From: Synechococcus sp. CBW1107
Lineage (GTDB): Bacteria; Cyanobacteriota; Cyanobacteriia; PCC-6307; Cyanobiaceae
Reading direction: 5' to 3'
Assembly (NCBI RefSeq): GCF_015841355.1
Contig: NZ_CP064908.1
Coordinates: forward strand, 1,984,001-2,048,000
DNA: 64,000 nucleotides
Shown here one piece after another: positions 1-64,000 of this stretch (positions are counted from its first letter, which is position 1; every line of letters begins with the position of its first letter). The notes below the pieces were generated by a model. It was not told the origin of the DNA and did no database searches. It saw only the letters and a list, made by a program, of their open reading frames with translations. The position numbers were made by a program, and so were the translations under genes.

Positions 1-1
1 C

Positions 2-124
2 AACAAGTACTGGGAGCACGGCACCTTCGCCTGCAGCGTCACCCAGGCCTGCCGCTACCGCATCCAGCTGGTGGCCGATGTGGTGCTCACCGGCATGGAG
101 CAGGAGCTGGGATTGAGCGCCTGA
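2..124 (+). CDS. Unknown protein, C-terminal end only
   Basis: This is an open frame entering from the left edge that encodes the last 40 residues of a protein ending ...MEQELGLSA before a TGA at 122-124. The gene starts outside the window. The visible tail contains two cysteines (in ACSVTQAC) and no motif that I recognise, so no function is proposed. It lies 95 bp upstream of argS on the same strand and could be cotranscribed with it. Reading through GC-rich DNA can produce chance open frames, so the call is only moderately secure. Confidence 0.45.
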   Translation, partial: NKYWEHGTFACSVTQACRYRIQLVADVVLTGMEQELGLSA

Positions 125-219
125 GCGGTCTGGATGGACCGGGGCGCCCACCCCCCCAGGAGGGATGATCGGAGCTGGATCTCCCCCTTGCTCCGGCGCT
201 CCGTCCGCACCCGCCACCC

Positions 220-2037
220 ATGCTCCGCATCGCCCAGACCCTTGACACCCATCTGCGGTCGGCGATGGAGCGGGCGTTCCCGCAGGCGGCCGCCGAGGCC
301 GAGGCGGCCGGCCGGTGCCTGGATCCCCAGCTGGCGCCGGCCAGCAAACCCGAGTTCGGCGATTTCCAGGCCAACGGCGCCCTGCCCCTGGCCAAGCCGC
401 TGGGCCTGCCGCCGCGGGCGATCGCCACAGCGGTCGTGGAGCAACTGACGGCCGATCCGGCCTTCACTCAGCTGTGCTGTGAACCCCAGATCGCCGGGCC
501 CGGTTTCATCAACCTGCGCCTGCGCCCCGAGCGGCTGGCAGCGGAGCTGCGGGAGTGTCTGGTGGATCCCCGCCTGGGTGTGCCCACCACCGCAGGGCCG
601 CTGGCCCCGGTGATCGTGGACTTCTCCAGCCCCAACATCGCCAAGGAGATGCACGTGGGGCATCTGCGTTCCACGATCATCGGCGATGCCCTGGCGCGGG
701 TGCTGGAGTTCCGCGGTCATCCGGTGCTGCGCCTCAACCACGTGGGCGACTGGGGCACCCAGTTCGGCATGCTCATCACCCACCTCAAGCAGGTGGCCCC
801 CGAGGCCCTCAGCACCGCCGATGCGGTCGATCTGGGTGATCTCGTGGCCTTCTACCGCCAGGCCAAGGCGCGCTTCGATGCCGATGAGGCCTTCCAGGCC
901 ACGTCCCGTGAGGAGGTGGTGAAGCTGCAGAGCGGCGATCCCGTGAGCCGCAGGGCCTGGGAGCTTCTCTGCGAGCAGTCGCGGCGCGAATTCCAGCTGA
1001 TCTACGACCGCCTCGACATCGCTCTGAGCGAGCGGGGGGAGTCGTTCTACAACCCTTATCTGGAGGCGGTGGTGGCCGATCTGGCGGCCAGTGGGCTGCT
1101 GGTGACCGATGCCGGCGCCCAGTGCGTGTTCCTCGACGGTGTGAAAGGCAAGGACGGCCGGCCGCTGCCGCTGATCGTGCGCAAGAGCGACGGCGGCTTC
1201 AACTACGCCACCACCGATCTGGCGGCCTTGCGGTATCGCTTTGCGGAGCCTCCCGAAGGAGATGGCGCCCGCCGGCTGATCTACGTGACCGATGCCGGCC
1301 AGGCCAGTCACTTCGCCGCCGTGTTCCAGGTGGCCCGCCGTGCCGGCTGGGTTCCCGAGGGAGGGCGGCTGGAGCACGTGCCCTTCGGCCTGGTGCAGGG
1401 CGAGGACGGCAAGAAACTCAAGACCCGCTCAGGCGACACGGTTCGGCTCAAGGACCTGCTGGATGAGGCGGTGGAGCGCGCTGAGGCGGATCTGCGCCGC
1501 CGCCTCGCCGAGGAGGAGCGTCAGGAATCGGAGGCGTTCATCACCCATGTGGCCACCACCGTGGGTCTTGCGGCGGTGAAGTACGCCGACCTGAGCACCA
1601 ACCGGAACACCAACTACCAGTTCAGCTTCGATCGCATGCTGACCCTGACCGGCAATACGGCCCCCTATCTGCTCTATGCCCTGGTGCGGATCGCCGGCAT
1701 CGCCCGCAAGGGGGGCGTGGGTGCCGGGGAAGGGGATGCGGCCGCGGCCTTCCCCGATCCTCTGGTGTTCAGCGAACCCCAGGAATGGGCCCTGGCGCGC
1801 CAGCTGCTGGCGCTGGATACGGTGATCGCCGAGGTGGAGGAGGAACTGCTGCCCAACCGGCTCTGCTCCTACCTGTTCGAGCTCTCCCAGGTGTTCAACC
1901 GCTTCTACGATCAGGTGCCGGTGCTCAAGGCCGAGGAACCGGCCCGGGGATCTCGTCTGGCCCTCTGCCGCCTCACCGCCGACACGCTGAGGCTGGGACT
2001 CGGCCTGCTGGGCATCCCGACGCTGGAGCGGATGTGA
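220..2037 (+). CDS. argS: Arginyl-tRNA synthetase
   Basis: Class I aminoacyl-tRNA synthetase that charges tRNA-Arg with arginine in the cytoplasm. The 605-residue length is normal for the family. The N-terminal Arg-S additional domain is visible (FGDFQ at residues 46-50), followed by the HIGH signature as HVGHLRST from residue 145. The KMSK-equivalent region reads [10 protein letters not shown] near residue 395, and a C-terminal anticodon-binding DALR-type domain ends in LERM. The ATG at 220 is the start that keeps the conserved N-terminal domain complete. The TGA overlaps the GTG start of the next gene, so the two are probably translationally coupled. Identification is firm. Confidence 0.97.
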
Positions 2038-3212
2038 GCGATCCCCGGTTCTCGGAGCCGACAGCGGTTCCTCTGGCACGCCCGGAAGTGGAGGCCCTGG
2101 TGGCCTACAGCGCACCCCTGGAAGGCCGCCGCGGGCTGCTGCGGCTCGACTTCAACGAGAACACCGTGGGCCCCAGCCCGAAAGTGGTGGAAGCGATCCG
2201 TGCCATCCCCGCCGACCACTACGCCATCTATCCCGAGTACGACGGCCTGCGCGAAGCGGTGGTGGCCTCTCTGGGTGGGACGGGCCTGAGCCCGGCCCAC
2301 ATCGGCCTGTTCAACGGTGTCGATGCCGCCCTCCATGCCCTGTTCCACGCCTACGGCGCCCCGGGCGATCGCCTGCTCACCACCAGCCCCACCTTCGGCT
2401 ACTACACCCCCTGCGCCCGCATGCAGGGCATGACGATCGAGGCGCTGCCCTACCGGCTGCCTGAGTTCGGCTTTCCTCTCGAGGAGATCCGCGCGGCGCT
2501 GCTCGGTCCAGGTGATGCCGGCGAACCCAGCGGCCACTGGCACCCGCCGCGGATCCTGCTGCTCTGCAACCCCAACAACCCCACCGGCACCCGCCTGGCG
2601 CCTGAGGGCATTCTCGAGCTGGCGGCCGCAGCCCCGCGCACGCTGGTGGTGGTGGATGAGCTCTATGAGGCCTTCACCGGCGACAGCGTGCTGCCGCCCC
2701 TGCTGAACCGGGGGGCCGCCGATGCCTTCGCGGCCCATTCCAACCTGCTGGTGCTGCGCTCCCTGGCCAAGACCGCCGGCCTGGCGGGTCTGCGCATCGG
2801 CTTCGCGATCGGCGCGCCGGCTCTCGTGGACCGCATCAGCCGCGTCACCGGCCCCTACGACATCAACAGCTTTGCCGTCACCGCCGCCCGCGCCGCCCTG
2901 GCGGATCAGGCCTATGTGGATGGCTACGTGGCCGAGGTGCTTCTGGCGCGCGGCTGGCTGCAGCAGCAGTTGCGCGCCGCGGGTGTACGCCACCACGCCG
3001 CCGGAGGCAACTACCTGCTGCTCTGGCCCGCTCGGCCGGTCGCCGAGGTGGAGGCTGAGCTGCGCCAGGCGGGAATCCTGGTGCGCTCGATGGCCGGCAA
3101 GCCCTTGATCGATGGCTCCCTGCGGGTGAGTCTGGGCACCCGTGAGCAGATGGCGCGGTTCTGGGACGCCTACCAGGCGCTCGAAACGAGCCGGATCAGC
3201 GCATCACCTTGA
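2034..3212 (+). CDS. Class I/II PLP aminotransferase, histidinol-phosphate aminotransferase-like
   Basis: Pyridoxal-phosphate aminotransferase of fold type I, 392 residues, closest in pattern to HisC/Cobyric-acid-decarboxylase-like enzymes. Near the N-terminus it has [12 protein letters not shown], typical of HisC substrates-side loops, then CNPNNPTGT (cofactor Asn), VVDELYEAF (cofactor Asp) and [12 protein letters not shown] with the Schiff-base lysine at residue 246. The GTG at 2034 overlaps the argS stop codon and avoids the implausible Ala/Gly-rich upstream extension of the frame. Histidine biosynthesis is the likeliest pathway, but aromatic amino-acid transamination is possible because these subfamilies are hard to separate by eye. 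Its end overlaps the convergent MBL-like gene by 17 bp. Confidence 0.85.
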
Positions 3213-3978
3213 TCTGGGGCCCATCGCTGAGGGGCGCACTGAAGCTCACCGTCCGACCCACCCGTTGCACCGGTGTGCCGCTCATCGCTTCGAGGAAGGG
3301 CTCGATGCTGCCCTGGTCGCAGCTGGCCGGGCTGCGGCCACTCACGTACTGCACCGGAATCACCCGCCGGGGTTCGAGCGCGCGAACCACGGCGGCGGCC
3401 TCGGCGCCGTCGTAGACCTTGGCGCCCCCGCCCACGCCGATGATCAGCACATCCGGCTTGCCGATCAGCACCCGGTCTTCGGGGCGGAGGGCCGCCGCCG
3501 TTCCGCCCAGGTGGGCGATCTCCAGACCTCCCTGCTTCCAGCGCCAGAGGGTGGCCTGACCGAAGCGGCGGCCGCCGATGCGGTCGTGGGGGATGGCGGC
3601 TCCTTCCAGCTTCAGGCCCGCCACCCGGTAGGAACCGGGGCTCACCAGCATGCGGCCGGAGGCCACCGGAGCGCCCTCATCCAGGAGCCGGCTGCTGGCC
3701 AGGATCACATCGGCACGCACCCGCGGCTCGCTCAGGCCGGCGGCGCAACCCACGGCCTTGAAGGGGTTCACCAGCACCGTGGCACCACCGCCCTGGATCA
3801 GCAGGGCGCTGTGGCCGTAGCTGGTGACCGTGACGCCACCGGCGGCCAGCCCGGCTGCGGGCACACCCAGGCTGATGCCGGCCACCAGTGCCGCGCTCAG
3901 CAGCGTGGTCTGGCGGCGAAGGGGCCGGCTGACGATGCTGGAGGGGCCGTCGTGCGCGTGCCCTGATGCGGAGGCCAT
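3196..3978 (-). CDS. Secreted or lipid-side MBL-fold (UlaG-like) protein lacking metal ligands
   Basis: A 260-residue protein that follows the metallo-beta-lactamase UlaG/YqjP-like layout: GHSALL near residue 55, HLGG where the family has HLGD, then GVGGGAKVYDGAEAA and RVIPVQYVSG where the family usually has IPMHY. The HxHxDH metal motif is not present; the corresponding stretch reads ILASSRLLDEGA. A hydrophobic N-terminus (about residues 24-46, ending AAGLAA) looks like a signal peptide. The ATG at 3978 was chosen because it precedes that signal; the open frame extends upstream into non-conserved sequence. It lies 65 bp after trpG on the same strand. Hydrolase activity should not be assumed. 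Confidence 0.8.
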   Translation of the reverse strand: MASASGHAHDGPSSIVSRPLRRQTTLLSAALVAGISLGVPAAGLAAGGVTVTSYGHSALLIQGGGATVLVNPFKAVGCAAGLSEPRVRADVILASSRLLDEGAPVASGRMLVSPGSYRVAGLKLEGAAIPHDRIGGRRFGQATLWRWKQGGLEIAHLGGTAAALRPEDRVLIGKPDVLIIGVGGGAKVYDGAEAAAVVRALEPRRVIPVQYVSGRSPASCDQGSIEPFLEAMSGTPVQRVGRTVSFSAPLSDGPQIKVMR

Positions 3979-4043
3979 GCCTGCTGGTGCGCCCCGCAGG
4001 CGCCGTTCGTGGCGCGAACCTAGCAGCGTTGCCCCAGCCTCCT

Positions 4044-4676
4044 TCAGGAGGGGGTTCCGGTGAGCGGTCTGGCGCCGCTGGGATGGTGCTGGGCCGCCTG
4101 GCGCAGGAAGTTGGCCAGCAGCCGGTGTCCGTCCTGGGTGAGCACGCTCTCCGGATGGAACTGGACGCCTTCGATCGGAAAATGACGGTGGCGCAGGCCC
4201 ATGATCGTGCCGTCCTCCAGCCACGCGCTGATCTCCAGCTCCTCAGGCAGGCTGGCCCGCTCCGCGATCAGGCTGTGGTACCGGGTGGCCGTGAGCGGGC
4301 TGGGTAGGCCGGCGAACACCCCCGCGCCCCGATGCAGCACCGGGGATGTCTTGCCGTGCATCAGCTCTGCGGCTCGCACCACACGGCCACCGAACGCCTG
4401 GGCCAGGCACTGGTGACCCAGGCAGACCCCCAGGATCGGCACAGTCGGTCCCAGCTTGTGCATCACCTCGAGGCAGACCCCGGCCTGGTCGGGGTCGCCA
4501 GGGCCCGGTGAGATCAGGATCGCCTCCGGCCGCAGGGCAGTGATCTGATCGATGCTCAGGGCATCGTTGCGCTCCACCCGCAGGTCGGCGGCGATCGGGT
4601 GCTCCGCCGCCAGCTCGCCGAGGTACTGCACCAGGTTGAAGGTGAAGCTGTCGTAGTTGTCGAGAACCAGGAGCAT
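4044..4676 (-). CDS. trpG: Anthranilate / aminodeoxychorismate synthase glutaminase subunit
   Basis: Class I glutamine amidotransferase of 210 residues that releases ammonia from glutamine for a chorismate-using partner (TrpE or PabB), feeding tryptophan or folate synthesis. The N-terminal [15 protein letters not shown] is diagnostic. The nucleophile Cys85 sits in GVCLGHQ and the catalytic His174/Glu176 in FHPES. In many cyanobacteria one subunit may serve both partners, which cannot be decided here. It starts 23 bp after dgkA ends and is probably the fifth gene of the prfB run. Confidence 0.95.
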
Positions 4677-4699
4677 CAGGCCAGCCGCCAGAACTCCAT

Positions 4700-5173
4700 T
4701 CAAACGCCCAGGCGCAGCAGCAGGGGGGGCAGAAGCAGAAGCGCGGCGATCAGCAGGGAAGCCGCGGCGGCCACCAGCACGGCCGCCGCGGCGCAGTCCT
4801 TGGCGATGCGGGCCAGGGGGTGGAACCGGCGGCCGATGGCCAGATCCACCACCGACTCGATGGCTGTGTTGATCAGCTCCAGCACCAGCACAGCCGCCAC
4901 GGTGAGCACCAGCAGTGCCAGCTGTTCGGTGCTCAGCTGCAGCCACAGTCCCAGGGCAAAGACGCAGCCGCCGGTGATCGCATGGATGCGGAAGTTGCGC
5001 TGGCTGGTGAAGCCATAGGCCAGCCCCTGAGCGGCATAGCGGAAGCTGAGCGGAAGATCGCTGGCCACACGCCACGCCCCGGTCCGTTGGCCCCGAGCCC
5101 GGCGGGAGGAGTCGTTGGCCATGGGATCCGCCAGCGCAAGAGGAACCGGCTCGAGGGGGACCGGGTTGACCAT
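4700..5173 (-). CDS. dgkA: Diacylglycerol / undecaprenol kinase
   Basis: Small integral membrane lipid kinase of the DgkA family, which phosphorylates diacylglycerol or undecaprenol at the cytoplasmic membrane and supports lipid recycling. The 157-residue product has the family core: [32 protein letters not shown] (catalytic Glu region) and [10 protein letters not shown], with three hydrophobic segments. The ATG at 5173 gives a roughly 35-residue soluble leader; a second ATG at 5122 (MANDSSRR) is an alternative start. It lies 47 bp after ybeY. The ybeY-dgkA pairing is common across bacteria. Confidence 0.93.
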
Positions 5174-5220
5174 GCTGACTCCTCCTGACGTTCCGCCGCT
5201 TCGCGCGTCCGGGCTGAACG

Positions 5221-5829
5221 TTACCGCCGTCGTCCAGGGGGGTCGCTGCCGTCGCTACCGGCGCAGCACTCCAGCAGCTGGTCCTGGCGGCGCAGCATGG
5301 CCTCCAGCCGGGCGTCGTCGGGGTGATCCCAGCCCAGCAGGTGGAGCAGGCCATGGCTGGCCAGCCAGCTCAGTTCCCGCGCCAGGCTCACGCCTGCCGC
5401 CTCGGCCTGGCGGACCGCTGTGTCCAGGGAAATCACGATGTCGCCCAGCTCCAGTGGCTCCCCCTGTTCGGGTGACTCCTGATCTGATGCCAGCTCCGGC
5501 GGCTTCGGCATGGCCGGTGCTCCCTCCAGCCCTTCGTCCTGGGCGGCGAAGGCCAGCACATCGGTGGGGCCCTGCTGGTTCCGCCAGCTTTCGTTGAGCT
5601 CGGCCATCTCCCGGTCGCCCACCAGGCTCAGCCCCAGGCTGTAGGCGGGCGCCCGCAGGGCCTGGGGCAACTCGGGTTGCATCTGCTCCAGCCAGGCCGC
5701 CAGCAGATCGCGCCACGGCCCTTCGGCCGTGGCCGGGTCGGCCAGGGGGCCAGCCGCCTCCAGCTGTTCGGCGCTGAGCGCCTCGTCACAGCTGAAGGCC
5801 AGGTCCAGGCCTGGAGGGACCGGCGTCAC
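5221..5829 (-). CDS. ybeY: Endoribonuclease YbeY, rRNA maturation factor
   Basis: Zinc-dependent endoribonuclease involved in 16S rRNA 3'-end maturation and ribosome quality control. The 202-residue product carries the metal motif [12 protein letters not shown] (His159, His163, His169) and the family element GPTDVLAFA about 70 residues earlier. A Pro/Glu-rich insertion (about residues 100-125) lies between these elements and is longer than in enterobacterial YbeY. The start is GTG at 5829, whose GTGA overlaps the stop of the DUF3285 gene by 4 bp, indicating coupling. Confidence 0.94.
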
Positions 5830-6047
5830 TGGGGCAGGCTGGGCCGGCCGAACCAGGCCAGCAGCAGCAGCACGGCACTGAAGCCCACGGCAGTGAGGCC
5901 GAAATGCAGCAGGCTCTGGCGGCCCTTGCGCACCATGTTGCGCATGGCCAGCTTGACGAAGCTGGGAGGTGGACCGGCGGGGACCTCTGTGCTGGCGGTG
6001 GGCTCAGTCGGCGTGCCGGGCCCGCTGGGGCTGATGCTGTCGGTCAT
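5826..6047 (-). CDS. DUF3285 small membrane protein
   Basis: A 73-residue protein with a Pro/Ser/Thr-rich N-terminus, a basic stretch FVKLAMRNMVRKG and one C-terminal transmembrane helix (about residues 47-66). The KLAMRNMVRKG element and the single following helix match DUF3285, a family I know only from cyanobacteria and of unknown function. It starts 17 bp after prfB and overlaps ybeY by 4 bp, so it sits inside a translation and membrane-lipid operon. The ATG at 6047 is the only sensible start. Confidence 0.85.
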   Translation of the reverse strand: MTDSISPSGPGTPTEPTASTEVPAGPPPSFVKLAMRNMVRKGRQSLLHFGLTAVGFSAVLLLLAWFGRPSLPQ

Positions 6048-6064
6048 TGGAGGATCGGTGGGGC

Positions 6065-7211
6065 TCAGGCGGCCACTTCGGCGGCGATCTCCACACCCTG
6101 GCGCAGCAGGGCCTGGATGAAGGGATCGAGGTCTCCGTCCATCACCCCCTGCACATCGGTGGTCTCCACGGCGGTGCGCAGATCCTTGACCATCTGATAC
6201 GGGTGAAAGACATAGTTGCGGATCTGGTTGCCCCAGGCGGCCTCGACGATGTCGCCGCGGATGTCGGCGATCTCCGAGGCCCGCTGCTCCTGGGCGATCA
6301 CCAGCAGTTTGGCCATCAGCAGTGCCATCGCCTTCTCCTTGTTCTGGAGCTGGGAGCGCTCCTGGGTGCAGCGCACCGCCAGGCCGGTGGGCACGTGCAG
6401 GATGCGCACCGCCGTTTCAACCTTGTTCACGTTCTGGCCGCCCGCCCCGCCGGAGCGGGAGGTGGTGATCTCCAGGTCCTTGTCAGGGATGTCGAGCTTG
6501 ACGTCCTCGTCGAGCTTGGGCATCACCTCCACGCCGGCGAAGCTGGTCTGGCGCTTGTCGTTGGCGTTGAACGGTGAGATCCGCACCAGCCGGTGGGTGC
6601 CCTTTTCGTTGCGCAGGTAACCGTAGGCATAGCGCCCGTCGATCTCGATCGTGCAGCTCTTGATGCCGGCCTCCTCCCCTTCCGAGAGTTCGTCCACGGT
6701 CACCTTCATGCCATGGTCCTCGGCCCAGCGGGTGTACATCCGCATCAGCATCAGGGCCCAGTCCTGGGCGTCGGTGCCGCCGGCGCCGGCATTGATCGAG
6801 ATCACGGCACCCTCCTTGTCGTAGGGGCCGCTCAGCAGTCGCTCCAGTTCCCAGCGGTCGAGATCGGCCCTGAGGCTCTGCAGGCCGCCATTGGCCTCGC
6901 TCAGCAGCTCCTCATCGGGTTCGAGGTCGTAGAGCTCGAGGGTGGCGCGGGCATCGTCCACCGCGGTTCGCCACTGCTTGAGCTGCTCCAGCTGCGCCTT
7001 CACCTCATCCAGCTGGCGCATCTGCTTCTGGGCCTGCTGCTGGTCATCCCAGAAGTCGGGCTGGGAGGCCAGCTGCTCCAGGTCCTGCTGGCGGGCGTTC
7101 AGGGCCGGTACGTCAAAGACAGTCCTGGGCATGGCCCAGGCGGTCGGTGAGTTCGGAGAGGTCGCGCTTGAAATCGGTGAGGTCGAGCACCGGCTGGTCA
7201 ACGGTTTTCAC
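6065..7211 (-). CDS. prfB: Peptide chain release factor 2, made by programmed +1 frameshift
   Basis: RF2 terminates translation at UGA and UAA. The gene is in two frames: a short zero frame (GTG at 7211 or GTG at 7190) encoding ...[17 protein letters not shown] and ending ...CL-TGA at 7115-7113, and the main frame from 7114 to the stop at 6065. Joining them by a +1 shift at CTTTGAC gives about 381 residues (374 from the second GTG), normal for RF2. The main part carries the SPF tripeptide of RF2 ([11 protein letters not shown]) and the catalytic GGQ loop ([10 protein letters not shown]). The internal TGA makes synthesis self-limiting: abundant RF2 terminates, scarce RF2 allows the shift. It is divergent from grxC and heads the prfB-DUF3285-ybeY-dgkA-trpG run. 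Confidence 0.95.
7112..7118 (-). promoter_or_regulatory. prfB +1 programmed frameshift site
   Basis: On the minus strand the sequence reads CAGGACTGTCTTTGACGTA. CTT followed by an in-frame TGA and then C is the canonical slippery site of bacterial RF2 genes. An AGGA lies 4 nt upstream of CTT, in the position of the stimulatory Shine-Dalgarno-like element. Skipping the T at 7115 joins the two RF2-like reading frames exactly. Confidence 0.93.
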
Positions 7212-7277
7212 GACCGTATCAGCGCGGCTGGGCGCCGGGAACGGCTTCTAGGATCCTGATTCAGCTCAGAAACCGCG

Positions 7278-7553
7278 ATGGTGGCCGACACCGCAGTGAA
7301 CGTCGAGATCTACACCTGGCGGTTCTGCCCTTTCTGTGTCCGTGCCAAGGCACTGCTCGATCGCAAGGGAGTGGTCTACGAGGAACACGCCATCGATGGC
7401 GACCAGGCCGCCCGCTCCGCCATGGCCGAGCGGGCCGGAGGACGCAGCAGCCTGCCCCAGATCTTCATCAACGACCTCGGCATCGGCGGCTGCGACGAGC
7501 TGCATTCCCTGGAGCGGGCCGGTCGGCTCGATCAGCTCCTGAAAGGGGTCTGA
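7278..7553 (+). CDS. grxC: Glutaredoxin 3 family
   Basis: A 91-residue dithiol glutaredoxin that reduces disulfides using glutathione. The active site CPFC is at residues 17-20; SLPQIFIND (cis-Pro loop) and GGCDEL (glutathione-binding) follow. It ends 2 bp before gshB, and the pairing of a glutaredoxin with glutathione synthetase is functionally coherent. It is divergent from prfB. The ATG at 7278 gives a short N-terminus; other close starts are possible. Confidence 0.94.
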
Positions 7554-7555
7554 GG

Positions 7556-8569
7556 GTGCCCAGCAGCACGACCCCCAGCGGACCGTCCCATCTCTTCGTG
7601 ATCGACCCGATCCAGCGCCTGCGTCCAGGCAAGGACTCGAGTGTGGCCCTGATGCAGGCGGCCCAGCGTGCCGGCCATCAGGTCTGGATCTGCACTCTGG
7701 CCGATCTGGCGGTTGAGGGGGAACGGGCCGGCGCCACCGAACCGGGACACCGCCCCACGGTGCTCGCCCAGTCCGCCCAGCTGGCGGCGATCCGTTCCAC
7801 GCCCGAGGGCTGGGAGATTCCCGAGCCCTGGGTTGAGCTGGGGCAACCCCAGCGCCTGCCGCTCGACGCCTTCCCCTGGGTGTGGATGCGCAAGGATCCG
7901 CCCGTGGACGAGGCTTACCTCTATGCCACCCATCTGCTCGAGCTGGCCGAGCACCGGGGCGTGCGTGTGCTCAACAGGCCGGCATCCCTGCGGGCCTGGA
8001 ACGAGAAGCTCGGCGCCCTGCGCTTCAGCCATCTGATGGCCCCCACCCTGGTGAGCGGCAACATCGAGCAGCTTGCGGACTTCGCCGCCGAGCATGGCGA
8101 GGTGGTGCTCAAGCCCCTGGGGGGGCGTGCCGGTCAGGGGGTGGTGCGCACTGAGGCGCGGGCGCCGGGGTTGCAGGCCCTGCTGGAGCTGGTCACGAAC
8201 CAGGGCCGGCTGCCGGTGATGGCCCAGGCCTTCCTCCCTGAGGTGGTGGCGGGCGACAAGCGCATCCTGCTGGTCAATGGTGAACCGCTCGGAGCCGTGA
8301 ACCGTCGCCCCTCGCCCGGAGAGTTCCGCAGCAACCTGGCGGTGGGCGGGGAACCGGAGGCCACCGCCCTCACCGATGTTGAGCGCACCATCTGCGCCGA
8401 ACTGGCCCCGGCCCTGCGCGCGGCCGGGCTGTTCTTCGTGGGGATCGACGTCATCGGTGATCGCCTGAGTGAGATCAACGTCACCAGTCCCACCGGCGTT
8501 CGGGAGATCGAGCGGCTGGGCGGCGTGCCGCTGGCCGATCTCACGATCGCGGCGTTGCCGCACGTCTGA
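7556..8569 (+). CDS. gshB: Glutathione synthetase
   Basis: ATP-grasp ligase that joins gamma-glutamylcysteine and glycine to make glutathione. The 337-residue product has the prokaryotic GshB pattern: [16 protein letters not shown] at the N-terminus, [21 protein letters not shown] (ATP-binding glycine loop), [12 protein letters not shown] and the metal/substrate end [15 protein letters not shown]. The GTG at 7556 begins 2 bp after the grxC stop, giving a translationally coupled redox operon. Its 3' end overlaps the convergent patatin gene by 29 bp. Confidence 0.96.
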
Positions 8570-9794
8570 AGCGGGTGCCATCCCCCAGCCGGGAGCGGGC
8601 ATGACCCTGGTCCGCCAGGACGATCTCCCGGTAGCTCTTCCAGCCGAGGAGGGGATAGGCCCCGATCTCGGGTTTGAGCACCAGATCGGCCAGATTTTCC
8701 TGGGCTCTTGATTGGCTGTGGGAGGTGCACATCATCGCGCTGATGATGGTCCTGGCTATTGAGGAGCGGCGGCGCTTCCGGTCCGGGCTGTCCTGGTCGG
8801 CCGTATCGGGATCCACATCCAACGACACGGCGATCACCCGCCCGTCACTCAGGCCACGGGCGGCGGCGATCGGCAGGTTGTTCAGGATGCCCCCATCCAC
8901 GTGCAGGTCCCCCCGGCTGTCCTCCACGGGCGGAAAGCTCCCCGGCATCGACATGCTGGTGATCACCGCGGTGGGGATGCTGCCCAGACACCAGGCCTGC
9001 AGACGGTTGCGGGAGAGGTTCGTCGAGAAGCAGTGCAGTCTCAGCCAGCAGTCCTGGAGGCGGGTGGGGCCGAAGAAGAGTTCCATCTCCCGCCGGGGGT
9101 TGGCCAGGGTGAAGAGGGCGTCACGGGGCAGGGTGAGGTTGTAGGGGCTGGAACGGATGATCACCCGTTCCAGCTGGGAAAGGATCTCGCCGCTGGAGAG
9201 ACCGAATGCCAGCAGGGAGGCCACGAGGGAGCCGATGCTCACCCCCATCACCACGTCGGTCTCATCAAGACCCACCTCCTCCATGGCCGCCAGGGCTCCG
9301 ATGGGGGCCAAGCCCCTGGCCCCCCCGCCGCCCAGCACGAGCACGGTCTGCAGGCGCAGCACAGTGCGGGCCAGCCTCCCCAGATGCCCACGGCGGTCCG
9401 GCTGGATGTTGATCACCTGCGCCGGCCTGAGGTCCGCGTCCCAGTCCGGGCTCTCAGGACGCTCCTGCCCCCTGGGCCAGAGGCGCATGAGGTGGGCTTT
9501 GTCGTTCAGCGCCTGGTTCCAGGCGGCTGCCGGGAGCGTGCCGTCCCGCAGCACGATCAGCCGGTCGATCGGCTGGAGGTTCCGGTGGCTCAGGGCCGTG
9601 GGGTGTGATGGATGGCGTTCGGCGATGGGCAGCGCCTCCGGGGGTGGAGAACCCCTCCGGGGATGGCGCCCGTCTCCGGTGGCGCCGAGCTGTTGGCGCC
9701 AGGCTTCAGAGCTTCGCGCCACAGGCTTTGCAGTGGCGGGCATCACGGTCGTGGGGCGTGCAGCCACAGCTCGGGCAGTCCCTGGCCGACTCAC
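8541..9794 (-). CDS. Patatin-like / NTE-type esterase, N-terminally short
   Basis: Lipid acyl hydrolase of the patatin family. Counting from 9794, the oxyanion motif GGGGARG is at residues 155-161, the nucleophile Ser186 lies in GVSIGS and the catalytic Asp300 in VDGG, forming the expected Ser-Asp dyad. The segment before it ([10 protein letters not shown] ... [10 protein letters not shown]) resembles the linker that follows cyclic-nucleotide domains in NTE-family proteins, but no such domains are present. The true start is uncertain: the 9794 ATG overlaps the upstream ion-channel gene by 89 bp, and a GTG at 9554 or the ATG at 9488 would also work. Membrane phospholipid turnover is the general role of the family. 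Confidence 0.82.
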
Positions 9795-10575
9795 GGCGCT
9801 GGCGCTGGGCCTCCTGCAGACCCACGCTGAGGATCCCGGTGGGGACGGCGATGATGCTGTACCCCAGCAGCATCACGGCCGAGGCCGCGAACCTGCCTAG
9901 AGGGGTCACGGGAGTGACATCGCCATAGCCCACCGTGGTGATGGTGACCACAGCCCAGTAGATCCCCACGGGGATGCTCACGAAGCCGCCGGCTTCACCC
10001 TCGATCAGAACCATCAGAGCTCCGATCACGATCACCAGGGTGACCATCGTGAGCAGGAACACCAGGATCTTGCGGCGGCTGGCCACAAGGGCCTGCCAGA
10101 GCAGGTCGGCTTCCTGCAGGTATTCCCCCAGCTTGAGGATCCGGAAGACCCGGAGCAGCCGCAGGATCCTCACCACCAGGAACGACTGGGAGCCCGGGAC
10201 CATCAGACCTACGAAGGTGGGCAGGATCGCCACCAGATCCACCAGCCCGAAGAAGCTGGTGGCGTAGCGCAGGGGCCGCTCGACACAGAACAGCCGCAGC
10301 ACATATTCCAGGCTGAACACCAGGGTGAAGCTCCACTCGAGGGCCTCGAAGGGAATCATGGGCTGCAGTTTCAGCCTGGGGTCGCTCTCCAGGATCACCG
10401 TCAGAACGCTGGCGGCGATCGCCAGCAGCAGCACCACATCGAACGCCTTGCCAGCCGGAGTGTCGGCTTCGAAGATGATCCGGTAAAGGCGCAGGCGCCC
10501 CAGCCAGCGCAACAGCAGCAGCGCCAGGCCCACAAGCCCCCCCAGCAGCAGCACCGCAACGACCACCGGCGTCAT
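9706..10575 (-). CDS. Voltage-gated-type potassium channel with C-terminal zinc ribbon
   Basis: A six-segment cation channel of 289 residues. The selectivity filter TTVGYGDVTP marks potassium selectivity, and an S4-like helix carries regularly spaced arginines (RILRLLRVFRILK), suggesting voltage sensing. Several hydrophobic segments precede the pore, and the N-terminus is itself hydrophobic. The C-terminus ends with two Cys pairs (CPSCGC ... CKACGAKL), a zinc-ribbon-like tail that is unusual on a compact channel. The gene lies between menF and the patatin gene on the same strand, 6 bp after menF. Confidence 0.88.
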   Translation of the reverse strand: MTPVVVAVLLLGGLVGLALLLLRWLGRLRLYRIIFEADTPAGKAFDVVLLLAIAASVLTVILESDPRLKLQPMIPFEALEWSFTLVFSLEYVLRLFCVERPLRYATSFFGLVDLVAILPTFVGLMVPGSQSFLVVRILRLLRVFRILKLGEYLQEADLLWQALVASRRKILVFLLTMVTLVIVIGALMVLIEGEAGGFVSIPVGIYWAVVTITTVGYGDVTPVTPLGRFAASAVMLLGYSIIAVPTGILSVGLQEAQRQRRESARDCPSCGCTPHDRDARHCKACGAKL

Positions 10576-10581
10576 GGGCGT

Positions 10582-12051
10582 TCACCCCACCGTCTGGTGA
10601 AGTGTGCTGGCCGCCTGCTGGCCGGCCGATGGGGCGATCCGCGGCGGATGCGGGGCGCTCAGGTTGAGCTGTTGCTGCAGCACCCCCAGCTTCAGGGCCA
10701 CTTCCTGGAGTTCCCGCTCAGGCTCGGACCCCCGCACCAGCCCGGCGCCGGCGGTGAGCTCCAGGCAATGGCCGCGAAGCCGGCCGCTGCGGATCGCCAC
10801 CCGCAGCTCGGCATCGCCGGCGCTGTCGATCCAGCCGATCGGTGCGGCGTAGTGGCCCCGCTCGAACGGTTCGAGGCTGCGCAACCAGGCCATCGCCTCG
10901 CGCCGCGGCAGTCCGGCCACCGCCGGAGTGGGATGCAGGGCCTCGGCCAGGGCCAGGGGCTGGTGCTCGGTCAGGGCTGCGGTGATGGGGGTGTGCAGAT
11001 GCACCAGCTTGCCGTGACGGGCCAGACGGGGATGGCGGGGCCGCCGGGGTGTCAGCCCCGCCTCCGAGAGCACCCGGGTGATCGCCTCCACCACCAGTTC
11101 ATGTTCGTGGCGGTCCTTGGTCGATTGGGTGAGCTGCTCGGCCGGTGGTCCAAGCGGGGCGGTGCCCGCCAGGGCATCGCAGCGCAGCTGGCCCTGGCGC
11201 ACCGCCAGCAACCGCTCGGGGGACGCACCGATCAGAGCATCGCCGGGGCGCTGCTGCCAGAGGAAGCGGCAGCTGCCCGGCTGGTGACGGCGCAGGCGGG
11301 CCAGCAGCTCCAGAGGGTCGAGTGGCTGATCCAGCCCCACCTGCTGGCGCACCGCCACCACCAGCTTGCGCAGGGCTCCCCCTTCCACCAGTCCCAGAGC
11401 CTGACGGACCGCCTCGCGGTAGTCGCTCTCCCAGCAGGAACGGCTGGTGATGCCCACCCGGGAGGTGCTGGGGAGCCAGCCCTCCCCCTCGGCCGGCAGC
11501 CGGCTCAGGAGCCGGGCCCGCTCCCAGAGTTCCTCGGCCACGCTCCGGGGGGTGACCTCACCGCCGAGGCAGCGCTGCAGCCGCAGCCAGCAGTGGCGTC
11601 CCTGGCGACTCAGCTGCCAGCGTGGCAGCACCGCCTGCACCCCCGGGACCGCAGCGCTGGTCTCCTGCAGCGGGCTGTCAAAAAAGGAGAAGGCGAGCAG
11701 CACCCTCGGCCTGGCCAGGGGCGGAACGCTCTGGGGCTGTTGCCCCAGGCGGCTGAGGCTCATCGCGCTGAAGCGCTGGGCCAGCTCGAACCGTCTGGGT
11801 CCGCTCAGCTCCAGGTGGTGGGTGGTGCCGCTGGCCGCCAGGCAGAGGCCCGGTGCACCGTCCCAGAGAAAGCGGAAGTGCCCGCCGTCGTCGAGGTGGG
11901 GGAGCAGGGCCAGGGGATCCCGGCAGGGCATGGGCAGCGCCAGGCTGAGCACGCCCTCCTCCTCCAGCTGCCGGGCCCCCTGGGCGGCGGCGGCGAGCAG
12001 TTCGGTGAAGGAGGGAACGACCTGCACCAGGACGACGGCGGCGGTGGCCAT
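10582..12051 (-). CDS. menF: Isochorismate synthase
   Basis: Chorismate-utilising enzyme of 489 residues that converts chorismate to isochorismate, the first committed step to phylloquinone. The chorismate-binding domain is in the C-terminal half: RKLVVAVRQQV, SPERLLAVRQGQLRCDALAGTAP, KDRHEHELVVEAI and a C-terminal GAGLVRGSEPERE. The N-terminal half is less conserved, as usual. It is divergent from menA with only 51 bp between the starts, so the two arms of the men cluster probably share a control region. Salicylate synthase is an unlikely alternative given the neighbours. Confidence 0.93.
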   Translation of the reverse strand: MATAAVVLVQVVPSFTELLAAAAQGARQLEEEGVLSLALPMPCRDPLALLPHLDDGGHFRFLWDGAPGLCLAASGTTHHLELSGPRRFELAQRFSAMSLSRLGQQPQSVPPLARPRVLLAFSFFDSPLQETSAAVPGVQAVLPRWQLSRQGRHCWLRLQRCLGGEVTPRSVAEELWERARLLSRLPAEGEGWLPSTSRVGITSRSCWESDYREAVRQALGLVEGGALRKLVVAVRQQVGLDQPLDPLELLARLRRHQPGSCRFLWQQRPGDALIGASPERLLAVRQGQLRCDALAGTAPLGPPAEQLTQSTKDRHEHELVVEAITRVLSEAGLTPRRPRHPRLARHGKLVHLHTPITAALTEHQPLALAEALHPTPAVAGLPRREAMAWLRSLEPFERGHYAAPIGWIDSAGDAELRVAIRSGRLRGHCLELTAGAGLVRGSEPERELQEVALKLGVLQQQLNLSAPHPPRIAPSAGQQAASTLHQTVG

Positions 12052-12102
12052 GGAAGCTGCTCAAATGTATGGGTCCTTCCCGGTTCGCCGTCCCTGCTGC
12101 CC
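12052..12102. promoter_or_regulatory. menF/menA divergent control region
   Basis: A 51-bp gap separates the ATG of menF (minus) from the ATG of menA (plus). Any promoters for the two arms must lie here or within the opposite coding sequence. I see an AT-richer patch near 12060-12072 but no convincing -35/-10 pair. Confidence 0.4.
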
Positions 12103-13098
12103 ATGTCCGACCCCCAGGTCGTCGCAAGCCGTTACGCCGATGGGGACTCCACGGGAGGCCTCCCGGCTGGGGATCGCTCCCACGACCCGGCCCGCCGCCG
12201 CCTCTGGAAGGCGGCGATCAAATGGCCGATGTATTCCGTGGCGGTGATGCCGGTGCTTCTGGCTGCGGGCTGGTGGGCCGGCCAGGGCCAGGTGCCACGC
12301 CTGGATCAGGTGCTGGCCTTCCTGCTGGCGGCGGTTCTGCTGCTGGGCTGGGAGAACCTGGCCAACGATGTCTTCGATGCCGACACCGGCGTGGATCGGC
12401 TCGGCAAGCCCCATTCCCTGGTCAATCTCACCGGCCGCCGCGACCGGGTGGCCCAGCTCGCCAATAGCTGCCTGGTGCTCGGCCTGGCGCTGTTCGCCCT
12501 GGTGGCGGCCCGCAGCACCCCCCTGGTGCTGGCTCTGGTGCTGGGCTGTTGCGTCCTCGGCTACGCCTACCAGGGTCCCCCCCTGCGGCTGGGCTACCGC
12601 GGCCTGGGCGAACCGCTCTGCTGGCTGGCCTTCGGGCCCCTGGCCACCGCCGCCGCCCTGATGGCCCTGGCGCCCACGGCCGCCCCCGCTGTTCCCTGGA
12701 AGGCTGCCCTCCTGCTGGGCAGCGGTCCCGCCCTGGCCACCACCCTGGTGCTGTTCTGCTCCCATTTCCATCAGGTGGAGCAGGACGCCAGCCACGGCAA
12801 GCGCTCGCCGGTGGTGAAGCTGGGCACCGCCGGCGCCGCGGCCCTGGTGCCCTGGTTCATCGCCCTGACCCTGGCTCTGCAGTGGGCACCGGTGCTGCTG
12901 GGCCGATGGCCGCTGACGGCCCTGCTGGGGATGGTGGGCCTGCCTTCCGCCAGGGCCCTGATCCAGTTGCTGCGGGATCACCATGCCGCTCCTGAGCGGA
13001 TCGCCGGCAGCAAGTTCCTGGCCCTGCGCTTTCAGGCCTTCAATGGTCTGGGCCTGGCGCTGGGCCTGGCGATCGGCCCCTGGCTGCCGCTGCGGTGA
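12103..13098 (+). CDS. menA: 1,4-dihydroxy-2-naphthoate phytyltransferase
   Basis: UbiA-superfamily integral membrane prenyltransferase of 331 residues that attaches the phytyl chain to DHNA in phylloquinone synthesis. The first Asp-rich motif is ENLANDVFDADTG and the second lies in DASHGKRSPVVKLG; about eight hydrophobic segments surround them. The ATG at 12103 was chosen over a long in-frame upstream extension that runs antisense to menF. The stop overlaps the menC start by 4 bp (GTGA), so menA and menC are coupled. Confidence 0.94.
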   Translation: MSDPQVVASRYADGDSTGGLPAGDRSHDPARRRLWKAAIKWPMYSVAVMPVLLAAGWWAGQGQVPRLDQVLAFLLAAVLLLGWENLANDVFDADTGVDRLGKPHSLVNLTGRRDRVAQLANSCLVLGLALFALVAARSTPLVLALVLGCCVLGYAYQGPPLRLGYRGLGEPLCWLAFGPLATAAALMALAPTAAPAVPWKAALLLGSGPALATTLVLFCSHFHQVEQDASHGKRSPVVKLGTAGAAALVPWFIALTLALQWAPVLLGRWPLTALLGMVGLPSARALIQLLRDHHAAPERIAGSKFLALRFQAFNGLGLALGLAIGPWLPLR

Positions 13099-14192
13099 AG
13101 CTTCGCCTGCACTGGAGGCGCTTCGATCTGGCCTTGCCCATTCCCCTGGTCACCGCCCGGGGCACGCTGAGGAGCAAGCGTGGCTGGCTGTTGCGGCTCG
13201 AGCCGCTGGCCGGGGGCGAGGGCGAGTCGGCGCCGCTGCTCGATCGGGGCTGGGGTGAGGCGGCACCGATCGCGCTCGGAGCCCAGCAGGGCGCCGCTGA
13301 GTCGGAACTGGCCAGGATCGCCAGGGCCATCGAGGCCCTCGGCTCCACGGTCGATCGTCAGGAGCTGGAGGGTCGTCTGCCGGCCCTGCCGGCGGCTCTG
13401 GCCTTTGCCCTCGGAGCCGCCCTGGGCGAGATCCAGAGGTTGGTGGGGACCGCTGCCGGGGGGTGGCTGCCGCCGCCGGCTCCTGCATGGCTGCTTCCGG
13501 CCGGTCCTCAGCTGCTGCCGGCCCTGGAGCGGGTCCTGGACACCCACCAGCGCAGCCAGCCGGCTCAGCAGGGTGGTCTTCCTCTCACGTTGAAGTGGAA
13601 GGTGGCGGCCACCGACGACCTTCAGGAGCGCCAGCTGCTCGAGCAGCTGCTGGAACGGCTTCCGAACGGGGCCAGACTCCGCCTCGATGCCAACGGGGGC
13701 TGGGGGCGCACCACCGCCGCCGCCTGGGCGCGGCGGCTGGCGACGGATCCTCGCCTGGAGTGGCTGGAGCAGCCGCTGGATCCCGCCGATCACGCCGGTC
13801 TGCTCGCCCTGGCCGCTGGTCCCCCGGCCCTGCCGGTGGCGCTGGATGAGTCGCTGGCGCAGGATCCAGGCCTGCGCGACCGCTGGAGCGGCTGGCAGGT
13901 GCGACGGCCCTCCCAGGAGGGAGATCCCCGGCGCCTGCTGGCGCAGCTTCAGGCGGGGAGGCCCCGGCTGATGCTGAGCACAGGCTTCGAGACCGGCATC
14001 GGCCGCCGCTGGCTGCACCACCTGGCCGCTCTTCAGGCGGGAGGACCCACCCCCGCGGCGCCGGGCCTGGCCCCGGGCTGGGAGGCCAGCGGGGATCTCG
14101 CCGGTTCCGACCCCGAGCGCGTCTGGGCCGCGGCCGCCGACAGCTGGAGGGAGCCGCCAGAGTTGGCGGGAACGACACCGCCACCGCGATGA
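13095..14192 (+). CDS. menC: o-Succinylbenzoate synthase
   Basis: Enolase-superfamily dehydratase of 365 residues that forms o-succinylbenzoate from SHCHC. The expected catalytic order is visible: KWK (lysines, near residue 170), LRLDANGGW (Asp), LEQPLDP (Glu), ALDESLA (Asp) and a final glycine-rich TGFETGIGR loop. The GTG start at 13095 overlaps menA by 4 bp and the stop overlaps the next small gene by 4 bp. It belongs to the menA-menC-membrane gene-menE operon. Confidence 0.93.
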   Translation: MKLRLHWRRFDLALPIPLVTARGTLRSKRGWLLRLEPLAGGEGESAPLLDRGWGEAAPIALGAQQGAAESELARIARAIEALGSTVDRQELEGRLPALPAALAFALGAALGEIQRLVGTAAGGWLPPPAPAWLLPAGPQLLPALERVLDTHQRSQPAQQGGLPLTLKWKVAATDDLQERQLLEQLLERLPNGARLRLDANGGWGRTTAAAWARRLATDPRLEWLEQPLDPADHAGLLALAAGPPALPVALDESLAQDPGLRDRWSGWQVRRPSQEGDPRRLLAQLQAGRPRLMLSTGFETGIGRRWLHHLAALQAGGPTPAAPGLAPGWEASGDLAGSDPERVWAAAADSWREPPELAGTTPPPR

Positions 14193-14494
14193 GCCTCAGC
14201 AAACAGGACACCCTCGCGGCCTCGGCCCCCTGGGTGGCCGTGGTCCTCAACCTGGTGCCCGGTCTGGGCACCGGCTACATCTATCAGCGGCGCTGGCGGG
14301 CCTACTGGATCACCTCGGCCGTGAGCACCAGCTGGTTCGCGTTGGGGCTGGTGCTGGGCCGGGGGGACGGGGCCGATCTGGGCGCCCAGGACGACCCACG
14401 CCAGCAGTTGGTGGGTCTGCTTGGCCTGCTGCTCCTGGCCGGTGTCACGGCGGTGGAGGCGGGGATTGCCGCCCGCCGCGCCCGAGCGGCCTAG
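14189..14494 (+). CDS. Small two-helix membrane protein in the men operon
   Basis: A 101-residue protein that I do not recognise as a named family. It has a hydrophobic N-terminal segment (AVVLNLVPGLGTGYIYQRRW), a second near residues 45-55 and a third near 72-90, and a basic C-terminus. The PGLGTGYIYQRRW element resembles the start of small cyanobacterial TM2-like proteins. It overlaps menC by 4 bp and lies 17 bp before menE, so it is almost certainly cotranscribed. A role in organising membrane-bound phylloquinone synthesis is possible but only suggested by position. Confidence 0.72.
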   Translation: MSLSKQDTLAASAPWVAVVLNLVPGLGTGYIYQRRWRAYWITSAVSTSWFALGLVLGRGDGADLGAQDDPRQQLVGLLGLLLLAGVTAVEAGIAARRARAA

Positions 14495-14511
14495 GTCCGG
14501 GTTCAGCGCTG

Positions 14512-15789
14512 ATGGCTTTCCCTCTGCTGCTCACCAGCGCCGCGCCGGCCGAGGACCTGGTGGCGGACCTGGAGCAGGCCTGGCGTGAACAGCGCCTGGT
14601 GGGCCTCTGCGCCGAGCAGGAGCGGGAGCTGCTTGGGGATGCCCTGGTTGGATCGCCCCTGACCGGGGCCGGTGTGGTGGTGGGCAGTGGTGGCAGCGCC
14701 GGTCGCCGCCGCTGGTGCCTGCAGCCCCTGACTCACCTGGAGGCCTCAGCGGTCGCCACCGGGCAGTGGTTGCAGGCGATCGGGCTCGATCCTTCCGCGA
14801 CGCTGCAGCTCAACCCCCTCCCGCTCCATCACGTCAGCGGTCTGATGCCCCTGGTGAGGAGCCGGGTCTGGGGAACCCCCAGGTGCTGGTTGCCCCCGGG
14901 GCTGATGCGCCGGCCCCGGGAGCTGGCGGCGGCATGTCCCCTCCCAGCCGACCGCGGGGCGCTGCTCTCCCTGGTGCCCACCCAGCTGGAGCGGCTGCTG
15001 GCCGCAGCGGAGGGCTGCGCCTGGCTGCGGAGCTGCGCCGTGGTCTGGGTCGGAGGTGCGGCGCTGTCTGCTGAGTTGGCTGCCCGGGCCCGCGCGGCTG
15101 AGATCCGGCTGTCGCCCTGTTATGGCGCCAGCGAAACCGCCGCGATGGTGGCGGCCCTGCCTCCGGAGCGCTTCCTGGAGGGAGAAGGCGGCTGTGGCCA
15201 GCCCCTGGCCGATGTGCAGCTGCGGCTTGACCCCGACGGTGCCCTGCTGGTGCGCACCGGACGGCTCAGCCCCGGCTGTCTGGAGGCTGGACAGCTGCAG
15301 CCGCTGGAGCGGGAGGGGGCCTGGTGGCGGAGTGGCGATGGGGCCCGCGTCGGCCCCGCCGGCCTCGAGATTCTGGGACGGGTGGATGGGGCGATCAGCA
15401 GCGGCGGTGAAACCGTTTTTCCGGAGCAGGTGGAGGCCCGGCTGCTGGGCTGGGCCCTGGCGGAGGGGGTCCCCCTGGCCCAGGTGCTGCTGCTGCCCAG
15501 CCCCGATCCCCTCTGGGGCCAGCGCCTGGTGGCTCTGGTGCGTCACCGCGGTGTCTCAGGTCCGCCAGGGCCTGAGACGGAAACCGCCACCACCGCGGCC
15601 CTGATCGCCGATTGCCAGCGGCTGGCTCAACGGCTTCCCCCCGCCCAACGCCCCCAGCGCTGGCTGGCCTGCCCTGAGCTGGCGCCCAACGTCCTTGGCA
15701 AGTGGGAGCGGGCGCGCTGGAGCGGCTGGCTGCTCCAGACCTGTGACGGAGCAGCCGGCGCCGATGACGCGGCTGCAGAAGTCCGCTAA
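14512..15789 (+). CDS. menE: o-Succinylbenzoate-CoA ligase
   Basis: AMP-forming acyl-CoA synthetase of 425 residues that activates o-succinylbenzoate. The P-loop-like motif reads VVGSGGSAGRRR, followed by YGASETAAM (motif for adenine/acid binding), WRSGDGARVGPAGLEILGRVDG and an ending PNVLGKWER that holds the acyl-adenylate Lys. The protein is somewhat shorter than typical MenE. MenB (DHNA-CoA synthase) and MenD/MenH are not in the window. Confidence 0.92.
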   Translation: MAFPLLLTSAAPAEDLVADLEQAWREQRLVGLCAEQERELLGDALVGSPLTGAGVVVGSGGSAGRRRWCLQPLTHLEASAVATGQWLQAIGLDPSATLQLNPLPLHHVSGLMPLVRSRVWGTPRCWLPPGLMRRPRELAAACPLPADRGALLSLVPTQLERLLAAAEGCAWLRSCAVVWVGGAALSAELAARARAAEIRLSPCYGASETAAMVAALPPERFLEGEGGCGQPLADVQLRLDPDGALLVRTGRLSPGCLEAGQLQPLEREGAWWRSGDGARVGPAGLEILGRVDGAISSGGETVFPEQVEARLLGWALAEGVPLAQVLLLPSPDPLWGQRLVALVRHRGVSGPPGPETETATTAALIADCQRLAQRLPPAQRPQRWLACPELAPNVLGKWERARWSGWLLQTCDGAAGADDAAAEVR

Positions 15790-15812
15790 AGCTGGTCAGT
15801 CGCACCTTCTGG

Positions 15813-16091
15813 ATGACCTCGTCCGCTGATCCGGAACTCTCCAACAAGAAGCTTGCCGCGGGGCTGCTTGGAATCTTTCTGGGCGCCTTCGGGATCCACA
15901 AGTTCGTGCTCGGCTACACCACGTCGGGCGTGATCATGCTGGTGGTGTCCGTTGCCGGAGGTGTGGTCACCTGTGGCATTGCCAGCTTCGTGATGGGGGT
16001 GATTGGCCTGATCGAGGGAATCATCTACCTCACCAAAACCCCCGAAGAGTTCAAAGCCACCTACATCGACGCCAAGAGGGAGTGGTTCTGA
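15813..16091 (+). CDS. TM2 domain protein
   Basis: A 92-residue protein with the TM2 signature: KKLAAGLLGIFLGAFGIHKFVLGY followed by a glycine-rich second helix (GVVTCGIASFVMGVIGLIEGI). TM2 proteins are small two-helix membrane proteins, often of unknown function, with a DUF2752 partner in many bacteria; a DUF2752 gene lies about 2.2 kb further on. The stop codon overlaps the next small gene by 1 bp. Function is not predictable from sequence. Confidence 0.88.
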   Translation: MTSSADPELSNKKLAAGLLGIFLGAFGIHKFVLGYTTSGVIMLVVSVAGGVVTCGIASFVMGVIGLIEGIIYLTKTPEEFKATYIDAKREWF

Positions 16092-16327
16092 TGGCTGGCC
16101 GCGGCCTCACGCCTCCCCGGGCCGGCGTCCTCAACCTGCGTGCACCGGGACTGTCCGGTCGCCTTGGCTTGACGCTGCTGATCGGCCTGGCCGCCACGGT
16201 CAGCTTCTCCCTGGCGGGGGTGGCTGTGGAGGATGGCTTTCATCCGCTCAGCCTTGTCGCCAGCCTGCTGCCGTTGCAGATGGCGGCCCTGCTCTGGGCG
16301 CTCTCCCGCCGCTCGCCGATCCTCTGA
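16091..16327 (+). CDS. Small hydrophobic protein, unknown
   Basis: A 78-residue protein with two predicted transmembrane helices (around residues 28-43 and 54-70) separated by a short acidic loop (VEDGFHP). I recognise no family. The ATG at 16091 overlaps the TGA of the TM2 gene by 1 bp (TGATG), a strong sign of a coupled pair. A GTG 9 bp upstream would add three residues. It ends 5 bp before the convergent thioesterase gene. Confidence 0.6.
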   Translation: MAGRGLTPPRAGVLNLRAPGLSGRLGLTLLIGLAATVSFSLAGVAVEDGFHPLSLVASLLPLQMAALLWALSRRSPIL

Positions 16328-16332
16328 GCAGA

Positions 16333-16845
16333 TCATTCCGCTCCGGCTGAGGCCTCCAGCCAGCGCTCGATCGGCTCCGGCAGTGCGCAGCGCCTCCGGC
16401 TGCTCGCCTCGATGGCCACGTGCTGGGTGAGGCCCCGGGCCACCGGGCGGCTGGGGCCAGCGAGGCACGTGAAGCTGTAGCTCACCTCGAAACGTCCGGC
16501 CGCGAGCCGTCGTGGAGCGAGGACGATCGCCAGCGGATCGCCGCACACCAGGGGTGCCAGGAAGTCGGCACGGCAATGCACGATCGGCAGAGCCACTGTC
16601 GCTGGACCGGCGTCGCCGGTGTCGTGGGTCTCAGGGGGCCGGCCGGGGGTGGGGAAGATGACGGCGGCTGAGATCCCGAAGGCTTCGAGGCTCTCCTCAT
16701 AGGCCTCATGGCACCAGCGCAGCAGTTGGTGGAAATGCATCACTCCGGCGGCATCGGTCTCGCCGAAACGCACCCTTCGGTGAAGCAGCAACCACCCGGA
16801 GGGATCGATTGGGGCCGGCCCGCTGCCCATGAGATCGCTGGTCAT
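16333..16845 (-). CDS. Hotdog thioesterase, probable DHNA-CoA hydrolase
   Basis: A 170-residue 4-hydroxybenzoyl-CoA thioesterase-type hotdog protein. The active-site region RVRFGETDAAGVMHFHQLLRWCHEAYEES has the catalytic Asp in ETDAAGVMHF and the following helix typical of cyanobacterial DHNA-CoA thioesterases. Sitting next to menF-A-C-E, its best role is hydrolysis of 1,4-dihydroxy-2-naphthoyl-CoA before MenA acts. A generic acyl-CoA thioesterase is the alternative. An insertion with TPGRPPETHDTG (about residues 66-77) is low-complexity. Confidence 0.82.
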   Translation of the reverse strand: MTSDLMGSGPAPIDPSGWLLLHRRVRFGETDAAGVMHFHQLLRWCHEAYEESLEAFGISAAVIFPTPGRPPETHDTGDAGPATVALPIVHCRADFLAPLVCGDPLAIVLAPRRLAAGRFEVSYSFTCLAGPSRPVARGLTQHVAIEASSRRRCALPEPIERWLEASAGAE

Positions 16846-16860
16846 GGTGTTGCCGCTTGA

Positions 16861-16883
16861 TTCAAGTCTTGGCTTGCCTTGAA
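16861..16883. repeat. Inverted repeat TTCAAG / CTTGAA
   Basis: Two 6-bp arms, TTCAAG at 16861-16866 and CTTGAA at 16878-16883, are separated by 11 bp. It lies just upstream of the thioesterase start and could be an operator. The arms are short, so chance is not excluded. Confidence 0.4.
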
Positions 16884-16950
16884 CTTGGGTCTCCCGTTAT
16901 GTCTTGCTCAAGCCCATGATCCCACGTCTCCGGAGCACCCGGTGCCCAAG

Positions 16951-16980
16951 CTGATGATGACAGAAAATGTCATTTTTCAG
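16951..16980. repeat. Imperfect palindrome with ATGACA/TGTCAT core
   Basis: The core arms ATGACA (16957-16962) and TGTCAT (16968-16973) are perfect around a GAAAA loop. Outer arms CTGA (16951-16954) and TCAG (16977-16980) also match. On the plus strand a run of T follows the core, so a weak terminator or an operator are both possible. It lies about 90 bp upstream of the methyltransferase start. Confidence 0.5.
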
Positions 16981-17070
16981 CCTTGCTGGTCAAGGCGGTT
17001 TTTGAGAGCAATGCTTTGAACAGACGGTAAGCGGCGGCCCAGGCAGCAAGGGGTTTCAGATGCGCAACTC

Positions 17071-18264
17071 ATGCTTTCCCGGGCAGAGGTCGCTGGTCCA
17101 GTCCTGCTTTTTGGATGTTCACAGATGACACGTTCGATTGTTGATCCAGCTGGCACTCTGTCGGCGGTTCAGACCGAGCCCCAGTCCAGGGAAGCCAGTC
17201 ACTCCCTCGGCTACAGAGGAACCCGTCTGATGGCAGGAGCCTTCAACCAGGCCCAGATGGCCATGGCGGAGGCCTACATCAACGGTCTGGAAATTCCCGA
17301 CTCGCTGTTCCGAGGGATGGTCCACGCCTCCATGCCCATTCTGTTCCGCCACTTCCCCGGCCTGTTGGCTCCGTATGACTGGGTGCTGGAGGAATCGGAT
17401 CGGATTGCAGAGTCATCCAGGGAACTGATGGAAATTCAGTATGATCGCCCCCAAGAGATGCTGAATCGAATGCTGGGCGATTGGGAGCCTATTTACCCAA
17501 AGTATAGCACTGGATTCTGGGAGCATGGCGCCAAGGATCTGGAAGAATCGCAACGGCACATGATTGATCAGATGATTGAGCGTCTGGGTATTGTCGATGG
17601 AGACAATCTCCTTGATTTTGGCTGTGGCTGGGGTTGCGTTCCCAATTACATCCTTTCAAAGTTTCCCAATCTGCGCTGCACGGGAGTCAATCTGAGTCGG
17701 CAGCAATGTGCGTACATGCGTGGGAAGATGAAGGACCCGAACAGTCAATTGAGCTCGGGAAGATTCACCCTGATTGAGGGTGATCTCAATGAAGTGGAAT
17801 TACCCGAAAAGTTTACCAAGATCATCTCCGTTGGCGTCTTCTGCCATGTCGGCAATCTGACGCGAGCTTTCCGAAAGCTGGCCAGCTTGCTTGAACCCGG
17901 TGGGAAGACATTGATTCATATCATCACGGTTAGGATTCCCAATAATATGTCGTCGGGCTTCACCCACAAGTATATTTTCCCTCATGGGCGCTACTGGAAT
18001 CATGACGCTATTCCCAGCCATGATCGTGACCTCAAAACCATTCAGAAATGGTACATGAATGGAACCAACTACCACCAGACGCTCACTGCCTGGCTGAATC
18101 GATTTGACGCCTCCCAGGATGTGGTCAGCCAATTGGACTATGGCATGGACTATGCAAGATTTCGGCGTATATGGCGCTTTTATCTCCTCTTGCTCGGGAC
18201 AATCTTCAGCAGCTGTGATGGTGAATTCAATGGCAACGGCCAGTATCTGTTGACCCATTCCTGA
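17071..18264 (+). CDS. CFA-synthase-type SAM-dependent methyltransferase
   Basis: A 397-residue class I methyltransferase of the cyclopropane-fatty-acid-synthase/mycolic-acid-methylase type. The SAM motif I is LDFGCGWG at residues 181-188, followed by CTGVNLSRQQ (acidic-loop region without the usual Glu/Asp match), IEGDLNEVEL and IISVGVFCHVGN. An N-terminal helical region precedes it and a C-terminal domain rich in aromatic residues (WRFYLLLLGTIFSSCDGEFNGNGQ) follows. The substrate is unknown: lipid, betaine-type amine or small molecule are all open. ATGs at 17125 and 17230 are alternative starts. Codon use is markedly AT-richer than every neighbour, which suggests horizontal acquisition. Confidence 0.82.
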   Translation: MLSRAEVAGPVLLFGCSQMTRSIVDPAGTLSAVQTEPQSREASHSLGYRGTRLMAGAFNQAQMAMAEAYINGLEIPDSLFRGMVHASMPILFRHFPGLLAPYDWVLEESDRIAESSRELMEIQYDRPQEMLNRMLGDWEPIYPKYSTGFWEHGAKDLEESQRHMIDQMIERLGIVDGDNLLDFGCGWGCVPNYILSKFPNLRCTGVNLSRQQCAYMRGKMKDPNSQLSSGRFTLIEGDLNEVELPEKFTKIISVGVFCHVGNLTRAFRKLASLLEPGGKTLIHIITVRIPNNMSSGFTHKYIFPHGRYWNHDAIPSHDRDLKTIQKWYMNGTNYHQTLTAWLNRFDASQDVVSQLDYGMDYARFRRIWRFYLLLLGTIFSSCDGEFNGNGQYLLTHS

Positions 18265-18282
18265 ACTCTGCTGGGGTCGGTT

Positions 18283-18663
18283 TCAGGTGTCTGGGAAGGC
18301 GGCAATGCCGACTCCATAGGTGAGGCTCATCCGCCCAGCCCAGTAGAGCAGAAGCAGCAGTGTCACCACGCCCAGGTGGGTGCCCTTCAATTCCTGGGGC
18401 ACAAGCCGCCGGGTCCAGAGAGCCTGCGCCGACCATGCCAGCAGGGCGGCAGCGGCGATCGGCCCGAAGGCGTGCAGGTCCACCGACTCCGAGAACCGGC
18501 CATTCAGGGCCGCGGCCGTGGCGCGAGTCAGGAAGCAGGTGGGGCACGGAAGGCCCGTGAGTGCCCTCAGTGGACAGCTCAGTCCAGGCAGGGCCGGATG
18601 CCAGCCCTTCAGCCAGAGGTAGCCGGTGAGCAACGCAGGTCCAGCGATGCCGCACCGGCGCAA
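18283..18663 (-). CDS. DUF2752 membrane protein
   Basis: A 126-residue membrane protein with the DUF2752 signature: CPLRALTGLPCPTCFLTRATAAALNGRF, a Cys-rich loop followed by transmembrane helices. The function of the family is unknown; it often travels with TM2 proteins, and here a TM2 gene lies 2.2 kb away. The start is uncertain: TTG at 18663 is used, since longer frames run into ndhH, but a CTG at 18723 overlapping the ndhH stop is also possible. Confidence 0.78.
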   Translation of the reverse strand: MRRCGIAGPALLTGYLWLKGWHPALPGLSCPLRALTGLPCPTCFLTRATAAALNGRFSESVDLHAFGPIAAAALLAWSAQALWTRRLVPQELKGTHLGVVTLLLLLYWAGRMSLTYGVGIAAFPDT

Positions 18664-18719
18664 CTGATTGAGCCAGCGGCTTCGCCGGCCTCGTCCCCGC
18701 CGCCGACTGCCGTCTGCGC

Positions 18720-19904
18720 TCAGCGGTCCACCGAGCCCATGATCACGTCGATCGAGCCCAGGATCGCCATGATGTCGGCCACCTTGGCCCCGGTGAGGAT
18801 GTGGGGCAGGATCTGCAGATTGTTGAAATCGGCAGCCCGGATCTTCCAACGCCAGGGGGTGACATCATCATTGCCCATGATGAACACGCCCAGTTCGCCT
18901 TTACCCGATTCCACCCTGGCGTAGAGCTCACCGCCGGGGATCTTGAAGGTTGGGGCCACTTTCTTGGCCACATATTGGTAGTCGAAGTCATACCAGGAGC
19001 TCTTCTTGCCCTCGTTCATCCTCTGGGCCTCCAGGTTTTCGGTGGGGCCGCCGGGGATGGCTGTGCAGGCCTGGCGCAGGATCTTCAGCGACTGGCGCAT
19101 CTCCTCGATCCTCACCCGATAGCGGGCGTAGCAGTCGCCCTCCTTCTCCCAGGCCACGTCCCACTCGAAATCGTCGTAGCACTCGTACTTGTCGATCTTT
19201 CTCAGGTCCCAGGGCACGCCGGAGGCACGCAGCATCGGGCCCGAAAGGCTCCAGTTGATGGCCATCTCACGGCTGATCACCCCCAGTCCCTCAATGCGGC
19301 GTTTGAAGATGGGGTTATTGGTGATCAGTTTCTCGTATTCGTCGATCTTTGGGCCGAAATAATCGCAGAAGTCGAGGCACTTTTCCAGCCAGCCGTAGGG
19401 CAGATCGGCGGCAACCCCACCGATGCGGAAGTAGTTGTTGTTGATCAGCCGCTGTCCGGTGGCAGCTTCCCAGAGGTCGTAGATCATCTCCCGCTCACGG
19501 AAGATGTAGAAGAAGGGGGTCTGGGCGCCCACATCGGCCAGGAACGGGCCAAGCCAGAGCAGATGGTTGGCGATGCGGTTCAGCTCCAGCATCAGCACAC
19601 GGATGTAGCTGGCGCGTTTCGGCACCTGGATGCTGGCCAGCTTCTCGGGAGCGTTGACCGTGATCGCCTCGTTGAACATGCCGGCCGCGTAGTCCCAGCG
19701 GCTCACATAGGGCACGAACATCACGTTCGTGCGGTTCTCGGCGATCTTCTCCATGCCGCGGTGCAGGTAGCCGATCACCGGCTCGCAGTCCACCACGTCT
19801 TCGCCATCGAGGGTCACCACCAGCCGCAGCACCCCGTGCATGGAGGGGTGATGGGGCCCGAAGTTGACCACCATCGGCTCCGTGCGCGTTTCCAGTTGCG
19901 TCAT
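18720..19904 (-). CDS. ndhH: NAD(P)H-quinone oxidoreductase subunit H
   Basis: The 49-kDa-type subunit of the cyanobacterial NDH-1 complex, on the peripheral arm facing the thylakoid cytoplasmic side, involved in respiration and cyclic electron flow. The 394-residue protein is full length, with [18 protein letters not shown] near the N-terminus and ending [10 protein letters not shown], as in NdhH. The ATG at 19904 gives [11 protein letters not shown], the usual cyanobacterial N-terminus. It is divergent from rsmH with a 47-bp gap. Confidence 0.97.
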
Positions 19905-19951
19905 GGGCCGGAGGTCTCGGAAGCGGACGTGCGGATCTTAGGAAGGAACCC

Positions 19952-20851
19952 ATGCAGCAGACGTTCGATCACCTGCCGGTTCTGGCCGCTGCCGTGGTAG
20001 CCGGCTTTACCGACTTGCCCTGTGAAGGAACTCTGCTGGATGCCACCGTGGGTGGCGGTGGCCACAGCGCCCTCTTGCTGGCGGCTCATCCGGGATTGCG
20101 CCTGATCGGCCTCGATCAGGATCCCTCGGCCCTGGAGGCGGCAGCCGAGCGGCTGGCACCTTTTGCTGATCGGGTCAGCCTGGTGGCCTCCAACTTCGCC
20201 ACCTACACCCCCAGCGGGCCCCTGGTGGGGGTGCTGGCCGATCTGGGGGTGAGCAGCCCCCAGCTGGATCGGCCTGAGCGGGGCTTCAGCTTCCGCCTGG
20301 ATGGCCCCCTCGACATGCGCATGAACAACGCTGAGGGCGAGTCCGCCGCTGAGCTGATCGACCGTCTGGAGGAGAAGGACCTGGCCGATCTCATCTACGC
20401 CTATGGCGAGGAGAGGCTGTCGCGGCGGATCGCCCGCCGTATCGTCGAGGCCCGTCCCTGGCAGGGCTCGGGTCGGGGCACGGCTGCTCTGGCCTATCTG
20501 GTGGCCGGCTGCTATCCCCCCAAGGGCCGCCATGGCCGCATCCATGCCGCCACCCGCACCTTCCAGGCCCTGCGCATCGCTGTGAACGACGAACTCGGGT
20601 CGCTCGAGCGCCTGCTTCACGAGGCCCCCGACTGGCTGACGCCTGGTGGACTGTTCGGTGTGATCAGTTTCCACTCCCTCGAGGACCGGCGGGTGAAGAC
20701 AGCGTTCCTGGGCGATGACCGCCTTGAGCGTCTGACCCGCAGGCCCCTGGTGGCCGATGACCAGGAGGCGGAGCGCAATCCCCGCAGCCGTTCAGCGAAG
20801 TTCAGGATGGCCCGCCGGCGTTCGGCGGACCCTGTCCCGGGGCAGCGCTGA
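19952..20851 (+). CDS. rsmH: 16S rRNA m4C1402 methyltransferase
   Basis: RsmH (MraW) methylates N4 of C1402 in 16S rRNA. The 299-residue protein shows [11 protein letters not shown] at the N-terminus, the SAM-binding [40 protein letters not shown] and [10 protein letters not shown]. In many bacteria the gene heads the division and cell-wall cluster, but here it is followed by a DUF456 gene that overlaps its stop by 1 bp. Confidence 0.97.
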
Positions 20852-21399
20852 TGGATCGCAGTGACCTGTTCTGGTGGATTGCGTTCAGCATCCAGCTGAT
20901 GGCCATCCCCGGAACGCTGCTGCCCATCCTGCCGGGGCTGATCTTCCTGCCGCTGGGGGCGGCGGTCTGGGTCTGGGCCGAGGGCTGGGCCGGCACCTGG
21001 CCGGAGTTCCTTCTGGCTGCTCTGATCCTGCTGCTGGGCTGGGGAGCGGATCTGCTCGGCGTGACCCTTGGGGCGGCCAGGCTCCAGGCCACCCGCTGGG
21101 CCTATGTGGGGGCCGGCCTGGGCTTGCTGGTGGGTCTGCTGGGGCTGTTACCGGCGCTGCCGGTGGGGGGACCACTGCTGGGCGCCCTGCTCGGCCCTTT
21201 GCTGGGGGCCTCCCTGGGTGAACTTCTGACGGCTCCCACCTCGCTCGGGCCCCTGGGCCTGCTGCGGCTGCGCCGTTCCCTGCTGGTGGGGCTGGCCGTG
21301 GTCACCGGGATGCTCGTGAGCCGGGTGGCCCAGTTCCTGCTGGCCCTGGCCGGAGTGGCGGGGTTCGTTCTGCTCAGCCGGCTGCTGCTGCCGGGTTGA
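20851..21399 (+). CDS. DUF456 membrane protein
   Basis: A 182-residue, strongly hydrophobic protein with about five transmembrane helices. The Gly/Leu-rich pattern (PGTLLPILPGLIFLPLGA early, then a duplicated LLGALLGPLLGASLGE) fits DUF456, a widespread membrane family of unknown function with glycine-zipper-like helices. The ATG overlaps the rsmH stop by 1 bp, so translation is coupled. Confidence 0.85.
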   Translation: MDRSDLFWWIAFSIQLMAIPGTLLPILPGLIFLPLGAAVWVWAEGWAGTWPEFLLAALILLLGWGADLLGVTLGAARLQATRWAYVGAGLGLLVGLLGLLPALPVGGPLLGALLGPLLGASLGELLTAPTSLGPLGLLRLRRSLLVGLAVVTGMLVSRVAQFLLALAGVAGFVLLSRLLLPG

Positions 21400-21480
21400 C
21401 GCCGTGCGGCCGCAGCAGGCTCGCGCCCGGCGGGGCTCCCGGCAGCCCGTCGGTGGCCCCGGCAAGGGAAGGCTTTCCGG

Positions 21481-22611
21481 TCAGCGCCGCAGCTCTCGCA
21501 GGACCCCGGCCACCACCTCAACCGCCTGGTCGATCTCCTCGGACGTGGTGGGGCGTCCGAGCCCGAACCGGATCGAGGCCGCCGCTTCGGCTGGGGTCAG
21601 CCCCAGAGCTGCCAGCACGTGTGAGGGGCTGCCGCTGCTGCAGGCCGAGCCTCCGCTCACCGCCAGCTGCCTCCGCAGGGACCGGTGCAGCTGGTTGCCA
21701 TCCACCCCCTCCAGATGAACGTTGAGGTTGTGGGCGAGACGGTGCTCGAGGCTGCCGTTCACCCGCACCCCTCCCAGCTCCAGCAGACCCGCCAGCAGCT
21801 GGTCGCGCAACTTGCCCAGGCGCTCCAGTCGCGCCTCCCGGTCGCGGCTGGCCAGCTCCGCCGCTCGCTGCAGTCCCACGATCAGGGGAACCGGCAGCGT
21901 CCCACCCCGCAGGCCCCCTTCCTGGCCACCGCCGTGCTGCTGGGGGGCCAGGATCATCCCTTCAGCGAGCACCAGGGCACCGATGCCCTTGGGTCCGTAG
22001 ATCTTGTGTCCGCTGAGGCTGAACAGGTCGAGGCCCAGCTCGCCTGGACTGAACGGGCGATTCCCGAAGATCTGGGCTCCATCGCTGTGCAGCGCGATGC
22101 CCCGCCCAAGGCAGAGCTCCCGGATGGCGTCGAGGGGCTGCAGCACGCCGATCTCGTTGTTGGCGGCCATCACGCACACCAGCAGCGTGTCGTCACGCAG
22201 GGCCTCGCTGAGGCGATTCAGGTCCACCAGCCCATCGCGCCGCACCGGCAGCACGGTGAGATCGAATCCGTGGCCCGCCAGATAGCGCAGGGGCTCCAGC
22301 ACCGCACGGTGCTCCGTGGCCAGGGTGATCAGGTGGCGGCCCCGCTGGCGGCGGGCCTCCACCAGCCCCTTGATCGCCAGGTTGTTCGCCTCCGTGGCCC
22401 CACTGGTGAACACCACCTGCTCCGGGGCCACACCCAGCTGCCGGGCCAGGCTGCTGCGGGCCTGCGCCACCGCCGCGGCCGCCTCCAGGCCAGGACGGTG
22501 GGAGCGACTGGAGGGGTTGGCGAACAGCTCGCTCCAGTAGGGCGCCATCGCACTCACCACCGCTGGATCACAGGGTGTGGTGGCCTGATGGTCCAGATAG
22601 ATGGTGGCCAT
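21481..22611 (-). CDS. Cysteine desulfurase (IscS/NifS type)
   Basis: PLP enzyme of 376 residues that releases sulfur from cysteine for Fe-S clusters and thiolated tRNA. The N-terminal IYLDHQATTPCDPAV is diagnostic; the Schiff-base Lys203 lies in SLSGHKIYGPKG and the catalytic Cys324 in SGGSACSSG. This is the class I IscS/NifS type, distinct from SufS. No Fe-S scaffold gene is adjacent. Which of the cyanobacterial paralogues it is cannot be settled here. Confidence 0.95.
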   Translation of the reverse strand: MATIYLDHQATTPCDPAVVSAMAPYWSELFANPSSRSHRPGLEAAAAVAQARSSLARQLGVAPEQVVFTSGATEANNLAIKGLVEARRQRGRHLITLATEHRAVLEPLRYLAGHGFDLTVLPVRRDGLVDLNRLSEALRDDTLLVCVMAANNEIGVLQPLDAIRELCLGRGIALHSDGAQIFGNRPFSPGELGLDLFSLSGHKIYGPKGIGALVLAEGMILAPQQHGGGQEGGLRGGTLPVPLIVGLQRAAELASRDREARLERLGKLRDQLLAGLLELGGVRVNGSLEHRLAHNLNVHLEGVDGNQLHRSLRRQLAVSGGSACSSGSPSHVLAALGLTPAEAAASIRFGLGRPTTSEEIDQAVEVVAGVLRELRR

Positions 22612-22661
22612 CCCTCCTTCCCATCCCCGCGGAACCGTTCCATGCTGACAACCCAGCTGCC

Positions 22662-23198
22662 ATGAACCAGCCGATGGCTTCCATCTCGCGACTACGGCTC
22701 CTGGCTGCTGCCCTCGCCACCCTGGCGCCTGCGGGGCTGACCTCCATGCCCTCAGTCGACGCCCAGAGCGTTTTCCTGCGCCCGGATCAGAATCGCCCCG
22801 CCGGGATGGCCCTTCTGCTGGAGCGGGACATTGCCGACGGCAAGCAGGCCCTGGGGGTGTTCGGCATCACCGCCGATCCCGTCCAGCCCCAGGTCTGGCG
22901 GATCAAGGTGTGGGAGGAGCTGCCCAACGATGTCAAGGTCCGCTCCGAGACGGTCCAGTGCTCGCCCTCGGCGCCGCTGCGGGTCACCAACGATGGCCGC
23001 AGCCTGATCCTGCGCGAACTCAATCCCGGCGGCGTGGTCACACCGGCCAACCGCATCGACCATCTGGTCTGGTGGGCCACCTGTTTCCCGGAGCAGGCCG
23101 GCAAGGACCCCAACAGCCTGCGCGGCCTGGCCCGTCAGCTGGGCTACAGCGGCAACCGGGTGGAGCGGGAGCAGGTGGTGCCCGCCTCCAACCTCTGA
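22662..23198 (+). CDS. Secreted protein, unknown
   Basis: A 178-residue protein with a clear signal peptide (SRLRLLAAALATLAPAGLT, probable cleavage near residue 30-33, ...VDAQS). The mature part is soluble, with two cysteines (QCSPSAP and TCFPEQ) that could form a disulfide. I recognise no domain; it looks like a conserved cyanobacterial periplasmic protein. It is divergent from the desulfurase gene and 45 bp before a response regulator on the same strand. Confidence 0.7.
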   Translation: MNQPMASISRLRLLAAALATLAPAGLTSMPSVDAQSVFLRPDQNRPAGMALLLERDIADGKQALGVFGITADPVQPQVWRIKVWEELPNDVKVRSETVQCSPSAPLRVTNDGRSLILRELNPGGVVTPANRIDHLVWWATCFPEQAGKDPNSLRGLARQLGYSGNRVEREQVVPASNL

Positions 23199-23243
23199 CC
23201 GCCGTGCGGGCCTGGATAGATTCCTCCCAACGCCAGCCGGTTC

Positions 23244-24002
23244 ATGAGTCAGCACGAGTCCGCCAGCAGGCCGGAAGAGGAGAACAGCGCCGAGGAGCCG
23301 ATCAGCCCGCCGGCCCCGGCCCGTCTGCTGCTGGTCGATGACGAGCCCGGTCTGCGCACGGCCGTGCAGGCCTACCTGGAGGACGAAGGCTTCGATGTCA
23401 CCACCGCCAACGACGGCGAGGAAGGCTGGACGGCAGCCCAGGAGCTGATCCCCGACCTGGTGATCAGCGACGTGATGATGCCTCGCCTTGATGGCTATGG
23501 ACTGCTCAGGCGACTGAGGGGCGACGAGCGGCTGGGGGGCACTCCGGTGATCTTTCTCACTGCCAAGGGGATGACGGCCGACCGGATCGAGGGCTTCCAG
23601 GCCGGGGTCGACGACTACATCCCCAAGCCCTTCGATCCCGATGAGCTGGTGGCCCGGGTTCGCAACGTGGTGCGCAGACAGGAGCGGCTGCTGGCCGAGG
23701 CGGCCCGCTACGCCGATGCCGACATCGGCCAGATGGCGCGGCAGATCACCGAGATCCGCTCCCTCCTGCAGCAGACGGGATCCCACAAGAGCGCCACACC
23801 GGCCACCCATTCCTTCACCCCCAGGGAGGCGAGCGTGCTCCAGCTGGTGGCCGAAGGACTGATGAACAAGGAGATCGCCCGCCGCCTGGAAACCTCGATC
23901 CGCAATGTCGAGAAGTACGTGAGCCGCCTGTTCACCAAGACCGGCACCACCAGCCGCACTGAACTGGTGCGCTACGCCCTCGAGAACGGCCTGGTTGACT
24001 GA
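23244..24002 (+). CDS. LuxR-family (NarL/Ycf29-like) response regulator
   Basis: A two-component response regulator of 252 residues. The receiver domain (about residues 30-150) has VDDEPG (acidic pair), the phosphoacceptor Asp in PDLVISDVMMPRLDG and the conserved Lys in IPKPFDP. A linker follows, then a LuxR-type helix-turn-helix (TPREASVLQLVAEGLMNKEIARRL). The pattern is like Ycf29 of algae and cyanobacteria. An acidic Ser/Glu-rich N-terminus of about 27 residues precedes the receiver. No histidine kinase is adjacent, so the signal is unknown. Confidence 0.93.
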   Translation: MSQHESASRPEEENSAEEPISPPAPARLLLVDDEPGLRTAVQAYLEDEGFDVTTANDGEEGWTAAQELIPDLVISDVMMPRLDGYGLLRRLRGDERLGGTPVIFLTAKGMTADRIEGFQAGVDDYIPKPFDPDELVARVRNVVRRQERLLAEAARYADADIGQMARQITEIRSLLQQTGSHKSATPATHSFTPREASVLQLVAEGLMNKEIARRLETSIRNVEKYVSRLFTKTGTTSRTELVRYALENGLVD

Positions 24003-25083
24003 CGGGCCACCTGGGGACCCCGTCCTGACGGGTTGGTTGCCGGCCCGACTCAACCAGGGCTGGACCTACCGCGACCGGGTCGGCCCCTCCGAGCGCGGGC
24101 ACTGGCTGAGTGCGTTCTATGCGGCCCGCTACCGGCATTCCGATCGGGAGGCGTGGATGCGGCGGCTGGAGGCCGGCGAGATCAGGTGCAACGGCGAGGC
24201 GCTCCGGGCTGATCGACCACTGGCCGAGGGTGATCGCCTGGCCTGGCGTCGGCCCCCCTGGCTGGAGGAGGCTGTACCGGCAAGCTGGCCGGTCGTGTTC
24301 GACGATGGCGATCTGTATGTGATCGACAAGCCCAGCGGCCTGCCGGTTCTGCCGGGCGGCGGCTGGCTGGAGCACACCGTGCTGCACCTCCTGGAGCGCC
24401 GCTTCGCTCAGGCCGGCAGCGGGGGCCTGGCCCATGGCGGTGTGCCGAGGCCGGTGCACCGGCTCGGCCGGCACACCTCCGGTCTGCTGGTCTGTGCCCG
24501 TTCTCCCCGGCTGCGGTCCTGGCTGAGCGCCCTGCTGCGCGAGAGCACGGCAGACACCCTGCGCGTGGTTGGGGGCGAGATCCGCAGTGATCACGACCAG
24601 GGCCGACCGCGCGACTGGCCTTGCCGGAGCTGCCTCAAGACCTACAGGGCCCTGACGGCTCCCCTGCCCCTCGCCCTGGCCCCAGGAGAGTGCCTGGAGA
24701 TCACCACGCCGATCGGCCGTCGGCCCCATCCGCTCCTGGGCCAGATCTGGGCGACGCAGGAGTCAGCGGGCGGGGGCCGGTCGCTGCCGGCGATCAGTCG
24801 TCTCACCCTGCTGGAGCGGCGTGGTGATGCCAGCCTGGTGGCCGTGACGATCGGCACGGGTCGTCCGCATCAGATCCGGATCCATCTGGCCAGTGTGGGT
24901 GCCCCGTTGCTGGGGGATCCCCTCTTCCTTTCTGGTGGAGACGCCCATCCAGGCAGGCGGCCCGGCGACGGGGGCTATTGCCTCCATGCCCATCAGCTCA
25001 GACTGCCCCTGCCCGATGGTGGGGAGCTGGAGCTCGAGGCCCCATGCCCTGCCCGGTTGCGCCGCGAAGCGTTCAACCCCTGA
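23995..25083 (+). CDS. RluA-family pseudouridine synthase-like protein, catalytic Asp replaced by Gly
   Basis: A 362-residue RluA-type protein with an S4-like N-terminal RNA-binding part (about residues 55-85: GEIRCNGEALRADRPLAEGD), then DKPSGLPVLP and the active-site region HRLGRHTSGLL at residues 155-165, and RPHQIRIHLASVGAPLLGDPLF near the C-terminus. In RluA enzymes this site reads HRLDxxTSG and the Asp is the nucleophile; here codon 24466-24468 is GGC (Gly158). It may be inactive or use another residue. The TTG start at 23995 overlaps the response regulator by 8 bp. Confidence 0.85.
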   Translation: MTDGPPGDPVLTGWLPARLNQGWTYRDRVGPSERGHWLSAFYAARYRHSDREAWMRRLEAGEIRCNGEALRADRPLAEGDRLAWRRPPWLEEAVPASWPVVFDDGDLYVIDKPSGLPVLPGGGWLEHTVLHLLERRFAQAGSGGLAHGGVPRPVHRLGRHTSGLLVCARSPRLRSWLSALLRESTADTLRVVGGEIRSDHDQGRPRDWPCRSCLKTYRALTAPLPLALAPGECLEITTPIGRRPHPLLGQIWATQESAGGGRSLPAISRLTLLERRGDASLVAVTIGTGRPHQIRIHLASVGAPLLGDPLFLSGGDAHPGRRPGDGGYCLHAHQLRLPLPDGGELELEAPCPARLRREAFNP

Positions 25084-25110
25084 CGGGACAGGGACCCCGG
25101 CTCACCTCAG

Positions 25111-25740
25111 TCAGAAGCCTCCCCAGGTGGAGTTCCGGCTGTGGGTGCGCCCTCCCTGGCCGGTCCATTCGATCTGGGTGGATCCAGGCTGGCGCTCGAC
25201 GACACGCATGGTGGAACGTCCGCCCGGACCCGTGACGACCGTGGAACGATTGCCCTTGCCGTAGGTGGTTTCCCGGGTGGTGGTGCGACCCTGGCGATCG
25301 GTCCACTCGACCTCGGTGGAATCCGGTGAGCGCTCGGCGGAGCGGGTGACGGTGCGACCGCCGGGGCCGGTGATGGTGGTGTTGCCTTCCCCATCCCCGT
25401 AGGTGGAGGTCTGGGTGTAAGTGCGGCCCTGCCTGTCAGTCCACGTGGCTTCTGTGGAACCCGGTGTGCGCTCGGCGGAGCGGGTGACGGTGCGACCGCC
25501 GGGGCCGGTGATGGTGGTGTTGCCTTTGCCGCCCCCGTAGGTGGAGGTCTGGGTGTAGGTGCGGCCCTGGCGGTCGGTCCACCGCGCGTTGGTGGAGCCG
25601 GGCTGGCGCACGGCGGAGCGGGTGATGGTGCGACCGCCGCGGCCGGTGATGGTGGTGTCGGCCCTGGCGGCGGTGGAGTCGAGGGGAACCAGGAGGGCTG
25701 TTGCTCCGAGGGCGGCGAGGGTCAGAAGGAGGCGTTTCAT
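25111..25740 (-). CDS. Secreted protein made of four 46-residue repeats
   Basis: A 209-residue protein with a signal peptide (MKRLLLTLAALGATALLVP..., cleavage near ARA at residue 25-27) and then four tandem repeats: residues 29-74, 75-120, 121-166 and 167-209. Each unit begins T(T/V)(I/V)TGxGGR, contains (R/E)xPxST and W T DRQGRT, and ends with TYG plus Gly/Lys/Asn. The Thr/Gly/Arg-rich, beta-strand-like pattern resembles surface or extracellular matrix repeats rather than an enzyme. I recognise no family. The ATG at 25740 was chosen because the signal peptide follows it directly. Confidence 0.8.
   Translation of the reverse strand: MKRLLLTLAALGATALLVPLDSTAARADTTITGRGGRTITRSAVRQPGSTNARWTDRQGRTYTQTSTYGGGKGNTTITGPGGRTVTRSAERTPGSTEATWTDRQGRTYTQTSTYGDGEGNTTITGPGGRTVTRSAERSPDSTEVEWTDRQGRTTTRETTYGKGNRSTVVTGPGGRSTMRVVERQPGSTQIEWTGQGGRTHSRNSTWGGF
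25114..25656 (-). repeat. Four in-frame tandem repeats, 138-bp period
   Basis: Units lie at 25519-25656, 25381-25518, 25243-25380 and 25114-25242 (the last slightly short). The period is exactly 138 bp, matching 46 codons. Long stretches of the first three units are identical: for example, the segment starting at 25331 recurs at 25469 with at least 55 matching bases. That points to recent duplication or ongoing gene conversion. Confidence 0.9.
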
Positions 25741-25896
25741 TGGAAGAGTTGCAATACGGCGTGAGTGAGCCTCAAGTATCCCGCTGGTGGATGAATGAGC
25801 CATGTCCGGTGAGGGGGGAACTGTGACTGGATGCACCTTCGGGGCCGGAAGGACCCTGGACCCTGGCCGGAGCGGACGTCTGAGTCCTGGCTGCGC

Positions 25897-26766
25897 TCAG
25901 CGCGGATGGGTGCGCATCAGCCGCTGCACTTCTCCGGCGTGATAGCTGCTGCGGGTGAGTGGTGAACTGACCACCTGCAGGAACCCCAGGCGCCTTTCCC
26001 CTTCGTGGCGGAAGTGATCGAACCGGTCGGGGGTCACGAACCGCTGAACGGCCAGATGCTTCGCTCCCGGGGAGAGGTACTGACCGATCGTCACGATGTC
26101 CACGTCCTGAGCTCGCAGATCCGCCATCACCTCCAGCACTTCGCTGTCGGTTTCACCCAGGCCCACCATGAGCCCCGATTTGGTGTAGGTCCTTGGCCAG
26201 TCCTGGTGGACCCGGCGCAGAAGCTCCAGGGAGCGCGGGTAGAGGCCCTGAGGCCGAACCTGCCGGTACAGCCGCGGCACCGTTTCGATGTTGTGGTTGA
26301 GCACGTCCGGAGCCCCCGCCATGACGGCGGCCAGGGCGTCCCAGTTCCCGCAGAGATCCGGAATCAGCAGCTCGATCGTTGTGCCGGCGGAGCGACGACG
26401 CACCTCTTCCATGCAGGCCACGAACTGGCTGGCGCCCCCGTCCTCGAGGTCATCGCGGTTCACCGAGGTGATGACCACGTGGGAGAGGCCCATCCGGGCC
26501 ACCGCCTCCCCCAGCCGCTCCGGCTCGCTGGGGTCGAGGGCCCTCACGCTCCTGTCGAAGTCGATGTCGCAGTAGGGACAGGCCCGGGTGCAGCCCGGAC
26601 CCATGATCAGAAAGGTGGCGGTGCCCCCGGCGAAGCATTCGCCGATGTTCGGACAGCTGGCCTCCTGGCAGACGGTGTTGAGCTTCAGGTCCACCAGCAG
26701 GTCGGCCACCGCGCCGATCCGCTCACGCTGCGGCGCCTTGACCCGTAACCAGTCGGGTTTGAGCAT
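25897..26766 (-). CDS. lipA: Lipoyl synthase
   Basis: Radical SAM enzyme that inserts two sulfurs into octanoyl-protein to form lipoate. The product from ATG 26766 is 289 residues, typical for LipA. The auxiliary cluster motif [12 protein letters not shown] and the radical SAM motif CTRACPYC are both complete, followed by [16 protein letters not shown]. An ATG at 26781 would add five residues; the longer frame upstream enters the tRNA-Pro region and is not coding. Cyanobacteria often have two LipA copies. Confidence 0.95.
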
Positions 26767-26865
26767 GGCGTCCGGAGCCATCGCGGCAGGGCTGCTGGAT
26801 CCAGACTTTAGAAACCCCTCTTCCGCCCGGATCAGGCGACGGTCATCCCCTAAAGTCACTTCTGG

Positions 26866-26939
26866 CGGGATGTGGCGCAGCTTGGTAGCGCACTTCGTTC
26901 GGGACGAAGGGGCCGCAGGTTCGAATCCTGTCATCCCGA
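26866..26939 (+). tRNA. tRNA-Pro (anticodon CGG)
   Basis: A 74-nt cloverleaf without encoded CCA. The acceptor stem CGGGATG pairs with CATCCCG at 26932-26938, with A as discriminator. The anticodon stem CTTCG/CGAAG encloses the loop TTCGGGA, giving anticodon CGG, and the T arm reads GCAGGTTCGAATCCTGT. CGG decodes the proline codon CCG, consistent with the high GC of the genome. Confidence 0.95.
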
Positions 26940-26946
26940 TCGCTGA

Positions 26947-26973
26947 GCTCCGGGAGGGATGGCGTCCCGGAGC
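26947..26973. terminator. Hairpin between tRNA-Pro and cobJ
   Basis: A perfect 9-bp stem, GCTCCGGGA at 26947-26955 and TCCCGGAGC at 26965-26973, has a 9-nt loop. It sits between the end of tRNA-Pro and the end of the convergent cobJ gene, the expected place for a bidirectional terminator. No T-run follows on either strand, so an intrinsic terminator is not proved. Confidence 0.5.
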
Positions 26974-26976
26974 CCT

Positions 26977-28776
26977 TCAGCACAGTTCGGCGCCCGGGTA
27001 GCCCCGTGGCGTCACCATCATCCCGTCCTGACGGCGGGAGGTGCTGTTGCCCACCAGCACAAGGCTGAGCATGTCCACCTGATCCAGGGGCAGGTCCCCG
27101 AGGCTGTGCAGGTGCACACTCTCCTCAGCCCGTCCCAGCTGGCGTGCCAGCACCACGGGGGTTTCGGCGCTGCGCCCCTCCAGCAGCAGTTCCCTGGCCC
27201 GGCCCAGCTGCCAGTCGCGCCCCAGCGAGCGGGGGTTGTAGAGCGCCACAACGAAATCCCCGCTGGCGGCCGCCCGCAGTCGTTTCTCGATCGTCGCCCA
27301 GGGGGTGAGCCGGTCGCTCAGGCTGATCGTGCAGAAATCGTGCATCAGCGGCGCCCCGGCCCGCGCTGCAGCCACCTGCAGGGCCGAGAGGCCCGGATGC
27401 ACGCTGAACGCGGGTCTCTCCGCAGGCGCCCGCTCCAGCCAGAGCTCCAGGGCCAGCCCGGCCATGCCGTAGATGCCGCTGTCACCTGACGACACCAGGG
27501 CCACGCTCAGGCCGGCATCGGCCAGCTCCAGGGCGAGCCGGCAGCGGTCCCGCTCTTCGGTCAGCCTTCCGTCGCGGCGCAGCTGGTCGGGTCGCCGCAG
27601 GGGCTCCAGCAGGTCCAGGTAGAGGCTGTAGCCCACCCAGACGGTGCTCTCGGCCAGGGCGAGGCGAGCTTCAGGGGTGAGCAGATCCAGCCGGCCGGGG
27701 CCGCTGCCCACCAGATGGATCCGTCCCCGCTGCGGGGCCCACTGCCCTCCCGCCTGGGCCACCGCCAGGGTGGCGGCTCCCCGTTCCCCAGGCCGGGCCC
27801 GCTCGATGCGCTTCTCCAGCAGCAGGTCCGGCTGGGGGGAGGAGGCCAGCAGAGCGGCCGCTTCAGCCACGCTGGCGGTGCCCATTTCCCGGAGCACCGC
27901 CTCGGACGGGCTGGGCACCGGCACCACCGCCAGGGCTTCGGCACTGAACAGACGCAGCGGCCACTGATGGCGGCGGGCCAGCTCCAGCAGTGCCGGCTCA
28001 TCGCCCTTGCGGTCGATGCTCGCCAGCCCGGCGACAGCTTCAGAAGCCAGCTGGGTGCCATCGAGGGCCTGCTCCAGCAGTCGCTCCAACAGGCTGAGGC
28101 TGGTGTCGCGCTCGCAGCCGAGGCCCAGCCAGAGGCTGGGGGGATGCCAGCGGCAGCCGGGACCCCTGCGTGGGCTGATCACCAGCTGCATGGACGCTCT
28201 CTCTGCGGACGTGTGTTCCTCGGCCGGTTCTGCTGCGGGCAGCAGCAGCGTTGCGGCGGCCTGCAGCCCCTGCCAGTCGCTGCAACCGCTCTCCTGCCGC
28301 ACGGCGATCAGCTCGCCCCGGGCCGCGGCTTTCATCAGCGCGCTCCAGTCGCCCAGGCCCCTGCGCCAGCCCCAGGCCAGCCCGAAGCTGTCGAGGGCCA
28401 GGCTGCCGCCACCACTGCTGGCGCCCGTGAGCACCGCTTCGCCCCCCAGCAGGGCGGCCACCCTCTGGCTGAGCTGCTCGGCCCCGGCCCCATGCCCCCC
28501 CAGCAGGGGGATGGCGAAACGCCCCTGGGGATCCACCACCACCACCGCAGGGTCGTGCTCCTTGCCCTGGAGCAGCGGGGCCACCAGCCGGGTCACCGCC
28601 CCGCAGGCCCCCACCACCACAAAGGCCGACGCGCCGCTCCAGTGGCGGCGGAGCAGCTCAGCCGCCCCGGCCCCAGGTTCTGCACGGGCCATCAGCAGCC
28701 CGCCCTGATCCAGGCGCTCGAGCACGGGGGCACCGGCCCTGCTCAGGGCCAGTCCCCAACAGATGGAATCACTCAT
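26977..28776 (-). CDS. cobJ: Fused CbiG / precorrin-3B C17-methyltransferase
   Basis: A 599-residue two-domain enzyme of cobalamin synthesis. Residues 1 to about 345 match CbiG (cobalt-precorrin 5A hydrolase type), with the VVGACGAVTRLVAP element. From residue 351 a CobJ/CbiH precorrin methylase begins, with RIHLVGSGPGRLDLLTP, SSGDSGIYGMAGLALE and ALYNPRSLGRDWQ. Fusion of these two steps is known in cyanobacteria. The ATG at 28776 overlaps the stop of the upstream gene (28773-28775), so the two are coupled. It acts on the corrin ring during aerobic or anaerobic B12 or pseudo-B12 synthesis. Confidence 0.93.
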   Translation of the reverse strand: MSDSICWGLALSRAGAPVLERLDQGGLLMARAEPGAGAAELLRRHWSGASAFVVVGACGAVTRLVAPLLQGKEHDPAVVVVDPQGRFAIPLLGGHGAGAEQLSQRVAALLGGEAVLTGASSGGGSLALDSFGLAWGWRRGLGDWSALMKAAARGELIAVRQESGCSDWQGLQAAATLLLPAAEPAEEHTSAERASMQLVISPRRGPGCRWHPPSLWLGLGCERDTSLSLLERLLEQALDGTQLASEAVAGLASIDRKGDEPALLELARRHQWPLRLFSAEALAVVPVPSPSEAVLREMGTASVAEAAALLASSPQPDLLLEKRIERARPGERGAATLAVAQAGGQWAPQRGRIHLVGSGPGRLDLLTPEARLALAESTVWVGYSLYLDLLEPLRRPDQLRRDGRLTEERDRCRLALELADAGLSVALVSSGDSGIYGMAGLALELWLERAPAERPAFSVHPGLSALQVAAARAGAPLMHDFCTISLSDRLTPWATIEKRLRAAASGDFVVALYNPRSLGRDWQLGRARELLLEGRSAETPVVLARQLGRAEESVHLHSLGDLPLDQVDMLSLVLVGNSTSRRQDGMMVTPRGYPGAELC

Positions 28777-30104
28777 CCCCCGAACCTGGCACGCAGCCGC
28801 TCCTGCGCCGAGGTCTCCGCTTCCGAGGCCATCTCGGGCTCGGCCACCGACTCCCCTGAGGACTCCTCCGAGGAGGCCTCCTCAGGGGATGGGCCCGGGG
28901 GCGGTTCCGCGACGGTCGGCTGTTCCGTGGATTCAGGCGTGGTCAGAGGCTCTGGTGAATCAGAAACGTCCGGCGGATCCGCCGGATCCTTCGTGACGGG
29001 CTCCTCCTCCAGGGTGCCGGCGTCGTCCGAGGGTTCTGGTTCGGTTGGCGCCTCTTCAGTCGGTCGCTCAGTGTTGGCAGCTTCCGGTGGCCCGGGGGCT
29101 GGAGATCTCTCGCGGGTCGCGTCCTCATCCCTGAGATCCTGCTCCGTCCGGGGTTCCGGTTCAGGAGAAGGCTCGCCTGGCCGCTCCCCCAGCAGACGCT
29201 CCAGATCCTCCGCAGAGAGGGCTGCCGTCTGCCAGGGACGGGGGGCTTCAGGCCGAATGTCCAGGTTCTGAACCAGGCTGTTGAAAGGTGGATTCAACGG
29301 TTCCCCCAACCCGTCGAGGAGTTCCAGCTGCAGTGGGTTGCTGCCGGAGCGCAGACCGGAGAGCCACAGCGGTTCCTGCCGGTCCACCTGGAAACTGTCT
29401 CCATTGAGGGTGACCCGCAGCCGCCAGTGCGACCCGTCCCCGTCGAGGCGCTGCAGCGGCGCGTCAATCAGCAGCCAGTCGATCAGGACGGGTTCGTGAT
29501 GGATCAGGTCGGTGGGGGTGCTGCTCACCAGCTGGGGGCTCCCCCGCCGGGGTTGGCTGAGGGGGTTGGCGGCCAGGCCGTGGAGGCGGATCTGGACGGC
29601 GGCGCCGGGATCCTTCACCGCTTCACCCCAGGGGCGGGCCGCATAGACCGTCAGGCGATGACTGCCCGGCCTGAGGGGATCCATGGCCAGGCTCAGCCTG
29701 TTGTCCTTAGTAAGAGGCGTCGTGGCGACCTCGGGACCCAGACGCAGGGGTTCCCGGTCATCGAGCTGCACCACCAGGTGGGCGCCGAGCCCCAGGGAGC
29801 CGGCATCGGCCAATGGCCAGTCGTCGACGGCCAGCTCCAGCGACCAGGGGGCGAGAGGGAGCACGGAGTCGTCGGCTGGAGCCAGGATGCGCAGCCGGGG
29901 CTGATGCTCCGCCAGGCGCAGGCGCAGGGCCTGACTGCCCTTGGGTGGGGGCACTTCCCTCAGTCGTCCGGAGCTGGCCGGACCGGTGCTGGTGATCTGC
30001 GGCTCCTGGGGACGTGGCCGCAGACTCCAGCCACCACTCAGCAACACGACCAGGCAGAGCAGCACCGCTCCCAGGCCTCGAAGCCCCGCCGCCAGCATGC
30101 GCAT
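28773..30104 (-). CDS. Membrane-anchored acidic protein, unknown
   Basis: A 443-residue protein with one N-terminal hydrophobic segment (about residues 5-27), a folded middle part (about 65-290) rich in beta-type sequence and with the look of Ig-like or carbohydrate-associated domains, and a C-terminal tail (about 300-435) of Pro, Glu, Ser and Thr. The tail is very acidic and probably disordered. I recognise no family. It lies between cobJ and psaA and overlaps cobJ by 3 bp. A periplasmic or thylakoid-lumen location is inferred from the anchor. Confidence 0.75.
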   Translation of the reverse strand: MRMLAAGLRGLGAVLLCLVVLLSGGWSLRPRPQEPQITSTGPASSGRLREVPPPKGSQALRLRLAEHQPRLRILAPADDSVLPLAPWSLELAVDDWPLADAGSLGLGAHLVVQLDDREPLRLGPEVATTPLTKDNRLSLAMDPLRPGSHRLTVYAARPWGEAVKDPGAAVQIRLHGLAANPLSQPRRGSPQLVSSTPTDLIHHEPVLIDWLLIDAPLQRLDGDGSHWRLRVTLNGDSFQVDRQEPLWLSGLRSGSNPLQLELLDGLGEPLNPPFNSLVQNLDIRPEAPRPWQTAALSAEDLERLLGERPGEPSPEPEPRTEQDLRDEDATRERSPAPGPPEAANTERPTEEAPTEPEPSDDAGTLEEEPVTKDPADPPDVSDSPEPLTTPESTEQPTVAEPPPGPSPEEASSEESSGESVAEPEMASEAETSAQERLRARFGG

Positions 30105-30558
30105 CGCTCCTGATCGATGTCGGCCCCAGGCTCAGGTGCCGGGACCCATGGGGACAGTTTGCCCAGCGGGCTTCGGGTCCGTAAAAAATGATGCTGAATG
30201 TATCCCCAAATCCTTCGGGAATTGGATAAAGAAAGTGCAGCATCGCGCTGCCGATGAGTGATAGGGAGCTTGGGGCAGAGCCCTGTTCCAGACAGGGGTG
30301 GTGCCGGATTGAACCTTTGTTACTTACCCCCCAGAGGGCTTGAAACTCGCCCTTATACTTCCGCCAGCGGTCCCCTCATCGGGGCCCCAGCTCCAGTGCT
30401 GGCAGCGGCTTTCGGCCTTTTTCGAAGCCACTCCGCACTGGTGCCCATGGTTCCAAGGGCCTCGGCCCGCGGAACCGTGAGGCCCACCGGCCTGGCCTTT
30501 CGGCCCGGTCCGGAGGGGTGGACCTCCACCTCGACTCCGTCCCTCGAGGAACGTCTCG
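30105..30558 (+). promoter_or_regulatory. psaA upstream region and 5' leader
   Basis: The 454-bp gap between the divergent unknown gene and psaA holds no gene. The part near 30180-30245 is AT-rich (for example GTAAAAAATGATGC), and a TATACT at 30354-30359 is a candidate -10, without a clear -35 at the usual spacing. A GC-rich leader of about 200 nt would follow, with inverted repeats such as GGTGGACCTCCACC at 30517-30530. Light-dependent control of psaAB is established in cyanobacteria; which element does it here is unknown. Confidence 0.6.
30517..30530 (+). promoter_or_regulatory. GGTGGA/TCCACC inverted repeat in psaA leader
   Basis: GGTGGA and TCCACC are perfect 6-bp arms around CC. In RNA this could form a hairpin about 30 nt before the psaA ATG, or it could be a protein-binding palindrome in DNA. 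Confidence 0.4.
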
Positions 30559-30559
30559 A
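30544..30559 (+). promoter_or_regulatory. Hairpin over the psaA ribosome-binding site
   Basis: TCGAG (30544-30548) pairs with CTCGA (30555-30559) around GAACGT. The stem takes up part of the GAGGA Shine-Dalgarno sequence (30546-30550) and the A of the psaA ATG. It could tune translation initiation. The stem is only 5 bp. Confidence 0.4.
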
Positions 30560-32862
30560 TGACCATCAGCCCACCAGAGCGTGGGAAAAAGGCGAAGGCC
30601 CAGGTCGACCAGGTGAACAACCCGGCCACCTTCGAACTGTTCGGCAAGCCCGGCCATTTCGACCGCACCCTCGCCAAAGGTCCCAAAACCACCACCTGGG
30701 TTTGGAACCTCCACGCCAACGCTCACGACTTCGACAGCCACACGAGCGATCTCGAAGAGGTCTCCCGGAAGATCTTCAGCGCTCACTTCGGCCACCTGGC
30801 CGTCATCTTCATCTGGCTGAGCGGCGCCTTCTACCACGGTGCCCGCTTCTCCAACTACACCGGCTGGCTGGCCGACCCCCTGCACGTCAAACCCAGTGCC
30901 CAGGTGGTCTGGCCCATCTTCGGCCAGGAAATTCTCAACGGCGATGTGGGTGCCGGCTTCCACGGCATCCAGATCACCTCAGGCCTCTTCCATGTCTGGA
31001 GAGCCTGGGGCTTCACCAGTGAGTTCCAGCTGCTCTGCACCGCCATCGGTGCCCTGGTGATGGCTGGCCTGATGCTGAATGCCGGCGTCTTCCACTATCA
31101 CAAGGCAGCTCCCAAGCTCGAGTGGTTCCAGAACGTTGAGTCCATGCTCAACCACCACCTGGCTGGCCTCCTCGGCCTGGGCTCCCTCTCCTGGACCGGG
31201 CACCTGCTGCACGTGTCCCTGCCCACCACTCAGTTGATGGATGCCATCGACGCCGGCAAGCCGCTGGTGCTCGACGGCAAGACCATCGCTTCGGTGGCGG
31301 ACATCCCCCTGCCCCATGAATTCCTGAACCTGGATCTGCTGACCCAGTTGTTCCCTGGATTCGGAGCGGGTCTCTCAGCCTTCTTCACCGGCAACTGGGC
31401 CGCCTACAGCGACTTCCTCACCTTCAAGGGTGGGCTGAATCCTGTCACCGGCAGCCTCTGGATGACCGACATCGCCCATCACCACCTGGCGATCGCGGTC
31501 CTGTTCATCGTCGCCGGACATCAATACCGCACCAACTGGGGTATTGGTCACAGCATCAAGGAGATTCTCGAAGGCCAGAAGGGTGATCCCCTGCTGTTCC
31601 CGGCTCCGAAGGGTCACGATGGCCTGTTCGAGTTCATGACCACCTCCTGGCATGCCCAGTTGGCCGTGAACCTGGCGTTGCTCGGTTCGCTGAGCATCAT
31701 TGTGGCGCATCACATGTATGCGATGCCGCCCTATCCCTACATCGGTATCGACTACCCAACGCAGCTGTCGATCTTCACGCACCACATGTGGATCGGCGGT
31801 TTCATCATCGTTGGCGCCGGTGCCCACGCGGCCATCGCGCTCATCCGCGATTACGACCCTGCCCAGCATGTTGACAACGTGCTGGATCGGGTCCTCAAAG
31901 CCCGTGATGCCCTGATCAGCCACCTCAACTGGGTGTGCATCTGGCTTGGCTTCCACAGCTTCGGCCTCTACATCCACAACGACACCATGCGTGCCCTGGG
32001 ACGTCCCCAGGACATGTTCAGTGACACCGCCATTCAGCTGAAGCCCGTTTTCGCTCAGTGGATTCAGGGTCTGCACGCCGCTGCAGCCGGTTCCACCGCA
32101 CCGAATGCTCTGGCCGGTGTGAGCGAAGTGTTCAACGGTGCCGTCGTCGCCGTCGGCGGCAAGGTGGCTGCCGGTCCGATCCCCCTGGGAACGGCCGACT
32201 TCATGGTCCACCACATCCACGCCTTCACGATCCACGTCACCGTGCTGATCCTGCTGAAGGGTGTCCTCTACAGCCGCAGTTCCAGGCTGATCCCCGACAA
32301 GGCCAACCTGGGCTTCCGCTTCCCCTGCGACGGCCCCGGCCGTGGCGGTACCTGCCAGGTGTCGGCCTGGGACCACGTGTTCCTCGGCCTCTTCTGGATG
32401 TACAACTCCCTGTCCATCGTGATCTTCCACTTCAGCTGGAAGATGCAGAGCGATGTCTGGGGAACCGTGAATGCGGACGGCAGCGTCCAGCACATCACGA
32501 ATGGGAATTTCGCGCAGAGCGCCATCACCATCAATGGCTGGCTGCGTGATTTCCTCTGGGCTCAGGCCGCACAGGTGATCAACAGCTACGGCTCCTCCTC
32601 CAGTGCTTACGGCCTGATGTTCCTCGGCGCCCACTTCGTCTGGGCCTTCAGCCTGATGTTCCTCTTCAGTGGCCGCGGTTACTGGCAGGAGCTCATCGAG
32701 TCCATTGTCTGGGCTCACAACAAGCTGAAGGTGGCACCCGCCATCCAGCCCCGTGCGCTGAGCATCACCCAGGGCCGTGCCGTAGGCGTTGCCCACTATC
32801 TGCTGGGAGGTATCGCTACCACCTGGTCCTTTTTCCTGGCCCGACTCGTCGCGGTCGGCTGA
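30559..32862 (+). CDS. psaA: Photosystem I P700 apoprotein A1
   Basis: Core reaction-centre subunit of PSI in the thylakoid membrane, binding P700, antenna chlorophylls, phylloquinone and half of the Fx cluster. The 767-residue product is full length, with eleven expected transmembrane helices and many His ligands. The Fx motif [12 protein letters not shown] carries both cysteines. The start [14 protein letters not shown] is standard for cyanobacterial PsaA, with GAGGA 8 nt upstream. psaB follows after 21 bp. Confidence 0.99.
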
Positions 32863-32883
32863 CCTCACACCTGACCTTTCCCA

Positions 32884-35103
32884 ATGGCAACGAAATTTCC
32901 TTCGTTCAGCCAGGGTCTGGCACAGGACCCGACAACCCGCCGTATCTGGTACGGCATCGCCACGGCTCACGACTTCGAGAGCCACGACGGAATGACGGAG
33001 GAGAAGCTTTACCAAAAGCTCTTCTCCACTCACTTCGGTCATCTGGCGATCATCGGCCTCTGGGTTTCGGGCAACCTGTTCCATATCGCCTGGCAGGGCA
33101 ACTTCGAACAGTGGGTCGCCGATCCACTGCACGTCCGTCCCATCGCTCACGCGATCTGGGATCCGCACTTCGGCCAGGGGGCCATCACCGCCTTCACCCA
33201 GGCGGGAGCCACCTCCCCGGTCAACATTGCGTATTCCGGTCTGTACCACTGGTGGTACACCATCGGCATGAAGACCAACGCCGAGCTGTATCAGGGTTCC
33301 ATCTTCATGATGATCCTGTCGGCCTGGGCGCTGTTCGCCGGTTGGCTCCACCTTCAGCCCAGGTTCCGGCCTTCCCTGGCCTGGTTCAAGAACGCTGAAT
33401 CACGCCTCAACCACCACCTCGCCGTTCTCTTCGGCTTCAGCTCCATCGCCTGGACCGGTCACCTGGTTCACGTGGCCATTCCTGAAGCCCGCGGTCAGCA
33501 CGTCGGTTGGGACAACTTCCTGAATGTGCTGCCTCACCCGGCCGGTCTGGCTCCGTTCTTCACCGGCAACTGGGGCGTCTACGCCGAGAATCCCGACACC
33601 CTCAACCAGGTGTTCGGCACCTCCGAGGGCTCAGGCACGGCGATCCTCACCTTCCTGGGCGGCTTCCACCCCCAGACCGAGGCGCTCTGGCTGACCGACA
33701 TCGCCCACCACCACCTGGCGATCGGCGTGATCTTCGTGATCGCCGGTCACATGTACCGGACGAATTTCGGGATCGGTCACTCGATCCGCGAAATCCTTGA
33801 GGCCCACAATCCCCCCAAGGGCACCCCGTTCGGCGGTGCACTCGGTGCAGGACACAAGGGTCTCTATGACACCGTCAACAACTCCCTGCACTTCCAGCTG
33901 GGCCTGGCCCTGGCCAGCCTCGGGGTGATCACGAGTCTGGTGGCGCAGCACATGTACGCCTTGCCGTCCTATGCCTTCATCGCGAAGGACTACACGACAC
34001 AGGCTGCTCTGTACACCCACCACCAGTACATCGCCATCTTCCTGATGTGCGGTGCCTTCGCCCACGGTGCGATCTTCTTCATCCGTGACTACGACCCCGA
34101 AGCCAACAAGGACAATGTCCTGGCCCGGATGCTCGAGCACAAGGAAGCGATCATCAGCCACCTGAGCTGGGTCTCCCTGTTCCTCGGTTTCCACACCCTT
34201 GGTCTCTACGTCCACAACGATGTGGTCGTTGCCTTCGGTACTCCCGAGAAGCAGATCCTGGTGGAGCCGGTCTTCGCCCAGTTCGTGCAGGCCGCGAGCG
34301 GCAAGGCCATCTACGGCTTCGACGTTCTGCTCTCCAACCCGGCCAGTGCCGCCAGCCTGGCTTCGGCCAACATCCCTGGCGATCACTTCTGGTTGGATGC
34401 CATCAACGGCAGCACGGATGTGTTCCTGCAGATCGGCCCTGGTGACTTCCTGGTCCACCACGCCATCGCCCTTGGACTGCACACCACCACCTTGATCCTG
34501 GTGAAGGGTGCCCTGGATGCCCGGGGTTCCAAGCTGATGCCCGACAAAAAGGACTTCGGCTATTCCTTCCCCTGCGACGGCCCCGGCCGTGGTGGCACCT
34601 GCGACATCTCAGCCTGGGACGCCTTCTACCTGTCGGTCTTCTGGGCCCTGAACACCGTGGGTTGGGTCACCTTCTACTGGCACTGGAAGCACCTCGCCAT
34701 CTGGCAGGGCAACGTGGCTCAGTTCAACGAATCCAGCACCTACCTGATGGGCTGGTTCCGTGACTACCTCTGGCTGAACAGCTCCCAGCTGATCAACGGG
34801 TACAACCCGTTCGGCTCGAACAACCTGGCCGTCTGGGCCTGGATGTTCCTCTTCGGTCACCTAGTGTGGGCCACCGGTTTCATGTTCCTCATCTCCTGGC
34901 GCGGTTACTGGCAGGAGCTGATTGAAACCATCGTCTGGGCACACCAGCGCACCCCGCTCGCCAACCTGGTTGGCTGGCGCGACAAGCCCGTGGCGCTCTC
35001 GATCGTGCAGGCCCGTGTGGTTGGTCTGGCTCACTTCACCGTGGGCTACATCCTCACCTACGGCGCTTTCCTGATCGCTTCCACCTCAGGCAAATTCGGC
35101 TGA
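32884..35103 (+). CDS. psaB: Photosystem I P700 apoprotein A2
   Basis: The second PSI reaction-centre core subunit, 739 residues, pairing with PsaA around P700 and the Fx cluster. The start [20 protein letters not shown] and the Fx motif [15 protein letters not shown] are typical. It lies 21 bp after psaA and ends before a strong intrinsic terminator, so psaAB form a two-gene operon. The two proteins share the same helix plan and show the expected paralogy to each other. Confidence 0.99.
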
Positions 35104-35147
35104 TCCCAGCGATCAACCACCCCGAGGGACGCACCTCAAACAACCAG

Positions 35148-35174
35148 CCCCCGGAGCTTCTCCGGGGGTTTTTT
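35148..35174 (+). terminator. psaAB intrinsic terminator
   Basis: A perfect 9-bp stem, CCCCCGGAG at 35148-35156 and CTCCGGGGG at 35160-35168, has a 3-nt CTT loop and is followed by six T residues. It lies 44 bp after psaB. The last T is part of the stop codon of the convergent RND gene (35174-35176), so the hairpin may also act at that gene's end. Confidence 0.93.
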
Positions 35175-38100
35175 CATGGCTCCTTAGTCCTGGGCCACCA
35201 GCGGCGTCCCTCCAGCAATTTCACCTCCAGGTACACCACCGGCACGACGAACAGCGTCAGGCCGGTGGACACCAGCAGCCCGAAGAACACAACCGTGCCG
35301 ATGCTGATGCGGCTGGCGGCACCAGCCCCGGTGGCCAGCAGCAGGGGCAGGAATCCGGCGAGCGAAGAGAGCGCCGTGAGCAGAATCGGGCGCAGGCGGC
35401 TGATGGCCGCTTCTTCCACCGCCTCGCGTAGGCCCTGGCCTTCCTTCAGGCGCTGGTTGGCGAACTCAACGATGAGGATGCCGTTCTTGGCGGCCAGGCT
35501 CACCAGCACGAGCATGCCCACCTGGGCATAGATGTCCAGGAAGAGCCCTCGGCCAGCCAGGCCAAGCAGGGCGCCGAGCAGGGCCAGGGGCACCGTGATC
35601 AGGATGATCAGTGGGTCGAGAAAACTCTCGTAGAGCCCGGCCAGCACCAGGAACACCACGGCCATCCCCAGGGCGAACAGTTGCCAGGTGCGTCCTCCCG
35701 CCTGGCGTTCCTCCTTGGCGAGCCCAACCCACTCCAGGGCGATCACGGGATTGGCCAGCTCTTGCTTCACCTGCTCCAGCGTCTGGATCGCCTGACCTGT
35801 GCTCAGACCTGCCTTGGGCAGAGCCTGCACGGTGATCGATCGTGCCAGCCGGCTGTGGTTGATGACCGTCGGGCCACTGTCCTGCTGCAGCGACACCAGT
35901 TCACGCAGGGGAACCAGGTTCCCTTCCCGGCTGCGCACCTCAAGGGCCAGCACGTCCTCGGCCGTGCGGCGGAAGGCCCCATCCAGTTGCACGATCACCC
36001 GCCTGACCCGCTCGCCTTCGAAGGTGTCGTTGACGTAGCTGCTGCCGAAACTGGCACCCAGGGTCTTCACCACCGTGTCGAGGTCCACACCCAGCGACGC
36101 CATGCGCAGCCGATCGGGCTGCAGGCGCAGTTGCGGTGAATCGGCACTGAAACGTGTCCCCACCCGCTGGAAGTCGCCCGTGGCGTTGGCGGCGGCGATG
36201 AACTCGCGGGTGATCTGCTCGAATTCGCTCAGACTGAGACGCCCGCCGCTGAGATCCAGCAGTTCCAGTTCCAGTCCCCCCTCACTGCTGAAGCCCCTCA
36301 CCACCGGTGGGACGCTCACCAGCACCGTTGCATCGCTGATGGAACTGCGCAGTCGTTTGGAGAGCCGCTCGGCCACCGCTTCACTGCTGTCTTCGGCCCG
36401 GGAGCCACGCTCCTGCAGCGGCTTCAGGCGCAGAAAGAAGATCCCCCGGTTCGGTGCACTGTCGCCGAAGGAGCGGCCTGAGTAGAAGTTGCCGACCCGT
36501 ACCAGAGGCTCGCTGGTCACCAGCTGTCGCACCTGCTCCATGACGGCTTCGGTGCGTTGGATCGATGCCCCGCCAGGCAGGACCACCACTCCGCGGATCT
36601 GACTGTCGTCTTCCTGGGGAATGAAAGCCGTCGGCAGTTGCCCCAGTCCCCAGCCCGCCAGGATCAGGCCGCCCAGCAGCCCGAGCAGGATGCGGCGCCG
36701 CCAGCGAAAACTGCGATCCAGGGCCCGGCCGTAGTGCTCTCCGAGCCGATGGATCCAGCGTTGGGGCCGATCCAGCAGTCGGCGCAGCCAGTGAGGTTCC
36801 TTCCAGCCGTGCTGCAGCAGCCAGCTGGAAGCCACAGGCGTGAAGGTGAGGGCATTGATGGTGGAGAAGAGGATCGTGGCGCTGATCGTGATCGCGATCG
36901 GCTGGTAGAGCCGGCCCACGCTGCCGGGCATCGCCAGCACCGGCAGGAAGACCACCACCAGCACCAGCGAAGTGGCGATCACCGCACTGCCCAGCTCCTG
37001 CATGGCGTTATGAGCAGCCCGCCAGGGTGGTTCCCCCAGCTCGAGCCGGCGGCCGATGTCTTCGCTGACCACGATCGCGTCATCCACCACCAGGCCTGTG
37101 GCCAGCACCATGCCGAAGAGGCTGAGGGTGTTGATCGAACTGTCCGTCAGCCGCAGGATCGTGAAGCTTCCCACCAGGGCCACGGGCACGGCCACGGCGG
37201 TGATGGCCGCCAGGCGGCTGTTCCCCAGCGCCAGCAACAGCACCAGCAGCACCAGCAGCACGGCGTCGCGCAGGCTGCCCCAGGTGAGCTGGATGCTCTC
37301 GCGCACACTGTCGGCCACATCGACGATGCGCTCCAGTTCCACACCCACCGGGAAGTCGGGCTCCAGCCGGCTCAGTGCTGCGTTGACGGCATTGCTCACC
37401 TCCAGGGCATTGCTGCCGTCACGCTGGAAGATCAGCACGGCCAGGGTGGGTTGTCCTGCCAGGTTCATGGCGGTGCTCTCGAAACTCTCCTCATCGAGCA
37501 CGACCCGCCCCACGTCCCTGAGCTGCACCACCCCGCCGTTGCTGGCCCGGCTCACCACCAGACCCTCCAGTTCGCCGGGGGTGCGCAGCCGACCCTCCAT
37601 CTCGAGGGGCAGGGTGATCTCCTGGCCGGCTGGGCTGGGGGCATCGCCCACCTGGCCCAGGGCGGCGAGGACGTTCTGCTCCTCCAATGCGTCTTCGATG
37701 TCGGTGATGGTGAGGTTGCGCTGCTCCAGGGCCACCGGATCCAGCCAGACCCTGAATGCCAGTTCACTGCCGCCGGCGACGGCCACGTTGCCGACTCCAG
37801 GCACCCGCTGAAGTTCATCCCTGAGCCGCTGGTCCAGCCAGCCGCTCAGGAAGGCGTCGCTATACATGCCCTTCGGAGTGCTGAAGCTGATCACCATCAG
37901 CAGGTCGTCGGAGCTGCGGCGCACCTGCACCCCCAGACGGGCCACCTCGGGTGGCAGCCGCCGGTTCACCAGAACGGCTTCGTTCTGGGCATTGATCTGG
38001 TTGAGCTCGGGATTGCCCCCTTCGAAGGTGAGGGTGATCGAGCTGCCATTGGCGGAACTGGTGGAGCGGATGCTCTCCAGCCGATCCAACCCGTTCAGCT

Positions 38101-38308
38101 GCCGCTCCAGTGGAGTGGTCACCCCCTGCTCCACCGCCAGGGCTCCGCCACCGGGATAGGTGGCGCGAACGTTCACCCGCACGGGTGCGATCGGGGGAAG
38201 GTTTTCCACCTGCAGGCCCGGCAGGCTGAGCAGGCCGGCCATCACGATCAGCAGGCTCACCACCAGGGTGAGCACCGGTCGGCGAAGGAAAGGATCAGAG
38301 ACCGACAT
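35174..38308 (-). CDS. RND-family efflux transporter (AcrB-type)
   Basis: A 1044-residue inner-membrane proton-driven exporter of the HAE/AcrB family. It has a typical N-terminal helix (FLRRPVLTLVVSLLIVMAGL), large periplasmic loops, and the proton-relay Asp pair in ATGLVVDDAIVVSEDI; the second half repeats the plan, as expected. The ATG at 38308 (MSVSDPF) was chosen over one 7 codons upstream because RND pumps usually begin close to the first helix. No membrane-fusion or TolC-type gene is adjacent, so partners must be elsewhere. The substrate is unknown; multidrug or lipid export is the family range. Confidence 0.93.
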   Translation of the reverse strand: MSVSDPFLRRPVLTLVVSLLIVMAGLLSLPGLQVENLPPIAPVRVNVRATYPGGGALAVEQGVTTPLERQLNGLDRLESIRSTSSANGSSITLTFEGGNPELNQINAQNEAVLVNRRLPPEVARLGVQVRRSSDDLLMVISFSTPKGMYSDAFLSGWLDQRLRDELQRVPGVGNVAVAGGSELAFRVWLDPVALEQRNLTITDIEDALEEQNVLAALGQVGDAPSPAGQEITLPLEMEGRLRTPGELEGLVVSRASNGGVVQLRDVGRVVLDEESFESTAMNLAGQPTLAVLIFQRDGSNALEVSNAVNAALSRLEPDFPVGVELERIVDVADSVRESIQLTWGSLRDAVLLVLLVLLLALGNSRLAAITAVAVPVALVGSFTILRLTDSSINTLSLFGMVLATGLVVDDAIVVSEDIGRRLELGEPPWRAAHNAMQELGSAVIATSLVLVVVFLPVLAMPGSVGRLYQPIAITISATILFSTINALTFTPVASSWLLQHGWKEPHWLRRLLDRPQRWIHRLGEHYGRALDRSFRWRRRILLGLLGGLILAGWGLGQLPTAFIPQEDDSQIRGVVVLPGGASIQRTEAVMEQVRQLVTSEPLVRVGNFYSGRSFGDSAPNRGIFFLRLKPLQERGSRAEDSSEAVAERLSKRLRSSISDATVLVSVPPVVRGFSSEGGLELELLDLSGGRLSLSEFEQITREFIAAANATGDFQRVGTRFSADSPQLRLQPDRLRMASLGVDLDTVVKTLGASFGSSYVNDTFEGERVRRVIVQLDGAFRRTAEDVLALEVRSREGNLVPLRELVSLQQDSGPTVINHSRLARSITVQALPKAGLSTGQAIQTLEQVKQELANPVIALEWVGLAKEERQAGGRTWQLFALGMAVVFLVLAGLYESFLDPLIILITVPLALLGALLGLAGRGLFLDIYAQVGMLVLVSLAAKNGILIVEFANQRLKEGQGLREAVEEAAISRLRPILLTALSSLAGFLPLLLATGAGAASRISIGTVVFFGLLVSTGLTLFVVPVVYLEVKLLEGRRWWPRTKEP

Positions 38309-38398
38309 CGAACCGTCAGCTCGGGGCACGCCCGAGGAGTCTGCCCGCCCTGGCAGGGGCGCTGGAGGTTCCTGGCTCGATCAGAGGGCATTCCGCCC

Positions 38399-38424
38399 AA
38401 AAAAAGCCCCGCTGCAGCGGGGCC
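38399..38424 (-). terminator. psaIL intrinsic terminator
   Basis: On the minus strand the palindrome GCCCCGCTGCAGCGGGGC (38406-38423) is followed by seven T residues (A-run 38399-38405 on the plus strand). It lies about 60 bp after the psaL stop and before the RND gene, the expected end of the psaI-psaL transcript. Confidence 0.9.
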
Positions 38425-38483
38425 TGGCGAACCTGTCGGGTTCGATTTGCGGGTTGTGGGGTGAGGGTGTTACAGAGTGCGCC

Positions 38484-38975
38484 TCAGCCGACACTCCAGA
38501 CGCCACCGGCGAGGTCGACCAGGGGGGAGACCAGGGCGGTGCCGGCCAGGAACCAGGCGAAGGCGGCGCCACCGCAGCCACCCAGCCAGAACCCGCTGGC
38601 GAACTCGGCCCATCCGGCCTTGGTGAAGAGATCGGCGGGGGGGGTGTCGATCGTGACGTCGGGCGGTTGCACGTTCGGGCCGTTGCCCGCGGTGCCGTAG
38701 ATCGACAGGCAGACGGTGAGGATCGACACCAGGCCGATGGTGGCCAGCAGGCCAGCGGTGGTGGCGTACTCCGTGAGCCGGAGGGGGCCGGTGATGGCGA
38801 AGGGTCCGTAGAGGAAGAACCCGTGGGCCATTCCCACTTCCAGGCCGCGGCGGTTGGGGGAGAGTGCCGGTCGGTAGGCGGGCAGGGCGTTCAGGAACGC
38901 CTTCGTGAAGTAACTGCTGTTGACGGGGGTGGCCAGATTGCCGACGGTGGGGTCGGCCACGGGATGCACGGTCAT
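38484..38975 (-). CDS. psaL: Photosystem I subunit XI
   Basis: A 163-residue PSI subunit with the PsaL pattern: an N-terminal soluble part (NPV...; here [17 protein letters not shown]), [32 protein letters not shown], and C-terminal hydrophobic helices. PsaL is needed for PSI trimer assembly. It is 46 bp after psaI on the same strand and ends before a strong terminator. Confidence 0.96.
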
Positions 38976-39021
38976 GGACGGGCTCGTGGGGGGGACGGAA
39001 GGCAGAAAGCGGGCGAGGCGC

Positions 39022-39138
39022 TCAGTCGCGCGCTTCGATCACGTTGAACAGCAGGGCCATGGCCACGGCAGGGCCGAGGATCCCCACCAGGGGCACGAAC
39101 ATCGACGGCAGCCAGGCGGCGGCGAATTCTCCAGTCAT
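39022..39138 (-). CDS. psaI: Photosystem I subunit VIII
   Basis: A 38-residue single-helix PSI subunit, [12 protein letters not shown]... ending NVIEARD, typical of cyanobacterial PsaI. PsaI sits next to PsaL in the trimer centre. The ATG at 39138 gives the usual length; a frame extending 26 codons upstream is not conserved and is rejected. It forms an operon with psaL. Confidence 0.93.
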
Positions 39139-39230
39139 GGCGCGGGCCAATACAGCAACCGCCGGTACTGTAAAGATCACTGCAGGGCAGGCTTTGTCGG
39201 CCTGCAGTTGCGACATAAAAGTTCAATCCG
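39139..39230. promoter_or_regulatory. psaI/unknown-gene divergent control region with inverted repeats
   Basis: This 92-bp gap lies between psaI (minus) and a plus-strand gene. It holds CTGCAG arms at 39180-39185 and 39202-39207, and a nested pair GCAGGC (39187-39192) and GCCTGC (39200-39205) around TTTGTCG. On the minus strand, TTTACA with TATTGG 16 nt further on is a weak -35/-10 candidate that would be nearly leaderless for psaI. TTTACA is also part of the known light-regulatory HLR1 consensus, but only one half is seen. Confidence 0.5.
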
Positions 39231-39722
39231 ATGCAGCAGGCCCTTCCCGCCGCCGCGGCTCTCCTGCTGGTGTTCTGGCTCCTTCGCCGCCGCACAAGTT
39301 CCCTGTCATGCCGTGATGACGGCCGTGCCGTCGCCGCCGTCAGCCGCGCCCGGCTCGAGCGGCTGGGCGAACCGGCCGTTCCAGCCCTTCCTTCGACAGC
39401 CGTGGCCCCGCAGGCCCCGGCCTTGTCCTGGCCGGCCGCCCAAGAGTCCGGTGCACCCCTGGATCCGTACCGCCGGCGGCAGCTGCTCGCCGAGCTTCGG
39501 ACCGCCGCTGCGGGCAGCCCAGGCGAGCGCCTGGCGGCCCTGGCCGCCTGCCTGGCCTGGGGTGATCGGGCCTGCCTGCCCCTGCTCAGGAGGGCTCGCT
39601 TCGATCCCGACCCCCGCGTGGCGGTCCTGGCTGCCGAAGCGATCGCGGCGTTCCGCGGGAGGCCGGCGGCGGCGGCGCCTCAGCCCGCCAGGCTGCCGCG
39701 CAACGTGGCCCGTACCCGATAG
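39231..39722 (+). CDS. Protein with HEAT-like C-terminus, unknown
   Basis: A 163-residue protein with a short N-terminal hydrophobic segment (residues 4-18, ALPAAAALLLVFWLL) and a C-terminal helical pair (GDRACLPLLRRARFDPDPRVAVLAAEAIAAF) like one HEAT repeat. I do not recognise a family. It is divergent from psaI and its 3' end overlaps the convergent glycosyltransferase by 43 bp. Membrane-anchored cytoplasmic or thylakoid-lumen location is not decided. Confidence 0.6.
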   Translation: MQQALPAAAALLLVFWLLRRRTSSLSCRDDGRAVAAVSRARLERLGEPAVPALPSTAVAPQAPALSWPAAQESGAPLDPYRRRQLLAELRTAAAGSPGERLAALAACLAWGDRACLPLLRRARFDPDPRVAVLAAEAIAAFRGRPAAAAPQPARLPRNVARTR

Positions 39723-40651
39723 ATCGGGCGACCCTGGCTTTCGTGATACGTGCGCATCTGCAGCTCCGCCAGCAGCCCGAAGCAGAACAGCTGGATGCCG
39801 GCCACGATCGCCAGCACCGCCACCATCAACAGGGGACGGGCACCCACATCGGCGTTGAAGAGAATCTTCTCGCCGAGCAGCATCAGACCCAGCACCAGGC
39901 CGATCGCCAGGCAGGCCAGGCCACCGAAGCCGAACACATGCATCGGCCTGGTGAGGAAGCGTTTCATGAACCAGACCGTCAGCAGGTCCATCAGCACCCG
40001 GAAGGTGCGATCGATGCCGTACTTGCTCTCGCCGAAACGCCGGGCGTGGTGATTCACCTTCACCTCCGTGATTCGCGCCCCCTCGATGAAGGCCAGGGCT
40101 GGCAGGAAACGGTGCAGTTCGCCGTAGAGGTTCATGTCCGCCACCACTTCCCGGCGGTAGGCCTTGAGGGAGCAGCCGTAATCGTGCAGGCGCACCCCCG
40201 TGACCCGGGCGATCAGGCGGTTGGCGATCCTGGAGGGGAGCAGGCGCTGCAGCGCCGCATCCTGCCGCTGGTGACGCCAGCCGCTGACCAGGTCGTAACC
40301 CTGCTCAAGCCGGTCCAGCAGCAGGGGGATGTCGGCTGGATCGTTCTGCAGGTCGCCATCGAGGGTGATGATCACGTCCCCGTGACTGGCATCGAAGCCG
40401 GCGGCCATCGCCGCAGTCTGGCCGTAGTTCCGCCGCAGCAGCACCGCCACCAGTTCTGGAGTCGCCGCGGCGAGTTCCTCCAGCCTTGCCGCGGTCCCGT
40501 CGCTGGAGCCGTCATCGACCAGCACCAGCTCGAAGCGGCGGCCCAGGGGCCTGAGGCTGGCAAGCAGCTGCTCCACCAGCGGGCCGAGGCTTTCCTCCTC
40601 GTTGAACAGGGGAATCACGACCGAGAGCTCGGGGCCGTGCGTCGCGGTCAT
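39680..40651 (-). CDS. Family 2 glycosyltransferase, GtrB/DPM1-like
   Basis: A 323-residue GT-A fold glycosyltransferase. It has the N-terminal VVIPLFNEEESLGPLVEQL, the metal-binding DGSSDGT, LDGDLQNDPAD and a C-terminal pair of transmembrane helices (about residues 215-280). This layout is typical of GtrB-like enzymes that transfer a sugar to undecaprenyl phosphate at the inner membrane. The acceptor and sugar are unknown. It is 43 bp upstream of the NlpC/P60 gene's stop on the same strand. Confidence 0.9.
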   Translation of the reverse strand: MTATHGPELSVVIPLFNEEESLGPLVEQLLASLRPLGRRFELVLVDDGSSDGTAARLEELAAATPELVAVLLRRNYGQTAAMAAGFDASHGDVIITLDGDLQNDPADIPLLLDRLEQGYDLVSGWRHQRQDAALQRLLPSRIANRLIARVTGVRLHDYGCSLKAYRREVVADMNLYGELHRFLPALAFIEGARITEVKVNHHARRFGESKYGIDRTFRVLMDLLTVWFMKRFLTRPMHVFGFGGLACLAIGLVLGLMLLGEKILFNADVGARPLLMVAVLAIVAGIQLFCFGLLAELQMRTYHESQGRPIYRVRATLRGSLAG

Positions 40652-40694
40652 GACGGCGGGGCTGTATCGGAGTGCAACCTACGGGAGCCCGGGG

Positions 40695-41426
40695 TCAGGG
40701 CAGGGTGGTGCCGTCATGGCTGCGCATCACCCGCCCGGCTCCGCGCAGTTCGCTGCGGTAGTGACATGACACGGGATGGTCGGACTCGGGGCTCAGCTGG
40801 TCGATGCCGAGGCCATCACGGCCATGGTCCTTGCCGGAGCTGTGCAGGTAGCGCCCGCCGCCCAGGTAGAGCCCCACATGGCTGCAGCGCTGGGGGCGGC
40901 CGAAGAAGATCAGATCCCCGGGTCGCAGCAGAGCGAACACCCCCGGGCGCACAGCCACCGGCTGACAGAAGCGCTCCTGCTGGTAGGCGTCCCGGGGGAT
41001 CCAGATCCCAGCGCTGGCGAAGGCGCTCTGGACGAAGCCCGAGCAATCGAAGTCGGGGCCGAGCGTGCCGCCCCAGAGGTAATGGTTGGGCTGCTGCCGG
41101 GCTCTCTCGGCGAAGGCCAGCACGTCCGGCAGGCTGGCGGTGATGCGGCTCGGCCCCAGGGGGCGCGGCCGGCTGGGCTGGCCGGGGATGGCCCGCTCCA
41201 GCAGGTCGCTGATCTCGATCCAGCAGCGGTAGCCATCCTCCAGCAGCCGGGCCCGCAGCCGGGTCCCCTCGACAGGGCCGAGCAACTGCAAGGCGCGGCC
41301 GCGGCGGGCCTGGGTGGCCAGCCCCGGGCCCGTGGAGCGGGCGTGGCCGTCGATGTCGGCGCTCAGCCGCCAGCAGCGGCCCGCCTGCAACGCATCGGCG
41401 TACACCCCGGTTCCTACGCTCTCCAT
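40695..41426 (-). CDS. NlpC/P60 cell-wall peptidase
   Basis: A 243-residue cysteine peptidase. The nucleophile Cys128 is in DFDCSGF and the catalytic His183 in SHVGLYLG; the following HSSGK stretch belongs to the same domain. An N-terminal SH3-like domain (about residues 15-75) precedes it, as in cyanobacterial peptidoglycan endopeptidases such as AvPCP. No clear signal peptide is seen. The ATG at 41426 is only 5 bp from the start of the divergent serine hydrolase, which suggests that the real starts lie a little further in. Confidence 0.88.
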   Translation of the reverse strand: MESVGTGVYADALQAGRCWRLSADIDGHARSTGPGLATQARRGRALQLLGPVEGTRLRARLLEDGYRCWIEISDLLERAIPGQPSRPRPLGPSRITASLPDVLAFAERARQQPNHYLWGGTLGPDFDCSGFVQSAFASAGIWIPRDAYQQERFCQPVAVRPGVFALLRPGDLIFFGRPQRCSHVGLYLGGGRYLHSSGKDHGRDGLGIDQLSPESDHPVSCHYRSELRGAGRVMRSHDGTTLP

Positions 41427-41431
41427 GGCAG

Positions 41432-42376
41432 ATGGCGGTACCGATGGCGTTCTACAGCCCCGATGCGGCGATGGGAGCGATCCTCGAAGACCACCTCCAG
41501 GCCCTGGAGTTCCAGGGCCGTCCCGGTCTCACCTCCCAGATCTCGATCACCTGGTTGCGCTATCCGGGCAGCCTGATCGGTGCGGCTGAGGCTGGGGAGT
41601 CGTCGAGGCCCTGGCTGGGGTCCGTGGTGGGGGCCGCCTGGGCCGGCTCCAGGCCCCGCTATCCGGCCAGCGTGGTCAAGCTCTTCTATCTGGCGGCCAC
41701 CGAAGCCTGGCTCCAGCGCCAGTTGCTCGAAGAGGGCGTCGAGCTGCGCCGGGCCATGGCGGACATGATCCGCGACTCCAGCAATGACGCCACCGCCGTC
41801 CTGGTGGACTGGCTGACGGGCACCACCAGCGGTCCCGATCTGCCGGAGCGACCGCTGCGGGCCTGGATCGAGGGCCGCCAACTGGTGAACCGGTGGTATG
41901 CCGCCCTGGGCTGGAGCGAGTTCGAGGGCTGCAACGTCTGCCAGAAAACCTGGGGGGACGGTCCCTACGGACGGGAGCGTCAGTTCTACGGACCGGCCCT
42001 GGAGAACCGCAACCGGCTCAGCACGGATGCCACCGCCCGGCTCTTGCACATGATCATGGCGGGGGCTCTGGTGTCCCCCCCCGCCTGCGCCCGGATGCGG
42101 GAGCTCCTGAGCCGCTCCCTCGATCCCGGGCTGCGGGCTGCGGATCCGGAGAACCAGGTGGATGGTTTCATCGGGGGCGGCCTGCCCGCCGCTGCCCGGC
42201 TGTGGAGCAAGGCCGGCTGGATGAGCCAGGCCCGCCATGACGCGGCCTATGTGGAGATCGAGGGCCGCTCGCCTTTCCTGCTGGTGATCTTCAGCGAAGG
42301 GGCCGAGCGAGCCGCCGATGATCAGCTCCTGCCTGAGCTGAGCCGGCTGCTCAGCGAGGCCAGTTCCCAGAGCTGA
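41432..42376 (+). CDS. Class A beta-lactamase-fold serine hydrolase
   Basis: A 314-residue protein of the penicillin-binding/beta-lactamase superfamily. SxxK is SVVK (Ser80, Lys83), SxN is SSN (116-118) and the KTG triad appears as KAG in LWSKAGWMS near residue 255. The KTG to KAG change is tolerated in some relatives. No signal peptide is obvious at the ATG at 41432; the ATG at 41447 (MAFYSPDAA) is an alternative. It could be a D,D-peptidase-like enzyme or a beta-lactamase; function is not certain. Confidence 0.85.
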   Translation: MAVPMAFYSPDAAMGAILEDHLQALEFQGRPGLTSQISITWLRYPGSLIGAAEAGESSRPWLGSVVGAAWAGSRPRYPASVVKLFYLAATEAWLQRQLLEEGVELRRAMADMIRDSSNDATAVLVDWLTGTTSGPDLPERPLRAWIEGRQLVNRWYAALGWSEFEGCNVCQKTWGDGPYGRERQFYGPALENRNRLSTDATARLLHMIMAGALVSPPACARMRELLSRSLDPGLRAADPENQVDGFIGGGLPAAARLWSKAGWMSQARHDAAYVEIEGRSPFLLVIFSEGAERAADDQLLPELSRLLSEASSQS

Positions 42377-42393
42377 ACCCCCGTGGGCTGGAT

Positions 42394-42424
42394 GCCTGGG
42401 CGGGCCGAAATCCGCGGCCCAGGC
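42394..42424. terminator. Hairpin between serine hydrolase and tRNA-Ser
   Basis: GCCTGGGC (42394-42401) and GCCCAGGC (42417-42424) are perfect 8-bp arms with a 15-nt loop. It sits between the end of the plus-strand gene and the 3' end of the minus-strand tRNA. No T-run follows, so factor-dependent or bidirectional termination is only inferred. Confidence 0.42.
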
Positions 42425-42446
42425 TGCTGGCTGAAGATTGTTGGAA

Positions 42447-42535
42447 CGGAGAGGGAGGGATTCGAACCCTCGACAGAAGTTGCCTCCTGTAACTCCTTAG
42501 CAGGGAGCCGCTTTCAACCACTCAGCCACCTCTCC
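42447..42535 (-). tRNA. tRNA-Ser (anticodon GCT)
   Basis: A class II tRNA of 89 nt on the minus strand. The acceptor arms GGAGAGG and CCTCTCC pair, the anticodon loop CTGCTAA reads GCT, and a long variable arm (AGTTACAGGAGGCAACTTC region) follows. The T arm is GAGGGTTCGAATCCCTC. It decodes AGC and AGT. Confidence 0.95.
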
Positions 42536-42554
42536 AGGGGGCCGCAAGAGCTTA

Positions 42555-43775
42555 TCAGCGATCGCGCGCGCCTTCGCCAAGGCGGAGACGGAGCAGGCGG
42601 TGCTTGAAGCCGCAGAGAATTTCCCAGGGGATGGTGCCACTGGCCTGGGCCCAGTCCTGGGGGGTGATGCGCTCGCCGCCGTCGTCGCCCAGCAGGGTGA
42701 CCACCGAGCCCACCTCCAGCTGGGGAGCCTCGGTGGCATCGATCAGCAGCTGATCCATGGTGATCGCCCCCACCTGGGACAGCCGGCGCCCGGCGAAGAG
42801 CACCTCCAGTTGGTTGCTGAGCAGCCTGGGCACCCCATCGGCGTAGCCGATCGTGACTACCGCCAGCCGACTCGGACGCCGGGTGGTGTAGCGGTGGCCA
42901 TAGCTCACCCCCACCCCGGCCGGCACCTCGCGGATCAGGCACACCCTTGCCCGCACGCTCATCGCGGGCTGCAGCGGCACCGCGTGGCTCAGGTGCTCGG
43001 CGGGGGCATGGCCGTAGAGCGCCAGGCCCACACGCACCAGGTCGTAGTGGAGCCGGCGGCAGCGCAGGGTGCCGGCGGAATTGGCCAGATGGCGCACCCC
43101 GGTGGCCAGTCCCAGCTCACCGGCGCCGCGCAGCACGCTCTCGAAGCGCTGCTGCTGGAGGGCGGTCAGACCGCCCCCTCCCGGGTCGAGGGCATCGGCA
43201 TCGGCCAGGTGGGAGTAGACCCCCGCCAGCCGCACCGCATCCAGCCCCAGCAGGGCCTGCAGCAGCCTCACCCCATCGCCCCAGTCGACCCCGAGTCGGC
43301 CCATGCCGGTGTCGAGCTTGAGGTGCAGGGCCATGGAGCGGCCGCTGCCACTGGCCAGGTTCTGGCAGAGCAGGGCCTCGCGCATGCCGCTGATGGTGGG
43401 CATGAGCTCCCACTCCAGGCAGCTGCGCAGTTCCTCGGGGTGGATCAGATTCCCCATCACCAGCACCGGTGCCTCCAGGCCCGCCTGGCGCAACTCGATG
43501 CCTTCCTGCAGGGTGGCCACCCCCAGGGACGTGGCACCACCGGCCAGGGTCGCGCGAGCCACCGGGGCGGCGCCATGGCCGTAGCCATCAGCTTTGACGA
43601 CAGCCATCAGCGATGAGCCCGGAGCCAGCCACCGGCCCAGGGCTCTGGCGTTGTGCTCGATGGCTGTCTCATCGACCTCCACCCAGGCCCTCTGCCGCGG
43701 ATGCAGCCCGGGTCCGACGAACCGCTGGGGATCCTCAACTGGCAGTCGTTGGCTGGGCTGGAGCATCGTGGCCAT
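42555..43775 (-). CDS. alr: Alanine racemase
   Basis: PLP fold type III enzyme that makes D-alanine for peptidoglycan. The Schiff-base lysine lies in AVVKADGYGHGA and the catalytic Tyr in GVSYGHRYTT. The 406-residue product is normal in length. The ATG at 43775 is used; ATGs at 43802 and 43766 are alternatives. tRNA-Ser lies 19 bp after its stop and is probably read from a separate promoter or by read-through. Confidence 0.95.
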   Translation of the reverse strand: MATMLQPSQRLPVEDPQRFVGPGLHPRQRAWVEVDETAIEHNARALGRWLAPGSSLMAVVKADGYGHGAAPVARATLAGGATSLGVATLQEGIELRQAGLEAPVLVMGNLIHPEELRSCLEWELMPTISGMREALLCQNLASGSGRSMALHLKLDTGMGRLGVDWGDGVRLLQALLGLDAVRLAGVYSHLADADALDPGGGGLTALQQQRFESVLRGAGELGLATGVRHLANSAGTLRCRRLHYDLVRVGLALYGHAPAEHLSHAVPLQPAMSVRARVCLIREVPAGVGVSYGHRYTTRRPSRLAVVTIGYADGVPRLLSNQLEVLFAGRRLSQVGAITMDQLLIDATEAPQLEVGSVVTLLGDDGGERITPQDWAQASGTIPWEILCGFKHRLLRLRLGEGARDR

Positions 43776-43902
43776 CTCAGTCGGGCATCCCAGCAGAGTC
43801 AATCTGATGTGAACCGTCAGTCCAATCTCATGCCTGATGGATCAGACCCACTAGCATGGCGGCCATCTGGGGATCTGGCACCCCTTCCGTGGACCATGCG
43901 CC

Positions 43903-44400
43903 GTGAGCCAGGTTCTGGTCCTGAATGCGTCCTATGAGCCTCTGAACATCACCAGCTGGCGTCGGGCCACGGTGATGCTGCTCAAAGGCAAAGCCGAAGG
44001 TCTTGAGCACGACCCGAAGCATCCCATCCGTGGCGAGATGCTGCTGCCATCGGTGATCCGTCTGCGCCAGTTCGTGCGGGTGCCCTTCAAGCAACTGCCG
44101 CTGACCCGCCGCAATGTCTTCCAGCGTGACGGCCACAGCTGTCAGTACTGCGGCTACCAGGGTGAGCAGCTCTCCATCGACCACGTGATTCCCCGCAGCC
44201 GTGGCGGGACGGACACCTGGGAGAATGTCACCACAGCCTGCCTGCGCTGCAATGTGCGCAAGGGGAGCCGGACCCCCCGTGAAGCGGCCATGCCGCTGGC
44301 CCGGGTGCCGCGGAGGCCGGTGAGCACGCTCTACTTCGAGGCCACCCGCCACATCCGCTCAGGCCGCCAGGAGTGGGCCAAATACGTGATCGGGGCCTGA
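43903..44400 (+). CDS. HNH endonuclease, stand-alone
   Basis: A 165-residue HNH nuclease. CxxC pairs at 80/83 and 113/116 enclose the motif IDHVIPRSRGG with Asp93 and His94, a zinc-ribbon HNH fold. The N-terminal VLVLNASYEPLNITSWRRA is typical of a family found in cyanobacteria and actinobacteria. The GTG at 43903 is the chosen start. No restriction, phage or toxin partner is adjacent, so its biological role is unclear; DNA repair or recombination is possible. Confidence 0.9.
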   Translation: MSQVLVLNASYEPLNITSWRRATVMLLKGKAEGLEHDPKHPIRGEMLLPSVIRLRQFVRVPFKQLPLTRRNVFQRDGHSCQYCGYQGEQLSIDHVIPRSRGGTDTWENVTTACLRCNVRKGSRTPREAAMPLARVPRRPVSTLYFEATRHIRSGRQEWAKYVIGA

Positions 44401-44430
44401 GACAGGTCCTCGGGGGTCTTGGAGCGGGCC

Positions 44431-45534
44431 TCAGTCCGTGCCTGCGCCTTCTGCCACCAGCTGTTCCAGACGGGTCTTCTGCTCCGCTGCCACACAGGCG
44501 CCGATCACCTCGTTCAGCTGGCCCTGGAGCACCGGTTCCAGGGCGAAGTTGCGCCCCAGCCGGTGGTCGGTGACCCGGTTGTCCTTGGCGTTGTAGGTGC
44601 GGATCTTTTCGCTGCGCTCGCCGCTGCCCACCTGGGCTCGGCGGGCAGAACTCTCAGCGGCGGCGGCCTCTGCCAGCTCCCGCTCCAGCAGCTTGGCCCT
44701 CAGGATCTCCAGTGCCCGTTCACGGTTCTGGAGCTGCGATCGCTCCTGGGTGCAGAACACGCGGATGCCCGTCGGCTTGTGCAGCAGATCCACGGCCGTC
44801 TCCACCTTGTTGACGTTCTGGCCGCCCGCGCCTCCGGAGCGGGCGGTGCTGATGTCGAGATCGGCAGGATCGAGCTGGACTTCCACCGGATCCGCCTCGG
44901 GCATCACCGCCACGGTCGCCGTGGAGGTGTGCACCCGCCCCTGGGACTCCGTGGCGGGCACCCGCTGGACCCGGTGCACCCCCGCCTCGTACTTGAGCTG
45001 GCTGTAGACGCCGTCGCCGCGGATGGCCAGGATCAGCTCCTTGAAACCGCCCAGGTCGGATTCCGAGGCACTCAGAGGCTGCACGCTCCAACCCATGGTC
45101 TGTGCGAACCGCTCGTACATCCTGGCCAGATCGCCCGCCCACAGAGCCGCTTCATCACCCCCGGTGCCGGCGCGGATCTCCAGCATCACGCTGCGCTCAT
45201 CGCGGGGATCACTGGGGAGCAGGGCGAGGGTGAGCTGATGCTCGAGCCCGTCGAGCTGGCTTCCCAGCTCCCTGAGTTCCTCCTGAATCAGGGCCTCCAT
45301 CTCGGGCTCCCCCTTGCTTTGGCGGGCCAGTTGCTGAGCATCCCTCAGTTGCCGCTGCAGGCTCTGCCAGTGACCGAGGCCCGTGGCCAGCGGCTCGAGC
45401 CGGGCCCGTTCCTTGGAGAGGCGGCGCAATTCCGAAGGGTCGGCCGCCACGGCGGGGTCGGCCAGCTGACGCTCCAGCGCGTGGAAGGTGCGATCGGCGG
45501 CCTCGAGTCGCTCACGCAGCAGGGATGGATCCAT
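44431..45534 (-). CDS. prfA: Peptide chain release factor 1
   Basis: RF1 terminates translation at UAG and UAA. The 367-residue protein has the PxT tripeptide as PAT (193-195) and the GGQ loop at 237-239. The ATG at 45534 gives the standard [11 protein letters not shown] start. It is the last gene of the ribosomal string, 72 bp after rpmE. prfB lies 37 kb away in the same window and differs in its tripeptide (SPF). Confidence 0.97.
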
Positions 45535-45606
45535 GGGGACGGGTGGGCTGACAGCACAAAGCCGGACGCCCACGGGCGTCCGGCCTCCAGAACAAACCTG
45601 AAGGGA

Positions 45607-45879
45607 TCAGGCCTGGGCCTCAACCTCGGGTTTGGCCTCTTTGTCCCCGGCCTTGGTGGTGGCGCTGTCGGCGCTGCCCATGCCGTACTTGCGCATGAAG
45701 CGGTCCACACGGCCCTCGGTGTCGAGGATTTTCTGGGTACCGGTGTAGAAGGGATGGTTGCCACTCCACACGTCCACGTGCAGCTCGGGCTGGGTGGAGC
45801 CGGTGGTCATCACCACCTCTCCGTTGCAGATCACCTTGGCATCGGGATACCAGGTGGGATGGATGTCGGCCTTGGGCAT
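45607..45879 (-). CDS. rpmE: Ribosomal protein bL31
   Basis: A 90-residue 50S protein. It starts MPKADIHPTWYPDAKVICNG and keeps the SGNHPFYTGTQKILDTEGRVDRF region. The single Cys near residue 18 shows that it is the zinc-free (C-minus) form. The C-terminal tail is Lys/Glu/Ala-rich. It is 32 bp after rpsI. Confidence 0.95.
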   Translation of the reverse strand: MPKADIHPTWYPDAKVICNGEVVMTTGSTQPELHVDVWSGNHPFYTGTQKILDTEGRVDRFMRKYGMGSADSATTKAGDKEAKPEVEAQA

Positions 45880-45911
45880 GGCTGGAATGGGCTGAATACG
45901 GAAGGGAAGGA

Positions 45912-46319
45912 TCAGCGCTTGGAGAACTGGGGCGCTTTACGGGCTTTCTTCAGGCCGTACTTGCGGCGTTCCTTGGCCCGGGGATCACGGCTGAGGTGCC
46001 CTTCGGTCTTGAGCGGCTTGCGGTTGTCAGGCGAGAGCTCACAGAGCGCGCGGGCAGCACCCTGTTTGATGGCATCGGCCTGACCGTTGAGACCACCGCC
46101 CTTGACGTTGACCAGCAGGTCGTACTCGGCGGAGAGGCCCAGGGTGTCCAGGGGCGCTTTCACGGCGCTCAGGTAACTGGGGTTGTAGTTGAGGTAGTTG
46201 TCGCCGGGGCGGCCGTTGATGGTGATGGATCCCGTGCCTGGGACGACACGCACGCGGGCGACGGCCGTTTTGCGGCGGCCCGTTCCCCAGTAGACGACAC
46301 GGTTGGAAGCGGTGCTCAT
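45912..46319 (-). CDS. rpsI: Ribosomal protein uS9
   Basis: A 135-residue 30S protein with [19 protein letters not shown] at the N-terminus and the terminal FSKR that reaches the P site tRNA. It overlaps rplM by 4 bp (ATGA), the usual L13-S9 coupling. Confidence 0.97.
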
Positions 46320-46768
46320 TGTGCGGAGGCGGAAGGATCGAGAGCCAGGATCTGGGGCTGCTGAGCGGCGTGGGGGTGCTCGGCGCCCTTGTACACCTTC
46401 AGCTTGCGGAACAACTGACGGCCGAGGGCGTTGTGGGGAAGCATGCCCTTGATGGCCTTCTCGACGATCCGCTCGGGCAGGCGAGCCTGCAGGGCCTCGA
46501 AGGTTTCGGTTTTCATGCCGCCTGGACGGCCGGAATGACGGCGGTAGATCTTCTGGCTGGCCTTGTTGCCGCTGATGCGGATCTTGTCGGCGTTGATGAT
46601 GACCACGAAGTCACCGGTGTCCAGGTGCGGCGTGAAGGTGGGCTTGTTCTTGCCACGCAGCACACTGGCCACCTCGCTGGCCAGACGGCCGAGGGTCTGA
46701 TTCTCAGCGTCCACCAGGAACCACTGGCGGTCGAGGGAATCGAGAGAGGGAACGGAGGTCTTGTTCAT
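46316..46768 (-). CDS. rplM: Ribosomal protein uL13
   Basis: A 150-residue 50S protein with [19 protein letters not shown] and [12 protein letters not shown]. It heads the rplM-rpsI-rpmE-prfA part and is separated from truA by a 193-bp region with a strong hairpin, which may mark an internal promoter or leader. Confidence 0.97.
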
Positions 46769-46961
46769 CGCACCGGCGGGCCGGATCGGAGTAAGGCACC
46801 ATCCGGAGGGATGGGGCTGGACATGGGGCGGTACGGCCGCATCGATGGGAAGATCCCAACGGAACGACGCGCAATTCCTGAGCCTAACCTTTGACCCATC
46901 GGCCCGTCTCCGGGAGTCCGCTGGATGGATGATCCAGCGGCGAACACGCCATGACGCTGGG
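46769..46961 (-). promoter_or_regulatory. truA-rplM spacer with two hairpins
   Basis: The spacer holds a perfect 9-bp stem, CCGCTGGAT (46918-46926) and ATCCAGCGG (46932-46940), around a 5-nt loop. A second, shorter one (ACGCTG/CAGCGT, 46954-46970) overlaps the truA stop. No T-run follows. It could be a partial terminator, an RNA-stability element or an rplM leader. Confidence 0.6.
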
Positions 46962-47834
46962 TTACAGCGTGGGCGGGCTCAGGGTAGGAAGCTCAGGCGG
47001 GTCCTGGCATTCCAGCCAGTGCCGCGGTTGGCCATCATACCAGGCGGACAGCGGGAAGGGAGCTGAGGGATAGCCCACCCTCAGCAGGCAAAGCCCCTGG
47101 GCCGGGGCCGCTTCCTTCACCTCCGAGCGGGCCCGCTGCTGCCAGCGCCGCTCGAAGCCGGCGAGGCTCAGCTGGCCTTCACCCACCGCCACCAGCTGAC
47201 CCATGATCAGGCGCACCATCCCGTAGAGAAATCCGCTCGCCTGGATCTCGGCCACCACCAGGTCGCCATGGCGCTCCAGGCTCACGGCCTGCACCTTGGT
47301 GCGGGCGTGGGGGCGGCGGCTGCCGGCCCGCTGGAAGGCACTGAAATCATGGAAGCCCAGTAACCCGCGCAGGGCCGTGGCCATGGCGCGTTCATCGAGG
47401 CGCCGTCGGTAGCGGTGCCAGCTCCAGGGGGCGAGAAACAGGTTGGGTCTGCGGCCGTTGTAGAGCGTGTATCGATAGCGGCGGTAGCTGGCGGAGAAGC
47501 AGGCGTGCCAGGTGCCGGGAACGGCGGCGGCGGCCCTCACCCTGATCGAGGCCGGGAGGCGGCCGTTGAGGGCCGCTGCCCAGCGCTGGGGGGGAATCGG
47601 TCCGCTGGCCTCGAAATGCACCACCTGGCCGGCCGCGTGGACTCCGCTGTCGGTGCGGCCTGCGGCCATGACCTTCAGGGGGCGGTGCGGCTCCAGCGTG
47701 GCCAGGGCCCGCTCCAGGGTCTCCTGCACGCTGGGCTGATGGGGCTGGCGTTGCCAGCCACAAAACGAAGAACCCTCGTACTGCAGACAGAGGGCGATCC
47801 TCTGGACCGGTCTCTGCCTGCTGGACGAGGGCAA
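46962..47834 (-). CDS. truA: tRNA pseudouridine synthase A
   Basis: Modifies positions 38-40 of tRNA anticodon arms. The 290-residue protein has the catalytic Asp in [11 protein letters not shown] and the start region [20 protein letters not shown]. The TTG at 47834 is the first usable start; the gene lies 20 bp after rplQ. truA after rplQ is a common order. Confidence 0.95.
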
Positions 47835-47854
47835 GGTGGTGTCGACGTGGGTCG

Positions 47855-48205
47855 TCAGACCAGCTCGATGATGGCCATCTCGGCATTGTCACCCCGGCGG
47901 GGGACGGTGCGGATGATGCGGGTGTAACCCCCGTTGCGCTCGCCGTAGCGCTCCTGGGCCTTGTCGAACAGCGAGTGCACCAGCTGCTTGTCGAAGATGT
48001 AGCCGATGGCGCGACGGCGGGCCGCCAGGCTGCCGTCCTTGGCCAGGGTGATCATCCGCTCGGCCTCATTACGCAGGGCCTTGGCGCGGGTCTTGGTGGT
48101 CGTGACGCGGCCCTCGCGGATCAACTGGGTGGTGAGTCCACGCAGGAGAGCCTTGCGTTGGTCGGCGGGTCGTCCGAGCAGAGGGACGCGGCACTGGTGT
48201 CGCAT
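47855..48205 (-). CDS. rplQ: Ribosomal protein bL17
   Basis: A 116-residue 50S protein with [29 protein letters not shown] and the C-terminal GGYTRI region. It is 44 bp after rpoA, as in the alpha operon. Confidence 0.97.
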
Positions 48206-48249
48206 GGTTCCGGGAGATGGAAAAAGGGATGGTGAGGAAACGGTGCCGC

Positions 48250-49188
48250 TCAGGCGGTGGTGCGGCTCTGGGGCAGGGAGATGCCGATGCGCTCCAGGGC
48301 TTCGATCACCTCATCGGCTGATTTCGAGCCGAAGTTCTTGATCTCGAGGAGATCTTCGTAACTGAAGCCCATCAGGTCGGAGACTGAATTGACCTGGGCC
48401 CTCTTCAGGCAGTTGTAGGCCCGAACAGAGAGATTCAGCTCCTCCAGGGGGATCTGGCTCTCAGCCGAGGGTTCGGGTTCCAGGCCCGGCTCTTCGACCA
48501 TGGTCAGGCTGGCCAGAGGCTGGAAGAGCTGGATCAGCTGATTCGCGGCCTGGGCCATGGCGTCGTCGGGTGTGATCGAGCCACTGGTGACGATCTCCAG
48601 ACGCAGGCGTTCACGGGCTGACCCACCTTCGCCCACGGCCGTTTCATCGACGGTGTAGTTCACCCGGCGAACGGGCATGAACACAGCATCGATCTGGAGC
48701 AGATCGATGGCGCTGGTGTCTTCGTGATGACGGTCCACCGGCCGATAGCCGACACCCCGCTCCACATGAACCTCAAGCTCCAGGGAGTGTCCTTCAGCCA
48801 CGGTGGCGATCGGGCGATCGAAATCGATCACCTGGACCTGAGAGGAGAACTGAAGGTCGGCGGCGGTGACGCTGGCAGGACCGTTCACGATCAGCCGGCC
48901 GATCTCCAGATCACGGTTACGGCTGTTGACGACGACTTCCTTGCAGTTCAGGAGAATGTCGAGGACGTCTTCGCGCACACCCGGGATGGTGGCGTATTCA
49001 TGGTTCACGCCGGCGATGCGCACCGCTGTGATGGCACTGCCCTCCATGCCGCCCATCAGCACCCTGCGCAGGGCGTTGCCGAGGGTGATGGCCTGACCGC
49101 GGTCCAGAGGCCCGATCACGAACACACCGGTCTGGGAGCGGTCGTCGGCGATGTGATGCTCGACCCGATCGATCTGATACTGATGCAC
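48250..49188 (-). CDS. rpoA: RNA polymerase alpha subunit
   Basis: A 312-residue core RNAP subunit. The N-terminal domain (assembly) is followed by an alpha-CTD starting at about residue 240 ([22 protein letters not shown]), which contacts UP elements and activators. It is between rpsK and rplQ, the standard alpha operon position. Confidence 0.98.
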
Positions 49189-49238
49189 GGCCTGATGGTG
49201 GTGAAGAGGAACGCCGAGGAGCGGCTGGAAACGGATGC

Positions 49239-49631
49239 TCAGACCCGGCGGCGCTTGGAGCGGCGGCAGCCGTTGTGGGGCAGGGGGGTGACATCGCGGA
49301 TCAGGGTGATCTCGAGGCCGGCCACCTGCAGGGCCCGGATAGCGGTTTCACGGCCCGATCCAGGACCGCGCACCAGCACCTCGATCTGACGCATTCCCTG
49401 CTCCAGGGCCCGGCGGCCGGCGGCTTCAGCGGCGGTCTGGGCGGCGAAGGGGGTGCCCTTGCGAGCTCCCTTGAAGCCGCTGGCGCCGGCCGACGACCAG
49501 GAGATCACCTCACCGGCCGTGTCGGTGATCGACACGATGGTGTTGTTGAAGGTGCTCTGGATGTGTGCCACACCGTTGGGCACATTGCGCTTGGTTTTCT
49601 TCGCGCCGGTTTTCTTGGCTGGCTTCGCCAT
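49239..49631 (-). CDS. rpsK: Ribosomal protein uS11
   Basis: A 130-residue 30S platform protein. The Lys-rich N-terminus ([15 protein letters not shown]) is followed by [18 protein letters not shown] and ends in [10 protein letters not shown]. Confidence 0.97.
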
Positions 49632-49698
49632 GGACGGGGGCCTGGTGGGGTGGAGGGATGGTGGGGCTGAGCGGCGGAGACGGGCTCAGGCGGGCGGA

Positions 49699-50064
49699 TT
49701 ACTTCTTCTTGCCGGCCACGGTCTTGCGGGCGCCGCGGCGGGTACGGGCATTGGTGCGGGTGCGTTGACCGCGCACGGGGAGACCCATGCGGTGGCGACG
49801 GCCTCTGAGGCAACCGATGTCCTGCAGGCGCTTGAGGGCCATGCCCTCCTGACGGCGCAGGTCGCCTTCAAGGGTGAAGGTTTCTGCCGCTGCCCGCAAT
49901 TTCTGGACATCACCGTCGTCGAGGTCCTTGACGCGGATGTCGGGGTTGACGCCGGCCTTGGCCAGGATCTTCTGGGCCCGGTTGAGCCCGATCCCATAGA
50001 CGTATGTGAGAGAAATCTCGACCCTCTTGTCGCGAGGGATATCGACACCGGCAATCCGAGCCAC
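49699..50064 (-). CDS. rpsM: Ribosomal protein uS13
   Basis: A 121-residue 30S head protein with [26 protein letters not shown] and the C-terminal basic [18 protein letters not shown], which reaches tRNA. It is 67 bp before rpsK. Confidence 0.97.
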
Positions 50065-50159
50065 GAAAAAAACGATTCAGTTGGGCAGAGGGAGCCCGGC
50101 CAGTGAGGGCAGGGCGGTGCGCCCCGAAGGGCACTGGGGGAGGACGAACGCTGGGCGGG

Positions 50160-50273
50160 TCAGCCCTGGCGTTGCTTGTGCTTGGGGTTGGTGCAGATCA
50201 CCATCACCCGGCCGTGGCGACGAATCACGCGGCACTTGTCGCACATCTTCTTGACTGAGGCACGCACCTTCAT
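50160..50273 (-). CDS. rpmJ: Ribosomal protein bL36
   Basis: A 37-residue 50S protein, [14 protein letters not shown]... The zinc ligands are CxxC then C and H near the end ([11 protein letters not shown]), the C-plus form. It lies 36 bp after adk; infA, which often sits here in other bacteria, is absent. Confidence 0.93.
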
Positions 50274-50309
50274 GGGCGGTGGCTCTCCATTTTGCAAACA
50301 GCTAACGTA

Positions 50310-50867
50310 TCACAGGGCTTGACCAAGCTGGTCGCTGATCCTGCCTGCCACCGCCTCCACGGCCCCTTCCGCCTCGACCTCCCGGATCAGGCCCAGCTGG
50401 CGGTAGAAGGCGATCAGGGGTGCCGTCTGCTCTCGGTAGACCTCCAGGCGGTTGCGGATCACCGCTTCGTTGTCGTCGTCGCGTCCGCGGCTGAGCAGCC
50501 TCTGCAACAGGATGCCGTCGTCGAGCTCCAGCAGCACCACATGCTCGATCGGCTGGTTCAGCTCCTCGAGCAACTCAGCGAGGGCTTCAGCCTGGGCCAG
50601 GTTGCGCGGGAAGCCATCCAGCAACCAGCCGCCGTCGTGGCTGAGCAGGCGTGCCTTGACGATCGCCAGGACCAGGGCATCGCTCACCAGTTCGCCCCGG
50701 GCCATCACGGCCTTGGCCTGCGCCCCCAGCTCCGTGCCTGCCTGCACTTCGGCCCGCAACAAGTCGCCGGTCGAGAGGTGGAGAAGATCGCGCTCAGCGG
50801 CCAGCAGCTGGGCCTGGGTCCCTTTGCCGGCTCCGGGGGGGCCGAGGAAGAGAAGGCGGTCGGACAT
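50310..50867 (-). CDS. adk: Adenylate kinase
   Basis: A 185-residue nucleotide kinase that equilibrates ATP, ADP and AMP. The P-loop is LGPPGAGKGTQ near residue 8, followed by LSTGDLLRAE and GFPRNLAQAEAL. The short LID without a zinc insertion fits cyanobacterial type enzymes. It is 43 bp after secY. Confidence 0.96.
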   Translation of the reverse strand: MSDRLLFLGPPGAGKGTQAQLLAAERDLLHLSTGDLLRAEVQAGTELGAQAKAVMARGELVSDALVLAIVKARLLSHDGGWLLDGFPRNLAQAEALAELLEELNQPIEHVVLLELDDGILLQRLLSRGRDDDNEAVIRNRLEVYREQTAPLIAFYRQLGLIREVEAEGAVEAVAGRISDQLGQAL

Positions 50868-50910
50868 GGCGGGATGGGGTGACGGGGATGGGCGCGGCAG
50901 TGGGCTGGGG

Positions 50911-52227
50911 TTACTCCCGCACCATGCCTTCGTAGCGCTGGGAGATCACGTAGGTCTGCACCTGCTTGGCGGTGTCGATGGCAACGCCCACAAGGATCAG
51001 CAAGGAGGTGGCCCCCAGACCCTGGAAGGTGCGCACCTGGGTGGCGCCTTCCACGGCCGAGGGGATGATCGCCACCGCTCCGAGGAAGAGACCACCCAGC
51101 AGGGTGAGCCGGTTCTGCACCCCGCTCAGGTATTGGGCGGTGGCGGAGCCGGGCCTGACGCCGGGGATGGCCACGCCACCACGCTTGAGGTTGGTGGCGA
51201 TGTCGATCGGATTGATCGTGAGGGACGCGTAGAAGAGTGAAAACCCGCAGATCAGCGCGAAGAAGATCAGGGCGTAGAGCCAGGGAGTGCTGCTGTTCGG
51301 GTTGAGGTAGCCGGACAGCTGGATCAGCCAGGGGGCCCTGGTGATGTTGGCAATCGTCAGGGGCAGGAAGACCACGGCCGAAGCGAAGATGATCGGCATC
51401 ACGCCGCCGGCGTTGAGCTTGAGCGGGAGGTAGCTCTGGCGGCTGGCGAGGCTGGCCTGCCCCACCTGTCGCTTGGCACTGACGATCGGGATGCGCCGGC
51501 TGCCCTCCTGCACGAAAATGATGCCCACGATCGTGACCAGGAAGATCAGCACCAGCACCACGATTCCACCGATGGTGGCCCGATCCCCGCTTTCGGCCAG
51601 CTTCACTGTGGAGCCGAGCGCCCTGGGAAGGGTGGCCACGATGTTCACGAAGATCACCAGGGAGGCTCCTTGGCCGATCCCCCGCTCGGTGATCACCTCA
51701 CTGATCCACATCACCACCATCGCGCCGGTGACCAGCGCCAGGGTGGTCTGGATCACGAACACCGGCACGGGAATCCCTGGGAGGGCGTACTGGCGAAGGA
51801 TCAGTGCGAAAACGGTGCTTTGCAGCAGACCCCAGCCCAGGGCCACGTAGCGGGTGATCTGGGCGATCTTGCGCCGACCGGCTTCCCCTTCGTTCTTCTG
51901 GAGGTCCTCCAGCTGGGGCAGGGCCGCGGTGAGCAGCTGAAGGATGATCGATGCGTTGATGAACGGCAGGATCCCCAGAGCGAACACCCCGAGGGTGGAG
52001 ATGCCACCGCCGGTGAAGATGTCCAGGAAACCGATCAGCTGGCCGCCCTGCTGGATGAACTGCTGGAAGGCCACCCGATCGATGCCAGGCACGGGGATGT
52101 AGATCCCCAGACGCACCAGCAGCAGCAGGCCGAGGGTGGTGAGAACCCGATCCCTCAGTCCTTTGGACTGGATCACCTGGGTGATGATTTCCGCGGCACT
52201 GGGGTTACGGCCCCGGCTGACGAGCAT
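50911..52227 (-). CDS. secY: Protein translocase subunit SecY
   Basis: The channel subunit of the Sec translocon, 438 residues, with ten expected transmembrane helices. The N-terminal GIYIPVPGID and the plug region, RKIAQITRY, and GGVMPIIFASAV are typical. It lies between rplO and adk, as in the spc operon. Cyanobacteria use it in both plasma and thylakoid membranes. Confidence 0.97.
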   Translation of the reverse strand: MLVSRGRNPSAAEIITQVIQSKGLRDRVLTTLGLLLLVRLGIYIPVPGIDRVAFQQFIQQGGQLIGFLDIFTGGGISTLGVFALGILPFINASIILQLLTAALPQLEDLQKNEGEAGRRKIAQITRYVALGWGLLQSTVFALILRQYALPGIPVPVFVIQTTLALVTGAMVVMWISEVITERGIGQGASLVIFVNIVATLPRALGSTVKLAESGDRATIGGIVVLVLIFLVTIVGIIFVQEGSRRIPIVSAKRQVGQASLASRQSYLPLKLNAGGVMPIIFASAVVFLPLTIANITRAPWLIQLSGYLNPNSSTPWLYALIFFALICGFSLFYASLTINPIDIATNLKRGGVAIPGVRPGSATAQYLSGVQNRLTLLGGLFLGAVAIIPSAVEGATQVRTFQGLGATSLLILVGVAIDTAKQVQTYVISQRYEGMVRE

Positions 52228-52360
52228 GGTGAGAAGGGACGAGGGACGGACTGGCGGGGAAGGGGCAACGACGGCAAAGCCGCCTGCGCATCCGAAGAAC
52301 GGCGGCAGACGGCTGGTTGCCTGGCGGATCCCTGAAGGACAGGGGTCAGGCCTTGGCCGA

Positions 52361-52813
52361 TCAGTCGATCAGCTCGCAGGTGCCACCGGCCGCCTCGATC
52401 TTGGCGCGGGCCGAGGCGGTGAAGGCGGCCGCTTCGACGCTGAGCTTGACGCTCAGGTCACCGCTGCCGAGGATCTTCAAGGGGTGCTTGGGGCTGGTGA
52501 CCAGGCCGGCGTCCACCAGGGAGTCGAGGGTGACGGTGCTCCCGGCCTCGAGTCCGTCCAACCGGCCCACGTTCAGCACGGTGAAGTGCTTGGGGTTGAC
52601 CAGGGGAAAATGCTTGAGCTTGGGAAGGCGCCGGTACAGAGGCATCTGACCGCCCTCGAAGCCCGGGCGGGTGGGGCGGCCCGAGCGGGACTTCTGGCCG
52701 CGCATGCCGAAGCCGCAGCTGGCGCCCTGGCCGGCTGCGATGCCGCGGCCTTTGCGCAGTTTGCGGCGCCTGGCACCGGTCTGGGGGGTGAGGGTGCTGA
52801 GAGAGAGGGTCAT
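52361..52813 (-). CDS. rplO: Ribosomal protein uL15
   Basis: A 150-residue 50S protein with the Gly/Lys/Arg-rich [24 protein letters not shown] and [17 protein letters not shown]. rpmD (L30), which precedes it in many bacteria, is absent, as usual in cyanobacteria. It is 5 bp after rpsE. Confidence 0.97.
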
Positions 52814-52818
52814 GGGGC

Positions 52819-53481
52819 TCAGGAGTAGATCTGCTCGAGGGAGATGCCCCGTTCCTTGGCCGTCTCCTTGTGGGTGCGCAGAGACTGCAGCGCCTGAATT
52901 GTGGCGCGGGCATTGTTGAGGGGGGTCTTGCTGCCGAGGCGCTTGGCCAGCACGTTCTTGATCCCGGCCAGCTCCAGCACCGTCCGGATCGACCCGCCCG
53001 CGATCACTCCTGTACCAGGAGCCGCCGGGCGCATCAGGATGCTGGCGGCACCGTCGACACCGCGGCCGTCGGTGGGGATGGAGCTGGTACGGGTCAGGGG
53101 CACCTTGACCAGGTGCTTCTTGCCATCGGCCACGCCCTTGCGGACGGCACCGATCACATCACCGGCCTTGCCAACGCCCACACCCACCTGGCCGCGTTCG
53201 TTGCCGACCACGACGATGGCGCGGAAGCTCATCTTCTTGCCGCCTTTGACGGTCTTGGAGACGCGGCGGATCTGGACCACCCGCTCCTGCCATTCGGAGT
53301 CGCGCTCCTGGCCGCGGCGGCTGTCGCCCCGCCGTCCACCGCCGGCGCCGCGGCGGTCACCACCGCTGCCCCCGCGGTTGCCGCCGCCCCGGCGCTCCTG
53401 CTGGCCTTCCGCCGCGGCAGGAACACCGACGGCCGCGGAGGGCACGTCGCTGGATCTGGTCTGTTCGTTGGTTTCGGTCAT
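52819..53481 (-). CDS. rpsE: Ribosomal protein uS5 with Gly/Arg-rich N-terminal extension
   Basis: A 220-residue 30S protein. The conserved S5 fold starts near residue 66 ([18 protein letters not shown]) and ends with the GISLEQIYS tail. The first 60 residues are an extra Gly/Arg/Asp-rich stretch ([20 protein letters not shown], then more of the kind), unlike the short E. coli N-terminus. The ATG at 53481 begins [10 protein letters not shown]; a longer frame upstream would run into rplR. Confidence 0.95.
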
Positions 53482-53494
53482 GGTTGGAGGCGGT

Positions 53495-53860
53495 TCAGAA
53501 CTGAAGGCCCGCTTCCCGGGCGGCATCGGCGAGGGCCTTCACCCGGCCGTGGTACAGATTGCCACCGCGGTCGAAGACCACCTGCTGGATGCCCTTGGCG
53601 ATGGCACGGGTGGCCAGCAGCTGACCAACGGCGACGGAGGCGTCACAGCAGGCGCTGGACTCGAGGCTGCTGCGCAGATCCTTGTCGAGGGTCGATGCCG
53701 CACAGAGTGTGGTCTGGGCCGCGTCGTCGATGACCTGGGCGTAGATGTGGTTGTTGGAGCGGAACACGGCCAGCCGGGGACGGTCGGAGGTTCCGTTGAG
53801 ATGGCGACGCAGACGGCGGTGACGCTTCTGGGTCTGCTGTTTTCTGGAAAGGGTGGACAT
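53495..53860 (-). CDS. rplR: Ribosomal protein uL18
   Basis: A 121-residue 5S rRNA-binding protein with [21 protein letters not shown] and [20 protein letters not shown]. It is 13 bp before rpsE and 32 bp after rplF. Confidence 0.97.
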
Positions 53861-53892
53861 GGCAGTACAGGGTGGGAACGCTCAGGCAGGCC

Positions 53893-54432
53893 TCATTTCT
53901 TACCGGTCTTGCCGGCCTTGCGCAGGATGCGCTCGCCCGCGTACTTGATGCCCTTGCCCTTGTAGGGCTCGGGCGGGCGGATGGCGCGGATCTTGGCGGC
54001 TTCGTTGCCCACCAGCTCCTTGTCGGCCCCGGACACCATCACCTGGGTGGTGCCTTCGACCGTGAAGCTGACGCCCTCGGGAGGGTTGACCTCCACGGGG
54101 TGGCTGTAGCCGGCGCTGACCACGAGCTTGCGGCCCTGGACCTGGGCGCGGTAGCCCACGCCGATGATCTCGAGCTTACGGGTGAAGCCCTGGCTCACAC
54201 CCTCGACCATGTTGGCGACGAGGGTGCGGCAGAGGCCATGGCGCTCCCGGGAACGGCGGCTTCCGTTGGAGGGGGTGACCAGCAGGGTGTTCTCCTGCTG
54301 GCTGACCACCACGCCATCGGGCAGGGTGCGGCTGAGCTCACCCTTGGGACCTTTGACCGTGACCGCCAGACCGGCCAAGGTGACGTTCACCTTGTCGGGA
54401 ATGGGTATCGGTGCTTTACCAATGCGAGACAT
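53893..54432 (-). CDS. rplF: Ribosomal protein uL6
   Basis: A 179-residue 50S protein with [17 protein letters not shown] and the C-terminal [16 protein letters not shown] motif that binds the sarcin-ricin region. Confidence 0.97.
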
Positions 54433-54447
54433 GGATCGACTCCCTGA

Positions 54448-54849
54448 TCAATAGATGTAGCAAAGCACTTCACCGCCAACGCCCTGCTTACGGGCATCGC
54501 GGTCACTCATCACCCCTTTGGAGGTGGAGATGATGGCCACACCGAGGCCACCGAGGACCTTGGGGAGCTGACGGGTGTTCTTGTAGATGCGCAGGCCAGG
54601 CTTGCTCACCCGTTGCACCGAGCGGATGGTGGGCTGACGATGCTTGCCGCTGTACTTCAGCTCGAGCACGAGGAAGCGCTCGACGCCTTCTCCCTCCTCG
54701 CTGATCTGGGCAATGAATCCCTCGTGCTGCAGCACCTTGGCGATGCTGTGGGAGAGGCGTGAAGCGGGCACCTTGGTGGTCTGGTGCTTCTTCTCACTCG
54801 CATTGCGAATGCGGGTGAGCATGTCGGAAATCGGGTCGTGATTGGCCAT
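54448..54849 (-). CDS. rpsH: Ribosomal protein uS8
   Basis: A 133-residue 30S assembly protein with [17 protein letters not shown] and the end [10 protein letters not shown]. rpsN (S14), often next to it in other bacteria, is not here, as is usual in cyanobacteria. Confidence 0.97.
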
Positions 54850-54869
54850 GGTTGGGATCCGGGGAGGGC

Positions 54870-55409
54870 TCAGTTGCTGCGGAACGGCATTCCCATCTCG
54901 CGGAGGAGGGCCCGGCCCTCTTCGTCGTTGCGGGCGCTGGTCACGATGGTGATGTCCATGCCACGGATGGCGTCGATCTTGTCGTAGGAGATCTCGGGGA
55001 AGATGATCTGCTCCCGCACCCCCAGGGTGTAGTTGCCACGCCCGTCGAAGCTCTTGGGGCTGACCCCTCGGAAGTCGCGGATGCGTGGCAGGGCCAGGTT
55101 GATCAGGCGCTCCAGGAAGGCATACATCCGATCTCCCCGAAGGGTGACGGCCACGCCGATCGGCATGCCCTGGCGAATCTTGAAGCCGGCGATGGCTTTC
55201 TTGGCGCGAGTCACCACCACCTTCTGTCCGGTGATCGTGGCCAGCTCGCTGATCGAGGCTTCAAGGGCCTTGGCGTTCTGGGCGGCTTCGCCAAGTCCCC
55301 TGTTGACGGTGACCTTCACCACCTTGGGGACTTCATGGATGTTCGAGAGGGTGAGATCCTTGAGCAACTTGGGCTGGATCGTCTCCCGATAGCGCTGTTT
55401 GAGTGACAT
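54870..55409 (-). CDS. rplE: Ribosomal protein uL5
   Basis: A 179-residue 5S rRNA-binding protein with [19 protein letters not shown] and [16 protein letters not shown]. It is 84 bp after rplX and 20 bp before rpsH. Confidence 0.97.
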
Positions 55410-55493
55410 GGCGGGGATGGGGGAATGCGCTTCTGGGCGTTGTCAGAAAGCGGACGGGGTTGCGTTCAGCGATGGGAGCGGTCGTCCTTACCC

Positions 55494-55850
55494 TCAGGCA
55501 AGAACTTCACCCGTCTTCTTGAGGCGGCGCTTCTTGGTGCCGTCGGCTTCGACGACGAGCTCCACCCGGCTGGGAACGTTGTTGGCGGTGGAGAACACCA
55601 TCACGTTGGAGGCGTGGATGGAAGCCTCCTCCGTGAGGATCCGGCCGGATTCACCTTCTTGGGTGGGTTTCATGTGGCGCGTGCGCAGGTTGATGCCCTG
55701 CACCACCACGCGGTTCTCGTCGGGAAGGGTGCGCAGGACCTCACCGGTCTTGCCCCTGTCCTTGCCGGCAATCACCTTGACGGTGTCACCCTTGCGGATG
55801 CGCATCTTGACCCGTTGAACGGGCCTGGCTTTTGGGGTGGCTGTGGCCAT
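55494..55850 (-). CDS. rplX: Ribosomal protein uL24
   Basis: A 118-residue 50S assembly protein with the KOW motif [21 protein letters not shown]. It has a short basic N-terminal extension. It starts 1 bp after rplN. Confidence 0.96.
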
Positions 55851-55851
55851 T

Positions 55852-56217
55852 TCAGATCACCTCCGGGGCGAGAGACACGATTTTGGTGAAGTTGCGCTCC
55901 CGCAGTTCGCGGGCAACGGGTCCGAACACCCGGGTGCCTTTGGGGTTGTTGTCGTTACCCAGGATCACGGCTGCGTTGTCGTCGAAGCGGATCGCATTGC
56001 CGGTGTCGCGTCGCAGGGTGGCCCTGGTGCGCACCACCACGGCCTTGACCACATCCGACTTCTTGACACCCATGTTGGGCATGGCGTCCTTGACGGCAGC
56101 CACGATCACATCACCCACGTGGGCATAGCGACGGTTGGTGCCCAGCACCCGGATGCACTGGATGCGCTTGGCCCCGCTGTTGTCAGCGACGTTGAGGAAA
56201 GTTTCCTGCTGAATCAT
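55852..56217 (-). CDS. rplN: Ribosomal protein uL14
   Basis: A 121-residue 50S protein with [24 protein letters not shown] and a C-terminal REL(R)[15 protein letters not shown]. Confidence 0.98.
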
Positions 56218-56229
56218 GGTGGGATCTCC

Positions 56230-56481
56230 TCAGCTCGCGCCGGATGTGGTGAAAACCTCGGCCACGGCCCAGCGCTTGGTGCGGCTGAGGGGACGGGTTT
56301 CGGTGATGCGGACCCGATCACCCACGCGACAACGGTTGTCTTCGTCGTGGGCTTTGTAACGGGTGGTGCGGCTGACGGTCTTCTGGTAGATGGGATGGGG
56401 GAAGCGGTTTTCAACCGCCACCACCACCGTTTTGTCCATCTTGTCGCTGACGACGACGCCGACCCTTTCCTTGAGTGCCAT
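56230..56481 (-). CDS. rpsQ: Ribosomal protein uS17
   Basis: An 83-residue 30S protein with [21 protein letters not shown] and [16 protein letters not shown]. It is 12 bp before rplN and 17 bp after rpmC. Confidence 0.97.
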
Positions 56482-56498
56482 GGGTGGTGTGGGGGGGA

Positions 56499-56714
56499 TC
56501 AGGAGGCGGAGGGGGCGGAGCTCTGACGCTCCTTCTGCACCGTCAGCAGGTGGGCCAGCTTGATGCGGCTTTCCTTGAAGCGGTGGGGGTGCTCCAGGCG
56601 GCGGGTGGCCTGCTGGAAGCGCAGATCGAAGAGATCGCGGCGGCAGGCGTTGATCTGTTCGCTGATTTCGGCGTCGGTGAGCTTGCGCACCTCGGCGATG
56701 TCAGGACGGGCCAT
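56499..56714 (-). CDS. rpmC: Ribosomal protein uL29
   Basis: A 71-residue 50S protein with [21 protein letters not shown]. The ATG at 56714 ([10 protein letters not shown]) is used; the longer frame upstream lies over rplP. It is 4 bp after rplP. Confidence 0.96.
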
Positions 56715-56718
56715 GGGT

Positions 56719-57180
56719 TCAGGACTCCACAGGAACGGTGGTCTCCGGTTCGACCGCGCTCTCCTGCTCGTCAAGGGCCAGGAACTTGGTCTTGATGGGG
56801 AGCTTGTACTGGGCCAGGCGCATGGCCTCCTTGGCAATGGTTTCGGTGATTTCGGCACCGCCCATTTCAAAGAGAATGCGACCTGGCTTGATGACGGCCA
56901 CCCAGAACTCGGGGTTGCCCTTACCGGAACCCATGCGGGTTTCGGCGGGGCGCATGGTGACGGGCTTGTCGGGGAAGATCCGGATCCAGATCTTTCCTCC
57001 CCGCTTGACGTAGCGGGTCATGGCCCGGCGGCTGGCCTCAATCTGGCGGGAGGTGATCCACCCGCATTCCTGGGCCTGCAGCGCAAACTGACCGAAGGCA
57101 ATGGTGTTGCCCCGGCTGGCGACACCGCACATGCGGCCTCGCTGCTGTTTGCGGAATTTGACGCGACGTGGACTCAGCAT
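56719..57180 (-). CDS. rplP: Ribosomal protein uL16
   Basis: A 153-residue 50S protein with [17 protein letters not shown] and [15 protein letters not shown]. The C-terminus has an extra Glu/Thr/Val-rich tail of about 15 residues. Confidence 0.97.
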
Positions 57181-57196
57181 GGTTCAGGCTTCCTGC

Positions 57197-57925
57197 TCAC
57201 TCCTCGTTGGAGCGGTCTTCGAACTGTTGGGGCCGGCGATTGGCACGGCGCCGTGGTGCTGCCCCGACCGGGAGTTTTTCCTGTTGACCAGGAAGCACTT
57301 CACCTTTGAACACCCACACCTTGATACCCAGCACCCCGTAGGTGGTGGTGGCCACCTTGGTGGCGTAGTCGATGTCGGCGCGGAGGGTGTGCAGCGGAAC
57401 CCGGCCTTCCCGGGTCCATTCGGTCCGGGCGATTTCGGCGCCGTTGAGACGCCCGCTCACCTGGATCTTGAGACCGAGCACACCGGCCCGTTGGGCCCGC
57501 TGCACGGTCATGCGCATGACCCGGCGGAACGCCACCCGCTTCTCCAGCTGCTGGGCGATGTACTCGGCCAGCAGGAAGGCGTCGGCGTCGACCCGCTCCA
57601 CTTCCACCACATTGATGCGTACCTGGCGGTTGCGATCACCGACGGTTTTCTGAATTCCGGCGCGCAGTTCCTCGATGCCGCTGCCCTGGCGTCCAACCAG
57701 CACACCGGGTCGGGCCGTCTTGAGCTCGACCTCCAGCTGATCAGCCTTGCGGGCGATCAGCACATCGCTGATACCGGCTGAGGCGTACTTCTTGTGAATG
57801 AAGCAGCGAATCCGGTCGTCCTCCTGGAGGAGGGTCGGATAGGTCTTGCTGGGGGCATACCAACGGGAGCGGTGTTCCTGGGTGATCCCCAGGCGCAGGC
57901 CGGTTGGATGGATCTTGTGTCCCAT
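57197..57925 (-). CDS. rpsC: Ribosomal protein uS3
   Basis: A 242-residue 30S protein with [15 protein letters not shown] and the KH domain [12 protein letters not shown]. The C-terminus is rich in Arg and Asn. The ATG at 57925 is the standard start. Confidence 0.97.
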
Positions 57926-57944
57926 CGGGCGGTGTCCTCGGGGG

Positions 57945-58304
57945 TCAGGCGGAAGGAGCCACAGCAATGCTGATGTGGCAGGTTTGCTTTTTGATGGCGT
58001 AGGCACGGCCCTGGGCCCGTGGCCGGAAGCGCTTCAGGGATGGACCCATGTCGGCGCTGGCGGTGCTGATCACGAGTGACGCTGGGTCGAGACCCATGTT
58101 GTGCTCGGCGTTGGCCACGGCGGAACGGAGCACCTTGGTGATCGGTCCGGTCGAGCGGTAAGGCATGAACTCGAGCAGAATCAGCGCCTCGCGGTAGGTG
58201 CGGCCGCGGATCTGATCGAGTACCCGGCGCACCTTGGACACGGAACCGCGGATGTAGCGGCCGTGGGCGCGGGCTTCTTGGCTGGGGGTGGTGGTGTTGG
58301 CCAT
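57945..58304 (-). CDS. rplV: Ribosomal protein uL22
   Basis: A 119-residue 50S exit-tunnel protein with [24 protein letters not shown]. The ATG at 58304 ([10 protein letters not shown]) is chosen; an upstream ATG would enter rpsS. Confidence 0.96.
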
Positions 58305-58317
58305 GGTGATTCGCTCC

Positions 58318-58593
58318 TTAACGGGCACCTTTCTTGTCTTTGATGTGGCCCCGGAAGGTGCGGGTGGGGGCGAATTCCCCCAGCTTGTGGCCCACCATCT
58401 GCTCGGTCACGTAGACCGGCACGTGGCTCTTGCCGTTGTGAACGGCAATGGTGTGGCCGATCATCATCGGCAGGATGGTGGAGGCCCGTGACCAGGTCTT
58501 GATCACGGTCTTGTCACCAGCGCTGTTCTGCGCTTCGACCTTGCGCAGAAGATGGTCGGCGACAAAGGGTCCTTTTTTGAGTGAACGTCCCAT
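58318..58593 (-). CDS. rpsS: Ribosomal protein uS19
   Basis: A 91-residue 30S head protein with [16 protein letters not shown] and [23 protein letters not shown]. It is 35 bp after rplB. Confidence 0.98.
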
Positions 58594-58628
58594 AACGAAT
58601 CAGGCAGACAGCATTGCGGTGTTGAGCA

Positions 58629-59492
58629 TCAGGAATCCCGTCCGCCACGGCTCCGCTTGGAGGTGCGGCGACGCTTCCGCAGCACAAACCGATTGCTGGG
58701 CTTGTTGCGTTTGCGGGTTTTCAGGCCCAGAGCGGGTTTGCCCCAGGGGGTGACAGGGCCGGAGCGGCCGATCGGAGCCCGGCCTTCACCACCACCGTGG
58801 GGGTGATCGCAGGGGTTCATCACACTGCCGCGCACCTGGGGACGGCGCCCGAGCCAGCGGGTGCGGCCGGCCTTGCCGAGGCTGGTGTTGCGGACTTCGG
58901 CGTTGCCCACTTCGCCCAGGGTGGCGAAACACTCACGACGCACCAGCCGAACCTCGGTGGAGGGCAGCTTGAGAGCGACATAGTCACCTTCCTTGGCCAT
59001 CACCTGGGCGCTGGCTCCGGCGGTGCGCACCATCTGGCCACCGCGGCCGGCGTACAGCTCGACGTTGTGGACGCTGGAGCCGAGGGGAATGGCCGAAAGC
59101 GGCAGGGCATTGCCCACTTCGATCGGGGCCTCGGGCCCTGAGACGACCGTCTGGCCCACCGTGATTCCAGCGGGAGCGAGGATGTAGCGCTTCTCACCGT
59201 CGGTGTAGAAGAGCAGGGCCAGCCGCGCATTGCGGTGGGGGTCGTAGTGGATGGCGGCCACGCGGGCGACCACCCCGGTCTTGTCGCGACGGAAGTCGAC
59301 GAGCCGGTAGAGGCGCTTGTGGCCGCCGCCGCGGTGGCGGCAGGTGATCACACCGCGGTTGTTGCGACCTTTCTGGCGGTGTTTGGCCACCACCAGTGAA
59401 CGCTCGGGACGGCGCTCGGTGACTTCACTGAAGTCGCTGGAGGAGCGGCCGCGGGTGCCGGGGGTGTAGGGGCGGTAGTTGCGGATTGCCAT
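58629..59492 (-). CDS. rplB: Ribosomal protein uL2
   Basis: A 287-residue 50S protein near the peptidyl transferase centre, with [21 protein letters not shown] and the C-terminal [21 protein letters not shown]. The conserved His in that loop is present. Confidence 0.98.
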
Positions 59493-59507
59493 AACGATTC
59501 AGACCCC

Positions 59508-59810
59508 TCAGGCCTCTGGGAACAACTGGATGGCATCGCCAGGGGCGAGCCGCACCACGGCCTTCTTCACCTGGGCGCGCTTGCCGGCGAAACGGCCGAC
59601 CCGCCGACTGCGACGGGGGGGATTCATGGTGCTCACCCCGACCACATGGACATCGAACAGATGTTCGACGGCGGCCTTGATGTCGGGTTTGGCGGCCCGG
59701 GGATCCACTTCGAACGTGTACTGGTTGAGTTCCAGGGCACGGGTGGCTTTTTCGGTAATCAGCGGCTTGCGGATCACGTCCGCGAGCCGGCCATTGAAAC
59801 GTTCAGTCAT
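59508..59810 (-). CDS. rplW: Ribosomal protein uL23
   Basis: A 100-residue 50S exit-site protein with [25 protein letters not shown]. It overlaps rplD by 8 bp. It is the docking site for trigger factor and SRP. Confidence 0.97.
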
Positions 59811-60438
59811 CGCCGTAGATCTCCTGAATCTTCGCCAGTGCCTCTTCGCTCAACACCAGCACATTGGCGTGGAGCAGGTCGAACACATTGAGCTGATCAG
59901 CGGCGATCAGCTTCACCTTTTCAAGGTTCCGCACCGAGCGGCGCACCACGTCGCCGGGGGCATCGAGCACCAGCAGCACCTTGCTGCCGGCCGGCACGTC
60001 CCAGCGATCGAGGGCCGCCACGATCTCCTTGGTTTTGGGGACCTCAAGATCGGCGGCGAAGCCCTTCACCACCACGATGTCGGCGGCGCGGCTGATCAGC
60101 GCGGTGCGCAGGGCCAGACGACGTTCCTTGCGGTTCATCGCCAGGGTGTAGCTGCGGGGCTTGGGCCCGAAGATCACACCACCACCTGGGCGCAGCGGGG
60201 TGCGGATCGAGCCCTGCCGTGCCCGGCCGGTGCCTTTCTGCTTGTAGGGCTTGCGACCACCACCGCGGACCTCGGCCCGGGTGAGGGTGCTGGCGGTGCC
60301 CTGGCGGGCGTTGGCCAGCTGCCTGACCACCGCCCTGTGCACCAGGTCGGCTGCGGAGGATTCCTTGGCGACCTTCAGGTCAAGGCTGGCCTTGCCGGCC
60401 TCCTTGCCCTGCCAATCGCGAACAACACAATTCACCAT
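59803..60438 (-). CDS. rplD: Ribosomal protein uL4
   Basis: A 211-residue 50S protein with the loop [23 protein letters not shown] that reaches the exit tunnel. It is 11 bp after rplC. In E. coli L4 represses its own operon; no similar leader is proved here. Confidence 0.97.
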
Positions 60439-60449
60439 CTGATTTCTCC

Positions 60450-61097
60450 TCAGTTCGCGGCCTTGGCGCCGACCCGCAGGGCGGGTCGGATGCTGAGCAG
60501 GGTGCCGGGCTTGCCAGGCACCGACCCCTTCACCACCAGCAGGTTGCGCTCTTGGTCCACCTTGAGGATGGTGAGGCCGCGGGTGGTGATCTGCTTGCCG
60601 CCGTAGCGGCCCGCCATGCGCTTGCCCGGATAGACGCGGCCAGGCGTGGTGCCGGCGCCTGTGGAACCGGGTTCGCGGTGATTCTTGGAGCCGTGGCTCA
60701 TCGGACCGCGGCTGAAGCCATGACGCTTCTGGTAACCGGAGAACCCCCGGCCGACCGTGTCGCCGCTCACGTCCACCTTCTGTCCGGCTTCGAAGGCCTC
60801 GACAGTGATGGAGGCACCGAGCTCAAGCCCATCAAGGGACTCGAGGCGGTATTCCTGCAGGTGACGCAACAGCTCGTCCCCGGACTTGGCCAGGTGACCG
60901 GCCGCGGGTTTGTTCACGAGCTTGTCGCGGGTCTCGCCGAAGCCGATCTGAGCGGCGCTGTAGCCGTCAGTGGCGGGAGTCTTGAGTTGGGTGATGCGGC
61001 AAGGGCCCGCCTCGATCACGGTGACCGGGATGGATTTGCCGTTGGGGTCGAAGAACTGAGACATGCCCAGTTTCTTCCCAAGGATGCCGAAGGACAT
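60450..61097 (-). CDS. rplC: Ribosomal protein uL3
   Basis: A 215-residue 50S protein that heads the string, with [31 protein letters not shown] and [16 protein letters not shown]. rpsJ (S10) is not in front of it, as usual in cyanobacteria. No Shine-Dalgarno is visible: the bases before the ATG are pyrimidine-rich. The upstream in-frame extension is rejected. Confidence 0.97.
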
Positions 61098-61511
61098 AGG
61101 AGGGAGAAACGCCAGCAGGACAGAGGCGCGCACGAGGGTGCGAACCACTTGAAACTGAATCGTGCAGACGCGCTGGGCCAGGAACCTGGCTCCGAATCGA
61201 CCGGGAGGCAGGACCTCCTGGGGCGGTTTCGGTTGGGCTAGCGGTTGGCGAGACAGTTGGCTGGGACTTGTCCGCACCTGCAGGGCAGGGTGGCAGTATC
61301 CCGGCGGCTGGGCGTTGCGCGGAGTGAACCGGCAAGCCTGACCGCACCGGCCAGAAGAGATCGTCGACAGCGACGATCCCGTGCAGTGGTCCGGAGGCCC
61401 GGCTAGCGGTCGGGCGCAGATCAGATGCACAAGCGACCACCATACCCCACGGCCTCCACCCACCCCCCTGACTCCCTGTCAGACTGCCCGCACCAGTTCT
61501 GAAGCCGCCCC
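61098..61511. promoter_or_regulatory. Divergent region between rplC and ndhN
   Basis: This 414-bp gap holds no gene I would trust. It must contain the promoters of the long ribosomal string (minus) and of ndhN-ldpA (plus). A 5-bp hairpin CGCAC/GTGCG (61129-61142) lies in the rplC leader, the bases before the rplC ATG are a pyrimidine tract, and the 10-mer GGCTAGCGGT occurs twice (61236-61245 and 61401-61410) in the same orientation. I see no clear -35/-10 pair. Confidence 0.55.
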
Positions 61512-61973
61512 ATGCCTCTGCTGCTCTCCGGTCGTCGCTTCCGTCAGGATCTGGAGAAGGCCGGCGCCCTGGCCCTCTACGCCCCCCTGGAAGGAGGTGC
61601 TGAGACCCGTCTGCTGCGGCGCCTGCGTGCGGCCGGCTACGGAGCCCAGATCACTTCGGCCCGGGGTCTGGGCGACCCCGAGGCCTTCCTGTTTCAGAGC
61701 CACGGGGTTCGGCCGCCTCACCTCGGCCACCACAGTGTCGGTCGAGGGGCCGCCGTTGGCGAGGTGCAACGGGTGATGCCCCAGTTGGGGGCCCTGCTGG
61801 AGGGCGTCAGGCCGATGGTGTTGTGGCTGCTGGAAGCTCAGGTGCTCTCGTCGGCCGAGCTTCAGTCGCTCTGCGCGCTCACCAGGCGCGAGCCCCGGCT
61901 GAAGATCGTGGCGGAGCTGGGCGGCTCCCGCAGCCTGCGCTGGACGCCCCTGGAGCAGATGGTTGCCGCCTGA
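61512..61973 (+). CDS. ndhN: NAD(P)H-quinone oxidoreductase subunit N
   Basis: A 153-residue subunit specific to cyanobacterial and plastid NDH-1. The pattern [29 protein letters not shown] and [23 protein letters not shown] is typical. It overlaps the ldpA start by 11 bp, so these two are cotranscribed. NDH-1 drives cyclic electron flow around PSI. Confidence 0.95.
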
Positions 61974-63018
61974 GCAGGCTCTGGCCTGTGGTCGCTGGGT
62001 CAAGTTGATCTGCGGGGCCAGCAACCAGGACCTCGCCTCCATCGAAGATCTCTGCGGCCTCTATGCCCTCGCAGGAGTCCACTGCATCGACATGGCCGCC
62101 GATGAAGCCGTGGTGGCCGCTGCCCGCCGAGGTCTGCGCTGGGCCCTCGCTCAGCGCCCTCAGCTGCGTCTCCCCTGGCTGATGCTCAGCCTCAGTGACG
62201 GCGAGGATCCCCACTTCCGCAAAGCCTGGTTTGACCCCAGCCGCTGTCCGGCGGACTGCCCCAGGCCCTGCGCCCGCGTCTGTCCGGCCGAGGCGATCCC
62301 GCCCGGAACCGGCGTGATCAGAGAGCGCTGCTATGGCTGTGGCCGCTGCCTGCCCGCCTGTCCCCACGGGCTGATCGAGGCCCAGACCCATGGGCTCGAG
62401 GATGCGGCCGTACCGGAGCTTCTCGCCCGCCTGCGCCCGGATGCCGTGGAGATCCACACCGGTCTGGGCCGGGGAGAGGCCTTCGCCCGCAGGCTGGAGC
62501 AGGTGGTGGCCTCGGGCCTGCCCTTGCGGCGTCTGGCCGTGAGTTGTGGCCTCGAGGCCGGTGCCGGTGCTGGCGGGGCCCACCCCGGTGCGACCCCGGC
62601 GGCTCTGGCCAGAGAGCTCTGGCAGCGGTTCGTCCTGCTGCGCCGCCATCGCTTCCGGCCCCTCTGGCAACTCGATGGCCGCCCGATGAGCGGGGATGTG
62701 GGCGATGGCACGGCCCATGCCGCCGTGAACCTGCTGCTCGCCCTGCGCCAGCAGGCCCCCCCGGGACCTCTGCAACTGGCTGGCGGTACCAACGGCCGCA
62801 GCCTGGAGCTGCTGCGCCAGCGCAGCGGCGGCTCCCGGATGGCCCGCAGGGCCGCCGCCGGGGTGGCCTTCGGTGGCCTGGCCCGCCGCCGGCTCTCCCC
62901 CCTGGTGCTGGAGGCGGAGAGTCGCGGCCGGCGTCTGCTCGATGAACCGGCCCTCTGGCCCAGGGCCCTGGCGCTGGCGCAGGAACTCGTCTCACCCTGG
63001 CTGGCCGCCGATGGCTAG
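61963..63018 (+). CDS. ldpA: Light-dependent period protein LdpA
   Basis: An iron-sulfur protein of 351 residues that in Synechococcus elongatus reports redox state to the circadian clock. Two ferredoxin-type clusters are visible: [14 protein letters not shown] and [12 protein letters not shown]. The C-terminal LdpA domain follows, starting near residue 165. The TTG start at 61963 lies inside ndhN, so expression depends on the ndhN message. Confidence 0.88.
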
Positions 63019-63038
63019 AACGTCGAAGCAGAGGGGCC

Positions 63039-64000
63039 ATGTCCATGCCCAGTCCAAGCGTTGCCTCCATTGCCGACGCTGCCCGGCCGATCACGCCCCA
63101 GCGGATCACCGACGATCTCGACCGTCTGCTGGAAGTGCTGCCCGAGCGGGTGGGTGAAGCGCTGGCGAGCCCCTTCAGCCGTGAGCAGCTGCTGGAGGTG
63201 GTGCTCGACCTGGGCCGTGCCCCAGAAGCGCGCTACCCGGGCCGTGCCCAGCTGCTGGACCAGCGGCCCATTGACCGGGCCGATCTGGCGGCGGTGGTGC
63301 AACGGCTCGGGTCCTTCGGTGGCGATAACCGGGCCGGCATCGAGCGCACCCTCCACCGCATCAGTGCGATCCGCAACCGCGGCGGGGAGGTGGTCGGACT
63401 CACCTGCCGGGTCGGCCGGGCGGTCTTCGGCACGGTGGCGATGGTGCGCGACCTGCTCGACAGCGGCCAGTCACTGCTGCTGATGGGCCGCCCCGGTGTG
63501 GGCAAGACCACGGCCCTGCGGGAGATCGCCCGGGTCCTGGCCGATGACCTGGAGCGCCGTGTGGTGGTGATCGACACCAGCAACGAGATCGCCGGGGATG
63601 GCGATATCCCCCATCCCGCCATCGGCCGGGCCCGGCGCATGCAGGTGGCACGGCCTGAGCACCAGCACCAGGTGATGATCGAGGCGGTCGAGAACCACAT
63701 GCCCGAGGTCATCGTGATCGATGAGATCGGCACCGAACTCGAGGCCCAGGCCGCCCGCACCATTGCCGAGCGCGGCGTGATGCTGGTGGCCACGGCCCAC
63801 GGCAACGAGCTGGCCAACCTGATCAAGAATCCCACCCTGGCGGATCTGATCGGGGGCATTCAGTCGGTCACCCTGGGGGATGAGGAGGCCCGCCGGCGCG
63901 GCTCCCAGAAGACGGTGCTGGAGCGCTGCTCCGACCCCACCTTCCCCCTGGCGGTGGAGATGCACAGCCGCAGCCGCTGGCTGGTGCACCGCGATGTGGC
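63039..64000 (+). CDS. R3H/SpoIIIAA-type AAA ATPase (Ycf45), 3' truncated
   Basis: The first 320 residues of an ATPase that runs off the right edge. Walker A is GRPGVGKTT at residues 150-158 and Walker B is [10 protein letters not shown]. The sequence before and after follows the SpoIIIAA/Ycf45 pattern ([39 protein letters not shown]). A C-terminal R3H nucleic-acid-binding domain is expected downstream but is not visible here. It lies 20 bp after ldpA on the same strand. Its role in cyanobacteria is unknown. Confidence 0.88.

Follow-up and report, generated by a model that had tools for sequence, protein, structure and literature searches.

MORN repeats are about 23 residues long and form beta-hairpins that are stacked into a long sheet, and YD repeats place a D-x-x-G-R-like turn between strands. 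Other described antiparallel meanders include the single-layer beta-sheet of OspA, which is free-standing, and the long meanders of the VDAC and porin barrels. Among regulatory systems, the cpxRA-cpxP layout has cpxP, which encodes a helical LTxxQ protein, divergent from the two-component pair. Here, we compare with these systems an exported repeat protein encoded in a 64,000-nucleotide stretch of a cyanobacterial chromosome (the window). What is new is an uncatalogued repeat family; its architecture is of an already known kind. The gene and its parts are as follows:

25111..25740, minus strand: gene of the exported repeat protein (209 aa; ATG at 25740, stop at 25113-25111)
25660..25740, minus strand: signal peptide, residues 1 to 27 (judged by eye; cut expected after ARA)
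25519..25656, minus strand: 46-aa unit 1 (two 23-aa hairpins)
25381..25518, minus strand: 46-aa unit 2
25243..25380, minus strand: 46-aa unit 3
25114..25242, minus strand: unit 4 (43 aa, the most diverged)

A first-pass annotation of the window, made from the sequence alone, had given the correct coordinates, strand, and reading frame, and its description of an exported protein is borne out by eye: the N terminus reads as a Sec-type signal peptide (MKRLLLTLAALGATALLVPLDSTAARA, with the cut before D). The mature part (182 aa) consists of one residue followed by four units of 46, the last having 43. With a mass of 19.5 kDa, a pI of 11.22, and a GRAVY of −1.25, it is strongly basic and hydrophilic. 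The gene is the only match in its own genome, a single contig of 3.2 Mb. Between the window gene and its orthologue in G055, a genome of another genus, dN was 0.238 and dS was 0.600 (dN/dS of about 0.4), and this excess of dS over dN suggests purifying selection on the repeat gene.

The exact 138-bp period reported in that annotation was confirmed: DNA identity at a lag of 138 was 0.751, compared with at most 0.457 in codon shuffles (n = 1,000) at lags of 69, 138, 207, and 276, and Tandem Repeats Finder gave a period of 138 with 2.8 copies (score 546). There are indeed four units of 46 residues, but calling them near-identical was too strong, as protein identity between units is 38/46, 30/46, 34/46, and 22/44 (the 44 counts the stop codon), or 51 to 83% overall. 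In DNA, units 1 and 2 agree at 116/138 positions, units 1 and 3 at 105/138, and units 2 and 3 at 108/138 (76 to 84%); unit 4 agrees with units 1 to 3 at 78 to 85 of 132 positions, stop codon included (59 to 64%). The long identical stretches described earlier are present, the longest run common to neighbouring units being 59 bp. Recent duplication or gene conversion had been read from them. In the window, dS between units 1 to 3 is about 0.28 to 0.35, and the duplications are therefore not very recent; homogenisation does appear recent in the G055 orthologue (L003, 1501-2118). The DNA of units 1 to 3 of that orthologue is 95 to 97% identical, which points to concerted evolution in the G055 lineage. 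Against the 76 to 84% seen in the window, this suggests that the two lineages were homogenised at different times.

An assembly artefact, which had been named as what would overturn this description, is unlikely, because the genome is a single contig, the units differ from each other, and the separately assembled G055 holds a 206-aa, four-unit orthologue with 67% identity. Repeat number differs between species, with four units in the window, four in G055, and about 1.5 in a third genome, G058. The 46-residue repeat stands as a doubled, higher-order unit, but the basic unit is, by the following measures, 23 residues. Self-similarity in the three cyanobacterial proteins is best at a lag of 46 and second best at 23, and motif spacings across 14 non-cyanobacterial loci are exactly 23 in 34 of 44 cases. 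The half period is absent from the DNA, where identity at lag 69 (0.409) lies inside the shuffle range and only 138 and 276 show.

Structure prediction, which had been proposed earlier for one repeat, gave 16 strands for the mature protein both with and without an alignment. AlphaFold2 models of the mature protein with 11 relatives had a mean pLDDT of 83.1 (pTM 0.63), and models made without an alignment had nearly the same strand pattern (pLDDT 75.9, pTM 0.49). The predicted pattern is a nine-residue strand, a two-residue turn, a seven-residue strand, and a five-residue loop, with a period of 23 residues. The loops fall on G-P-G-G-R and D-R-Q-G-R, which coincide with the two blocks picked out in the first-pass annotation (W-T-DRQGRT and ITGPGGRT). 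The predicted fold is thus a 16-strand antiparallel meander of hairpins; at pTM values of 0.63 and 0.49, the models leave it uncertain how the sheet curves as a whole. In such a fold, 23-residue beta-hairpins would lie edge to edge in one continuous antiparallel sheet, the alternating sequence of neighbouring hairpins would produce the 46-residue period, and repeat number would set the length of the protein.

Foldseek searches against the PDB and viral models returned no match at an E value of 0.001 or better; the best PDB rows were OspA, with VDAC and MORN1 lower. OspA resembles the model as a free-standing antiparallel meander, but its TM-scores were 0.15 to 0.29 with an E value of 0.006 at best, and it is without the 23-residue repeat sequence of this protein. 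The likeness to MORN proteins comes from rows for Trypanosoma brucei MORN1 (6t68 and 6t4r; TM 0.24 to 0.29, E 0.06 to 0.08) and for viral MORN proteins, all MORN rows having a TM of ≤0.32. In contrast to MORN proteins, the window protein lacks, by eye, the MORN sequence signature, and Pfam scans gave no MORN family up to an E value of 10 for the window protein or 5 for 12 family members. YD/RHS shells share the D-x-x-G-R-like turn between strands. In a second structural comparison, teneurin 2 aligned over 162 residues (rmsd 3.9, Z 8.8), RhsA aligned over 164 residues (rmsd 3.6, Z 7.3), and three rows of Salmonella Rhs had Z values of 8.0 to 8.5 (rmsd 5.0 to 13.8), all of them (Z 7.3 to 8.8) within the range that the tool calls a common arrangement for repeats. 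Unlike these shells, the window protein is small, exported, and without further domains; the RHS_repeat profile matched one of the 12 family members, at an E value of 0.83, and left the window protein unmatched. The best value in the second comparison belonged to the long antiparallel meander of VDAC/porin barrels (Z 14.2, rmsd 5.4, 182 residues). An outer-membrane barrel was nevertheless set aside on composition (GRAVY −1.25, pI 11.2), and the less polar strand face, unlike that of these barrels, has many Arg residues. Since the composition is so strongly hydrophilic, a barrel in the membrane is unlikely, and we take the resemblance to VDAC and porins as a common arrangement.

On balance, we lean toward a protein of the cell envelope or extracellular matrix that serves as a structural scaffold or a binder and whose Arg/aromatic face and net positive charge might suit anionic polymers. 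The other face could point to a surface protein that binds a ligand, such as ice, a mineral, or a polysaccharide, through a flat, Thr-lined surface, with repeat number tuning avidity. Positions 4, 10, and 12 of the 23-residue register are Thr in 7/7, 6/7, and 6/7 of the full halves of the window protein (the last, incomplete half was left out), and strand alternation is expected to put them on one face, with Ile/Trp/Val, Arg, and Tyr on the other. However, Thr-rich repeats are common in exported proteins, the face was assigned from strand parity and not from measured coordinates, and the modeled sheet is probably curved; we consider such a Thr-face binder very improbable.

We define the family here by a 23-residue TxTGPxGxTxxR hairpin repeat. 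It is, on comparison of sequences, a real and uncatalogued repeat family with members in Pseudomonadota and Acidobacteriota besides cyanobacteria, because a profile from outside the cyanobacteria retrieves the window gene and two other cyanobacterial genes. This profile was built solely from Pseudomonadota and Acidobacteriota proteins with the 23-aa repeat (11 rows). Against 300 cyanobacterial genomes, it matched the window protein best (E = 2e-16), followed by G055 (5e-12) and G058 (4.5e-6). Four of the 300 passed an E value of 0.01; the fourth, G152 (E = 0.009), is a marginal match whose frame reads like an ATP-binding protein. Profile-profile comparison agreed, with an E value of 1.1e-9 (probability 96.4). 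A 23-residue profile from 50 non-cyanobacterial repeats scored the window protein at 21.5 bits and that of G055 at 20.4 bits, scores reached by 0 of 500 shuffles of each. The same profile did not list the G058 protein, yet listed 93 of 500 of its shuffles; the full profile does find G058.

No Pfam or NCBIfam model matched the window protein at its cut-off, the best PHROGs match had an E value of 0.027, and PDB sequence searches gave nothing under 0.04. A Spartan zinc-binding match (E = 0.001; 19.5 bits against a cut-off of 27) covered one repeat stretch and was taken as composition. When the 12 family members were searched against Pfam, the best E values were 4.8e-4, again for the Spartan zinc-binding model, and 6.9e-4 for DUF7406 (two members). 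The earlier statement that no family was recognised therefore holds for Pfam, NCBIfam, PHROGs, and PDB sequences, none of which assigned the window protein to the kind of well-described repeat family that would have spoken against it, but the protein does belong to an uncatalogued family with relatives in Pseudomonadota and Acidobacteriota. In those parts of the literature that were available, searches found no work on the hairpin-repeat family and no match for the motif TVTGPNG or for VTGPNG with secreted repeat. A lone odd protein thus becomes a definable repeat family that is not in the searched copies of Pfam, NCBIfam, and PHROGs.

Within the cyanobacteria, the gene was found in one of nine genomes of the genus of the window genome (its own) and in one of four of the genus of G055 (G055 itself). 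Besides the G055 orthologue, a search of 300 genomes of the taxonomic family gave a 42% match in G058 over residues 5 to 87, equal to one unit and about a half. A unit profile run against 400 genomes of this taxonomic family passed an E value of 0.01 in 23, with a strong match in three and weak matches in the other 20 (E of 1.7e-4 or worse). When all 33 weak matches (13 from the protein search and 20 from the unit profile) were read on the matched strand, none showed the repeat. One of them, L048 (genome G326), has a single unit-like stretch, which was rejected because a long, unrelated open reading frame runs across it in a different frame. Several weak matches resemble one common enzyme end, which by our own reading is that of PEP carboxylase. 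Across 386 genomes of the phylum, a sparse sample evidently without G055 and G058, the unit profile matched strongly only in the window genome.

Outside the cyanobacteria, a plasmid search recovered a hypothetical protein of Ideonella dechloratans that is 39.8% identical over 108 query residues and is made of 23-residue repeats. When genome contigs were scanned with this Ideonella protein as the query, 17 loci were recovered, spread over Burkholderiales, Hydrogenophilales, other Pseudomonadota, Acidobacteriota, and one Pirellulales, of which the last were weak; with the window protein as the query, a relative was confirmed in 0 of 413 stretches. Phage and plasmid origins were both rejected: the phage collection gave no match, none of six pattern-matching stretches in viral contigs was confirmed, and the Ideonella record is the sole plasmid match.

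Together with the Ideonella plasmid locus, the 17 contig loci make up 18 non-cyanobacterial loci, which are not independent (four are from Ideonella, two are very similar acidobacterial loci, and all stem from one pair-bearing query). At 13 of the 18, the surroundings of the repeat gene include relatives of both a response regulator and a histidine kinase; at 12 of these 13, the two are encoded on the other strand, the regulator facing the repeat gene. The pair is absent at five loci—L061, L063, L065, L073, and L074—of which L073 has little upstream sequence. A fatty-acid hydroxylase follows the repeat gene at nine loci (L057 to L060, L062, L064, L067, L068, and L071), that of L068 being PF04116 and weakly OlsE-like, and a Cys-rich-repeat protein follows it at five (L061, L062, L064, L067, and L068; PF00839 in L068). 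It is possible that the OmpR/EnvZ-like pair and the hydroxylase form an envelope-lipid regulon. Alignment of the intergenic stretches of 11 non-cyanobacterial loci showed resemblances among related Burkholderiales and established no operator common to all.

This arrangement recalls CpxRA-CpxP, in that the gene of a small exported protein is, in the relatives, transcribed away from those of a histidine kinase and a response regulator of the OmpR type. The repeat protein might then be a CpxP-like periplasmic accessory that feeds back on the two-component sensor or binds misfolded envelope proteins. The divergent placement at 12 loci (the repeat gene is same-strand downstream at one, L070) agrees with such a role, as does a later small ORF at L070 that resembles CpxP/Spy by reading, with no match in Pfam or NCBIfam. 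CpxP, however, is helical, whereas the window protein is predicted to be all beta and repetitive; the pair at L062 scores best in NCBIfam as OmpR and EnvZ, both below the cut-offs; and the cyanobacterial copies are without the pair in the neighbourhoods read, namely, the window, G055, and G058 loci. We therefore regard a CpxP-like accessory as unlikely and keep to the envelope or matrix scaffold or binder, which in Pseudomonadota and Acidobacteriota may be an output of an envelope-sensing pair resembling OmpR/EnvZ. For the relatives only, the linkage to the sensor makes a good lead; such regulation should not be transferred to the cyanobacteria, since the pair was not seen there and the regulator in the window, native to the genus, differs in type. 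The models give a fold to test, and the frequent sensor pair and lipid hydroxylase in Betaproteobacteria that are harmless and culturable offer a handle on the role.

In the window, the repeat gene lies among the following features:

23244..24002, plus strand: response regulator with a LuxR-type DNA-binding domain (native to the genus; left edge of the tract)
23995..25083, plus strand: rlu, RluA-family pseudouridine synthase, convergent neighbour (within the imported tract)
25789..25807, minus strand: core of an upstream element of 27 nt (81% identity to G055; pairwise E = 0.001)
25897..26934, minus strand: lipA, lipoyl synthase, longest ORF (within the imported tract; name from sequence reading)
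26866..26939, plus strand: tRNA-Pro (right edge of the tract)

The lipA ORF runs into the tRNA gene, and so its true start is probably further in. The 27-nt element is placed almost equally far from the ATG in the window and in G055 (about 74 nt upstream in L003), its core occurs once in the window at up to two mismatches, and the upstream DNA otherwise hardly aligns between the two; the element is a possible promoter or operator.

In eight congeners, no more than about 30 bases separate the matched end of rlu from that of lipA; the window has the repeat gene at this point. The window rlu protein is 62 to 65% identical to those of the congeners, compared with 77 to 97% among the congeners. A tree built from 30 rlu proteins joins the window sequence to that of G055 with support of 100/100; a single clade for the window genus was rejected (p-AU = 0.017), as was a clade of G055 with its congener G113, which has a long branch (p-AU = 0.0024). 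These clades were fixed by genus labels, with the identities already known before the test. The response regulator, which shares an overlap with the rlu frame provided that the TTG start is correct, gives a tree in agreement with the genera. In a sliding comparison that left the repeat gene out, identity to the congeners falls at about 23,950 to 24,000 and is regained next to tRNA-Pro, at about 26,950. Mean identity of lipA to the congeners is 85.8% versus 93.8% among them; within lipA, a single 150-bp step of the comparison (26497) is free of the drop. Import of rlu and the repeat gene alone was rejected, as lipA is also diverged and the right edge lies near tRNA-Pro.

Given the rlu tree, the drop in identity, and the divergence of lipA against a regulator that follows the genera, we read a tract of about 3 kb (rlu, the repeat gene, and lipA) as having been recombined in from outside the genus sample, and the cyanobacterium would have received its copy on this tract. 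The rlu and repeat genes of G055 are related to those of the window and unlike those of G055's own genus. Because the lipA of the window is no nearer to that of G055 (85%) than to those of five congeners (86 to 87%), the donor is not pinned to G055 and the tract could be a mosaic. This is a clear case in which a tract with the gene of an accessory exported protein has taken the place of a cyanobacterial housekeeping locus.

A selfish or neutral passenger of this rlu/lipA allele replacement, with no role in this species, would match both the rarity of the gene (1/9 and 1/4 in the two genera, strong matches in 3/400 of the taxonomic family) and its place between convergent genes whose ends nearly touch in eight congeners. 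Yet the frame has been kept in two genera at the same four-unit length and a dN/dS of about 0.4, and the signal peptide looks intact in both the window and G055, all of which make a mere passenger improbable, more so than a CpxP-like accessory. Returning to the scaffold or binder, a wider picture can be sketched, which we hold to be rather doubtful: the hairpin-array family may be a regulated envelope element, in Pseudomonadota and Acidobacteriota the dedicated output of a single OmpR/EnvZ-like sensor and often accompanied by a membrane-lipid hydroxylase, which spreads among cyanobacteria by homologous replacement of neighbouring housekeeping genes, with units doubled to 46 residues, homogenised, and quickly tuned in length. 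Further along the window, a psaA leader RNA (Rfam RF01752), which marks the host as a cyanobacterium, lies at 30352-30562, upstream of a psaA-like ORF.
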